Source of the DNA: Simmondsia chinensis
Lineage: Eukaryota > Streptophyta > Magnoliopsida > Caryophyllales > Simmondsiaceae
Assembly (NCBI GenBank): GCA_018398585.1
Contig: JAGTTD010000010.1
Coordinates: 32,652,638-32,716,637, forward strand
Length of the DNA stretch: 64,000 nucleotides
Reading direction: 5' to 3'
Shown here: positions 1 to 64,000 of the stretch, piece after piece
Position numbering within the stretch: position 1 is the first letter of the stretch
Layout: every line of letters begins with the position of its first letter
Notes under the pieces: model-generated
Databases searched by the model: none
The model's input: the letters and a program-made list of their open reading frames with translations, nothing else
Told to the model about the DNA's origin: nothing
Translations under genes and position numbers: made by a program

Positions 1-271
1 TGCCATGATCTTCTCCTTGAATATCCTTCAATACTAATGTTTGGACAGCAAAGCAGCAAAATGTCATAACGTGTTACCTTCATGCTCTCCACGCACAAAC
101 CTGTAAGAGGTTTGAGGTGGAACGTGCAATTCTGGGAATATCATTTTGAAGTAGGGCTGAAGTAGCTATGGAATCTGGGATGTCTTAGCCAAATAAACGG
201 ATGTATTGATTTAGTAACATACCAATGTAGTTGGATTTGCATTTACTTGTTCCCTTATGTTCTAATTCCAG
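1..271 (+). other. Intron of DNA2 at the window edge
   Basis: No Dna2-like coding sequence is visible before the acceptor AG at 270-271. The exon at 272 begins with the third base of a split codon, so the preceding exon lies outside the window. I see nothing else in this stretch. Confidence 0.6.
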
Positions 272-3200
272 GTTCTATAGTGTCATTGAACCTGGAGATA
301 CAATACGGATTGTTGGTGAATTTGATGACAATGGGAACTGTGATGTGAGCCATGAAAAGAATCTTCTTATTGTTCACCCTGATTTGCTTCTTTCCGGGAC
401 TCGGGTATCTTTTTCTTTCTCATCTTTTGTTCATATATGATTTGTTATTTTCATGTGGGTCAGTGAATATGGGTCCTGAACTTGATATTATTGGTTCTTT
501 TAATGGTTTAGTCTAGGTTCCTACCATAGTTATGAGAATAATCAAAACCTTTCAGGTTGCGGCTAGTTTTAGCTGCCCACGGCGAGCTGTTCTGGACGAG
601 AGGTTCAAGAGCAATGAGCATTCGGTAGCAGCTTTAGTTGGCACCTTGCTGCACCAAATTTTTCAGGTTTCAAAAGTTTTGGAAGTTAGAACATTGATTC
701 CGGGTTACCCAATAAAATGCAAAAGCTATTTTTCAGAGAATTTCAGATGTGATTCTGTTCACATTCTTTTTGATTCTGTAGGCTGGAATTCTGATGGAGT
801 TCCCCACAAGAGATATTCTTGAGGAATATTCAAAGATAGTGCTTCACAAAAACATTGAGAGCTTGTATGCATGTGGAGGTAACAGCCTTTGAAATATCAC
901 TTTTTGATATTTTTCCATTTCTTATTTGAAGGATTATCCGGAAACAGCCTCTCATTAGGATATCACCCTGAAGGGGTAAGGCTGCGTACATCCTGCCCCT
1001 CTCAGACCCTGCTTATGCGGGAGCCCTTGAGGCAGTGAGCCTATTGTTGTTGTTGTTGTTGTATTTGAAGGATCATTCAGGTTCACGAGTCACGACTGCA
1101 TTGTTGAAATTGAAATTTCTGCACTGTTTTTGGACCTTGTCTCTTTAATTATGTATTTGAAACTTTTTAGCAGTCTACATCCTCTAGTATTTTCTTGTTC
1201 GAAGGATTTGATTCACTGTATGGACCTTGCAGTAACTGAACGTGATGTCCAGGAGACCATGACTCAAGCAATCCCAAAAATATTGAATTGGATAGATCAA
1301 TTCCGAGGCTTAAAGGTTGTCTGATACTTCACTTTGTATACATGAGGTTTCCTGTTTTAACTGCAGCTATAATGCTTGATGGCACAGGGTACTGGTTCTA
1401 CGGGGCTGCTCAGTCATTGCTTCACCTGGTTTATTGTGACTGAAGAGACGCTAGGCCTTAGATGTTAATATGTTGCGAAACTATATATGAGTTTCCGCTG
1501 CATACGGTCTGTGGACACTACAAAATCTGGGTACCGTGTGATCCTTAGTTTCTTAACTGTAATCCTTTGTGAATTAAACAAGTGGACATTCATATGGTTT
1601 CTTAAATCAAGGTACGAAGGTGCAACATGAGGAAAGTACAATGATCTGCATAAGTGTGTGCTTTCTGTCATTTACTCTATTTAAGATATTTGAGGGTTGA
1701 AGATTTGTTGTTGTATGTCTGCCAGCAGTCAACCTTAATGTCATTCCGTGACTGAAGGCCTGTTGGAAGGCAAAGATTTTGTCTCACATCGAATCTCTGG
1801 CCCCTGAATCTCCTCTTCATTCCAAGCACTCGTATGGATGAAGAACAAACTTGACATAATTGATAATAGATATCTCATATACTATCTTTGGAGATGACAT
1901 TCCTTTACTATGCACAGTTGCAATCAGTGAATGATCTTGGTTTTGGAATGGGAGTTTAGTTTCTCATCCACAAGGGGCCGCTGTCAACACATTGAACATA
2001 ACATTGGAATCATATTAAGGTCGACGCATGTATGGAAGTGCATTCTCAGGCATCGGGTTGCACTATTTTTGGGATGCAATTTCTGGAATTCGTCTTGTCA
2101 TGCTGTCATATGTTACTTTCAATTCTTATGCTAGTATCCTGGCTAACACATATGCTACTACAACAACAAATTCAGTGCCTCAAGGACTCCCGCCAATGCA
2201 GGGTCTTTTGGGGGGGGGGGGGGGTGAGATGTACTCAGCCTTACCCCTTCAAGGTGCTACCCTAAAGGGAGGCTGTGTCCGAGGTAGGCTGATACATGTT
2301 TTTTTTTTTGGTAAATGGCAGGCTGATACATGTGCTAACTGGCACAATACAGCCTAATGATCTTTCTTCTTGCTGGGAACATCGGGTGGTGGGAGATGTG
2401 CCATCTTATCAGTGTTGTCGGATCAACAATATTTTAGAGCTGATTTGTTATGGAACTTATTGCAGAAATGCAGTTCACCTGCTGTCGATTTTGGACCTGA
2501 TGATGGACTGAGAAAAATCAGCATAGCTGAGGTATTGCGTCTATCTTGAACTCCTACCAGAGTCTATAGTTGAATTGTCATTGCTGCCTTGCATCTTGAT
2601 CTTTCGTCATTGAAGATTAGCATGAAAATGCAAAAAAGTTGTACAAGAATCACATAATGCTTGGGGAAGCCGCAGAACACATTACACATCTAACAAGGAA
2701 CACTTTTATGTCTTAGGTGGTTGATATTGAGGAGATGGCATGGGCCCCGAAATACGGCTTGAAAGGAGTAATTGATGCTTCTGTTCGTGTATGCTTTGAA
2801 CCAGAAAGCAAAGTGCCCAATGAAAAGATTATGCCTCTGGAATTTAAGACTGGGAAAGGGAACAGTGGCCAGGCAAGTTCCTTTCTGAGTAGGTTCTGTG
2901 GCTGATAGTGATTCTTGACTTAAAACTTTACAAGCTCTATTCTTATTATCACCAAGACCAATTTACCTTCTTTTCTGCAGTCAGCAATGGAGCATTCTGC
3001 TCAAGTGATCTTATATACTCTCCTCATGTCTGATAGGTGCGATTTGCTCGTTTTTCTGGGTTACTCATGAAAATTGTGTTTCATTGTGTGATCATATTTC
3101 TCTAATATGTCATACATATCCCAGATATTCAGAGAATGTTGATTCCGGCCTTCTATATTATCTTCACGCAGATCAGACGGTGGTATATGAACTAAATCTC

Positions 3201-6200
3201 TCAACCTCTTTCCACTCCTGCAATCCAATGCACCTAAATATTAACCTCTTGTGAAGGGAACTCCTGTCCGGCGATCAGATTTGATTGGGCTGATCATGCG
3301 TCGTAATCAACTAGCACATGATATTCTGAAGGCATCGTTGTTTCAGCAATTGCCGCCAATGCTTCAGGTATACCTTTGAATAGATACTGTATCTTATGTC
3401 TTCAACTTCTATTTATTGTTCTATTAATGTGCACTCAATGGTTGTAGAGTCCAGATTTCTGCAGACGCTGCCGTCACCTGAATGCTTGCACTATTTACCA
3501 CAAGGTAACCTCCTTTTGATGTAGACAGCCACTTCATATATATGAGTCAATTGCAAAGCTGTAGACATTGATAGCTTGCCATATTTGTGAAGAAAAATGT
3601 TGAGATGGGGATCAATCTTTCCAACAATAGTACACCTGTTTTTGATAATTATAATATTGCTTTGTGTTGCCATTATGGTAAATGACGGTTGCAATTGCTC
3701 TGGTAAAGAATAGACGTTTCACGCGACGTAAAGAATAGTTGGGTGTGTCGGCCATCCCAAACTATGTCATGTCTTGTTATAAAATCCCCTCTACCCTCGT
3801 AAACAAACTCAATAGTGTCATTGCCCCTTTTTGGTGGAAAGGAGGGTCAGTCGAGGATAAAGGGATCCATTGGAAATGTTGGCACTTCCTCTCTCGCTCA
3901 AAACTTGAGGGGAGCTTAGGCTGTAGGGATCTTCACAGGGTTAAAATCTCCCTTCTTGTTAAACAAGTTTGAAGGGCTATCCAAAACCCTAACGCCTTTT
4001 GGGTCCAAATTCTTAAGGGCATCTATGTCAGGAACTCCTCTATCCTTAAAGCGTCTATTGGTTCCAACCCTTCGTGGGGTTGGAGAAGTTTCATTGAGGG
4101 AAGGGATTTCATTGCAAAGGGTATTAGGTGGAATGTGAATAGTGGGTCATGTATCAATATTTTGGAGGACCAACGGGTTCCTCTATTGCCATCCTTCTTG
4201 GTTGGATTTAGACCGAGTGAGGACCGACCTTTTTCGAGGGTCTCTGAATTGATTTCTCCGGGTGCGCGCCGTTGGAACTCCGTGGCTGTTTCCAAGTGCT
4301 TCTTAACAGAGGAGACAAAAGCCATTCTCTCAATTCTGGTAGGAAACCCCTACGGGGATGACGACATTGTTTGGCACTTCACAAACCACGGTTCTTACTC
4401 GGTGAAATCTTGCTACCGAGTGTGGCTTGACCATTCCAATTCCAACAACACCGAAAGAGCCTCTCCTAGCTCCACGGGATACTCTTCAAAAAGTCTCCAA
4501 TCCTTATGGTCTTTGCCAATCCCTCCAAAAATCAAACATTTTATTTTGAGAGCTATCTCTGATGCCCTTGCTACCTCTGAAAATTTATGGAAGCGAAATC
4601 TTAAGCCCCACCCGTTTTGCCCTCGATGTGATGATGCCATTGAATCAATCGAACATACTCTCTTCTTTTGTCCTTGGGCCTGGGCTTGTTGGTTCGTGTC
4701 CCTGTTGGGATTCATACCCACCGATCAAGGTTTCCATGGTTTCCAACATTGGTGGGAAGCAAGCAAATCTTTTTCCCGGGATGATATTGTCAGGGTCTCT
4801 TTTATTTGTTGGGAAATTTGGAAGACGAGATGTGAGTGCATCTTTAATAAGACAAGCATTGACCCAATTCAAGCTGCCTCCAAAGCCTCACAGCTCGCCA
4901 ATGAAGCTGCTTCCTGCAACATGCCTCTTTCGGTTTCTCTTGATCCCGTGGGGCGTTGTCGTTCATTCAGGCTCGATTACCGTCCCTCGGGTTGGGATCC
5001 TCCCCCCTGGATGGGTTAAGATCAATACCGATGCGGCTTTTGCCTCCACTGCTTCCTCTGCTTTGGGGTTGTTGCTCGATCCAGTTCAGATTCCATAATT
5101 GGAGGTTGGTGCGGTAATGCCACGGCAACCTCCCCGCTTGTTCCCTTGCCTCGTCTTATGGGTGAACTTATGTCATTATTGAGTCTGATTGTCAATTAGC
5201 TGTTAATTTTATCTCTCGTGTGTCTTCCCCTGCGTGGGAATGTAGTGCTGTTATTGAGGATACTATCTTTTTAGCGCCTTCTAGTTGTTTTAATGCTGTT
5301 AGGTTTTGTTGGGTCCTCGAGTTGGTAATCAGGTTGCCCATTTTGTAGCGTGTGATCATTTACGAGGTTCTTGTTCTCATGTTGGTGGAGGGATGTCCCC
5401 CCGCCCCTCCGTTCGATTGTAACTAACGATCTTTTAGTAATGTAACTCGCACTCGTGGCTTGGTGGTGTTCAAAAAAACAAAAAGAAGTATGCAGATTCT
5501 CTTGCCAACCGTAGGAATGAGTAAAAATTAGTCATCTGTTTTCTTTTGTTTGGCATCCGTGGCAATATAATTAATGCTTCCTTGTGATTTCTCATTTATA
5601 TCCCATTACTGTGATTGCTAACTTGTTTGCCTAAAATGGATTTGCATGGAGTTTCACCCTAAGCAGTAACCTAATGGATTTTACAGAAATGGGTAGCATA
5701 TAACAAGAATGCCTCAACCAGCCAATTAAAAGTTCCTATTTAGATCAGAAAGCTTATAACCTAAGCAAAATTTTCCTATTTCTTTTGTTGAATGAAGCGG
5801 GCCTCTTGCACCCTTAGATGGGTTTTCATTTTCCAATGGGAGACATATGATTATGACAGCTTGAAGAGGTGGAATGGCAATCATTAAAATTGAATGAGCT
5901 CACGGTTGTGATAAATCTGATGATGCATTTGAGTGGGAAAAGAAGTGTTCGTATGAGCTGCTAATTATAGACATTTGCTTCATACTGTGACCTAGGGCTG
6001 CAAATGAGCCCAGCCACAGCTTGCTCGGCTTGGCTTGTTAACTAAATGAGACCGGCTCGGTATCGGTATCATTTATCTAATCGAGGCGCATATCTGTGCT
6101 GTGCTCGGCTCGGCTCGGCTCGTTTACTAAATAAGACCAGCTCGTTAACTAAACGAGACCGGCTCGGTATCGGTATCATTTATCTAATTGAGGCGCATAT

Positions 6201-9200
6201 CTGTGCTCGGCTCGGCTCGTTGTCTAAATGAGACCAGCTCGTTAACTAAACGAGACCGACTCGATATCGGTATCATTTAGGCATGGTTATTTGGCGAGCT
6301 GGCTCGTTGAGTTTTCTTGGCTCATTGGGCTCATTTCCCAGGCTTGTTAAGCTCATTTATTAGGCTTGTTAGGCTCATTTATAATTATTGTTATTTGGAT
6401 TGCCAGAAAAGGGTAATAAAATAAATCATGTATATAAATTGAAAAGGAAAAAAACATACATGTTATTCAATTCTGCAATCTAGACATGCGAGCCAATGAT
6501 CGAGTTGGCTCATGAGCCCATAAACGAGCCGGCTCATGAGCCCATAAACGAGCCGGCTCGTGAGCCTTTCGAGCCGAGTCGGCCTCGGTTTGATTTGGCT
6601 CATTTATTTAAACGAGCCGCCTTAAACGAGCCGAACCGGCTCTCAAATCGGCTTACACGAACCCGAGCCGAGCCCTTAAGGAGCCGAGTCAAATTGCCTC
6701 GTGAGCCGGCTTGACTCATTTGTAGCCCTCCTTTAGATCATAAAATTAGAATGAAGGATACGTGGATGGGAAAACACTTATCCATGTTGATTACATTTGA
6801 TCATGGTTCTGTTGTATTGAACTCCTTCAACAATGGTTGGATTTGTATATTGAAGCTTGAAACTAATCACTTACTGCTGTTCATTTTGAGTGCCTCAGGT
6901 ACATGGTGGAAGTGCGGGGAGCAGCGGATTGGGAAATTTTTTTGATTCCCTTACTAACCATTTATCAGCGTCTCATAATACATTCTTTAAACAATGGGAT
7001 CGGCTCATAGATCTTGAAGCTAAAGAGACACGGGTTAGGATTATTCAAAACCTGTTTTGATTTTCTGTACCGTGCTATATGATCAAAGCTTTGATGCATT
7101 TCATGCATGCTGTGTTTGCTTCCTTTGCAGTTTTCCCAACATAAAACATGGAGATCCCTTGTTTCAAAGAGTGCACTCTCTTCTAGTTGCCTCCGTTCCA
7201 TTGTTCTTGATGCTGCAGATCAGATACAGATTCAAAATCCTGCAAGAGATAATCAGTTCATCTATCGTTTTGTGCACAAAGATGAACTTACTCTGGATGT
7301 GAGGCTGCATCATGGGAATTTTAAAAATGTGCCATTTTCTGCAGAGGCGGACTTAGATTGTACTCTACGAAATGGTGACCATGTGGTACTTCTCATTGTC
7401 TTTGAACTTGTCGGTGGCATATTTGAATTCATGAAGCATAGATATTTGACTTGTAAACAATGGACGTGACAAAGTGCTGAAATAACCTGTTTCAGTAGAG
7501 GTTTTTTTTTTTATAGGTAAGCAAGTTTGTCGGTGGGGGGATTTGAATGGAGACCTTTTGTCCTATCTTCATTGCAGTTGTACCTCTCCCTACACCCAAG
7601 GATGGAGAATTTTTTTTTCTTTTGTGTTTGTATTTAGAGTATGGCACACAGAAAGGAATATATAGTGCACCTAGCGCGACATGTTTTAATCTAACATGGA
7701 CGAGCAACTCAATCTTGCTCTATTCTATTTTAGCTATTTTTCCCCAGTGTTGTTCAGTTAGGCATTAACCACTTTCTTGAGAATATGCAACTTCTCTACA
7801 ATCAATGCTGCTGCTACAGATCGGTGTTTTACCTGTAGATGATACATATAAGGCAAAAAGCTTGTGGAGGGTCTGAAGGGACTGGGGCATATCTTTAGCC
7901 CCAAAATTGCTGCATCTTTACCTAGTGGTCTTTTCAAAGAAGCAACTTATTTTCCTTCTCAAGCTCTGTTCTTTATCTCCTTCTACATCTCAATTTCAAG
8001 TAGACTCTTCATCTTTGTGCCCTCTCTCATTTTCTTTACCATGAAAGCATGCCACACAAAAGCTTATTGATCACATTTTGTACACTATAAACTTGAAGCA
8101 TGGAACGTTCCAAATCCCAATGTTGCTAGCCTGTGGAATTTGTTTGCTTGTTCCTGCCTGCTGGGCGCACGGCAGTCACCTTTTATGCAGAAGCACTTAT
8201 CTTTTTGCCACCCCTCTTAAAATATCAGAAACTGTTTCAAAAGTTCTGTTTTCTGTCTTTCTGTAACCTGCTTTTCTTTCTTTTTTTTTTTTTTTTTCTG
8301 TTTTAAGTCTAGCTTATTAAATGATGCCTTTCAATTTTTGGTATTTTACAGATATTAAGCAGTGAATCAAGTCATTTTGCTGTTGCACGTGGGATTATTA
8401 GAGAAATTAGTCGCTCTCATGTATCTGTAAGATTAAAATTTGCAATTCTCATGTGTATCCCATTTTATGTATTATTTCTTCTTCTTTATCTAGTGCAAAT
8501 TGTAAAGTCTACCAACTTCATGATGTTAGTTATATGCTTATTGTACTGGCTAACCTTGTTTAATTCTTTGTGGAATCTCAGATTTCATTTTCAAAGAGGC
8601 TAAGACTTCCTAGGAGCCCCAAGTCTTCGTTGGCACAGGATCTGTATAATGAGGTGTGGCGGATAGACAAGGATGAAGTTTCTTCCACCTTCACTATCAT
8701 GAGGTAACTGCGTGGATGTGATGCATTCTTTCACACTGGGCCTGGTCATTTGAAACATTGGTTGAACACGTACTGATATGGCTCATTGGATTCGTAACCA
8801 TAGGTTCAACCTTGTGCAACTCTTCCTGCAAATTGGACAAAGTGCTCAACTAAGAAAGTTAATTGTTGATCTGGAGGTAAATCTCATTTCTAATTGGCAT
8901 GGTTCTGAACATCTTTATTAATATTTTCTTTCTCTTATCACTTTAATGTGCTGTTCTGTAGGCTCCTAGATATGACAGTGGTTCTATACTCAGTCAAGAT
9001 CCTGCAATATCATACATTTGGTCAGAGAGGAACTTGAATGATGATCAGCGCAGAGCAATTATCAAGGTTATATTTGGTTTTGTTGTTGCATTTGTTCTAC
9101 CAATTTGAGTCTGATATCTATCTTGTGTGTTACAATATGTATATGTGCATACTGTTGTCTTGTTTTTCACTTGGATTCTGGGTCTGACTTTGTTTTGTCT

Positions 9201-12200
9201 GCTGTCTTACTAATTCAGATTATTACAGCAAAAGATTATGCTCTTATTCTGGGAATGCCTGGTACGGGCAAGACATCTACAATGGTCTACGCAGTAAAGG
9301 CTTTATTGATAAGGGGTAGATCCATCTTGCTGACATCCTACACCAACTCAGCTGTTGATAATGTGCTCATTAAATTGAAAACGCAGGTAATTTGGTCACC
9401 TTTTGTGATGCAAAAGAAAAAGGACAGCCCTTGCCTTACAATTTCTGCTGATAAATCCTGATAATTTCTACTCCATTCTAGTGCGATTGGACGGGCTTAT
9501 TAGGTTGATTTTCCTTCTATAGTAGTTTGATTTTCTGTGGCACTTCCTCAGTCTCTTGTGTATATCCTTTATCTCGTCTTGTTATAGCTTTCTCTATCAA
9601 AAAATATTGCACTAACAAAAAAATGGATGCACTTGTTACATACAACAACAACAATAGACCCAGTGCCTGCAAAGGGCTCCCGCAAAAGCAGGGTCGGGGG
9701 GGGGGGTGTAGATGTACGCGGCCTTCCCCCTTCAGGGGGTACCCTGAAGAGAGGTTGTTTCCGAGGACCCCCAACCTGAGAGGCTGGTCCGCAGCATAGA
9801 GCATGTGACGTGGCAGCAGGAGAGCATCAAAGCATGAGTAGGACAAAACACACAGCGAGCAAAACAACAAACTCAAGCAAGCCACATCAAGCAAAAATCA
9901 AAAATCAAGCGGAAATCAAAGGATAGGTAGGCAGGTAGGCAAGCAAGTAGAGGCTCATGCGAGCAAGTACACAACCTAAGTGCGCCAGAAGGATGTCAAG
10001 GCCTAGCACTAGTAAGCTAGGCGACTCTATCCAACTAGAGCATCTATAACCCCTATACTAGCCCTTCATTGGGCCCTCTCTAAGGCCATCTCCACCCAAA
10101 GGTTTAGGTGGGTGAGGTCTTGTCGGATCGTCTCCAGCCATGTCTTCTTTGGCCCGCCTCTTCCTCTCATGCTTAGTGTAGTAAGGGGCTGTTCGCACCT
10201 CCTAACTGGAGCGTTGTCAGGTCTCCTTCTAACATGTCCGAACCACCTCAAACGTTGCTCCCTCAATTTATCTTCAATGGGGGCTATGCCCAATTTGCTT
10301 CTTATGACGTCGTTTCTGATCCTATCCTTCCTTGTGTGTCCGCACATCCACCTCAGCATTCGCATCTCCGCCACCTTCATCTTCTGTGTGTGCTGTTGTT
10401 TCATCGCCCTGCACTCCGCCCCATACGTCATGGCTGGCCTCACAACCGTCTTATAGTATCTTCCCTTTAGCTTTAAGGGGAACTTTCTATCACAAAGTAC
10501 CGCGGAGGCCATCCTCCACTTATGCCATCCCGCTTTAATCTGGTTGTTGATATCCTTATCAACTTCACCGTTGTGCTGTATCATGGACCCCAAGTACCTG
10601 AAGCTCTCCTTCTTTGATATGGCCTCAGATCCAATCTTGACGTCTTCCTGGTTAGGCATGATGGAGGTATCGAACTTGAGTTCCATTTACTTGTTACATA
10701 TATAGTGCATGGCATTGAGCTAGTTGAGAGTAGTTTGTTGCATCAATTATAAAGGGGGATAGTTATGAAAAGTTACGGTAAAGGTAGGATGAACCAATAG
10801 AATGACTAAATATTTGTCACCCTTTTAGGTGTTTCGAAAAAATGTGGCTTCTTAGCAAAGGATATAAAGCTTCATTGCTCGGGTACTATGAATTTGCCGA
10901 AGCTTAGTTCAAAAGGGTGCTTTCCTTCTATGGATTGGGCCAGTTTCACCCAATCATATTTTTCATGTTCTGTCATTCTTCTATGTTTTATAATGAAGAA
11001 GAATCAATTATCCTAAAGCCTCTAGTCTTAATATTCCCCAAAAACATTTGAGGGAGATTAATATTGAAGTACATCCGATGGTTTATTTTAATGGAAAATT
11101 AAAGCATGATATTTCTCCCTTTTCACCTTCGCGATCAAGTCTTGTATTTGAAATTAAAGACTTTATTGGATGCTTAAGGTTCCTCCAATTTATACGTTTA
11201 TGATGCTATTCATTCTTAATGGAGCTGTGACTTTTAACCTGTGTGTGACATGGCTTGATATTCTAGGCTCCCTATTGCTTTCCAAAAAAATAAGGAGGGT
11301 GGCATATTTTCCTGTTCATTTTAATTGCTGGGATCGTCCACAATATACTTTTTGGTGTTTCCGGGATTTATGGTTTGTCAGGCTTCTCTAGGGAGAGTGA
11401 TTTACTGCCTTAGAAGGTTTGGGGGATTTTGGAAGGAATAGTAAAGAGGGTAGGCTTCTTGGAAGTTATCTGTTTTTGCCATTGTTATTTGTGTTTGGTT
11501 AATGATGACTGATATTTGTAAGTATGAGCTCTTTCTTAATTTTTCTTGAAGCATGATTTGTCATTGTGCTCCAAGCCTTTTTTTCTTAAGTCTTCGAATG
11601 GATTACACTTCAGTTAAAACTATGTTTTGTGACTCTGTGTGCCGGGTGGGACGACAGAGAGATTTGGTAGGGAAGTTCCTGCATATTAGCCCGAGTTAGA
11701 ATTTTGAGAGCAATTATTCTATGTCAATATGAGCTCCGTGGAGATTGTGGATGTTGAAAATGAAGATGTTGTTTGCGATTGGCAAAGTTTTGTATGTGGT
11801 TATCATAATGGCAGGGTTAACATTACTGACAAATAGCTTTCAGTCAATTTCCTGTCATACTCTAATTAATATATTCCATTGCAGTTAACTTTCAACTGCA
11901 ACCATATTTTCTCATGTTCTTTCACTAAGGTTTGGATTCACAGGGGATCGACTTTCTACGTATTGGAAGATGTGATGTTGTGCACCAGGAAGTACGTGGA
12001 CATTGTATCTCAGGTCAGTTAGTTTGACGAACAATACGCTTCTTCTAGGACTGGTTCTTATTCCAGTTAAATCATTAGTGCAGTTCTCTGTGACAGATAT
12101 GGACATTCATAGTGTGAATGAAATCAGAATGAAGATGGATCAAGTCAAAGTTGTTGGAGTCACTTGTCTCGGTGTAACTAGTCCCTTGCTAGCCAATAAG

Positions 12201-15200
12201 AAATTTGACGTATGCATAATGGATGAGGCTGGACAGACTAGCTTGCCGGTATGGTTTCATGCTGATTTAAGCATTACTTGACACAGTTGACTGGATTGCA
12301 TTGCACTTCTTGCCTTCCGAAAGAAATGAATTTATTGCCCTTGGTCATTGCTCCTATGCTCTTTCTCGTAGATTTTATACGTTGCCAAGTTTTGGTCTTC
12401 ATACGAACCAGCAGAAGATATTTTTCCCTTTCAGCCATGAGAAACTGAAACTCGAGTTCCCTCCAGGAAACTGTAATGCTTTGTTAATGAACAACAGAGC
12501 ATGGTGTTACTTGTTAAAGCTTTTACTTATCATGCTTTCATGTCTACAGTGCATCACAACTTTTTTTTTTGCTTAGCTTAATGAACATACTCATTGAATA
12601 CTTTGTTTGTGTTTTTCATTTAAAATATTATCTTATTTTATAAAGTAACAAGAAGAGAGAAGGCATAAGTTTCAATAAAAATTGACAGTCATGAGTTTGT
12701 TTGCTTAATGAATCTTTTCTTCTTGTTTATGTGTGTATGTTTCTGTGTTTGCCTTCTTCATGTGTGTAAGAGAGTTACACAACTTTATTTTATCTTTTTC
12801 TATTATAACTGAGGGGGGAATTATCACTTATGTAGTCCGAGGTTTGATCATTTATCACCTAGGTGCTCTAACGTTTCAATACTATGGGGCACATTCAAGT
12901 TTGAAAATTGATTATTCAGGTACCTTGGAGTTTTAAATTTTATCATTCAGGTTCCCTTTTGCCAAATTTGATATATTTTTGTTGGAAAATACTAAAACGA
13001 AACATAATTCCTTACATTTACAAGTATCGTCATTAAAATTATCAAAAGGTTTTGCCAAAAAAATCCTGACAACACATGATTTTGGCAATATATAGGTAGT
13101 TTATATTGAAGTGGTGAACTTTTTATCATAATTCATTAAACTTTTGCTAAAAATATTGACATAACTTTTATATATTGTCGTAATCATGTACTGCATCAAC
13201 ATTTTCTATTTAAAATTGGTTAAATTCTTAAAAGAATTCATCAAATTTTGACATGGCTTACCTAAGGGATAAACTATTCAAATCTATGGGTACCTCACTG
13301 TATCTATTAAAATGTCACTGTACTTGGGTGATAAATGTTGAAACCTTTAGGATACCTGAGTGATAATTTTCCTAACTGATGCTATCAGGGGAATGGTGCT
13401 TTGCATCTTGATGTTTGCTTATCTTTATTTTAGGTATCACTGGGGCCCTTGTTGTTTGCTTCGACTTTTGTCCTTGTGGGAGACCATTATCAGTTACCTC
13501 CTCTTGTTCAGGTATATTTTATGTCATCCTCAATCTAGCCCTTTCTTCCCCTGTTCTTTAATACTATATACTTGTAAAAAGCGAGTTTACGTCATATGTC
13601 ATTAGAGTGCAGAGGCTAGGGAAAGTGGCATGTCAGTTAGCTTGTTTCGTAGGCTTTCAGAAGCACATCCCCAAGCAATTTCTGCGCTGCAGAGCCAGGT
13701 TTGCCGATGGCTTTCTGTTCAGTCTAGTGGTACATTTCTTGAACATTTCACTTAGAAGATTTGTATAACTTACTATGGTCCTCTTTCTACTTACAGTACC
13801 GTATGTGTGAAGGCATCATGAAACTGTCAAATGCACTTATATATGGTGACAGGCTTCGTTGTGGCTCTTCTGATGTGGAGAATGCAAAGCTCAAGTTGCA
13901 AGACTTAGGGTCCTCTTCTCCGTGGCTCAGGAAGGTAACTGCAACATACATTTAGTTGATTATGTATCGTTGAAATCTGTTAGAAAATGTCGTTTGATCT
14001 TTTCCCTTTACGCCCACCCCTATATCTATCTTCAGTAAATGTCGTCTTCTTTTGCTTATGACAATTGTAATGATCTAAAAACTAAAGTACCTAAATTGAA
14101 AGGGAACACAGAGATAAAAGAAGAAAATAAACATTTCATTCATCATTCATTGATTTAAGTCAGGTTACAATCACCCTTATTTATAGAGGTGCAAGGCACC
14201 AACAATAAAATCCTAAAGATAGCAAATAAAATCCTAAAGATAAGATAATGAGTATACAAGGAAACATCCACAAAATATTCCAACATATCCGATATTCAGC
14301 AAATCTGATATTTTTTGGAACGTAACACAATCTATGTTAATATGTGATAATAGTGAGCCATACAGGCAAAGACATCCAATTTTGATCACAAATAGTTGCA
14401 ACTGAAGCTAACCCTCAGTTATGCTCTTACTATCTGCAAATTAATAGAATTGCACATGTGGACAATGCGTGCCTTAACCACAGTCCCCCAAGATAAGAAA
14501 TTTTCCATGCGGATTGGGCATGGATGAGCCTTAGGAAGCTAGCGTTGGTATAAGTTCGAAAATATAATGATTGCTATTTGTTGCTAATATCAGAGTGACC
14601 AATAAACCAAGGGCAACCCTAGTTGCAAGAAAATTGAATTTTATTTATTAGGCGTAAACCAGATTATAGGCTTACCCAAACTATACAAAGTATGCTAATT
14701 ATCAAATACAATGAATGAATCTCCGAGGGACTTTGACATATCGAGAATAGGTTTTGAGTGAGCTAAAAAACCTAGGGCATTTTGTAAATGCAAAGAAATT
14801 CATGTTGAAGTTGATTGTGTAACATCCATGAATCCCTTAGTGTGAAGCTATTGCTTCCCGTCAATAGTTGGTTGTTATGGTGATTGCTGTTGCTGCAGTC
14901 CAAAGCATATCCATCATTTGCTGTTAAGAGTAGTCTAGCTGTTATTTTGCTGTTTTTTATTTTGCATTTGTTGTCTCAATGAAGGAATTGTTATCGGATG
15001 ATGTATGTTGAGTTAGATGTCTCTTTCTGAATCAACAACAACAACAAATCCAGTGCCTCGAGGGCTCCCGCATATGCAGGGTTTGGGGGGGTGGGATTTA
15101 CGTTGCCTTACCCCTTTAGGGTGCCACCCTAAAAAGAGACTGTGTCCGAGGATCCCCAACCTAGAAAACATAAAAGTAACAGCACATAGATAGAAAGCGT

Positions 15201-18200
15201 AAAGCATAAAGCATGAAGCAACGATAGCAATAAAGCATCCTAGCGACAGAGCAACAAGCAATCAACACACAACAATAGCAAATAAAATCAAACAGCCATA
15301 CGTTTAAGTTTATGGGCACTAGTACGATCTTTCTGAATGTGACTTGCAAATTTCTTCGATTACTTCATTTCAGGGCTTGAGTTTTCAGTATGCAGCTCTA
15401 TCGTAAATCACTGATTGAGCATCACTTTTATGTAGCTTCCATGTCAATGGCTGAGCAATGTAGCCTATGTTTTATTGTTTTTTCGCAGGTCTTGGCTGTG
15501 GAGAAGCCAGTAATACTTATCAACACAGGTTTTTGAAATATTCATTCTTATTGATGTTATCCTCTGACAAGGTTGCATGTCTCTGATAATATGACCGTTG
15601 GCTTCTCAGATATGTTACCCGCTTTCGAAGTGAGGGATAATAAAACAGTAAATAACCCTGTTGAAGCTTACATTGTTGCTGAGGTGAGATTTTAGATTAA
15701 GGCTCCATTTGTTTCAATTTAAAAACATTTCCTTCTATAAAATTTTTCTTCACAAAATATTTTCATTTAAAAACGTGTTCTCAAAAATTTGTCGTTATAG
15801 CTAAAAATAATGGTTTCATTTTATAAATTTATGTAAGCTTCACACTTGGCCGAGTTGAGGTTAAAGTGAAGCATTGACATGAGATTACCGTCAAAAGCGT
15901 CGTCCCCTCCATGAATGAAAATGTATTCCTCTTTCGTTGAGGGGAAGTCAGTTTCCCTTTAATGGAGGAAAATATTTTCCATGTTTCATTGGTGTAATTG
16001 GCACCACCTTGTAGGGGTACAGCTGCGTACATTTTACTCCAGATCCTACCTTAGTGGGAGCCTCTGTGAGGCATTGGCTTGTTGTTTCATTGTTATTATG
16101 AAGTTATGCCCAAAAAAAAAAAATAATAATAATAAGAATTGAGACAGAATTTTTTTTTTTGTCAAAACAAACCGATCATAATTGCTTCACCGGTAATACC
16201 GAGAAGTGTCCACTCATTGTTCTCAGCAGGCATTTCCACCTCAGCAGGCCCGGTACCCTAACTCTTGGTAGTTTAATGTAGGTCATTGAGTCACTTGTCA
16301 ACCATGGAGTTGAAAAAGAAGTTATTGGTGTGATTACTCCTTACAATTCTCAGGCAAATCTCATTCAGCAAGCCGTGAACATGGCAGGCCTTGAGGTCCA
16401 TACAATTGACAAGTATCAGGTCGGACCAATTCTTTCATCTATTATGTAAAATTCACTTGAGAAGGAGTGACGCAGCATAGGGGTAAGGCTGCGCACATCC
16501 CATCCCCCCCTAAAAAAAAAAACCCTACATATACGAGAGCCCTCAAGGCACTGGGTTTTTTTTTGTTGTTGTTGTAGTCTTATTCTAGATTGTAGGATAA
16601 TTTAGTTCTTTTTCTTATTGATCTCTTCAGTTATCCAATAAGGTTTAGCATTTTTTTATAAATAGAGCTTTGTAATTCATTAGTTAAAAGTTCTTGAAGA
16701 AATAAAATTGAGTTGTGTTTTTAAGTAGTAAGTTGTGCTACAACAATTATGAAATATGAAATCTTTTATGATCAATAATCTCATCTTCTGTGCTGCATCA
16801 AAGAGACTCTGGTACACTTTGTTAGGTGATATCTAAATTGTTTTTCCCCCTTTCTGGATGGTGTGAATTCTGTAGGTGATTCTAGGAGTGTAAACGTGCT
16901 GAATCGAGTTGAAGACCTCCTTATTCGAACCCAAGCTTTCGAGCTCAAGTTTGAGTTGAGCCCTTATCGAACTCAAATCTTTGTTCCATTGCTTGATTCG
17001 ATATAATATTATATTCGATACTCTGCTTAACTTGACTTGTTAGCCTAAATCAGCTAAGTGGAGCTCATGCTTGAGCTAGGCTTGCTATTGAATTAAGCTA
17101 GCTAACGAGCCAAACTGGTCAAGTTACCATCGAGCAAGCCATTATCAATCCATTCTCGAGCTAATACTGACAATCTAATGAGTCTTTATCACACTGTTCG
17201 TGGATATTAACAAGTTGAGAACCCCCCGTGTTTGAAAGTGACTGGTTAAGCTTATCAAGCTTGCTCGAACTCAACTTGATAAGTTTGCTACGTTTCTAGG
17301 CAATACTAATCATCTTGAATCATTGGTATTCTCTTATTAAAATTACTTTTTTTTTTTGTGTGGTTTGACTTGGTCCGTTTAACTGGTGGCTGCTTTCACA
17401 ATATGATTTCCTGGGATCTCTTTTTGCTCCCTTCCGTTTCTTTCCTACTTTTGTGATTAATTTCAAATGCTTTTAGAATGAAATATAAACTTATTACATA
17501 TCCATATTCCCTTTGAGTGGGGTCGGTACTCTAATGTTTATACTACATTCACTAACAAGTTTCTTCATTTCAACGTTTGTGGGTTTGCTTGTGCTTATTC
17601 TGATATTCTTAAAATACTAGCATTTTTCACTCATGAAAATAGTCATAGTTCTTGGAAGCGGCCTCTCTCCAGGGTAACACCCTGTAAGAGGTAAGGCTGC
17701 GCACATCTCCCGCAGAACTTGCCGTGGCGGGAGCCTTTATGAGGCACTGGGTTGTGCTTGCTGTAAAATATTCATAGTTCGAATGTCCTTGCATTTTTAG
17801 TGCACAAGCCTTTATTTGGTACATCAACTATACACGAGTGGGACGGCGTTCCTTACATATTATGATCTTCAATGTTCAGGGAAGAGATAAGGACTGCATA
17901 CTTGTGTCTTTTGTCAGATCAAGCCAAAATCCAAAGAATTGTTCGTCGTCACTGCTTGGTGACTGGCATAGGATCAATGTAGCCTTAACACGTGCCAAGG
18001 TGAGTGATGCAACACAGTTCGATTTAGTATTTATTTTAGGATTTTTTTTTTATAACAAAACACCACCTTCAAAAGTTTTCATTTTTTTTTAATCACTACA
18101 ACTTCTCAATTTTACAAAAAACTAACTTTAAAAGTTTAAATTTTTTCATGTAACCACTTACATTGACATCATTAGTTTTCCCTTGAGTCTGTGTAACTCT

Positions 18201-18834
18201 ACATTTTCTTATAAAAAAACCGGAAGATAAATACACATGTTGGTGTAAGCTCACTTGGTAAAGTTATAGTCTCTATGTATAAGTTTGAAATCCAACTACA
18301 TGTTTGTGTACAGAGATCTGAACATGCGTATAGAGCTACCTTAGCGCAATATAATGCTTCACGAGGGAGCTAAAACCAATGTGTTATGCTTTTCCCAAAA
18401 ATATATATAAACTTAAGCAAAATCACACGTGTAACCCAAACGGACCACTAATGATGTTGATGTAGGTGGTTGATTGAAAATATTTAAACTTTTGACGATG
18501 GTTTTTTGAAAAATTGAAAAGTTGTGCTTGTTAAGTGAAATATGACTACTTTTGAAGATGATTTAACACAAGATATCCTTTATTTTAAGCATATGTCCAT
18601 TGCATGCTCTGAAGCAGCTACTCCATGATTTTAACGTGTTCCTAACATCAAAGTTATGCTTATTTGTTTGTACAGAAGAAGTTGATAATGGTAGGCTCGA
18701 GCAGAACTCTCTCAAAGGTTCCACTCCTGAAACTTCTCGTCAAGAAAGTAGACGAGCAATCTGGCATCTTTTCCATCACCAAGGATGATATCAACCACAT
18801 TCAACCACTTAAGAGATGCTCTCAGCTCAGATAA
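272..18834 (+). CDS. DNA2: DNA2 helicase/nuclease, 3' part (27 exons)
   Basis: This is the C-terminal part of the ATP-dependent helicase/nuclease Dna2 (JHS1 in Arabidopsis), which trims Okazaki-fragment flaps and resects DNA ends in the nucleus. Exons: 272-404, 556-666, 782-878, 1233-1315, 2466-2531, 2717-2872, 2981-3036, 3125-3179, 3257-3367, 3448-3504, 6899-7033, 7131-7385, 8352-8426, 8582-8703, 8804-8876, 8962-9066, 9219-9386, 11944-12013, 12097-12248, 13434-13511, 13606-13698, 13797-13934, 15489-15528, 15610-15683, 16282-16419, 17880-17999, 18676-18834. Together they encode 973 codons with no frame break. Visible residues, numbered from the first codon here: Fe-S cysteine about 52 (SCPRR) and 295/298/304 (CRRC, then C); RecB-type nuclease Asp 184 (GVIDA), Glu 206 and Lys 208 (LEFKTGK), Gln 224/Tyr 228 (QVILY). 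SF1 helicase: Walker [11 protein letters not shown], motif II DEAGQ, motif [25 protein letters not shown], and motif [10 protein letters not shown]. All key residues are kept, so the gene is probably functional. N-terminal exons lie before base 1. Intron 3505-6898 carries a LINE. Identification is very sure; single splice sites are inferred by eye. Confidence 0.95.
935..1061 (+). repeat. RTE LINE 3'-tail insertion (127 bp)
   Basis: A tail-only copy with the modules CCGGAAACAGCCTC, GGGGTAAGGCTGCGTACATC, GACCCTGCTTATGCGGGAGCC, and a terminal (TTG)n. A 12-bp direct repeat TATTTGAAGGAT flanks it at 923-934 and 1062-1073, which marks the exact insertion. The sequence matches the 3' end of the RTE LINE at 9643-10688. 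It lies in a DNA2 intron. Confidence 0.85.
2155..2286 (-). repeat. RTE LINE 3'-tail insertion
   Basis: Reverse-oriented copy of the same tail, reading from ACAACAACAAA through GGGCTCCC-like and CCTTACCCCTTC modules. The internal C-tract is expanded to 15 bases (G on this strand, 2210-2224). A degenerate flanking repeat, GCTAACACATATGCT against GCTGATACATGTGCT downstream of the T-run, may be its target duplication (12 of 15). The 14-bp repeat AGGCTGATACATGT at 2287 and 2321 brackets a further T-rich insertion. Confidence 0.7.
2873..2980 (+). other. GC-AG intron in the DNA2 nuclease domain
   Basis: The upstream exon ends in CAG and the intron starts GCAAGT, an ideal GC-type 5' splice site. The intron ends CTGCAG. 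Joining 2872 to 2981 keeps frame and restores the conserved run from SGQ to SAMEHSAQ. No GT near this position gives the same product. The other DNA2 introns I resolved use GT-AG. Confidence 0.85.
3700..5480 (+). mobile_element. L1-type LINE remnant with zf-RVT and RNase H
   Basis: A 5'-truncated non-LTR element in the sense direction inside DNA2 intron 3505-6898. From 3739 it encodes the end of a reverse transcriptase ([24 protein letters not shown]). The zinc-binding region follows in 4135-5019 ([55 protein letters not shown]). After a frameshift near 5000 comes the start of an RNase H domain ([13 protein letters not shown]). Shifts near 3960 and 5000 and several stops show it is dead. The A-rich end near 5465-5486 fits a LINE poly(A). 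I found no convincing target duplication. Confidence 0.85.
5995..6732. repeat. GAGCC-rich hAT-like repeat
   Basis: The ends are inverted: AGGGCTGCAAATGAG near 5995 and, reverse-complemented, AGGGCTACAAATGAG near 6728 (14 of 15). The interior is full of GAGCC/GGCTC words. A tandem array of about 97-107 bp units starts at 6041, 6148 and 6245, each opening ACTAAAYGAGACC. The middle, about 6370-6480, is AT-rich and unlike the flanks. TIR style suggests a non-autonomous hAT element, but I could not match an 8-bp target duplication. Confidence 0.55.
7500..7612 (-). repeat. Possible tRNA-derived SINE
   Basis: On the minus strand the sequence carries a box-B-like word (CCATTCAAATCCC) followed by CACCGACAAACTTGC and ends in A12 (T-run 7502-7513). 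It sits in the DNA2 intron after 7385. The 5' end and target duplication are not clear. Confidence 0.45.
9643..10688 (-). mobile_element. RTE-clade LINE, 5'-truncated, with intact 3' tail
   Basis: The 12-bp direct repeat ACTTGTTACATA at 9631-9642 and 10689-10700 bounds this insertion exactly. In element orientation it holds the end of an RTE reverse-transcriptase ORF (10066-10686), a 3' UTR, and the tail (GGTTGGGGGTCCTCGGAAAC, GGGGGAAGGC, GACCCTGCTTTTGCGGGAGC, CACTGGG) ending in (TTG)n. This is the reference for the tail copies in the window and the likely mobilisation partner of the 5S-headed SINEs. It lies in the DNA2 intron 9387-11943. Confidence 0.92.
10066..10686 (-). pseudogene. RTE LINE reverse transcriptase, C-terminal part
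   Basis: An open frame of 206 codons with the plant RTE hallmarks [71 protein letters not shown] and [11 protein letters not shown]. The endonuclease and the catalytic RT core (YADD region) are missing because the copy is 5'-truncated. No internal stop is present, so the insertion looks fairly young. It cannot be active alone. Confidence 0.9.
12815..13372. mobile_element. Mutator-like MITE, copy A (558 bp)
   Basis: The ends are inverted (GGGAATTATCACTTA and, reverse-complemented, GGAAAATTATCACTCA). The similarity continues inward through AGGTTTGATCATTTATCACC-type sequence. A 9-bp flanking repeat, TAACTGAGG at 12806-12814 and TAACTGATG at 13373-13381 (8 of 9), fits Mutator-type insertion. No coding potential. 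Four relatives lie at 20250, 22155, 41700 and 62868. Here it is in the DNA2 intron 12249-13433. Confidence 0.75.
14085..14340 (-). repeat. Probable solo LTR
   Basis: Read on the minus strand this has LTR-like order: AT-rich U3, a TATA-like CTATAAATAAGG near 14180-14191, and a downstream leader rich in ATGAATGAATG words. An imperfect internal duplication (AATAAAATCCTAAAGATA) occurs at about 14202-14242. No internal retrotransposon sequence adjoins. Edges are approximate. Confidence 0.4.
15033..15327 (-). mobile_element. RTE LINE 3'-end insertion (295 bp)
   Basis: An 11-bp direct repeat, TCTTTCTGAAT, flanks it at 15022-15032 and 15328-15338. In reverse orientation it keeps about 150 bp of RTE 3' UTR (GTGTGTTGATTGC, ATGCTTTATGC words), then the full tail, an internal 7-base C-tract, and (TTG)n. 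It is in the DNA2 intron 13935-15488. Confidence 0.85.
16005..16095 (+). repeat. RTE tail fragment
   Basis: Keeps GGGGTACAGCTGCGTACATT, an AGATCCTACCTTAGTGGGAGCC-like module, TGAGGCATTGG and a short (TTG) end. It is a diverged, short copy of the tail in the DNA2 intron 15684-16281. The sequence just upstream (15690-15980) resembles a small MITE beginning GGCTCCATTTGTTT. Confidence 0.6.
16483..16578 (+). repeat. RTE tail fragment
   Basis: Contains GGGGTAAGGCTGCGCACATC, a C7 tract followed by A-rich sequence, ACGAGAGCCCTCAAGGCACTGG and (GTT)n. It is a diverged tail copy in the DNA2 intron 16420-17879. Confidence 0.65.
16870..17302. repeat. GAGCTC-rich dispersed repeat
   Basis: Begins near TAGGAGTGTAAACG and ends near TAAGTTTGCTACGTTTCTAGG, with many GAGCT, CGAACTC and TTGAGTT words. 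It resembles the GAGCC elements at 5995 and 63296 and may be an old hAT-type non-autonomous element. It lies inside a DNA2 intron. No clean terminal repeats. Confidence 0.4.
17652..17764 (+). repeat. RTE tail insertion with target duplication
   Basis: Flanked by AAAATAGTCATAGTTC (17636-17651) and AAAATATTCATAGTTC (17765-17780), a 15-of-16 direct repeat. The insert keeps GCGGCCTCTCTCC, GGTAAGGCTGCGCACATC, GGCGGGAGCC and AGGCACTGGGTTG. It is the seventh DNA2-intron tail when the RTE LINE's own tail is counted. Confidence 0.8.
18235..18400 (+). repeat. Possible tRNA-derived SINE
   Basis: Contains a box-A-like GTAAGCTCACTTGGTAAAG and, about 33 bp on, a box-B-like AAGTTTGAAATCC, a spacing suited to an RNA polymerase III promoter. 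It is in the last DNA2 intron (18000-18675). Neither a poly(A) end nor a duplication is clear. Confidence 0.45.
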
Positions 18835-19273
18835 GTTTCTACAGATTTTGGCATTCTTATATTGTTATTCTTTTTCAATTGAGAATGTGTAATCTGAATG
18901 CAATGAAAGTTCAAAAGCATGTATAGAAACATCAATCTCTACCCCTGATTATTGTTCTTTTTGTTTCATACTTGATGTCTCAGATTAATGTAATGAGAGA
19001 GAGCGAGAGAGAGGGAGGGAGGAGGAGCATTGGTGTTTGGCCAAATTGGGTAATGTTATTGCCAAAGCAAGATCATAGTTCTCAAAGTAATTTTGTGGCT
19101 CTCATTGTTTGCAAGTCATATAATTACTTTGGTAATAGTAATTTTTGCCCTATCAATAACAACTACCAAATTTTGTAATCTAAAGTTTATATGTATATAG
19201 GAATTTGATTCTCTTATCTTGCAACGTCGCCCTCTCTTTTTGAAGGCCTAAACTGTTTTTTGTCTTAAAATGA
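18835..19273 (+). other. DNA2 3' flank
   Basis: The region after the stop codon holds the DNA2 3' UTR, with an AATGAAAG-type weak poly(A) signal near 18902. A GA-rich patch lies at 18993-19024. I see no gene. Confidence 0.4.
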
Positions 19274-19392
19274 ATTTTTTTTTTTTTTTTTTTTTAGTAA
19301 TGCCACAGAGAGGGGTTTGCCGGAATTGAACCCGCATCCTGGGTTTGGCAACTGCAACCCCAACCAATGGGATAACTCGGGGATCGGTTGTC
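19274..19392 (-). mobile_element. tRNA-derived SINE with poly(A)
   Basis: A 13-bp direct repeat, TGTCTTAAAATGA, at 19261-19273 and 19393-19405 bounds the insert. On the minus strand it has TTGGTTGGGGTTGCAGTTGC (box-A region), GATGCGGGTTCAATTCCGGC (box B) and ends in a poly(A) of about 20. This is a separate SINE type from the 5S-headed family: its tail is poly(A), so an L1-type LINE is the likely partner. Confidence 0.85.
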
Positions 19393-20249
19393 TGTCTTAA
19401 AATGAGTTTCACCCCTTTCATTTAGTCCATTGGCGGATCCAATGTTGGGCAAGTTGTACCCCTTGTGACTTGCGGATAATATATAAGGAGTAATTTTGAT
19501 TTTAAACACTTGCCTTAATAAAAACTAAGATTGCATCAAATGATATTCCCTAACCTGTCTAGTGCCTTTACTATGACAAATTGTTATGTGATTCTATATA
19601 AGATTGTATAGTAAATGAATTTTGTTATCCAAGTTCTGCCGTATATTCTTAGATTTTATGTTTCAATACTCTACATTTCTATTTTTCATTTATTTGTATA
19701 TGCTTAGGGTCCCTAAGGAAACTAACACTTAGAGGGGAGGTGTGATAAGCTTTGAATCTAAGACCTCTTGTTTGGATTGTCGGGAGTTAGATAACTACAT
19801 CAGCACTATATTAGCTCGCATAAATTTGCACATAGTATTAAGTAAGTTGTCTATTTTTGGCATTGTCTCCTATAGAAAAAAATTTCAGAATTAGCCACTA
19901 ATTTAGATCAATTTCAATATCAAAATTCTAGTGAACTAATTCGGTGACTAAATGGGAATTTTAGTTAAAGTTGGGTGACTGAGACTCCGTTTGTTTTGAA
20001 GGAAAAGTAGAATTTAGGAATTGATTTTTTTTGAGAAAAGGTTTTTCGAGAAAATATAAATTTCAAGTGGGGTTTTCTGTTGCTTGTCTCAAAGGAAAAT
20101 TTAATTCTCCATTGTGATGTCTTTTTGTATATTTAAAAAAAATATATTTTTTACCAATTATTTTATATCTTGTTATAGGATAACATAAGTAGCAATACAA
20201 CATGTGAAGTAACAAAAAAATAGTTAAGTATCAAAGCTGTATAAATTAG

Positions 20250-20720
20250 AAAAATTATTTCTTATGTATTTTAAAATTTGAGTATTTATCCTTTAAATAT
20301 CCTGTCATTTTAATTTATACAATGAGGTGTCCTAAGATAAGAAATTTTATTACTTGTGTATATATTGTGTTAAAATTTAGTGAATTTTATTAAAATTCAC
20401 TTAATTTCTGCCAAAAAACAGATGTGGTATAAGCTATAATGATATTATTAAAAGGTTATCCACATTCTAATAAAAAAATACTTATATATTATAAAAAAAA
20501 AGTGTTATATTAGTATTTTCGGACAAAAGAAATTATTGTATTATGATAGAGGATATATATAGATTGTTGTTTTCATTTAAAATCTACCAAATTTTGCAAA
20601 AGATACTTGATTCATGAGAGAATTTTTAAACTTCAGGATATATCATCGTATATTACTGAAATATTATAATACCTATGTAATAAATGTTAAAATATTAGGA
20701 TATCTGGATAATTTTCTTAT
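20250..20720. repeat. Mutator-like MITE, copy E (decayed)
   Basis: The interior words AAAATCTACCAAATTTTGCA and AGATACTTGATTCATGAGAG and the right end GATATCTGGATAATTTTC match the MITE family at 12815 and 22155. The left end is eroded. Very AT-rich. Confidence 0.5.
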
Positions 20721-21198
20721 ATAATATTATATAATAATTCAACTTGATTAAAATTATTCTATTGCAACTATAACAAAGTAACATCTAAGCTGCTTTTAAT
20801 TATTTGGTCTAATTCTTATATGATGTTGTTACGTTAAACAAGATACTTTGAGACAATTCCAAAACATGGGGCATGGTGTCTGGGCGAGAGCTCATCAATA
20901 AAATTTGAATTATTTAGTTTTATTTTCTAAAATTACCTTCTAATTTTTTTAGAAATTAAAAATTGAAAGAAAAATGTTTCGTGATTTTTAACTACTTGCA
21001 CAAAAAACTGAAAACTATAAACCAAAAACAAGTGTTTGTTTTTAATTTTTCAAAAACTAAAATTTACAATCACAAAATAATAGCATGGGGAACCTTAAAG
21101 ATGAAGTTGAAACAGCCAATTGTAATACCCAAAAAAAAAAAAAAAAGAAATACCAAGCGAGTGTATTCCGATTTTTTTTTAAAATTAGTAAGTCAATT

Positions 21199-21318
21199 CC
21201 CCGGAAACAGTCTCCTTTCCTGCCGGAAGGGGTAAGGCTGCGTACATCACCCCCCCCCCCCCCCCCGACCCCGCGTTATGCGGGAGCCGCAAGGCACTGG
21301 AACTGTTGTTGTTGTTGT
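21199..21318 (+). repeat. RTE tail insertion with C17 tract
   Basis: Starts CCCCGGAAACAGTCTCC and keeps GGGGTAAGGCTGCGTACATC, C17 (21250-21266), GACCCCGCGTTATGCGGGAG, GGCACTGG and (TTG)n. Imperfect flanking repeat AGTAAGTCAATT (21187-21198) and AGCAAGGCAATT (21319-21330), 10 of 12. Intergenic between DNA2 and the TBC gene. Confidence 0.8.
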
Positions 21319-22031
21319 AGCAAGGCAATTACACGGGGAGAGAGCAAAGTGCCTTGAACCTGGAGTTCTCAGGATGTTAGAGTATAAAACCAATCGTGAA
21401 CCTTCACCCATCAACTTAAGCTTTTGGGTGAGATGGTTTCTTGACACGGGATAGCCTAAACCACCCCCGAACACATGTTGCCAAAATTCATTCATGTGCT
21501 AATATGCCTTACAAGTTAGCCACTCCCCGAGGACGGGTCTTGTATGATATTATTTTCTATTTATAGTTTTTTACTTTTCAGAAACTAAAATTCATTTTCA
21601 AAAATGATTTTTTCTTGTTTTAGTTTCCTGTTTTCCTTTTTCATTCAAATTAGGAAGAAACCGAAGAAAAATAACCAAAACAAGAAAAAATTGTTCCAGA
21701 TTATGGTTTTAGTTTCTAAGGAGATGTGATCGGTATTGTTTTAGTTTTGTCATAGAAAAACTAAAACCAGAATTTGAAAAAAAAAATATATATATATATA
21801 TTTATGGTGGATATCAAATGAGAGCATTTAGCTATGGTGAGATATGAGAGCTTAAATCTCAACTATTGAATTCAAAATGAAGGGCTTCCATTGCACATAT
21901 AAAAATGGCCTAAAAACTCTCTCTCTCCTCCTCTTTATATGTGCAATCTCAACCTTTCATTTTGAATTCAATGGCTAAGATTTAAACTCTCATATCTCAC
22001 CATAGTCAAATTCTCTCATTTGATATTCACC

Positions 22032-22033
<2 letters not shown>

Positions 22034-22078
<45 letters not shown>
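22034..22078. repeat. (TA)n microsatellite
   Basis: An uninterrupted alternating AT tract, followed by (CA)n and more (TA)n to about 22107. It borders MITE copy B. Confidence 0.95.
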
Positions 22079-22089
<11 letters not shown>

Positions 22090-22154
22090 GTATATATATA
22101 TATATAAAAGATACCAAAAGAGCCGTAAAAAATCACAAACAAGGACAAAATAAA

Positions 22155-22713
22155 GAGAGATTATCACTTAAGTATCATGAGGTTTGGCAATTCATCACCT
22201 AGATACCCCAACATTTCAATATATACAATAAAGTATCCTGAGGTTTAAATATTTTATCACTTAGGTACCCTATGTTAAAATTTGATAAATTTTTGCGAGA
22301 AACAAACCAATTTTATACAAAAGATACTACTAATGTAGTGGATGATTATAATAATATATATAAGTCCTACCAAAGTTTTCAACAAAACTCACGCAATTAT
22401 GATAAAAAGTTCATTGAATTAGGATGCAAACTACATATATATTATCGAAATTATGTGTAATATTAGTACTTTTTGATTAAAAAATCATCAAATTCTAATA
22501 AATATACTTGTATATTGTCGAAATCACGTTTCATTTTAGCATTTTACAACCAAAATCTATCGATTTTTGGAATAAATGTACTTGATTGATAAAATTTTAA
22601 AGTTCGGGATACCTAAGTGAAAATTTGGAAACCTGAAGGTACCTAATATTTTGAAACGTCAGTTACCTAAATTATAAATGATCAAACCTCAGAATATCTA
22701 AGTAATAATTTCC
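22155..22713. mobile_element. Mutator-like MITE, copy B (about 559 bp)
   Basis: Left end GAGATTATCACTTAAGTATC, right end TCTAAGTAATAATTTCCC, near-inverted. A flanking 9-bp CAAAATAAA/AAAAATAAA (8 of 9) repeat fits Mutator-type insertion. This copy is not interrupted by the 5S-headed SINE, so it serves as the empty-site reference for copy C at 41700. No ORF. Confidence 0.7.
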
Positions 22714-22919
22714 CAAAAATAAATAGGCCTTAAAGGAATGAAAAGAACGTAGAGATGGATTTCCAAAGGGCAAAACAAGACCCACTAAACTTTGTCACTT
22801 TCTATTCACTTCAGCTATGGATCATCTATTGTCCAACTCAAAACTACAGCTCAAATAGTTGGTTGAATTCTCGTACAAAATGTATCAGAAAGGCAAATCT
22901 GTACAGTCACAGTACAATA

Positions 22920-25900
22920 TCAAGGAGACACTCGAAACATAGAGGCGTCAGTACTAATATCGCGAGCAACCTCGAGAAGACGTTCAATGTCGATTTGAGG
23001 GTAGTGCAGTAGAAGTTGGAGATTAGCAGCAAAATCACCATTCAGTAGTCTGCTCTTCTCACATATCAGCATTGCACAGCACACTCTCAACAGCATTTCC
23101 TATACATGGAGAACGCGTCAAGTTAGGTTCAGTTTTTGATGTAACGCAAAGGAAAAACTAAGTTATTTCTAACGCAACTATTAAGTTTTGGATTCAATTC
23201 ATTCTAAGCTATCTCCATAAGGAATACAGATTAGAAGCTTAAGAAATAGGATCCTAATATAATTTGAAACAGAAGATGGTCTTGAATAGCCTTAAGGGGC
23301 TGTTTGGACAAATTGTGAAAAATTATTTTTTCAAAATCACTTTTGCAAAAGTGTTTTCAATAGGAGTGTTTTTGTCAGAAAAATTTTTAGCTTTTGCTTC
23401 GGTTTCTACTTTAAAGGAGAAGCACTGTCTTTTTACTTTTGTTGTGAAGTAGGAAAACAACTTTTACTTTTATTTAAAAGTACTTTTCTTTTCTACCTGA
23501 ACACCCTTAAAATCGGGAATATAAAAATGACAAATATATTAGAACTCCATGTTATCCAAATATCCCCACAAATCCCACATTTTTCATTATCATAGTACTG
23601 CATTAGTTTCAGTAATAGGCAGGGAATCGAACTCGAGCCAGCTAAACAAACGAATACCTGAATACCAGACGGGTTACTTAAAAGCGAATCCCATAGTCTC
23701 AAGATGGCATTGAATTCAAAATCTTGAGTCAGTAGCAGTGTGATCCATCTGAAGGCGTAAAACTGTGGATTTACCTGTCAATTCAGAAGATACAAGTTCA
23801 TTAGCAAACTTCCTCCGACTCTCAAGCAGAAATATGGGTCCAGCTTTCAGGTTCCCGAGAATTAGCAATCAGAATCAATAAAACGCAGTGATGATCACAG
23901 TGACAGTAAAACGTTTAGGAGGAAAATCTGGAAAAACTAGGGCTCCGTTTGTTTAAAAGGAGAACATTTTCCTCTAAGAAAACTTTTCGTCTCCAAATAT
24001 TTTCTTTGATAAATATTCTTTGTAAAAAATTCTGTTTCTTTAGCTAAAACAATTATTTTCATTGTCTATGTTTACATAGGATTCAAGCTTGATTAAGTTG
24101 TTGAAATAAAATATAGAACATGGATCATGAAGGAAAATGCTTTTTCTCTCCTTGCAGGGAAGTTAACTGCCTCTCTTTGAAGAAAAGTATTTTCCCGTGA
24201 TGGAAAAGTTCTTCATCAAACAAACAAAGCCTAGATTTTTGAGTAAAACGGCTAACAGTGACAAGGGAATTTTTCTGTGTATCTTTTAAAAATAAAGGGT
24301 TACTTGATTTAGGATTTGATTAGAATTACTATGCTTTACGGGTCTGACCGCTGCCAACCAAATGCCAATAAGTATAAAAAGATGAGAGCAGTGGAGAATA
24401 TAAAGATGAGATAGATGCATTAGGTGACACTAACTGAGGATAATAAGAAGAGGGCAAAGCAGAGAGAGAGTTTGGCATGTAAAGAGAAGAGCTGTATATA
24501 ATCCTTAGAGAAGGTCTGAGTTGATGGATGTTAGTTTTGTGAATAAGAGAGACTCAAAAAAGATATACTTAAGCTCCATGAATGGACCTTTTCATATACG
24601 AGTTCAGAAAAAACCCCCGACTTTTTCTCCAAAAACAGATAACTCCCTTCATAAAATAAAACCAAACACTTTATCCCCTCATTTTTCAGGGATAAAATAG
24701 TCAAAAGAAAATTGATTTACCGGTCAACTCAATGGATTGGAGTAAAGTGATGAATTTTTGAAAAGTGAGGGGGCAAAATGCTTGATTTCTTTTGTGAGCG
24801 TGATTTCCTACTTTTGAGCCAAAAGTCAGTGGGGTTTTCTGCAATGTACCCTTTATGTTACATAGTGGCCTTTATTTGATTCCATGAGTTTATGAAATTA
24901 TATGTCCTTAATTTCAAAGTGATTTACCTTGGTAGTGAATTCAAGATGCCGCCAGAGCTCCTCATCATTGGCCCGTAAGATCTCCATAAGTCTTGCAAGT
25001 GTAGAGAGTATTCCCACAGAACTATTGTCCAATTGTTGGCAAAAGTGATCCACTGAATCACTCAAAAGCCTGACAAAGCATGCGAAACTATCCGCTTCTG
25101 CGTTGGCCTGCACGATAAAATAGCATCTCCACGTTAGTTTAATTGAAAATTTAGCTAATTTGATTTACGGGCAAATATATGCAACGAAAGAGTTACGCAA
25201 GAGCAATCTCTTCATAACTAATGATTTTAAATAGAAGTTTCTAAAGTTGGGAGCATGGACTTGTCTCATCCATAGCTGCATGAAGCAGAAACAGGAGCAG
25301 GGGTGGAAATGGAAGCGGGAACTGGGGAGCGACAATTATAGAAGTTGCTAAGGCTGGGAGCGCAGAGGGAATGCTTGTATTACTATATATTAGAGATGTT
25401 ATTAATTGAGCCGTTAAAGAATAAATATAAAAACAAAGTCAATGTTAAGCGATAACCAAGAAAATTGAGTACTCTAACAATAAGATAAATAAAATTGACT
25501 CTAACTTGTCCACACAATTCAATTATTCTTTAAATCGAATGATATAATCAAATCATCTAATAAGAAAGTTCTTATCGAAATGATTCAATAATTGTTTGAA
25601 TTGCATTTTTGTCAAGTTTGATTTGTAAATCTGACTTCAAAACGCTGAATCACGTTTCTGAGTATGAAACATTAACATTTTAGGAGTTTCCTACAAATAT
25701 GGTATCATCTGGGTTCCTAAAATTTATTTCGACCCAATTTGGATTTGAGCATATATGGCATGACTCTTGGCCGTGCATCCTGTTAGGTATTTCAGAAGAA
25801 ACTATAGAACAGAAAATGCACTAATATTCACACAAAGCAATCAAAAATGTACAACTCAGAGAAAATTTCTTACAGCATTTTGTTCATCAGCATCAGTACT

Positions 25901-28900
25901 AAAGACGTAGAAGATTGGTGCCAAGACCTCATTCATGCCTTGCACATAACGAGTTGTAGGATTGAGTTTCGCGAACAGCAAAAGGATGTTTCTCATTGCT
26001 TCCTGGGAAGAAGACAAAGAAATTACCATCAGAATCAGTTAAAATTTAGGCTTCATTTGGCAGAGGGGAAGTCTTCTTTCCATGGAAAATATTAATCTGA
26101 GAAAAAGATTTTGAGTCATAATCTACTTAAGGTTTTCTATAGTTTGTTTTAAATAGATTTTTCATTCATTTCAATCCAAATTTTGTGTAATGAATATCAA
26201 AAATGTGATAAAATATCAATTCGAAATAAAACCTACACCAGACAACTGAATTTTGGGTCGCTTGGAATGATGGTTGTCCCCATTTTACACAGGAAGTTAT
26301 TTTCCACCCAAGAAACCTTTTTCGTCAAAAAATGTGCACAAAACAAGGGAAAAGAAGAAATCTAGTTCCTAAAATGTAATTCCCCCCCCTTGGATTAAGG
26401 AAAAATGATGGGAAATCCTCTTGCCAGGCAAGACAACTTACAATGCTTATCAATTAAGGAATCCATAGATTAAGTAACGAGATAAAAAAGGTGCCCATAC
26501 CTTGTTTTTCTTGCCGAGTGATGTGTTGCTAGAGAAAAACTTCATATCTGGGTGCGTTCTTTGCAGGTCGCGGTCAATTTGCTTGGCGATCTCTGTGTAC
26601 TGGAAATGAGTGTGCCTATTGCAGTAAACATCAGCTTGAATAAAGCATAGAAATACCGGGAGAAGAGTTTAACAAGGAGAAGATACTCACCTCAAAGAAC
26701 TTATGCCACACACTAGCTTCACCAAGGTTAAGCGGGTGATCATCATTGGAGACTTTGCGTCTCCTAAGTGGTCCATCAACATCAGCATTGGCTTGCTCAC
26801 AAGAATCTGACCCTTCTTTCGTTGTTGAACATTGTGACTGTCGAAGAAAACTTGTCATTTAGTCCACTGCACGTGTTGCAAGATATTGCCCCCAAACGCA
26901 TTATTCAATGGTCAAGGAAAACGATGTTGTCAATGACAAAAGTCATGGGAAAATTCATTTTTTCTTAGTTCTTTATCTCTATATTTCCAGTAGTTTCTCT
27001 GTGGACACGAGATAGTGGGGAACACACGGAAAAATTAGAAAATGGGGAAAACTAGCGTCTCGATCACAAGGAAAACTTGGAAAGCAAGGTAAGTGTGCTT
27101 TCCAACTGTTAGCACAAAGGAAGAAAACTAGAACCGAGTTTTCCTATAAATTTCAGAAAATTGGGTCTTCTAAACATACTTCCAACGAAAGCACCGTGGT
27201 TTAGAAAATTTTCTGGAAAAACTAAAAAATTTCACAATGTGAAGAGCTCCAGTTTATGCGAGGATTAAATTTTTCAGGAAGCAACTTACAGGACTCAGCA
27301 AAAGTTCTTCCTTCAACTTAACATATTTGGAACGATTCTCAACTAATACTTTATCCCATAAGTCTCTAGAAGTGGGTAAATAACCCAAGAGGAGCTGCGA
27401 GCATTTACAAATGACAATAATCAACAAGAAGCATTCTCAAGTATCATTATTAGGATTCGAGGAAAGTTCACTAACACTACTTCTCATGCATACATTCAAT
27501 GAGCATCTGAGCGTTACAGCACACAAAACCCAGTGCAAATATATGCGTATTCAACGATGAGAAATTTGACAATGACTATAATAATCAGGGATTGCACTGT
27601 TGTCCACCCAGATTTCACTGAGGTGTTGGACATGCACAGGAAATAGCGCATCAAAAGTCTTACCAAAAAAGACGATCAATAGCAGGCACGAAGAAAACTT
27701 TAATGGGCTATTTAGAAATAGAAAATTTTTCGAAAATTCTGGAAATCTAAGAAAGTTGTTTAAAAGCCCAATTTTCTAACTGGAGAAATTGGAAAATAGT
27801 TTTCCAGTTTTCCTTAATCTTTTGGAAAATATGGAAAGCAGTTCATAACTGTTTTCCTAATTTCCATAGGTTTCCTTCCATTCTCTTTTTCTTTCTTTAC
27901 TTCATACTTCTATATCTTTTTCTCTTGAGCTCTCATGCCCTTGCTATTAATTCAAACTAATGTGACTCGATCTATTGTGATATCAACCCACAATAAGAAC
28001 AGTCACATTAAGAAAGCTATAAACCAAATGTAAATTGAGGCAACTGATTTCAAACTTGAGGGGATCTCCAGCGTTCAAAGGGACAGGAATTTCATGTCCT
28101 CCATTTTGGGGCAAGTAGGCTTATGTTACCAACACTTGGGTATGGAAGTCAAACATGCTTATGTGTCATGCTTAACTATCTTCTAATATTTTTCTATGTT
28201 TTGGTCTAATTTGAAGTGTTTAAGTATCATATCAATGTTCAAGCATTATTATTAGACACGAATACAGTGAAACATAATTGAGCTTCAACGTAACTATGCC
28301 AATAGCCAGTAATCACTGATCAAAATTAGAATGCTAAGTGTAATAAGCCCAAAGGAGGATTGCCTATCTAGTGATGTGGGAATATTCATTTTCAATAAAA
28401 TCATTGTACCATAAAGAATCTCTCAGTAGAACATAACTAAATTAGTATTTCTAACCTTCCATGTTGTCGCTCGCAGACTTCCGCCATCAGGTATCCCTGT
28501 GCTTGCTATTCTTTGCAGTTTCTCCACATTTATCTCCTTCTGAGATAACTATTTCAACAAGAGAGCATCCCCAATCAAAAAGGAAAAGAAAAAACACAAT
28601 GATTAGAATTTCACAAAGAGCGAGGCAGTAAGTCTATACAATTATACATAACTGAATATCCAATGCAAATAGCACCAAATAATTGGATCATAAAAGTTAC
28701 TCCATATTGTCTATATATGGTGTAATGATTTTCTACTATTGTGTGGATAGAACAAAACACCATATGCCAAGAAACCCAGTATTTTTAAAGTTTAACTCTT
28801 CGATGAAATCTAAGAATTACTTTATAATTTAACAAATGCTCCTTCACGCAAATATGCATTAGACTCAAAGTATGGATAACACACAAGCCTATGTAATACC

Positions 28901-30211
28901 TAATTTTGAAATTACATCAATATTAAGAGTGAGACAGTTGGGAATCGAACTTGTAACATGTCGAACGACAAGAGCATTTGATCATAAAACCCCACTCTTA
29001 GCCCGAGATGCGAGAGAGAGGAGATCAACATATAAGCCTATTGAGCTACTTCACCTAATGCCTATTGGTTTCAGGATAAAACTTTACTTGGGTTTATACG
29101 TGGACCTCATATATCCCAACTACATGGGTCGAGCCTAAGGCCTGATTAAGTCCAATGCGGTATCAACGTATAAGCCTAACGAGTTGCTCCACCTCATACG
29201 AATTGGTATTAGGATGGAACCTCACTTAGGCTTATATTATGTAAGATCTCGTTATTCCAACTATGGGTCGGGCCTAAGGCCAATGAAGTGTAAGATTGAT
29301 CCCATGTCAAAAAACCAACTACTGAAAAGCTTAATGGTTAGGCAAGAGCCTCGGAATAATATTTTACCCTAACACCACATAGACCAACACAAGAAACCCT
29401 TTTAGCACGTTAAACCCTGACCCTAACTCTAACCAGCCTATTTCCAACAAAATGTAGCAAAACATCAAACGATAAAAACAAAGAGCTTTAGGTTCGACCG
29501 CAACAGACAAGGTGGCCTAAAGCATCAACTCCGAAGGGAGAAGATAGCACTTTGTCAGAAGAACATCCCTACACTGAAACTCCAGAACCCCTATAACCTA
29601 AGTTCAGTAACCAATCTATAGGTCTGTTGGCACCCTGAAAGCAATTATTGAAGTTGACCTAGTAACGAGGATATCTGTTGAAGTCTCATATAAACCTTTA
29701 ATAGACTTAATGACCACTTCATTATCACTTTCAAAGATAATCTTCTAATTTCCAAACCCTACAGCATGATATAATGCATCTCTAGCCGCTAAAACGCTGC
29801 AAAACTAAAACGCAACAAAAAAAAAAAAAAAAAAAAAATAGAGAAGAAAGAAACAAATTACGAATTTCCCGTGATTTGAACCCTAACCTCAAACTCAAGA
29901 TCCGACCTTTTCTCATCTTCCTCAATCACAACCCTAGAGTCCGGCCCGAACCCCTCCCTATCCGATTTCATTCGGATCCTACCCTCCTTCAACCCCTCAC
30001 CCACCACTACTTCACCTCCACCCTCCGGATTTAACTCAGACCCAACCGGGACAATCGTCTCGAGCTCTTCCCCCCACTCGGGTTCGCGTTCGGACCCTTC
30101 ATTTTTGCAGCGATTTTTGTCGTCGAAATCGAAGCCCTTGACCAAACTGCCAAGGCGATCGGGGAATACTTTGCGGGCTTTGTCTGGGATCTTGGGCTTG
30201 CCTTTGAGCAT
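22920..30211 (-). CDS. TBC1D13-type Rab GTPase-activating protein
   Basis: A complete nine-exon gene for 454 residues. Exons in coding order: 30211-29888, 28539-28456, 27394-27290, 26837-26691, 26599-26501, 26002-25874, 25107-24928, 23774-23658, 23099-22920; all introns I joined are GT-AG. The protein speeds GTP hydrolysis on a Rab GTPase and so controls vesicle traffic; the Rab partner cannot be read from sequence. Residues 1-108 are a variable, acidic N-terminus (MLKGKPKIPDKARKVFPDRL). The TBC domain runs from about 109 (KEINVEKLQRIASTGIPDG) to 440. The Arg finger is R234 in IDRDLQR and the Gln finger is Q274 in RYVQGMNE. Other family blocks: GDFAANLQLL, ELWRHLEFTTKVNPQFYAFR, RLWDSLL. Length fits human TBC1D13 (about 400). 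The first exon boundary (GAG|GTTAGG) is the least certain. The gene is convergent with DNA2, about 4.1 kb apart. Confidence 0.93.
23295..23506. repeat. Tourist-like MITE in a TBC intron
   Basis: Starts AGGGGCTGTTTGGA and ends CTGAACACCC, with TTA on both sides (23292-23294, 23507-23509). The interior is made of AAAGT/ACTTT words. Style and TTA duplication suggest PIF/Harbinger-type. Confidence 0.55.
23941..24231. repeat. MITE in a TBC intron
   Basis: A 14-bp terminal inverted repeat, GGCTCCGTTTGTTT and (reverse-complemented) GGCTTTGTTTGTTT, flanked by TAG on both sides. Similar starts occur at 15690, 19980, 26050 and 60830, so it is a dispersed family here. No coding capacity. Confidence 0.6.
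28960..29310 (+). repeat. Decayed TRIM relic in TBC intron 1
   Basis: Two LTR-like halves in tandem, each with ATATAAGCCTA or TATAAGCCTA, a CTCCACCT-like word, TTGGTATTAGGATGGAACC and GGGTCGRGCCTAAGGCC. They match the LTRs of the TRIM at 30448-31008, but the internal region is nearly gone. The left edge overlaps a box-B-like CAAGTTCGATTCCC (minus strand, near 28940). Confidence 0.65.
29816..29838. repeat. Poly(A) run beside TBC exon 1
   Basis: About 23 consecutive A bases, 50 bp past the exon-1 donor of the minus-strand gene, so it is a T-run in the intron. No element is recognisable around it. Confidence 0.8.
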
Positions 30212-30447
30212 GGTGGTGGTGGAAAGGGAAGAAGAAGAGAGAGCAAGATGGAGTATTAGCGTTGGGAATCATGGTGATCCAGTTGGTTCGTAGGGTTAGT
30301 GTGTTTCCTCTGTGTATGCAGTGGGAGAGGAACGGTAGTTGGTAGTTAACAATGCAGTTTGAATGGTAGGAGAGAGAGAAGTGAGAGGCAACCCGTAGCT
30401 AAGAAAAGGCTGATTTAGCATAATAAAAAAATATTTAAATATTTGGT

Positions 30448-31008
30448 TGTTGAAGACTCCACATGTGAGTCTTGTGGAATCCCACATCGAAGTTAAGAGA
30501 AAGAAGAGATCACCTTATAAGCCTAGTGGGTTACTCCACATATTGCCAATTGATTTTAGGATGGAACCCCACTTGGGCTTATATGTGGATCTCTTGTGTT
30601 CCAACTCTGTGGGTTGGGCCTAAAGGCCCGATGAAAATTTAACATGGTATTAGAGTGGGTTGTTGATCCTGATCTCATGTTTGTCGCACCTTGTCCTCAT
30701 GAAGAGGAGGTGCATTTGTGTTTGGTACGCCAAGGGCCTCTCCAGTATGTTGGATCCAATTGGATCGGAGAAGGCGAGGGGTATGTTGGTCACAGACTCA
30801 CAAGCGAGGGGGAGTGTAGAAGACTCCAATGTAAGTCTTGTGAAATCCCGCATCGGAGTTGAGAGAAAGAATAGATCACCTTATAAGCCTAGTAGGTTAC
30901 TCTACCTATTGCCAATTGGTTTTAGGATGGAACCCCACTTGGGCTTATATGTGGATCTCATGTGTTCCAACTCCGTGGGTTCAACCTAAAGGCCCGATAA
31001 AATTTAAC
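30448..31008 (+). mobile_element. TRIM retrotransposon (561 bp)
   Basis: Two direct LTRs, 30448-30644 (197 bp) and 30815-31008 (194 bp), surround a 170-bp interior with no coding capacity. The LTR begins TGTTGAAGACTCC or TGTAGAAGACTCC and ends AAATTTAACA or AATTTAAC. Directly after the first LTR is TGGTATTAGAGTGGG, close to a methionine-initiator tRNA primer site. Directly before the second is the purine run GCGAGGGGGAG. The size and layout define a terminal-repeat retrotransposon in miniature. It starts 237 bp upstream of the TBC gene's start codon. Confidence 0.9.
30645..30659 (+). other. TRIM primer-binding site
   Basis: TGGTATTAGAGTGGG follows the first LTR with no gap and differs from the usual TGGTATCAGAGC initiator-tRNA match at one position in its first 12 bases. 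Confidence 0.8.
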
Positions 31009-31124
31009 GGTATATAAAAAAAATTAGCAATATGGCCCATACATTACAATTCACTGCAATGTCCCTATTTTTCTTTTTTCTTTTTTCTTTTTCCTTTTTT
31101 AATTTTTGATTGGTGAGTACCTGA

Positions 31125-31830
31125 CATTAGAGGTGTTCAAAAAAATCCATAACCAAAATATCGAACCGAATTTCCAAAATACCAATCCAAAAATGCGGTT
31201 AACCATACTAAATTTCTAGGTTAGTTAACTGAACCAAAAAAAATTGAGGTATTTCAAGACGGTAACGGTTGGTCCTTTAGTTCATTTCAGTTAATTGATT
31301 TACCGAAATAGTATATATTATGTAATCCATTTTTACATGTTTATAATATTAATTATTAACTAAGTATGTTTTTCTAGTATGTAAGTGACTATTCCGTAAT
31401 GCATGATCAACCTTATCTTTTTCTTCCAATTCATCTCCTAGCATCGGGTATTCATGCCCACTGTTATATCTCAACTATTAACTAAGCACTACTTTACTAC
31501 AATCCAATGCTATTGGTTTGCCCAGATGTTGGTTAAAATAAAATCTTATATGTTTCATTTTTTAGAATTGGATTATAAACTCATAATTTATTGAATATTC
31601 TCACATTTTCGGACATTTACAAACCTTTGAGGTGATAAGAGAAATTGTATTATTTTTTTTGGTTACCGGTTAACCGGCATAACCAAACCGAAATACCGAT
31701 TTACCGAAAGTTGGTTAACCGGACTTTTCAGTTACAGTAACAGTTATAGATTTTTGGGTATTTTGGTTATGATTAACCGTATACTTTTCAACACAGTTAA
31801 TCGAACCATGAATACCCCTACCTGGCTTCA
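31125..31830. repeat. GGTTAACC-rich hAT-like element
   Basis: Left end AGAGGTGTTCAAAAAAATCC and right end AACCATGAATACCCCTACC form a loose inverted pair. CCAAAATA/GGTTATGATTAACC and TTAACCGG words recur near both ends. A related fragment at 36988-37070 lies just before the 3' LTR piece of the broken Copia element. No ORF. Confidence 0.5.
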
Positions 31831-32192
31831 TTGCTCACCATCTTGTCTTGTTTCCTTTTTTATTTTCTTTCCTTTTTTTATTATATTTTCTAAATTTATT
31901 TTTGGGTAAATTGCATACTATTATTCCAAAGTTTAGTGTAATAATTTTTTAATTTAGAAACTTGGTGAAATAATTTATTAGTCCATAATTTATTATAATT
32001 ATTTTTTAGTCTAATTTAAGACGTATGACATCAGCATTCTGACTAAAATTTGACATGTAAGGTTAAAGAAATTCAGTAAAAATATTAAAAGATTGATATC
32101 AGAGATATTATCATCAATCTCCACTATGCAAGATTAATATCAGAGATATCAGAGCACCATCTTTAAATCTTAAAAGATTAACATCAGAGATA

Positions 32193-33930
32193 TTAACAAT
32201 CAAACTCAAAGATAATGGATTTGAATCTAGAAATAGCAAAATGACAAGCATATCTCATAGCACGGTTCTCCGCGATGAGAACAGACCCAGCCAAATCAGA
32301 TCCACACCATCCATCGATCACCCTTCCCTCGTTGTCACGAACCACCAAGGCCAACCCTGCATAGAAAAACGGTCCACCCATGCCACATCGACATCAATTT
32401 TGACAATCCCTACCAGCAGTTTTTCCCATCTGACCTCTCAACAACCAAAAGAACATGGAGTCAACCCAAGACTATGAAATTCCTAGGATTCATGACACGC
32501 AACACTAGCAACCCACAACAGATCATCCCGTAATCCTTGCATAACCAACCTGCACCGAGACTTCCACAGCCATTAGCAAAGAAAAGCAATTCAAGCCAAG
32601 AAAAGGGGATCACACACAAGTGAAGACGACAAAGACTCCCACCCCAATACCAAAATAAACCCAACATTTGAAGCTAACCAAATGACCTTCGCAAAAGGAC
32701 AAATGAAGATTATGTGAACCACAAACTCTGAGGAACCTCCACATCGAGAACAATAACCTGACACCCAAACTCCCTTTTAAACCAAGTTAGCATAAGAAGG
32801 TAAAGCATCAAACAAGAGTCTCCATAGGAAAAAATGGATCCGAGGAGGGACATCAACCCTCCAAAGTCTTTTGAAAGTGGCACGGTCAGGGGGATAGGAG
32901 GCAGAGGCTTGGTTTACCATATCTGAGTATGACCGCATATGGATCCATAAAGCATGCCACTGCTTGACTTTATACAGACTTTTAGAGTCCCACTTCCAAA
33001 TCAATTTATCCTCAACTCTCGGATCCGAGATTGGGATACCTCTAATAGCTTTAAAAACTTCTTCTGGAAAGAAGAATTTCAAGTCAATTGACATCCCAAC
33101 CTTTGGTCAAAGGGTTGATAAGCTAGAAAACCCTCATCGGGGGCAAATCTCTCCTCATAGGTCGAACCGCAGAACGCTCAAGACCCAGGATCCACTCATT
33201 TTCTCACTCTTTAATTCTAGACTCATTGTTAACATTCCACCTTAATCCATGCTTTAGAAAGTCCCTCCCGACAACCATACTTCTCCACCACCAAGAGGAG
33301 AAGACCCACAGAAAGCCCCCAAAAATCTCCATTTGGAAAATAAAAACTCTTCACAAAATGGACCCAAAACTCATTTGGATTATCAATAAGTTGCCAAGCT
33401 TGATTTTCCAACATAGCAAGGTCAACACCCTTAAAGTTCCTAAACCCCAAGCCCCCTTGGCTATAAGGTTTAGCAAGATGATTCCACCCTACCCAATGGA
33501 TGTTGCGATTGTCATTAATATTACCCTTCCACCAGAACTTTGCCATTAAGCGATTCAGTTTCTTGCAAAAAGTCATTGGAACTTTAAAACAGTGAAATAT
33601 GTATTGAGTTATGGTTGACAAAACTGATTTAATGAGGGTCTCCCTTCTCTGGCATGAGATAGGAGGAATGCTTTCCACGAGTGAACCTTTTTATAGACTC
33701 AGTCAAGAAGGTAATTCAAGGCACTTTGTTTGTCTCTTCCCCGCATCACTTGAATTCCCAAGTATTTCTCATTATCTTTCAGCTGAGGCTCTCCCAACTC
33801 TGACAAACACGTATGACGATGCTCTCTAGGAGTGTTGGAAGAAATTAACGCACTGGATTTTCCAAAATTAAATGATTGAACTGAAGCATCACAGTCATTA
33901 TTAATAGCAGTAATCATACAAGATAAGATA
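32193..33930 (-). mobile_element. L1-type LINE remnant
   Basis: Minus-strand pieces in order: RT linker 33917-33699 (FNFGKSSALISSNTP, NEKYLGIQVM), thumb region 33678-33229 (STITQYIFHCFKVP, KFWWKG, IHWVGWNHLAKP, GGLGFRNF), zf-RVT area 33094-32777 (LIWKWDSKSLYKVKQWHA, WRVDVPPRIHFFLWRL), and RNase H remnant 32381-32193 (YAGLALVVRDNEGRVIDG, AENRAM). The 5' part is lost where Copia LTR sequence begins near 33928. Frameshifts make it dead. It is a different LINE lineage member from the one in the DNA2 intron. Confidence 0.85.
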
Positions 33931-34200
33931 TGCTACCCCAATCATACAAATATAGATCTAAAATAAGAGATATAGATCTGGTAGAGAATCTATTATTCCT
34001 TATTAGAGTATATGAGAAGATCCTAGTGAATAATCCCTCTTAGGAAATGTATCTAGGTTTTTCCCTTTTGTTCCTTTGGCCTTTAGTCCACATATATGTA
34101 GGAGGGTTAGCTTTGTCTTTTACCTATGCTAGTATATAAAGAGCATATTGTATCATCATTTTTATTCGTTCAATAGTGAATCATCATCGCTCTCCACATG
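33928..34200 (+). repeat. 5' LTR of a broken Copia element
   Basis: The segment from 34130 on (AGTATATAAAGAGCATATTG, CATCATTTTTATTCGTTCAA, AGTGAATCATC) recurs at 37068-37140, so it is part of a direct terminal repeat. TATATAAAG at 34132-34140 is a likely TATA box. The left edge is approximate. Confidence 0.6.
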
Positions 34201-34299
34201 AGCCTCTATAAAAGACTCCTTCTCTTCTCTCTTTTTAATTTCTTGTTTATAAATTCTAGTTCTTTGTTTGTCTTCATTTTTATTAAAGTTCTTAATTTA

Positions 34300-36960
34300 T
34301 TTTTTTTTTTTTTTGGGCTATGGTAGCACAAAACCCTAACCCTAACTCCCCTGGATGGTCAACGAGTGGTTGATCCTCCCATGGATGTGCCGGATCTTCC
34401 CCATATCGGTGCCATATCCTCAGGTATTTTCCTCAATGGTTTAACGAATTCCGATGTCGCTATCTCTGATACATTGTTAGCTACCACGAGGCCACTAGTA
34501 TCTCAATTTTGTGGCTTGGGCATCCCTACCTCTTTTCTTCTTTTCCCTTACCGGCCACTGGTGGTGTCGCTGCCACTACTGGCAGCTTCTGGACCACCTC
34601 AGTCGGACACCCCCTTCAACCCTCTCACACCGATGAATCCCGTAGTGGCTCGATTCTCAATATCGTCCCCCCTGGTGGTTCGTCGGTGCACACCAGCCAT
34701 GGGCGGGGCTCTGCTGGTGCTAGCTCATTGACCCAGCCATATGGTTGTGGGGGTGATGTCGGCCCTGCTCACCCCCTTTAATAAATACAAACCCTAATTC
34801 CTATCAAACTACAAATGTTCCTTATTACTTTCCCTCTCAAGTATTTCAAACATTATAACAATTAAATTAGAAAATACAACAGATTATCTTGCTTGGAGGG
34901 AACAATTTTACATACTAGTGGTCTCCCACCAGCTAATGGGTTATGTTGACAGTACACACCCTTGCTCTCTAGTTTATATACCTAGAACTTCTATTCCCAA
35001 CCCCAAGCATACTAATTAGGTTAGAACTGACCAAAGTCTTCGGTTGTCCATTGCTGCCACTCTCTCACGTTCCCTCCTCAATGACATAGTTCGACAACCC
35101 ACATCCAAAGCCATATGGGATGTCCTTGTCAAGAGATAGACCGCTCAATGGCCAATGAATTTGACCTAAACTCAAATCATAAACCCAAAAAAAGATGGGA
35201 AAACAATGTAAGCTTATCTCTCCGAATTAAAATCCATGATTAACGATCTAGCTGCCATAAATTCCTTGGTTTTAAACAATGAACTAGTTCACTATCCCCT
35301 TTATGGGATTCCCATTGAATATGCTGTCAGCCTCCCAGACCCGCCACCAGTCGATATTAAGGATCCTCCAGCCATAACCCACATCAGCATGGTCCCCTTA
35401 GTCCCAACAACCAATAATCATCCTACGCAAACTTGGTTAAAAGATGGTATTCAAAAAATAAAATATCCTCTTTCACTTTCCGCTATAACTATAATACAAG
35501 GACCCACATGTTACTCTCAGGCAGTAAAAAAATCCTAAATGGTAAGAAGCCATGGTGGATGAATTTAATACTCTAATTCAAAATCAAGCGTGGGATCTTG
35601 GCCCCCAACCCAAAACACAATAGGAAGCACTTACAAATATTGAGTAAAGTACAAACTAGATGGGTCTGTGGACCCCTTCAAGGCTCGTCTTGTTACCCAA
35701 GGCTTTCACCAACGTGAAGGTATTGACTTCAAGAAAACTTGTAGCCCTGTTGTCAAACCTTAGACCATTTGCTTTAGTCTCTCACTTGCGATTATCAATA
35801 ATTGGACCATAAAACAATTGGATGCTAAAAATGCTTTCCTACATGCCCATCTTAAGGAAGAAGTGTACATAAGGAAATCTAAGGGTTTGATTCACCCGAA
35901 GTACCCCAACCATGTGTGGCCTCAAATAGGCTCCCTAAGCTTGGTTTCATCAGTTTAGCACTTCTCTCTACAATCTTGGTTTTATTTGTTGCCGTGCTTA
36001 TCCCTTTCTCTTCCCTTACCACAAATCTAACAACATTATCTTCCTCCTCTATGTCGACGACATAATCCTCACAGGCTCTAATCCACTTTATCCGGATATC
36101 CTTGTCCAAAACCTTTCAACCCAATTCTCAATGAAAGGTCTTGGCCCACTTTACCACTCCCTAAGTATTGAAGCCCATCGAACCAAAAATGGTCTATTCC
36201 TCTCTCAACATAAGTACACAATCGATCTTCTCACATAGCATAACATGCAACATGCCAAGCCCATCAAAACTCCTCTCTTGGCTTAGGCCCACTTACCATT
36301 AAACAATGGTGACTTACATTACCCAACCGAGTACAGCAGTGCCGTTGATTCAGTTCAATATCTCACCATGACTCATCCTGATATATGTTTTGTAGTTAAT
36401 TTTGTCTCGCAGTTTATGCATGCTCCCAAGACTAGTCATTGGCAGGTTGTGAAGCGCATCCCCAGGTACCTCAAAAGCACCCCCGACCATGGGTTAACAA
36501 TTCTTCCAGGCTCTTGCACATCTGTGGTAGTTTATGCTAATGCTGATTGGGAAGGACGTCATGACACCCGCCGCTCCACCACGGGCTACACTCTTTACCT
36601 AGGTTCTAATCTCATCTCCTAGCGTGTCTAGAAACAAGCAACAATCTCCAAATCATCCATTGAGTCTGAGTAACGACCTGTAGCCCAAGCTGCCGCTGAA
36701 GCTAATTGGGTTTACTACCTCATTCGTGACATTGGTCTTCGCCACTCCAGTCCTATCATCATCTACTGTGATAACGTCTCTGCCTCATCTTGCGGCCAAT
36801 CCTATCTCCAATGATCGTAGTAAACACGTTAATGTTGATTTTCACTATGTTCGTGAAAAGATTCTCAAAGTGACCTCCAAGTTTGCTACAATCCCACAAC
36901 CAAGCAAGTCACTGACATCTTCATGAGGGGGTTAGGAAATGATCTTTTCCGCTTTCACGA
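34300..36960 (+). pseudogene. Copia gag-pol relic lacking integrase
   Basis: A gag-like stretch at 34300-35160 includes a leader near 34366 (VDPPMDVPDLPHIG) and a frame with YLAWREQFYILVVSHQLMGY near 34886. By 35640 it is already in reverse transcriptase ([37 protein letters not shown]), with a frameshifted LYVDD-type region near 36045. RT/RNase H follow: FVSQFMHAPKTSHW, YANADWEGRHDTRRSTTGYT, ADIF-like end near 36920. No zinc knuckle, protease or integrase catalytic core lies between, so several kilobases of pol are deleted. Many stops. Confidence 0.8.
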
Positions 36961-37059
36961 GAACTCGGTAATGGTAATACTAGAGATTTTTGAGCATTTT
37001 GGTTATGATTAACTGAATCAAAATACCTTTCAATATGATTAACCGAACCGTAAACACTC

Positions 37060-37140
37060 CTAGCTAGTATGCTCTATATAAATAGCACATTATATCATCA
37101 TTTTTATTCATTCAATAGTGAATCACCGTCACTCTTCACA
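37060..37140 (+). repeat. 3' LTR fragment of the broken Copia
   Basis: CTATATAAATAGCACATTAT, CATCATTTTTATTCATTCAA and AGTGAATCACC match the 5' LTR near 34130-34200. The front of this LTR is replaced by the hAT-like fragment at 36988-37070. Confidence 0.65.
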
Positions 37141-40100
37141 ATCCTAATAATTAAAGTAAAAGATATGAGAGTTTTCTGTAATTTTCTTCTTCTTTTTTTT
37201 TTTTTTTTTTAAGACTATGCGTTTCTTCTTTGTAAGTTTATTTAAATTAGTTTCTAGTTTTTTAAAATTAATTTCTAATATTTATAAATTCATTAAAATT
37301 GATCATTTATCTTTTTTCTTATTTAAAATAATCTTTCATATTTTATTTTAAAATAATAAAATAATTTTAGTCATTAGAAGGGTGATTAATTTGTTATAAA
37401 ATAAAATTGAGGGATTATTTTGAACAAAAGAAAAGTTAGAAGGTCAATTTGAACAAATTTACAAATATTATAGACTCTTTTGAATAAAAAAAAGATGAGG
37501 ATCCAATTTAAATAAACATACAAATATTATGAACCAATTGAGTAAATAACTCGTTGCTTTTTAAATAAGGTTACAATTTCTACATCTCCATATGATGCGA
37601 GACTGAATCAATCGATGAAGAATATAATATTTTTATTGACATATTATTGTAAATATTAGATTATTTTAAGATTGACTATAGTAAATATTATAAATATTCC
37701 ATAATAATGATCTATGAAGAGTACTCCGCAATGATTCATAATGAGATTCTTAAGTTACATGACGAGACTTACTGGATTGGAGACCGAAACATTTCAAGAG
37801 GATAAACAATGAAGAGAATATCTCTAATAAAGAAAATAAAAGGTTTCATTATGAAGTCAAAAAACATACAGAAAAAATAAATTAATCACATGTTAGACAT
37901 ATGATTTTTATTTTTTTTTGAACAAAATGTTAGACATATGATTAAATCTTATTTTAATAGGTAATTTTATTTTACTGATATAATCTAGGATATTTTTCCC
38001 TTTTTACATAATTTGGATATTAGTTCGTTGTTCCCCATCTATATATAGTTGATTAAATTGTAATGTAGATTATAGTTTGGAATGTTAAATGAAATTCTCC
38101 CCTCTTTTACTGTTCTCTCTCCTCTCCCCCCCCCCCCCCCCCCCCCTACCTAAATTTCTTCTTCTCTCTCTCCCATTTTCTACTATCTATCTTTAGTTAA
38201 GCTTCAAAGAGGGCAATCTAGCTACTCTTTCTGGTTTTAACTGTATCAGAAGAAAAATAAATATTTCAAGATTCTTTATGATGATATTCTGCACATTCTA
38301 AGTGTCACATGATACTTTATTGCGACAATGCAGTATAGAGACTAAATCAACATAAGTAAATGATGTAGCCCATAGGCGCGGAGGGCGGATGGCGCCATAT
38401 GTAGTTGGTGGGTACCTGGAATGGTAAGCTGATGGAAGACGCGGAGGAAGATAAAGTTTGAGGAGTTTATATAGGAGTAGGATACTTAGTATTAGACTAG
38501 GAGATAATTACTAATTGTTTTAGATAATTATTAGTTGTTTTAGATAATTAAGAGTTATTTTTTATTTATCTTTTAATATATAGCCTTTTAATTTAAATAA
38601 ATTGGCTCCTCTATTTAAATAAGAAGAAGTCAAGGTTTAAGATTTCATTCATGTGTTTAGATATTTTATTCCCTTTTATGTGTTCTTTCTAATTCTCTGG
38701 TTGTGAGAATTTAGTTGGACATTTTCCCCCATTGTTCTTAATTGTTTTCGCAATAAGAATTTAAAAGAAGACTGTTGAACCTTCCGTTCCCTAAATTGCC
38801 ATTTACGTGCTGCATCAGTAAATCTGTAAAAGCTAAAGTATAGAAGCATCTGTGTAAATAATCCTTAAATAAATTTTACTATTACATATTTTAATTGTTG
38901 GATGAAGGTAGGAATTAAGGGCATGTTTGTTATTATTTCCTGTATTTTAGTAACTAAAAATTATATTTTATAAACGACTTTAACTTATTTTTGGTTTCTT
39001 ATTTTTGAATAAAAAATTTATTATAAAAATTTAATTTCAGGTACTCAAAAATCGAAAATTATAAATAGAAAACGATATAAACCTAATTTGATTATTGTTG
39101 TGGTAGATCTCCCTCTCATTTCAGTCTATTGTCCATGGATATTTAGGCCCAGTTATTTGCGGCCCACACAGCACCTCATAGAAGAGGGCTTCCATGCAAA
39201 CCTTGTGGGCTTCTACACGGTTTAACGAGCCGAGCAGAATCGAGCACCTTAGTTCGAATTGATCTTATTAAATATTAAAAAGGTTGAGAGTATCCGGGCT
39301 TTAACTAAGCTTTTGAATCTTCATTCAAAGCTGGCCCCATGTGGTTCTAGTATGCTCAATAGTTGACTAGACTTAGCTTGTTAGTTAGATCGAGCCAAGT
39401 CGAGCTTGTTATTGAGCCTAGTTAAGCCTGTTATTGAGAAAAGTAAATCTTGTATCGTTCCCACTATTGAATTGAGCTTGTTATTGGAGTTAAGCTACTC
39501 GAGCTACTAACGAGTCGTAATTGATTCATTGTTGAGCTAACATCAAAAGCTCATTATGAGCCATCAACAAATTACTAACAAGTCATTAGCTGGTTATTAA
39601 TGAACTTTTTACTAGCTCTTAATTAGCCTCTAACAGATTAATTAATAACTTGATATGTTGAGCATCTGTTGTTCAAACTCGGTCTTCGTTTGGTTGTCAC
39701 ATGAATTGAGTTCTTTTGGGAAGTTGTATTTTCAAATAATTTAATTATTGTGTGAACTTTTTAAGAAGTATGTAAAACATATTTAGTTACCAAGATGGAA
39801 ATAGAACTTCATTCGGGAGACTCGTTAAAACACAGGAAATTAGAACTTATCTATGGGAGGGGCTAGGTAAATTACTTCCTACGTTTCAATAAATTTCATT
39901 TCCCGCATTTTGCCTACTTCCTGAAAACCAACAAGAGTTAAAATTCGTAATTCTTATGAGTCTTTACTTCCTGCATACCAAACGAGGCTGTTTTGTTAAG
40001 TGTATTAGGTCTACCAGTACTTGGCCTATTTACTTGCATAATCCTCATTTCAAGTATAAATTGGGTCACAAGTAAATGTTTCTTTTACCAAATTATCTTC

Positions 40101-40160
40101 AAATAAAAATTTGTTATCTTGGAACATGACTTTGTTATGATTTCAATGGTCTAAACAATC
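37141..40160. other. Gene-free AT-rich DNA with repeat scraps
   Basis: No gene is visible. Contents: a T-run near 37192, a C21 tract at 38126-38146 inside a CT-rich patch, imperfect TTTTAGATAATTA repeats near 38517-38550, a MITE-like block near 38930-39080 (GGGCATGTTTGTTATT), and a GAGCT/GAGCC repeat at about 39195-39665 like those at 5995 and 16870. Confidence 0.5.
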
Positions 40161-40657
40161 TGTTGGAAAAATTCATACAATCAAGCACAAGGGAAGCATA
40201 AAATTAACGAAATAACAAAAACTATGCGGAAATAAACAATATACTCGGATCTCAATCGAATCAAATACCACGACAATAATGAGAAACAATCGGACTAAAA
40301 GAGAAACGAAACAATAGATACAAGGATTTACGTGGAAACCCCTTTACAATCGAAAGGGGAGAAAACCACGGGCAATGATCGGAGCTTTTATTATTGAACA
40401 AAAGAAGAAGACAAATTACAATAATCTCACACACTCAATTTTCTTTGGTGCTGCGCCGCGCAAGGGAAAGCCTCTCTTTGACTTTGGATAATTTCTGACG
40501 TACCCTACGTCCGTATTCTCCCGATCGATCGGCCCCTTTCTGTAAGCGTCCCTCGTTTACGTAACATTCCTGATCGATCGAGCTCCACCCAATCGATCAG
40601 GGTCTTCACGGCCCTTCTTCTTAATGCGTCAAGTAATTTTGAGACATAAATCTAACA
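40161..40657 (-). repeat. Solo LTR, Copia type (497 bp)
   Basis: Starts TGTTGGAAAAATTC and ends AAATCTAACA on this strand. It shares order and words with the LTRs of the Copia element at 46057-51010 (ACCACGAC, GATTTACGTGGAAACCCC, GGGGAGAAAACCACGGG, GATCGATCG). No internal sequence follows. Minus orientation by comparison with that element. Confidence 0.75.
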
Positions 40658-40822
40658 AAAACAACACACTAATATTTAACGTGGAAACCCCTTCTTAACT
40701 AGAGGAAAAAACTAAGGGACCCAAAGGGTGCCTCAAAATCTACTATAAAATTACGGATTACAATTTCTAATTATAACACCCAACCCTATACAATCATCAT
40801 TAACATCAATCATCAACATCAT

Positions 40823-41019
40823 TGTGACTATTGCATGGTAAGTCACAAACCCTCTCCAAGTGTAACTGTTGCACGATGAGTCACCAACCCTCAATGTGTA
40901 GCTGCTGCACGGTGAGCTACCAACCCTCTCAAAGTGTAACTATTGCACGGTGAGTCACCAACCCTCTTCAAAGTAACTTCTGCACAGCAAGCCACCAACC
41001 TTCCCAAAACGTAGCTTTG
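40823..41019. repeat. 36-40 bp degenerate minisatellite
   Basis: Five units with the core TGTAACTATTGCACGGTGAG then TCACCAACCCTC. Unit starts are near 40823, 40863, 40897, 40937 and 40975. The array lies next to another LTR-like stretch (40658-41160) that begins after the solo LTR and contains AACGTGGAAACCCCTTC. Confidence 0.75.
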
Positions 41020-41098
41020 GATAGAGGAAATTACAAAATCTCATTAATGTCTCAATCACAAAACCTCCCAACATCAATCTCTTTCCCTTGCCTGGGTG

Positions 41099-41120
41099 CC
41101 CCCCCCCCCCCCCCCCCCCC
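41099..41120. repeat. C22 tract
   Basis: Twenty-two consecutive C bases, bordered by GGGTG on the left and AGGGCA on the right. Such a tract can form an i-motif or quadruplex; its exact length should be treated as uncertain. Confidence 0.9.
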
Positions 41121-41699
41121 AGGGCACTCCTTTACAAAACAATAAAGCCTCACATTTTTCCTTTGTTTTTCCTCTCTTTAAACCAATAATCCTCAACCTC
41201 TATTTATAATTGAGTTACATAAATCTAATCTAATTTAAAATATTAACTCAATCAAACTTATTTAGGTAGCCCAATTTTAATCAAATATCTCCCAAATCAA
41301 ATCTAAACCATATTTAAAAATCATATCAAGTTGATAATAATTTTAAGATAAATAATATCCTTACACAATCATTAGGGATTCATTCCTTTATTGTACGGTT
41401 TTTTATGGTTTACGTTTAAGTTTGGTTAAAAATCGGCCTAAACCATAAACAATAATTTAAAAAAATTTTTAAACCAAATCATAATTTCCAAACTACACCG
41501 CAAATTATGATTTAATCCGGTTTGAATTACTATTTAAACCATTTTCCGCGCACCCGGAGTTAAATGACTTTTGTTAAATTGCTTTTCGTTGCCTCGCGGG
41601 ACCAAATCTCTGAATTAAATACTAATGCAACCTTTCATATTGCAGAGACTCACAAGAAAAATAAACGCGCAAGAGGTACTTTAGTACACCAGATACCTA

Positions 41700-42497
41700 T
41701 AGTAAAAAATTATTAGTCTTTAATCATTTATCACTTAAGTATTCTAATATTTTAATATTTTATCTATTAGGTGCCTTATATAGGAAATTGATAAATTTTT
41801 GTGAGAATCAAAGCCAATTTTATACAAAAATACCAATATACTGCATCATTAAAAAGGAACAGGAACATACTCATGCCTCAAGGGCTCCCGCCTACATAGG
41901 GTCTGGGGAGGGTGGATGTACGTAGCCTTCCCCCTTCAGGGTGTTAACCTGAAGAGAGGCTATTTTCCAGTGCCCCCAACCTGAGGATGAGGGCTTCCTA
42001 GAAGGTCACCCATCCTGATACTACTCTCGCCCAAGCACGCTCAACTTCGGAGTTCTAATGGGATCCGGTGACGGCGTGTTGGTGCCTTCTTTGGTAATAT
42101 AATGCATAATTACAATGATATATATAAGTTATATAAATATTTTCAGCAAAAATTTAAAGAACTACATGAATAGTTTACTAAATTTAGATGTAAACTACCT
42201 ATATATTGCCAAAGTTATGTGCCGTTTTAGTTTTTTTGTTAAAAAAAATCATCAAATCCAAATAAATATACTTATATATTGTCAAAATTATGATTTACTT
42301 TAGCATTTTTCAAAGAAAATCTATCAAACTTTAGAAGAATGATGCCTAATTGATAAAATTTTAGAACTTCAAGGTACCTCAGTAATAAATTTTTAAAACC
42401 TTAAGGTATCTTATTATATATTTTGAAACAGTGTACTTAAATGATAAATGACCAAATTTCAGAATATCTAAGTGATAATTATCCTAAAAATTAATTA
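41700..42497. mobile_element. Mutator-like MITE, copy C, split by a SINE
   Basis: Left part 41700-41851 and right part 42096-42497 match MITE copy B in order (CCAATTTTATACAAAA, TGATATATATAAGT, CAGAATATCTAAGTGATAAT). The 244-bp 5S-headed SINE interrupts it at 41852-42095. Flank duplication of the MITE itself is not clear. Confidence 0.65.
41852..42095 (-). mobile_element. 5S rRNA-headed SINE with RTE tail, copy 1
   Basis: Minus-strand order: a head of about 109 bp matching plant 5S rRNA from nucleotide 1 by length (ACCAACAC, CACCGGATCCCATTAGAACT, AGTTGAGCGTGCTTGGGCGA, GAGTAGTATCAGGATGGGTG), then AGGTTGGGGG and the RTE tail (AAATAGCCTCTCTTCAGG, GGGGGAAGGCTACGTACATC, GCGGGAGCCCTTGAGGCA). Box A, IE and Box C of the 5S internal promoter are recognisable. 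Target duplication: AATATACTGCATCATTA (41835-41851) and AATATAATGCATAATTA (42096-42112), 15 of 17. It is a retroposed chimera, not an rRNA gene: the 5S first 10 bases differ and the 3' end is replaced by the tail. Confidence 0.85.
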
Positions 42498-43464
42498 TTT
42501 TGATATTATTCTTATAATTCAATATTTTTTATAAAGTTATAATTACCTAAAATAAAAAATCAATATCATTGCACCATAGGGGCACCGCCCATGTCCCCGA
42601 AGTCGTTGGAGCACCCACTTTGTTAATTATTATAAGAAGTTTCTTTTTTTTTTTTTTTGACTAGTGTTATTATCAGGATAATTTTTTTTAATATCAGGAC
42701 AATTATAAAAATTTATTAAAGCTTGTTGTGTTGAAATTTCTCTAATATTAACAAAAATTGCTTTGACAATAACACAACCGTTGTTTATACGAGAAAGTTA
42801 CAATCTTGTTAATGAAATAAATGATTATCATAAGAATTGCATAATTGGACCTCTTCAACAATTCAAGGGCCGGTTTGCATTAGTGCCTTCACAATTTCCA
42901 ATGTCATATTTTAGTTTTCATTTGTAGCTTTTGAGACTTTTTTTTTTATGGGTATTATCCTCCTAATAAAAAATGTTACTGTTAGAATAATGATGTGATT
43001 TGTATAATGATTGTAAGTTTTATAAAATTGATCTAATATTAATATTTTTGCCCTGACATTAGTGGCAGATCTAAAATTTTAGTTGAGAGTGGGCTTAGTT
43101 GAAAGATTCTTTCACTGCAAAATAGATATGAAAAATGTACAAATTGAATGTATTTTCTATACGGGTTTATTAAAATCTAATTGAATGAAATTGAGATATT
43201 TTATGTTCAAGTTATCTTTAAGTTTGGACGAATCCTTGATAAGCAAAATGATCAAATTGAGCGTATTTTATATCTATACATCAAGTTATCATTTAGGGTC
43301 GAATCATCAAGTTGGCTGATTTTTATTCTCATATGTCGAGTCCTTGATAATTCTTGTGTGCCGTATCTGTGTATCATCTAAGAGTTTATGTTTTGTGATT
43401 TTGTGTTTTTTCTTTTTCGGTCTCATTGGTATCAGCTTGCACTTTTGAGTTTTGTGTATTACTT
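42498..43464. other. AT-rich DNA, no gene seen
   Basis: No recognisable coding sequence or complete element. There is a T-run near 42642-42658 and another near 42941. Confidence 0.5.
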
Positions 43465-43725
43465 TGATATGACTTGCTTTGAGTTTGTTATTCTACTTGT
43501 CGTGTGTTTTGCCCTACTCATGCTTGATGCTCTCCTACTGCCAGGTCTTTTGCTCTATGCTGCGAACCAGATTCTCAGGTTGGGGGTCCTCGAAAACAGC
43601 CTCTCTTCAGGGTAACCCCCTGAAGGGGGAAGGCTGCGTACATCTACCCCCCCCCCCCCCCCGACCCTGCTTATGCGGGAGCCCTTTGAGGCACTGGGTT
43701 TGTTGTTGTTATTGTATTTGTTGTT
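43465..43725 (+). mobile_element. RTE LINE 3'-end copy
   Basis: Colinear with the 3' UTR of the RTE LINE at 9643-10688: GACTTGCTTTGAGTTTGTTA, GTGTGTTTTGCCCTACTCAT, TGCTCTATGCTGCGAACCAG, TCAGGTTGGGGGTCCTCG, then the tail with C16 (43647-43662), GACCCTGCTTATGCGGGAGC and (TTG)n. 5'-truncated; no duplication found. Confidence 0.85.
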
Positions 43726-44189
43726 GTTATTATTTGCAGTATAGTGAGCAATGCGCCTTTGCTCTCTTTTCTTTGACCGAACCATTTTGCTCTATGTATA
43801 ATCTATTGTACGGATTTCGACTTTAATTATGCAGACAAGGGCAAATTGAATAGGATAGGTTGATGATGGAACCGAAGTTTCTTAGATGACTTGGCCTTTA
43901 TATATTGGACCTTGGCTAAGATAGCTTTCAACGACTGTTAGGCAAAACACCCTAGATATGAGTTCAATTTAGATTATGATTTGTACATTTGAAAGAAAAG
44001 CAGAAGAGAAGAGAGAAAGAAACACAATGACATAGTTATATACGTGCATCTTGTTTATCTCTCCTGCATTTTTCTTATATAAATGCAAATTTATTTGTAT
44101 TTCACATTTACGATGAAATTTTAGAAAATTGACCCGTTGCTTGTTACTTGTTATTCTGTACAAAAGAGGAATCCTGCTTATGCTTCATT

Positions 44190-44880
44190 TAATTCAGTAA
44201 TTCGTAAGAAGATACTGAACTTTTGTATTTTAAAAATGTTTTAGGAGGAATATCTAAAGTGGATGAGGATTTATAAAGTGTAGTAATCCTTGATCATAAT
44301 TTCTAGTATGAATACCGTGTCCAACACGAAACCTGTGATTGATAGTAAAGCATCAATTCTTCTTTTGAGAACTAATTCTATCTTGATAGATTTCCCGAGA
44401 TACTTTGTTACGAAGCTTTGTTATAGCATCTAACAGCTTCCAGTTTAGGTGGACAGCCCAGCAAATAGACATCCACTGGAATTAGTTTATCGACCTCCCG
44501 AACAGTACTATAAGAATCGTTACCGAACATCCCCCCGTAATTGTACACGCTGCCATAGCAATAACATATTTTGGTTCAGGCACTTGCTCATGTAATCTCA
44601 CTAAAGAAGGAGCCATTTTCATTATTATTTTACCAGTTGTTAAAATTAGGTTCGCTTGTATGGGGCTCGATCTTGGTACTAGCCCATAATGATCAATGTC
44701 GAATTGCAAGCCTATTAATAAAGCAAATTCAATGAAGCAACAACTAGTACCATAGAGAAGCGGCCATAAACTAGAGTCATGACCAATTTGAAAGATCATT
44801 TGATGTACTTAAAATAACTGAATGTTGGGTTATTCGATCAAGTAGAGGAAATTCAATGGAATTCATAACTATTTCAATCT
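44190..44880 (-). pseudogene. ndhK: Nuclear copy of chloroplast ndhK (NUPT)
   Basis: Minus-strand translation gives NdhK blocks: [12 protein letters not shown] near 44860, [61 protein letters not shown], then, after a frame change near 44520, [10 protein letters not shown] and CPPKLEAV; C-terminal blocks NYDQGLL and SSVSSYELLN follow with further shifts. In chloroplasts NdhK is a subunit of the NDH complex. Here frameshifts and stops make it non-functional. The 3' side (to about 44065) still resembles the ndhK-ndhJ junction, then stops matching. I do not see ndhC upstream. It could be plastid DNA that reached the nucleus directly or through mitochondrial DNA. Confidence 0.88.
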
Positions 44881-46056
44881 TTTTTGTCCCATTTTCTTTT
44901 TATTAGAATACAAGAATGCTGACAGAGTAATTTCTATTGATTGGATACGGAAAAAAAAAAAAAAAAAGACTACTTGTTTTCTGCTTTTTTGGTAAAGCAT
45001 ATGAAGACAAAAAGTCTATTTGACTTTGTTTCGAATGAAACTTACCAAAGATCTTTTTCAAACCTTGACTTGTCTACAAATACAGTAAGTAGGTCGTTCC
45101 TAGATCCATATGACTTATTCGATTCGATTGGAGTTGGTTTAGGTTGGAATTAGTAACCTGGCTCATTTCATGATTTTTACTCCAAAAATTTACTAGGATT
45201 AGGTATACCAAAAAAGGATTATCATTATTAATTCCTTGACTAGGATAGAAAAGAGAAAAATTCATATGTCATTCACCCATGAAACTTATAATAGAGAAAA
45301 ATCGGCTCGTTTATCCGAAATCGGAAAAATATCGATTGCCTATATATATATACACACACACACCATAAATGAAGGAAAAACCACTGGTGGAAGGATTAAA
45401 GCTTCATTGCATCTAGTATTACGAGTAGTTCACCAACTCTCTATTTGGACAAAGCCTTTCAAGGTAGTATAAATAAATAGCGAATCCTAAAAGCTTTGGT
45501 ATATCAACTCCATCTAATATATATTGACTCAACTCGATGTACAAGGCCTAAAAGGCCCGGTTCCTTCGTTCCAACATGGCCCAAGGCTTCGAAATCCAGA
45601 ATAAAAAAAATTCGAGAAGCAAGCGACAAATGGCAAAATTGGGTCCTACCCTAGTTAATGGATCGCCTAACAAACTATTTAAAATGCATGATGGTCGAAG
45701 GCAGGGTGACCCTCTCTCTCTGTTTCACTACGTTTCGGGGTCGAGGTACTTATTAGCTAGCCGAAGTGTAAAGGCAATGGAGCTACATTTGTTTTGGCGA
45801 TAAATAAAACTAACTAGCATTAGATAAAGTAGTCCACTAATCTGTTTTTGTTCATCTTTTGTTTTCACAACTTCAAAATGAAAATTTTCCATAGACTGAT
45901 ATGTAGTGTCCTTAACGCTCACTTCTACATATAAGTCATCTTCAATCGCAAGCCTCGGAGCATCAAAATCAAATGCATACCTCTTAATGAGAAATTGATG
46001 CATCAAACAAGAACTTAGGATCTTCCAACTTTCTTTTTATAATTAATATTAAATAT
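44881..46056. other. Possible organelle-derived flank; no gene
   Basis: Contains an A18 run near 44950, a LINE-RT-like scrap at about 45640-45715 on + (LVNGSPNKLFKMHDG, RQGDPLS), and an unrecognised minus-strand frame at 45728-46006. The mix of ndhK and a LINE scrap would fit mitochondrial DNA inserted in the nucleus, but I cannot identify the rest. Confidence 0.35.
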
Positions 46057-46519
46057 TCTAAGGAAATGCGGAATCCCAAGTACTTGATTCGAATCAAATA
46101 CTACGACCAAACGAGAAGTAATACGGATAAAAGAGAATGAAAAACAAGAACACAATGATTTACGTGAAAACCCCTTTTCAATTGAGAGGGGAGAAAACCA
46201 TAGGCGGAGATGAAGACTTTTTATTAATTTAAGAATAGAAGAATTACAATTCACCTCTCTCTTTCTCTCTCTCTCTCTCTCAAGGATGACGTGCTCGCAC
46301 TGAATTAGATACTGAACACGTGAAACCTAGGGCTGCATTATAACCCTGTGAAAAATAGACTCCTAATCAATCGGCAGTTCACCGATCGATTGGTGGACCC
46401 TCTGGACGCGGGATTCTTCTATGTACATTTCCCAATCGATTGACCTCTTCTTCCGATCTATCGGGGTACTCCCTACTTGCCTCCACTTAGAACTAAGAAT
46501 TTGAGGCATATTCCTAACA
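46057..46519 (-). repeat. Copia 3' LTR (463 bp)
   Basis: Runs from TCTAAGGAAATGCGG (mutated from TGTGAGG) to CATATTCCTAACA on this strand. It has a longer CT-rich tract and an extra CGATCGATTGGTGGACC region than its partner LTR. Confidence 0.93.
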
Positions 46520-46534
46520 AATCCCCATCTTGAC
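46520..46534 (-). other. Copia polypurine tract
   Basis: On the minus strand CAAGATGGGGATT abuts the 3' LTR, the expected position for plus-strand priming. Confidence 0.75.
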
Positions 46535-46595
46535 TCAAATTCAATCACCGAAATAAAATATCTCCATCTTCTCCACTAACACCCCACAATCGGGG

Positions 46596-49400
46596 TTAAC
46601 AAACTGAAATTGAGAGCCCAACCAAGTTCGAGCAATGCTCGAATTTTCTACTGGGAAGAACTTTAATGAACATGTCTGTTGGATTATCTTCAGTACCAAT
46701 CTTCTTCAACTCCACCTTCTGCTCATCTATTAGATCTCGAATAAAATGATGCTTGACATCAATGTGCTTTGTTCTGTCATAATGCGTCATCTGATCTTTA
46801 GCTAGGTGAATCGCTGACTGGCTATCACAGTAAACCCCAATAGTGCCTTGATTAATACTGGTCTCACTAACCAAACCTCTCAACCAAACGGCTTCCTTAA
46901 ACGCTTTTGTAACTGCCATATACTCGGCCTCGGTAGTCGACTGTGCAGTAACTAATTGTAGACATGCTCTCCAATTGATAGCACTGTCTCCTAAACAAAA
47001 CACATAACTAGAAGTAGATTTTCTCTTATCGAGGTCTCCACCATAATCTGAGTCAACATACCCTACTAAACAACATTTACTCTTCCCAAATTCCAAACAT
47101 ACATCAGAAGTGTCACGCAAGTACCTGAGAATCCATTTAACAGAGTGCCAATGCTCCTTTCCTGGATTCGCCATGTATCTACTCACTTCGCTAACAGCAT
47201 AAGCAATATCTAGACGAGTACATACCATAGCATTGATAATACTACTCACAGCACTAGAATAAGGGACTTGTGACATGTACTTGACATCCTCCTCAATCCG
47301 AGGTGAATCCAATGCTGAAAGCCTGAAGTGAGCTTCTAAGGGAGTGCTAACAGGTTTAGCATCCTTCATGTGAAATCGGTCTAGAACCTTCTCAATGTAC
47401 TTCTTCTGAGACAGGTACAACTTTCCTGCTTTTCGGTCCCTACTGATCTCCATGCCAAGAATCTGCTTAGTTGCTCCTAAGTCCTTTATCTCGAACTCGC
47501 TTTTCAACATTGCTTTCAAATCATCAATGTCTGTCATGTCCTTAGCTGCAATTAACATATCATCAACGTATAACAGAAGATAAACAAAAGAGCCTGAATC
47601 CGTCTTTCTAAAATACACACAATTGTCATATTTGCTTCTGAAAAACCCATGGCTAGTCATAAATTAATCAAACCTCTTGTACCACTGCCTAGGTGACTAC
47701 CTTAAACCATAAAAAGATCTTTTCAATAAACAAACATGATCTTCCTTACTCTCAACAACGAAGCCTTCAGGCTGATGCATGTAAATACTCTCCTCTAGCT
47801 CACCATGCAAAAATACAGTTTTCACATCTAACTGTTCAAGCTCTAAATCATGCATAGCTACTAAAGCAAGTATTGCTCCTATAGAACAATATCTAACAAC
47901 AGGTGAGAAAATATCATGAAAATCAACATCATGTACCTGGCTATAGCCTTTAGCCAGTAACCGAGCCTTGTACCTTGCATTTTCCACTCTAGGAATGCCT
48001 TTTTTTTGTTTGAAGACCCATTTGCACCCAATTACTTTTTTTCCTGTTTGAGGCTTATCTAACTGTCAAGTCTGATTCTTCTGTAATGACTCCATTTCTT
48101 CATGCATGTCCATTAGCCACTTCTCTGAGTCAGATCTAGATACAGCTTCTAAATATGAAGACGGTTCAGAATCTTCCACTGTCTCAGCTGTAGTAAGGGC
48201 ATAGGCTATCATCTCCTCATATCCATATCTCTGTGGCGGCCTAATCTGCCTCTTCTGCCCACCACCTGCAATTGTATGCTGCTCGACCTGCTGACCTGTT
48301 TCTGTTGCTTCATCCTCATCAGAAACATGTACTGGAGGTGCTTGCATACTCTCAAACTGAACTACCTGCTGTTGATTTCAACTTTCTGACTGTATCTGAC
48401 TTTCATCAAGCTTATGTGCCTGAACTAATTCACGAACTAAGGAGGGTGTATGTGGCGGATGTAGTAGAGCATATTCATCAAAAGTAACATCTTTACTAGT
48501 TAGAAATTTATGAGATTTTGGATCCCATAAACGATATCCCTTCACACCTGACGTATAGCCAAGAAAGATACACTTCTTGTCCCTAGGCTCGAGCTTTCCA
48601 TCATTAACATAAGCATAACCAAATAGTTTCAAATGGGAATAATCAGCAGGAGAACTAGACCATACCTCTTCTGGAATCTTCAACTGAAGCACTGAATGAG
48701 GAGATCGATTCACTAAATAGCAAGCCATGTTAACTGCCTTTGCCCACCATTCTCTCCCTAATCCTGCATTTGAAAGCATACACCGAGCCTTCTCTAGTAA
48801 CGTCCTATTTAATCTTTCTGCCACTCTATTCTGTTGAAGTCAACCTGTACAATTCCTGTGTCTGACAATGCCTTGGTTCTCACAGAATTTAAGGAAATTA
48901 CCCTCAATAAATTCAAGGCTATTATCAGTTCTCAACCTCTTTATCTGCTTCCCTGTCTGTTTTTCAAGCAGCATCTTCCACTTCTTGAAGACTTCATAAA
49001 CTTCATTTTTCTGCTTAAGAAAATAGACCCTAACTTTTCTTGAATAATCATCCATGAATGTTAGTAAATACCTGGAGGGTCCCAATAAATCTAAATGTAT
49101 ATAGTCCAACATTCCTTTAGTCTGAGGCACTGCCTGTTTGAAGCTGACTCTCTTCTGCTTCTCATATGCATAGTGCTCACAGAAATCCATCAGTCCGGTT
49201 GACTAACCACATAACAGACCCCTCTTACTCAACTCTGACAGCCCTTTATTACTCATATGGCCCAATCTTATGTGCCACATCTTAGTAATCTCTGTATCTG
49301 CCATCGACGGTGTGGAAACAGCTACTGTCCCTGTCACGGTAGAACCTTCAAGCTCGTACAAGGTTCCTACCCTTCTACCCTTCATCACAATCAGCTTTAC
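46596..49400 (-). pseudogene. Copia pol: integrase, RT, RNase H
   Basis: Pieces in coding order: pre-integrase 49388-49203 ([20 protein letters not shown]); integrase core 49190-48840 (IHLDLLGPS, LRTDNSLEF); integrase end 48824-48378 (MAERLNRTLLEKARCML, KKCIFLGYTSGVKGYRLWDP); RT start 47987-47697 (ARLLAKGYSQVHDVDF, LDVKTVFLHGELEESIYM); RT core and RNase H 47660-46596 with LLYVDDML, DSDYGGDLDKRKSTSSYVF, TEAEYMA, CDSQSAIHLAK, HIDVKHHFIRD. Integrase and RT active-site Asp residues are kept, but stops at about 49200, 48837, 48063 and 47694 end each frame. Confidence 0.93.
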
Positions 49401-50622
49401 TAACCCTTATAGCTCCACCTTCAGCTATGTACCTGTACCCAATGGACTCAAGGGTACCTAAAGAGATAAGGTTCTTTTTCAAGTCTATAACGTGTCTCAT
49501 GTTGCTAAGTGTCCTGATAGTACCATCAAACATCTTCACACAAACTGTTCCAATACCCATGACCTTATACGCGGCATCATTGCCCATCAAGACTACTCCC
49601 CCCTGAATTGACTTATAAGTGGCGAACCAGTCTCTGTTAGGACAAACATGGTAAGAACAACCCGAATTCATGATCCACTTATTTCTGGACCTGGTCTGTG
49701 ACACGGTTACTAGTAGGACATCAACATCTCCCTTATCTTCAACTACACTAGCCACAGCGGACTTATCACTTCTATTATGGTTATGCCTGTTATCTTCTTT
49801 CTGCTTATTCTTAAGCTTATAATAGTTTTTCTTTATGTGCCTTTTCTTGTAACAAAAGTTACTTGACAAGTTTTTGTGTCTAGACTTAGACCTTGACTTC
49901 TTTCTACCATCAGACCCACTATTCTCAATTCTACCTCTCACAAACAAACCACTACCAGAGGCATTCACAGTGTCAGACAATTCTTTATCTACTCGTTCTT
50001 TACTCACTAGGTTCTCTTTAACTTCATCAATTGTGATAGTTGACCTACCACCATATATCATGCTTTCTACAAAGCCTTTATATGAATTTGAGAGAGAACA
50101 TAATAACAACATGGTCTGATCTTCATCTTTAGAGGGCATCAGCTTTAACTCTTGAATTATAGAGTTAAATTCATTAATATGGTTCTTAAGAGATGTACCT
50201 TCCGACATACGAAACGTGAATAACCGGCGCCTGATTGCGAGTTTATTGGAAAGCGATTTGAAGCAGAACATCTCCTGCAGCTTCTACCACAACTCCTTAG
50301 CGGTTTTCACCTCTAAGACTTCTGTTAGAACATCATCTGTAAGACACATATGAATAGCTGTAAGTGCCTTCTCATCTAACTCCTCCCATAGTACTTCGGA
50401 TAAACTCTCAGGCTTATTCTCTTTTCCATCCAGTGCTTTCTTCAAGCCATTTTGTGTCAGGAGACCTTTAACGCGGACTTGCCACAAACTGAAACTCCCT
50501 TGACCACTAAAATTCTCTACTTCAGATTTAATCGTTGACGTCATAGTACCAAAACGAACAACAAGGGCTCTGATGCCAATTTGTGAGGAAATGCGGAATC
50601 CCAAGTACTTAATTCGAATCAA
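49401..50622 (-). pseudogene. Copia gag and protease
   Basis: The gag start (EVENFSGQGSFSLWQVRVKG, LTAIHMCLTDDVL) is at 50622-50284. After a stop it continues from 50271 (LKNHINEFNSIIQELKLM). The zinc knuckle reads CYKKRHIKKNYYK, so it has lost cysteines of the CCHC set. The protease site reads WIMNSGCSYHVCP; the usual catalytic DSG is NSG. Confidence 0.9.
50566..50579 (-). other. Copia primer-binding site
   Basis: On the minus strand TTGGCATCAGAGCC lies two bases inside the 5' LTR and matches the initiator-methionine tRNA primer site TGGTATCAGAGC with one change. Confidence 0.9.
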
Positions 50623-51010
50623 ATACTACGACCAAACGAGAAGTAATCCGGATAAAAGAGAATAAAAAATAAGAACACAATGATTTACGTGGAAACCCCT
50701 CTTCAAATGAGAGGGGAGAAAACCACGGGTAGAGATGGAGACTTTTTATTAATTTGAGAATAGAAGAAATACAATTCACTTCTCTCTCTCTCTCCCTCCC
50801 TCCCTCCCTCAAGGGTGACGACGCTCGCTATGAATTGGATACTGAACACGTGAAACCTAGGGCTGTATTTGTAGCACCGTGAAAAATAGCCTCTCGATCT
50901 ATTGGTGGACCCTCTGGATGCGGGATTTATCTACGTACATTTCCCGATCGATTAGGGTACTCCCTGCTTGCTTCCACTTAGAACTAAGAATTTAAGGCAT
51001 ATTTCTAACA
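50582..51010 (-). repeat. Copia 5' LTR (429 bp)
   Basis: Runs TGTGAGGAAATGCGG to CATATTTCTAACA on this strand, with intact TG/CA ends. It differs from the 3' LTR by many substitutions and two sizeable indels, so the insertion is old. Confidence 0.93.
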
Positions 51011-51051
51011 AATATTAATACTCAACATCATTACAAGTTGGGAATTACAAG

Positions 51052-51294
51052 GACAAAGTACTAGAGGTGGCCATGGGCCGAGCTGGTCGAGTCCGAGCCC
51101 AGGCCGGAACCATGCCGGGCAGGGCCTGGGAGCCCAGCCAGGCCGGTTAAAATAAGTTAAAATATCCAAATAATCCCTGAAATGGCCATAAAATGGGCTG
51201 GGAGTCCTCGGGCCCGACTTGCAACTGTAGCAGACTGGGTTAGGCCCGGGACAAATGGGGTGGGTCGGGTTGGCCCGCTAGCCACCTCTACTAA
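51052..51294. repeat. GC-rich MITE, hAT-like (about 243 bp)
   Basis: The ends TAGAGGTGGCCATGGGCC and (reverse-complemented) TAGAGGTGGCTAGCGGGCC are inverted repeats. Much more GC-rich than its surroundings. An 8-bp target duplication is not clear. Confidence 0.6.
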
Positions 51295-52149
51295 ATACCT
51301 TGAACCCACGAACATATGAAGTATATTTCAACAAGCATTCATAAAGGAATCATTGAAAGATGGTTCTGAGCCATCGTTGCGAACCTTAGCCAAACACTCA
51401 AACCTTGACAACCCCATACCGTATAAGTTGGCACATGCCAGCATACCTAGACGATGTGTGATATTTTAACACATTCTCACGTGTAGCGTAGTGTGGCAAA
51501 CGCAAAATAACTATGAATACTGACATTGGATGCTAACATTGGAAATTGAGTCTATCTTTGATACCATTTCAAATAATGTTGACCTAATTCCATATGCAAA
51601 ACTGCCTCACTAGTGAACGGATGCCCTTATCATATAACTGCATAGGATCAATTAGAGTTAGATGCCATTGCTTGAATTTAAAAAAAAAAAAAAGTAAAGA
51701 AATTAACAAGTTAGAGAAATCAACACTTACAAAAGAAGAGAAGGAATAACAACAGAAGTAAAAAAAGAAAATAAATCAGAGTGAATACTCTAATACCATG
51801 TCAATGTATAATAAAAATATTATGAAATAAATAAAGAGAGGTACAATGGGGCCTTTATATAGACATATAACAAGAACACAATTGACCATTATGACCTATA
51901 ATATTCTATGGAATATAACTAAACCATAGAATAAGAAAGTATTACTAGGATATGAAAATATCATAGAGAATATGCTAATGTAGTCTGATAGTATTGTCAT
52001 AAAACAAGTAAACATTCCAAAGTCGTAATATGAGGAAAGTAAGGGACATGTGTGAGAGGAGGGCGAACAATCGCACTCGTACCTCCCCTGCACCCACTAT
52101 TCGCTTTAAGTATACCGGCATTTTTTTAGATATTATGGAGGTACAACAA
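51295..52149. other. No gene seen
   Basis: AT-rich DNA. The stretch 51760-52100 reads like the edge of an LTR retrotransposon (AATACTCTAATACCATGTCAA, TTTATATAGACATATAAC) but no partner is visible. Confidence 0.35.
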
Positions 52150-52262
52150 TGCCCTAGTAAGGGCCACCAACATCTGGTAAAAGAGGAGAGATGAGCTTCA
52201 AATCCAAGACTTTATGTTTGAAGGTAGGTAGTCTAACCACTACACTAAATCTAATAACTCCA
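52150..52262 (-). repeat. tRNA-like SINE relic
   Basis: On the minus strand: TAGTGTAGTGGTTAGACTAC (box A) then GTCTTGGATTTGAAGC (box B), typical Pol III spacing, followed by CTCATCTCTCCTC. No poly(A) or duplication found. Confidence 0.55.
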
Positions 52263-52683
52263 GTATACCTATATTCGTCCCAAATGAGACAATTAGATAG
52301 ATATGTATGTATGTATATCAAATTTCAACAGTCTTACTGGCATCTTTACCTAGAACGGTAGATAAGTTGCCAAGTGTAGGGTGGATGTGGGGGGGGGAAG
52401 AGAGAGAAAGAGCACAAAGGGAACCAAACTTAGGAATATACGCAAAAATGCTCTTACAATTAAATTCAATGGTAAACCATGTCAAAGACTTAAACTTTTC
52501 TCTTTGTGCGGATATGCTTTTGGGACAATGTGCGGGGCCCCATATCTACTCTAAATAAATTTTTTATTTATTTATTTGGGTTAGATTTTGTGATGAAAAA
52601 AAGTTTTTTTAATGATGGGTTTTTCGACTGTTGGATGGAAAATGATTTTCGTCGTAAAATTAGGGTTATTATTGTTTGAAGTG

Positions 52684-52911
52684 ACACCGAATCTTATTAG
52701 AATTTCGAAATTAAGTGTGTTCGAGCGAGAGTAGTACCAAGATGGGTGACCTCCTGAGAAGTCCTCATGTTACACCCCCCTGGTTAGGGGTTCTCGGAAA
52801 CAACCTCTCTTCAGGGTAGCACCATGAAGGAGGAAGGCTGCTTACGTCCATCCCCCAAACCTTGCTTAGAAGAGAGCCGTCGGGGCACTGGGAATGTTGC
52901 TTTTGCTTTTT
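52684..52911 (+). mobile_element. 5S rRNA-headed SINE with RTE tail, copy 2
   Basis: A 12-bp duplication, TTGTTTGAAGTG, at 52672-52683 and 52912-52923 bounds the insert. The head starts at about 5S nucleotide 26 (ACACCGAATCTTATTAGAAT), keeps GAGCGAGAGTAGTACCAAGA and TGGGTGACCTCCTGAGAAGT, and runs to the 5S 3' end (TGTTACACCCC). The RTE tail follows at once (GGTTAGGGGTTCTCGGAAAC, AGGAGGAAGGCTGCTTACGT, GGGGCACTGGGAATG). Most differences from 5S are C-to-T or G-to-A, as in methylated old copies. It is 5'-truncated relative to copy 1. Confidence 0.88.
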
Positions 52912-52923
52912 TTGTTTGAAGTG

Positions 52924-55380
52924 GCAGTAAAAATATCAAAATGTTTCCAAATCTATATCCGATTGGAATGAATTGGACAGGATGGTAGAATGATAGGTCA
53001 GGTTCTATTTAGATAAGTGTATGTTGTTCAATCTGATTTTTCTGTTCCACCAATGTTTAACATTTTAAAAATGTTCATCACTTCACATTTGATCAAGGAC
53101 CAAAGACTAGAATGAATAACAACCACTTTAGTTGGTTATAGACTAAAGAGTCATGTCCAATTTAGTTTTACAATATGGTCCAAAGTGTTTGTTAATATTG
53201 GTCCAAATCTCAACCAGACCAAAAATTCATAAACAACAAAAGTCTTAATGTTGGTTGAGAAGCGAAACATATATTACTAATTCGATATGGTGTTGGACAA
53301 ATTAAGTCAACCTGAGCTAGGTTTTATCCTGAACAATATTTTATCACATTTAGGATGTTTTTGCTGCTTAAAATTTGGACTAAACTGGACAAAAACCCGA
53401 TTAAAGTCCAAACTAAATATTGAGGTTGGGTCGAATAGTGAACACCCTTATCTCGAAGGCTAAATTCTAGGAAATAAAGTTTTCTTTAAACCGAACAAAG
53501 GGAACCCACCCCCTAAAAATGCAGGACATGACAATTGTTTCCCTAATCCGTCTTTATTGCATGTCACATCCTTAACAGTGAAGCTTGGAGACAAAGAAAG
53601 ACGATGCCCTCTCTCCAGCAACAGTGGCATGACTTGTGTGAAGGGGAAGAGATAAAAAGATTCAATTCTCATAAAAGGAAACCTCTATATATAGGTCCAA
53701 AGATCTCAGTCCAACTAAAAAGGAGCCATATTTTTAACCCATCAATTTCTTTCTAAACTTACAAAGTCTTCAACAGATTACCTTCTATTGAGAAAATTCA
53801 CAAAGTAGCAACAAAAAGTGACCAAAGCAATACATGTAAATTTACGTGAAAAATAATGTCTCAACTAGAAGGGAATAATCCGTGAACTCAATTGGACCAA
53901 GCTATCACAAAAGTTTTGTAATTACAATATATTATCATATCCAAAACTTAATACACCAAATCGAAACTCACAGATATAGGTACGTGCTCACGTACATTCA
54001 CAAATACATAATCCTACAAACTCACTCTTTCTCCCTTTTCTTTTGGACTCATGAGAAAAAACCGACACTAAAAGAAATATAAATTGGATCAAACATCATC
54101 GAGATTCCTTTTATCTCTCAAAAACTAAAAATCATACTTTAAAAATGACTTTTTTTATGTTTTTGGTTTTTATTTCCTTTTTTCCCCCCTAAAGGTATAA
54201 AAATAAAAACTAAAAATTAAAAATAAGAAAAAATTTTATTTCTAAGATTTAAATTTTCATTTCTAAACAACAAGAAAATAATAACAAATAGGTCGATCCT
54301 TAACAGCATGCACTTTAATGTGAATTTAGAAGCATATTCCATATAGTAGCGGTATTTAATGTATGATGTTGTTACTAAGTAAGGAAAAAAAACATAATTA
54401 AAGTGATAAGACAAAATCGGTGTGAAGCTGAATATCTTATTATAGTATCTTAATCATTGACGCCTTTTTTGATTTTCACTTCTGATTATACACGTCAAAT
54501 ATTCAATGTCATAAAAAACTTTTATGAATTTTTTTAAAAATATAATTTTTATATTTAAAACTGGAACATGGCTTGAGCCGAACGTTGTAGTAGAGTCAGC
54601 TTAAGTATCCAGCTCAGATTTTAGCCTCTCTTCATTTTTTTTCATTTGCTCATGTCAGATTTTCGCAAGAAAATTGAGCTAAAAGAAAGAAATTAAATAG
54701 GTTTTCTATGTAGTGCTACTTTTGTTCAAAAATAATTAGTATCTTTAAAAAATATGTAAAAAAAATTTTCCTCTAATTTTTTTGAGTATTTGTTACTTAG
54801 GTAAATATAGATAGATTCCTCGTTATGCTTTTCTTGAATGATCTTGAGACATAAACTAGAGCTGTAGAGCAGATATGCACAGTTAATTTTATCTAAAGAG
54901 GAACCCATCATGTATCTAGTAATCGAGTGACGCTACTTCAATTGCTTCTCACCAGATACTCCACGAGAGTGTCAAGCTCAAGTATCGTTACAAGTGTTAA
55001 CTAGTCTCATCCTTCTTCAACTCAAGGTATCTGTCGTTGGGTCCTCAAAGGAATATCTGGTGAGACTAGAATATCTTATGAGGTCATGTTTGCTCATAGG
55101 ATTGGAATATGGATTCGTGGGGAGGCAAGAATTCGAAGTCAAAAAATTTCAATTCTATTATTTGATTCGCTTGCAGGAACTCAAATTACAAATCCCCTAT
55201 CCAATTAGATGGAATTGGATTTTAGCTAAAATTCTACATCCCAATTTCTTTTTTTTTTTTTTGTGTGATGGGGAAGGAATTACAGTTCCATATTAATTCC
55301 ACTATATACTCCAACTTAATTGATCTAAAACCCAAAATAACTTGAAATAGAAAGACTGGACCTCACCTAAATTTAGCTCC
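52924..55380. other. Long gene-free stretch
   Basis: No gene or complete element is evident. The text is AT-rich with short frames lacking any family signature. A region near 54100-54260 (AAAACTAAAA words) resembles the MITE-like blocks elsewhere. Confidence 0.45.
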
Positions 55381-55550
55381 AAGTTTGAAATGACCCAACT
55401 CAAATGAGTCAACCTTAAATGAACCCCGACTTAGACCCATCTCAATCTCACCAAAGTTTGAAATGACCCAACTCAAATGACTCAATCTTAAATGAACCCC
55501 AACTTAGACCCAACCCTATCTCACCAAAGTTTGAAATGACCTGATTCGAT
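55381..55550. repeat. 73-bp tandem repeat (2.3 copies)
   Basis: Units start at 55381, 55454 and 55527, each opening AAGTTTGAAATGACC and containing AAATGAACCCC and ACTTAGACCCA. The exact period of 73 bp holds in both steps. Confidence 0.9.
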
Positions 55551-55833
55551 TGACCTGAAACTCGAGGTGGCTCGGACCTCAAAGTGTTAGAGCACATAGA
55601 TCTACATCTACTAAAGTCTTTAATTATGACTTCTACCACGCTTCTAGAACCAGATTTATATCTTGTATTATTTAGTTAAAAGTACTTTAGTCTTTATAAT
55701 CCTAATGTACTCCATATATAGTGATGATGTACCTCATTATTATTCAATCCAATACAATTTTATTATTTTGCATAGTATTAAAGCAATTTTAAAATTGCCT
55801 AAATATCTATATCTTTCTTCTCCTCAAATTATT

Positions 55834-55857
55834 CCCCCCCCCCCCCCCCCCCCCCCC
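55834..55857. repeat. C24 tract
   Basis: Twenty-four consecutive C bases followed by A-rich sequence. The largest pure C-run in the window. Confidence 0.9.
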
Positions 55858-56067
55858 AAAACAAAAAAAAGGGTCACGTCACTACCTTATTGCTTTCACT
55901 CATAAGAGCATGGGCCTAACAAGAAATGACCCAACCTATTGACCCAGAATCTAAGATAACTCAAATGTAAAATTATCCGAGTTGCTACAGAAGATAACCC
56001 TGAATTTTAAATGATGCAGCCCGATTGATTGGGAATCAAGTGATCCAATTCAAAAATAATTTGATCC

Positions 56068-56569
56068 TATTAGAATATGTCTCAAATTCCTTGGATTTAT
56101 AAAGAAGGCCGCAAGCAAGCCGATCGATCGGGTGAGAAACCGATCAATTGGGAAAGTATGTAGAAGCATGATGCGTCCAGGGAGGGCCCCGATCGATCAT
56201 GACTCCAAAACACGGAATCCTTGTTCCTCTAGTATATACATAACGTGATGTTTACGTTTGAGTTATCCAATTAAGAGAGAGACGCCATACAGAGAGTTGA
56301 GAGGAAGTGATTTTGTAATTCTTCCATAGATCTCGTTTAGAGGAAGTGTATTTGTAATTCTTCCATTATTTTGATCAATTAAAGAATTTTCATCTCCGTC
56401 CGTAGTTTTTCCCCCTCTCAATTAAAGAGGAGTTTCCACATAAATCTCTGTGTTCTTCGTTTATTCTCTTTTATCCTATTATTTATTTCTCTGTGTATTA
56501 TAGTATTTGAATCGAATCCTGTTCTTAGGGTGTTAAGTTTCGCATTAGGAAGATATTACTTCCTTTACA
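56068..56569 (+). repeat. Orphan Copia 5' LTR with primer site
   Basis: In + orientation it matches the element at 46057-51010 (GTCTCAAATTCCTTGG start, GATCGATC, TTTTTCCCCCTCTCAATTAA, GAGTTTCCACATAAAT), and ends TTTACA. TTGGTATCATAGC follows within 2 bp, a primer-site match. The rest of the element is missing; a TRIM lies 156 bp on. Confidence 0.8.
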
Positions 56570-56725
56570 AATTGGTATCATAGCATATCAAATTTGTTCA
56601 AGATTTTCCTTACAAATCCATCTCAAAATCGACCCTTGTTAAATTCCAAAACAACTCTACTCGATGAATCCAAAATTTGAGATAGCTTGAAAGAGGATGA
56701 TCTAACACGATTAAGAAACTCGACC

Positions 56726-57291
56726 CGATACAAGTCAAAAATTGGGCAAAAAAGTAGAATCCCACGTAGGTGGGTTAGAAGAGAAAAAAAAAAAAAAAAA
56801 AAAAAAAACTCCTTATACACTATGGGAGCTGCTCCATCTATTGCCAATGGATTTTGGGATGGAACCTCCTTTGATATATAACAATATTATTAGAGTTGTC
56901 GATCCTCAGATCGATTCCAAGGAGCTCGGTTTGGTATGGGACGGACCGTGCTCTGAAGTCCTGCTCAGTTTGGTATGGAATGAGCCATGCTCGATGGCTG
57001 TCCTTGATAAGCCACATGTAATAGGCCCAAATTTTCAAAAGGGCTACCTAGAGAAGAGTGAAGCCGTCTACAAGAGAAAAGGGCTACCTACTTCGAGTGA
57101 AGCTACCTAGAGTGAAGCTGTCGAGGATGACGGTTGCAGAGCGTGGTGGTTTGGTACAAGTCAAAAATTGGGCAAAAAAGTAGAATCTTACATAAGTGGA
57201 TTAGAAGAAAAAATATCACCTTATATACCACAGGAGCTACTGCATCCATTACCGATTAGTTTTAGGATAAAACCTCCTTTGGTATGTAACA
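56726..57291 (+). mobile_element. TRIM retrotransposon, second family (566 bp)
   Basis: LTRs 56726-56883 and 57152-57291 share ATACAAGTCAAAAATTGGGC or GTACAAGTCAAAAATTGGGC, CAAAAAAGTAGAATC and TTTTRGGATRRAACCTCCTTT, and both end TAACA. The 5-bp duplication CGACC is at 56721-56725 and 57292-57296. ATTATTAGAGTTGTC after the first LTR is a weak primer site. The interior has no coding capacity. The first LTR has an A-run at 56787-56808 that its partner lacks. Confidence 0.85.
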
Positions 57292-57296
57292 CGACC

Positions 57297-58029
57297 CTAT
57301 TTGAACCGAGACTCGAGATGGCTTGAACATGAAAAGAACCAACCAATTGGATCATAAGCTTAACTGAATCAAAAACATGTAAAAATACAATCTGATTCAA
57401 CCAGAACCTAGGATAAGTCAAATTGCTACAAAATTACAATCCCACATGATTCCTATGATTATCCAAGCAATGAAATTCTAATTCCATTGTAATTCCAAAT
57501 GCATCTTAATTAATTCCATTGCGGGATTTCAAGTTTACTTGGTTTAGTCATATTCAAATTGGGTCCAAGTCAGGTGGGTCATTACTGGTTTAAGTCATCC
57601 CAAGGTCAAGATCAATTTGGTCGACTTATTTCAAACGTTGAGTCAAGTCAAGTTTGGGCTCAACTCGTGTCAAGTCATTTTATGTTTGAGTCATTCAAGT
57701 TAGTTTATTTTTAATTCAATTGGGTTTTCGATTTCGAGTCATATTGGATTTTGGTTCAATCGAGTTTAACCATTTTGTGTTTAAGGTTAATGGAGCCAAT
57801 ATTAAATTACAATTATTTTCCTCCATCCAAAGAATTGAAATGTATAATTTTTAGTTAAAACAAAATTCGACAGTAAAATTGTAGTTTCAATTCCAATAAT
57901 TGAACCAAACATAATAAGATAATCAGTCCAATATATGATTGGTTCATCTCTCAAACTCGAGATAACTTCAAACTCCAATTCAAATTTCAACCCTAATTTT
58001 AGACTTTTATTTCATAATTTTTTTTTTTT
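57297..58029. other. No gene seen
   Basis: AT-rich sequence with repeated TCAAGT/GAGTCA words (57530-57770) similar in style to the 73-bp array at 55381. No coding signature. Confidence 0.4.
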
Positions 58030-58045
58030 AAATATTTGTAAGGCC

Positions 58046-58150
58046 GGGGGGGGGGGGGGGGGGGGGGGAGGGAGGAATGTCATAATGAGGAATCGAACCC
58101 GTGTAACTTCTCTGACCTCTGAAGTTTTCAACCACCAGATTATGTCCTTT
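58046..58150 (-). repeat. G23 tract beside a tRNA-like SINE relic
   Basis: Twenty-three consecutive G (58046-58068). On the minus strand the next bases include ACGGGTTCGATTCCTC, a perfect box-B-type word, and upstream TCTGGTGGTTGAAAAC, a box-A-like word. The C-run takes the place of a tail after CATTCCTCCC. This resembles the C-tract growth in the RTE tails but the body is different. Confidence 0.55.
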
Positions 58151-58739
58151 AAGAACATTTTATATATAAAAGAAGATCTTAAATTTATATGTAGATCTTA
58201 TATATATTAATTATATGAGTTAATCTCATACCCAACAACATTTCAGACTAACTAAGTATTAAAAAAGGTATTTAATTGAAGATGAACATTAAAAGTATAC
58301 AAGTAAGGGAAATGAGAATATACCAAAGAATAGATACGGATAAGTATAGGGGATGGTGAAGTTGGACCCCAAAAAGATATGCTTTGTTGCTTTGCACCCT
58401 ATAAAATATTTTAAAATTTTGAATATAACGTATATAAACGGCCACGTTCAATTTCAAAAATTCAAAAATAAAATAGAATGAAATTACAGTTATACCCCTC
58501 ATTGACCTCTTCATCTTTGAATTTTGCTAAAAGATTCGGTCAGCATATTCTTTAGAATTATGCCTTCCTTGCTTTACGCGCCAAATCGGCTCCACTTGGC
58601 TCCGCTCCAGCCGTTGGTTCCCGGCTTGGGTTTCTGGCTTTTTGGCTATAGACAACTAAGACAAGGATGGTGAATTAAAATTTTTAAAATTTCATATTAT
58701 ATGAATATTAAATATAAAATAATATAAAATTTTATAAAT

Positions 58740-58775
<36 letters not shown>

Positions 58776-59214
58776 TTTTATTATTATTATTTTTTTTAGC
58801 CACATCGGTGAAGCAAAATGTACAGTCCCCCAACCCAATTATTAGATCATTTAGACTACTAATTATTATGTGTTGTATCGAATTTGTTTGTTTGGAGTGG
58901 TTAAGGCCCGATAAATGACCAATATGATTCTTATGTCATTTTTTAATAGAAATGAGTTGTGTCGCACCCCTATTGGTGAGCATGTTCAATTACGAAGCAG
59001 CTCAATACAGTTAAAAAAAGTTATAGAGGTCAAATGATCAATCAAGAGTAATGTTATTATCAGAGCAAAATTATTATTGCGAGAGCAAGATTTCATTTTC
59101 AAGATAATTTTATGACTTTTATTGTTTATAAGTCATATTATTACTTTAACAGTAATAAAAAAGAACGTCCTCAATTAATTGTGATGTCTAGCAAACTAGG
59201 AAACATGGTGAGAA
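58151..59214. other. No gene; (TA)n at 58743-58770
   Basis: AT-rich. A (TA)n tract at about 58743-58770 is followed by a T-rich run. TSD-like repeats were not found. Confidence 0.5.
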
Positions 59215-59850
59215 AGCATTTTTATATTTAATAGATAGTAAGTAAAACGTGCATCTCCAAGAGTACAAAGCTAACAGAATAGACAGCAAAACGTAAAAAG
59301 GAAAGAAACCAATGAATTGTTGACCGTAATCAAAGCTAAGCAAGAAGAGATTGAGATCTCGAAACACTTAACTTTACAAAATGATCCACAACATAATTGG
59401 TTTCTCTCAAAGAATGATTGAAAAGTACATCATTGAAATGACCAAGGACAAGATTTTGTTAATCAAAAAGTTCCATTTCCGTGGGCTTGAATTGCGCTTT
59501 GGCATATTACGGCCGACAAGTCAGATTGAATAACCAAATTGCTTCCAGTCAACCAATCTTTTGAAGAGGATGTGTTTCCAAAAAGTTATGTTTGAATCAC
59601 GAACAGTAATCGGACTTGAGATAATGGCTAAGAAGGCACTATTTGAATTTCTAAGCGCACCTCAAATTGCTACAAGACCAAGCTTTCCAGCTAAGGAGTT
59701 ATCAACATTTCATTTGAAAGTGTTACTAGGAAGAGCTAACCATGAGACTCAAGTAGATCTAACAGTTGGCGCAGACCAAATGACATCAAGAATTCTTATC
59801 CAAGAATTCAAAAAATTTCAAGTATTATTAGTTAACCCTCTTAATTTTAC
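59215..59850 (-). pseudogene. L1-type LINE RNase H remnant
   Basis: Minus-strand translation with skipped stops gives FKLNVDNSLAGKLGLVAI, GALRNSNSAFLAIISSPITV, LVIQSDLSAVICQ and a late SERNQLC/VDHFVKLSVSRSQSLLA block, in the order of the RNase H domain at the end of plant L1 ORF2. Stops and shifts make it dead. The domain resembles those at 4990-5090 and 32193-32381. Confidence 0.65.
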
Positions 59851-59879
59851 ACACCAAACAAAGAGAATAGAAAAATAAA

Positions 59880-61471
59880 GGAATAACCATTAACCTCCGT
59901 TTCTTCTTCTTCTTTTTTTTTTTTTGGAGCAAGATTAACCTTCGTTACCACCCTTATAAATATGCCCTTAATATATATATTTAATCAAATATATGTTTAA
60001 ACAATACCATTACATTGGCATTTTTATATGATCACATGGATTACATGTGATACATTGCTAATCTTCGGTAGTATTTGTAAGTTTCAAAAAAAAAAAAAAA
60101 AAAGTCTATCTATAAATTTATATAATATATTTAAAGGTATATTCTATACAATGTACAATTTTGCTGTTATTAATAATAGTTTTTCCAACGAGTTTCTGTT
60201 AATAATTTCTATATAAATTTCAAGAAGAAAAATGGTAATTACTTAAGAAAATATAGGCAATTGTTTAAAAATCCTTAGCATTATGTATTATTTTATTTAC
60301 TCGAGTTCAGCGTATAGGTGGCATCATTTTTTGCTTGAATTTTTCCTTTTTAATTTTTTATTTTTTTCCCTAATTTGAATAAAAACAGAAAACCAATTCA
60401 TCCTAATAAAAAAAGCATTTTTAAAATTTTATTTTATTTTCTTAAATAGAAAAATCTTCAAATAAAAAAAATTTAACAAAACATGAAATCAATCCACTAT
60501 GCATGTAAACTTGTTCTTGAAAGCAACTCCACCAAGTGTTGCAAGCGATTTTTAATATAAATATTTAATAGTTGTTCTTGTCAAAAAGCATATACGGTAT
60601 AGAATTGCTGAAATACCAATCTTTGTCTTACGTTAATTTTTAAATGATATAGTCCATAACATTGTCGTAAAATATTTTCTCTATGCTAAGCTGGCTAATT
60701 ATACCAAAGAATCTTCTCTAAAACACAGACCAAGAATCCTACTGGGGAAACCTTAAATTGTGCTGCTTAACTTTGCCATTTCTTGAAGACAAGCATCCCC
60801 CAGATCAAGCAACTAAGGACCCCGCTTGTATGATTTTCTACTTGTAGTTTTTTTTTTTTTAACTAAAACTATATTTTAGAAATAATATTTTTTATTTTAT
60901 TTTTAATTTTTAATTTGAGTAAAAATTAGAAATAAAATTAAAATACAAGATAAATAACTTTGAAATAATTTTTAATTTTATAAAGGCCAAAAACTATAAA
61001 GAGAAAAGGATACAAATAAGTAGTAAAGGTTAATCACTCTTCTCATACGCTAAAACTATATAATATTTGAATTTCTAATATATACAAAAGTAATGTTATT
61101 GATAAAGAAAAAAATATTAATATAATAGCAACTTTATAAAAATTTGTAATTATTATTCACTTCAAATTAAATTATTATTCTGATAATAATAATTTTTGTC
61201 TTAAGAGTAATAATATCTTGTATAAACAGTAAAGAAAGTTAAATATAATTAAAATCTAACAATTATTTCATATTATTTTTTAATAACATAATATTTTTAT
61301 CAGATATTATGTGCAAAAAAATAAATAATTAAATTGAATATAAAAAGTATTTTGATAACTTAAGCGACACTTAAAATGGGGGATGCCATAGCATATTCTT
61401 GGAATCAACTAGACAGGGAAACCAGCTGCACTGTGCCAACTAACTAAACTAACCCCAAGCCACCTCTTAAA

Positions 61472-61507
<36 letters not shown>

Positions 61508-61916
61508 CCATTACATTAAAAAATAATATTTATGCATATAATTTAAATAATTAACCAAGTATACTACTACATATAAAAATAATTAGATTATAAAACATGA
61601 TAATAAAAATAATAAGATTTTTTGTATAATTTTGCGACTTTATCTTAATGTGTAATACTGTAAATAATTGACTGACTAATAAATATCTTGATGTCCTTGA
61701 AAGTGGGGATTGAATAGGATATGTGATAGCCAGATACGACTCGTTTTTATTGATGATGTGTTATAAAAATATTTTTCAGTGCAAGGCGTTTGTTTAAGTA
61801 GTAAAACACTTGAACCTTTCATCTCATAAAGTGTGAGTTATAGGGGTTATATTCGTGTCATTTTGCGAAACAATTCTTTAGGAATACTTACCGGTTCAAT
61901 GGACCCTCAGTTACCA
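59880..61916. other. Gene-free AT-rich DNA
   Basis: No gene seen. Contains T-rich runs near 59912-59926, A18 near 60088, a MITE-like block starting near 60820 (ACTTGTAGTTTTTTTT), and a (CT)n tract at 61482-61505. Confidence 0.45.
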
Positions 61917-62104
61917 GGGTCGGTCCCGACATTTTCAGGGTCCCAAGCAAAAATTTTAAATTGGACATTTTATATACAACAAATTATAAGAACTCTTAAC
62001 CCAAAACTTATTGATATTAGCAATTGATACTTTAAAAATTATAATACCAAAAATTCGGGGGCCCCAACCAAGTGCTTGGGTCGCTTGGGGTTATGTCCGG
62101 CCCT
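61917..62104. repeat. hAT-type MITE (about 188 bp)
   Basis: Ends CAGGGTCGGTCCCGACATTT and (reverse-complemented) CAGGGCCGGACATAACCCC, a typical hAT CAGGG start. Flanks CAGTTAC and CTACTTAC match only loosely, so it is old. The GGGGGCCCCAA word near the right end is typical of this MITE type. Confidence 0.65.
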
Positions 62105-62867
62105 GCTACTTACCCTTTTATGCGTAGAAAAACCTCTAAACAAATAGTTAGTGTAACTTGGGAACTAGTTGAAGCACCCATAAACTAATAGGATACCTAC
62201 GAATTTTAGATTATCTATCTAAAAATATTTTTGGTGCGTATCTTTGTATCATGCCAAAGGTAACGCTATCAGTGTGTTATCTGTATGGGAGAATTTCTTA
62301 CTCAAGCTTCCCAGAAGCTGCTAAATCAATGTGGACTACTGCTTCCATTTTCTCTTGCTCTTCAAGCTCCCGAAAGCAGCATTGCACTGATAGGACTGTG
62401 GGTGTGGAGAAGAAAATACAAAACAGTTCGGAATCCCTTACTGTCACTAATCTTCAACCACCTTACATTTGCTTCTTCTTGCAAACAACTTGATGTCAAA
62501 AATGCATTTTAGCATTGACAGAGGTTCCTGCACTTTGCCAACTATTTCATTTTGATCATTTTACTTTAAATTATGCCAATTTAGTCCATAGCAATTTATA
62601 TTTTGTGCATTTAATCCTATGTACAAAACTAAAGTCAAACGCATAAATTTTTACGACTTAATCATATCAGATGTAATTGATTCAATACAAACCCACTTGT
62701 TGATCCAACTTAAGCCCATCTAGACCTAATCATTTCATCACCAACATAACATCGATTCACTCAATTACCAAATTGACATAACATAAACCGTACATAAACT
62801 AAATTACTATAATTTAGAGTTCAAAATTAAACTTAACTCATATTGTAAACGAATTAGAAAAATATTA
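62105..62867. other. No supported gene
   Basis: A few short frames exist at 62251-62512, but they lack family motifs or splice context. Left unassigned. Confidence 0.4.
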
Positions 62868-63826
62868 ATAGGAAAATTATCATTTATATGTCATAAGGTT
62901 TGACCAATTATCAGGTACCTTAATATTTCAAAATATACAATAAAATATATTAAGGTTTATAAATTTTATCGCTCTGGTGCCTTAAGGTAGATTTTTATTG
63001 AAAAATACTAAAAGGAAGTATAATTCTGGCAATATATAAAGTATATTTATTAGAATTTGATAATTTTCTACCAAAAAAATGTTGAAATGACACATGATTT
63101 TAGCAATACATAGGTAATTTACACCCAATTTTAACGAACTTTATATCATAATTCGTTGAATTTATATTGAAAACTGACATATATTATAATAATGACACTA
63201 TATTAGTATCTTCTGTATAAATTTAGTTTGATCCTCGCAAAAGTTCATTAAATTCCAACATGGAGTATCTAAGCGATAAAAAATTCAAATATTAGGGTAG
63301 GGGGTGTAAGTGAGCCAAGCAAGCTCACGAGCCCTCACAAGTTGGCTCGTCATAAAGCTCAAAAAGCTCAGCTTGTGACAAGCTCGAGCCCAGTCAAGCC
63401 AACTCGTTTAGCTTAGCGAGCTAAGCCCAAGTCTTACAAAGCTCGAGCTCATAAGTTCGCGAATCTAAACGAGCCTAAGCAACCTTTATCTTAATATAAT
63501 TTATTCACTTAAATATGTCAAATTAAGCACAGTTTGAGTCCAAATAAGTCGAGCCCAAACCTAAATGAGCTAAGCCCGAGACAAACACAAACCTAGATTG
63601 AGCTTGAATGATAAAAAAAAATTGACTATTTAATTTGACGCTCACCGAGCCGGCAATCACCGCGAACTTTGACCCGAGCTAAATATAAATGGGCCAAGCC
63701 TCAATCCTGACCCGGGCTCGGTTCAACTCAAATACATCCCTACTTTAAGATACTTAATTATATATATTAAAACAAAATACTTTAGATAATAAATTATCAA
63801 ACCTCAAGTTACTAAGTAATAATTTT

Positions 63827-63830
<4 letters not shown>
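62868..63830. mobile_element. Mutator-like MITE, copy D, split by a GAGCC repeat
   Basis: The left end AGGAAAATTATCATTTATAT and right end GTTACTAAGTAATAATTTTG match copies A and B, as do interior words such as ACATGATTTTAGCAATACAT. A 446-bp GAGCC-rich element interrupts it at 63296-63741. Confidence 0.6.
63296..63741. repeat. GAGCC-rich hAT-like element nested in MITE D
   Basis: Ends GTAGGGGGTGTAAGTGAG and (reverse-complemented) GTAGGGATGTATTTGAG form a terminal inverted repeat. The interior repeats GAGCC, GCTCGAGC and AAGCTC words. Same family style as 5995-6732. Confidence 0.65.
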
Positions 63831-63831
<1 letters not shown>

Positions 63832-63876
<45 letters not shown>

Positions 63877-63877
63877 T
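63832..63877. repeat. (TA)n(GA)n microsatellite
   Basis: Alternating TA runs directly into alternating GA. After it comes sequence with no recognisable gene to the window end. Confidence 0.9.
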
Positions 63878-64000
63878 AGAAGAATGTAAACTTTATTTTA
63901 TCACACTCATAGGAATGGAATAAAACCCAGAGATATACTCTTCACAGGAACCCCAGCGCCCCTTGGATATTCGAACACATCAATTTGGAATATTCTCTTC

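Follow-up and report, generated by a model that had tools for sequence, protein, structure and literature searches.

Two 5S rRNA-headed elements with RTE-type LINE tails in Simmondsia chinensis, probable copies of one plant SINE family

The internal promoter of 5S rRNA drives Pol III from +1, runs of T stop this polymerase, and the LINE BovB belongs to the RTE clade. In the springhare, the element Ped-1 is described as a 5S rRNA promoter joined to a BovB tail (PMC3747384). HaSE3 of Helicoverpa armigera has a 5S rRNA-derived head and a 3' tail like that of the LINE HaRTE1.1, and its authors report duplications on two copies in a related species together with a similarity to 5S that is highest over boxes A, IE and C (PMC3272025). 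Among plant elements, the TS SINE of tobacco is reported to carry about 100 nt that are nearly identical to the 3' end of an RTE LINE, flowering-plant RTE LINEs are described as ending in (TTG)n or (TTGATG)n, and Au-like SINEs have poly(T) tracts or a short T stretch at their 3' end, their partner LINE being called unidentified in the same source (PMC3747384). Au-like or Angio-domain SINEs are further characterised by a 37-bp 3' Angio-domain (PMC9033089). A review of plant TEs presents plant SINEs as tRNA-derived, and a paper on the TRIM Cassandra mentions the gain of such a promoter by SINEs only "in animals". The literature searched, which lacks most subscription journals, yielded no title or abstract start on a plant 5S-SINE.

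Here we describe two elements, copies A and B, within one window of Simmondsia chinensis DNA (the whole stretch analysed, 64,000 nucleotides). The initial annotation had reported on the minus strand a 5S-derived head fused to the local RTE LINE tail, with a 15-of-17 direct repeat at both ends, and each of these features was recovered. Copy A is a complete element of 245 nt (41851-42095, minus strand), running from its 5' duplication to a T5 end. The head (41987-42095, minus) corresponds to 5S nt 1 to about 108 and coincides with an Rfam 5S_rRNA match at 41978-42095 (minus; 61.6 bits, E 1.7e-10). A local alignment with the Arabidopsis 5S sequence gave 81/95 identical positions from 5S nt 13 onward. 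The RTE-derived tail (41851-41983, minus) extends from CTCAGGTTGGGGG to CCTTTTT, and the Pol III terminator-like TTTTT at its extreme end (41851-41855, minus) is the sole run of at least four T in the 245 nt. Immediately outside lie the 5' target-site duplication AATTATGCATTATATT (42096-42111, minus) and its 3' counterpart AATGATGCAGTATATT (41835-41850, minus). Their core matches at 15/17 with one more matching T, and the stretch as scored (17/20) was reached in 2/3000 random window placements and 8/3000 shuffles. Copy A is thus short and non-coding, with a head from a Pol III gene (5S) and a 3' part from an RTE-type LINE, which is the general anatomy of a SINE.

The boundaries given in the initial annotation, 41852 to 42095, need one adjustment: the start at 42095 stands, and the end moves to 41851, the last T of TTTTT. 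The proposal that the element begins at 5S nt 1 holds in part. In copy A, 25 nt separate the end of the duplication from CACCGGATCCC, equal to the spacing in 5S. This start rests on spacing and not on sequence, since only 2/12 positions are identical to 5S over nt 1-12 (7/13 over nt 13-25). Copy B begins near nt 25-28, so that a start at nt 1 is supported by copy A alone.

Copy B (about 52685-52911, plus strand) has the same architecture, lies 10 kb from copy A, looks older and had been overlooked in the initial annotation. Its 5S-derived head (52685-52778, plus) covers 5S nt 26-119, with an Rfam 5S match at 52661-52778 (plus) whose 41.8 bits exceed the gathering score of 38, and its RTE-derived tail (52779-52911, plus) ends in GCTTTTGCTTTTT. 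BLAST within the window aligned the two copies across head, joint and tail, starting at 52685, with 168/229 identical positions (E 9e-38), and nhmmer on the 5S heads returned E 5.3e-20 for A and 7.6e-17 for B. The 5' duplication TTGTTTGAAGTGACA (52672-52686, plus) overlaps the CA of the 5S with its last CA and has an exact core TTGTTTGAAGTG at 52672-52683; the 3' duplication is TTGTTTGAAGTGGCA (52912-52926, plus). This pair, read by eye, scores the same 14/15 as the pair actually scored, TTATTGTTTGAAGTG/TTTTTGTTTGAAGTG, a value reached in 1/3000 placements and 1/3000 shuffles. As the duplication ends at about 5S nt 25-28, copy B is truncated there at its 5' end.

We then compared the heads with a plant 5S reference at the presumed positions of box A, IE and box C. 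Copy A agrees with it at 14/15, 6/6 and 16/18 positions of the three boxes and copy B at 11/15, 6/6 and 17/18. Relative to 5S nt 26-49, the boxes are no better kept in copy A (36/39 in sum versus 23/24) and better kept in copy B (34/39 versus 18/24). Over nt 26-108 (83 positions) every change from the assumed 5S is a transition, 8/8 in A and 15/15 in B, which would suit old copies decaying under cytosine methylation. Three head changes are common to A and B (nt 39, 79 and 108), a number within chance (null mean 1.4, P 0.15). At nt 79 and at nt 108 the ancestral residue is found in 57/57 motif matches each among 5S-like proteins, whose query itself carries those residues. The shared change at nt 79, T to C in both copies, lies just ahead of the presumed box C. 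In Cassandra, the stretch between IE and the C-box is described as variable (MotC; PMC10853983).

The tail of the two copies belongs to a LINE that is well represented in the window, where, besides copy B, BLAST found nine occurrences of the tail that lack a 5S head. A profile built from A and B and run on the window with E up to 10 gave 14 hits: A and B, nine tail-only matches that pass the inclusion threshold, and three hits that fall short of it. On the reversed window the same profile gave no hits. One RTE-type LINE 3' end with a TTG-repeat tail (9647-9780, minus), which we presume to be of the partner type, lies about 290 nt downstream of the C-terminal ORF of an RTE-type LINE (10066-10686, minus). 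This ORF has 1941 database matches, with identity up to 62% among the best 120 of the 1941, and all organisms named among these 120 are flowering plants (Malus, Lycium, Solanum, Nicotiana, Capsicum, among others). Many of the matches listed carry a precomputed PF00078 (reverse transcriptase) assignment, and a Pfam search with the 206-aa piece itself found no domain. A second LINE 3' end (43571-43710, plus) is the closest to the copy A tail (120/158). The tails of A and B agree less well with each other (105/156), which is a point against their common descent. The likeness between the LINE ends at 9780 and 43571 extends far upstream of the shared tail (224/249 aligned letters over the whole alignment). 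On the basis of its plant relatives and its TTG repeats, and not of a tree, we assign this LINE to what is probably the RTE clade.

Four short tail-only pieces of the LINE (942-1051, plus; 17661-17760, plus; 2283-2160, minus; 21205-21300, plus) begin at about one place, just upstream of GCCTCTC, with (C/T)GGAARC or CTCGGACAC. Duplications are clear at 942 (12/12; control 3/400) and at 17661 (15/16; control 0/400) and not significant at 2283 (control 372/400) and 21223 (control 108/400). The common start could mark a site at which the RTE reverse transcriptase tends to break off. The window also holds a LINE-like ORF with a zf-RVT domain (3973-5019, plus), which has only four matches with identity up to 44%, and a broken copia-type LTR retrotransposon (46596-50283, minus) whose ORFs carry Retrotran_gag_2, Pol_BBD, SH3-like and RVT_2 domains. 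At 9045-9461 (plus) lies an ORF that resembles an exon and encodes an AAA_11 helicase domain, and the LINE at 9647-10686 may lie inside an intron of this gene.

The initial annotation had taken the lack of any further copy with the junction as the sign of chance fusion, and had looked to aligned copies for target duplications. Copy B, in the same window, has the junction, and duplications are present in both A (15/17) and B (14/15). The LINE-side joint of the two copies agrees within about 4 nt, as judged by eye on the alignments, with the LINE ends joined at about the CTCAGGTTGGGGG of copy A and GGTTAGGGG in copy B. On the 5S side, copy B keeps nt 119, and 8 nt that it has at the 3' end of the 5S are missing from copy A.

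At their 3' ends, A and B have in common the T-run end ATGTTSCTKTTSCTTTTT. The end reads ATGTTCCTGTTCCTTTTT in copy A and ATGTTGCTTTTGCTTTTT in copy B, an end of the type ...GTTGCTTTTT. At least three TTG units stand at this end in 7/9 tail-only LINE pieces, the exceptions being 17661 with one unit and 16005 with two, and a single unit stands there in A and in B. The LINE piece at 16479 has T9 ahead of its TTG repeats. Four residues (columns 156, 162, 168 and 170) are common to A and B but occur in none of the LINE rows that have a letter there, compared with 0.52 expected (P 0.0009). Column 182 was left out of this test because it lies inside the duplication; with it counted, P is 5e-5. The four residues sit near one another within the last 18 nt, where the LINE rows are repeats, and being so clustered they cannot count as independent and hinge on how the rows are aligned. 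Before column 150, in the tail body, A and B share no residue of this kind and have six (A) and nine (B) private ones. The folding of the tail is not better than that of dinucleotide shuffles (z -0.26, -1.16 and +1.21), and we therefore make no claim about RNA structure. The 3' end is the best sign of a common descent of A and B. The T-run fits Pol III termination and speaks against two accidental fusions of LINE and 5S.

The common anatomy, the duplications, the near-identical joint, the shared T-run end and the presence of a partner-type LINE in the window lead us to propose, with a probability of about 0.8, that A and B are both old members of a single plant SINE family with a 5S internal promoter and a dependence on RTE machinery. 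The proposal rests on two copies, both within the 64-kb window. We infer Pol III transcription, mobilisation by an RTE protein and a family extending beyond these copies. Pol III would be recruited via the internal 5S promoter (box A, IE and box C), initiate at 5S nt 1, continue across the 5S body into about 130 nt derived from the RTE 3' end, and stop at the terminal T-run. An RTE LINE protein would then recognise the shared 3' part, and target-primed reverse transcription would insert the SINE RNA, giving the 15-17 bp duplications and the 5' truncation of copy B. Copy A fits such a single Pol III unit; in copy B a TTTT begins six bases before the final T-run. A plant SINE with a 5S internal promoter and an RTE partner had already been suggested in the initial annotation. 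The junction and duplications of copy B strengthen that suggestion, and the T-run end, unlike the TTG of 7/9 LINE pieces, sits less easily with it.

The main rival reading takes A and B to be recurrent chimeric retropseudogenes, in which the RTE enzyme would have jumped from LINE RNA to 5S rRNA and the two copies would be independent fusions with a joint at a hot spot. A template jump of this sort has been proposed for U6-L1 chimeras. It would give a complete 5S 3' end, as copy B has (nt 119), and the four LINE pieces that begin near one place do so about 15 nt downstream of the joint. The shared 5S changes are within chance and there are none in the tail body, which would also suit separate events, and HaSE3 has itself been proposed by its authors to stem from a template jump to 5S rRNA (PMC3272025). 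However, a chimera templated by the LINE would be expected to have the LINE's own 3' end. A and B instead finish in a T-run and have in common the four 3' residues that the LINE rows lack. The close agreement of the LINE-side joint is a further difficulty, and it would be surprising for such an accident to have happened twice within 10 kb. We consider independent fusions unlikely.

Fragments of Cassandra-type TRIMs, with 5S inside an LTR, could also have come by chance to lie beside RTE tails, and the hallmark by which Cassandra is recognised among plant retroelements is indeed a 5S-like promoter (PMC10853983). Yet a search for direct repeats of at least 25 nt in the 2.0 and 2.2 kb around A and B found none that is LTR-like and brackets either copy, the repeats present being one 51-nt family, which does not bracket A, and two weak families (25-26 nt). 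The duplications, moreover, bracket head and tail as a single unit, and we regard this origin as very improbable. Equally remote is the idea of 5S rDNA relics or 5S pseudogenes with RTE tails inserted next door, for although such tails are common in the window (the nine tail-only hits), the same order, strand and joint occur twice and the duplications lie outside head plus tail.

Returning to the reading as one SINE family, A and B resemble 5S-derived SINEs (SINE3-type) in having a 5S head with boxes A, IE and C at the positions we assume. Ped-1 is similar in that a 5S head sits on an RTE-type tail, but it belongs to a mammal and uses a different LINE, and for the latter reason its origin is presumably independent. 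HaSE3 differs in belonging to an insect, in having a body and tail common to a tRNA-headed SINE and in a partner LINE described as ending in TGA repeats. The 5S rRNA-related SINEs reported from Aspergillus fumigatus are, like A and B, from outside the animals, but their host is a fungus (PMC5063351). With TS-type SINEs, A and B have in common a 3' part shared with an RTE LINE (copy A and LINE 43571, 120/158). TS, however, has a tRNA head, and both it and its LINE are described as ending in TTG repeats, in place of the T-run of A and B. Copies A and B have neither a TS-type tRNA head nor a TTG-repeat end, and ARAGORN found no tRNA in the window. Au-like SINEs are comparable in their T end but are listed under tRNA-type SINEs (PMC9033089). 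The TRIM Cassandra is likewise a plant element on a 5S internal promoter (PMC10853983), but there the 5S lies inside paired LTRs, and no bracketing LTR-like repeat is found here within about 1 kb.

We also looked beyond the window. A 75-aa translation that spans 5S and tail found matches in 62 proteins, and in 62/62 the best stretch begins in the 5S part. It passes query residue 36 in 6/62 (P0142, P0144, P0148, P0150, P0151 and P0167). The 14/62 protein sequences inspected, these six included, consist of repeated 5S units or unrelated sequence, and the tail part alone gave no credible match among the 62 (best E 0.034, P0125, with 52 residues beyond the 5S part). Through these 62 5S-like proteins, no second species with the element was found. 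In viral contigs the junction pattern gave two hits, which we attribute to chance as the 5S head and the tail are both absent from the surrounding 501 and 338 bases. Viral contigs also gave 0 hits with each of two tail patterns and with one 5S pattern, and a stricter junction pattern gave 0 in genome contigs; these collections are without plant genomes, and the counts say nothing on plants.

A 5S-SINE is likely, though not proven, to be new in plants. We hold it to be an evenly balanced question whether A and B represent the first plant 5S-headed SINE family, one whose Pol III unit has a U-run end and is yet taken up by an RTE LINE with UUG repeats at the end of its RNA, and which could be of the kind proposed as donor of the Cassandra 5S promoter. 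A plant 5S-SINE would show that capture of the 5S promoter by an RTE-dependent SINE has occurred in plants too, presumably independently. Its T-run end raises the question of which 3' signal plant RTE proteins need, and tools that seek tRNA boxes would be expected to miss 5S-headed elements. For Cassandra, an origin from the insertion of a SINE3 into an LTR has been speculated (PMC10886601), and a 2024 study proposes instead an uptake near 5S rDNA arrays (PMC10853983). A plant 5S-SINE would be a concrete candidate type for the SINE3-into-LTR origin, and the question would thereby become testable.
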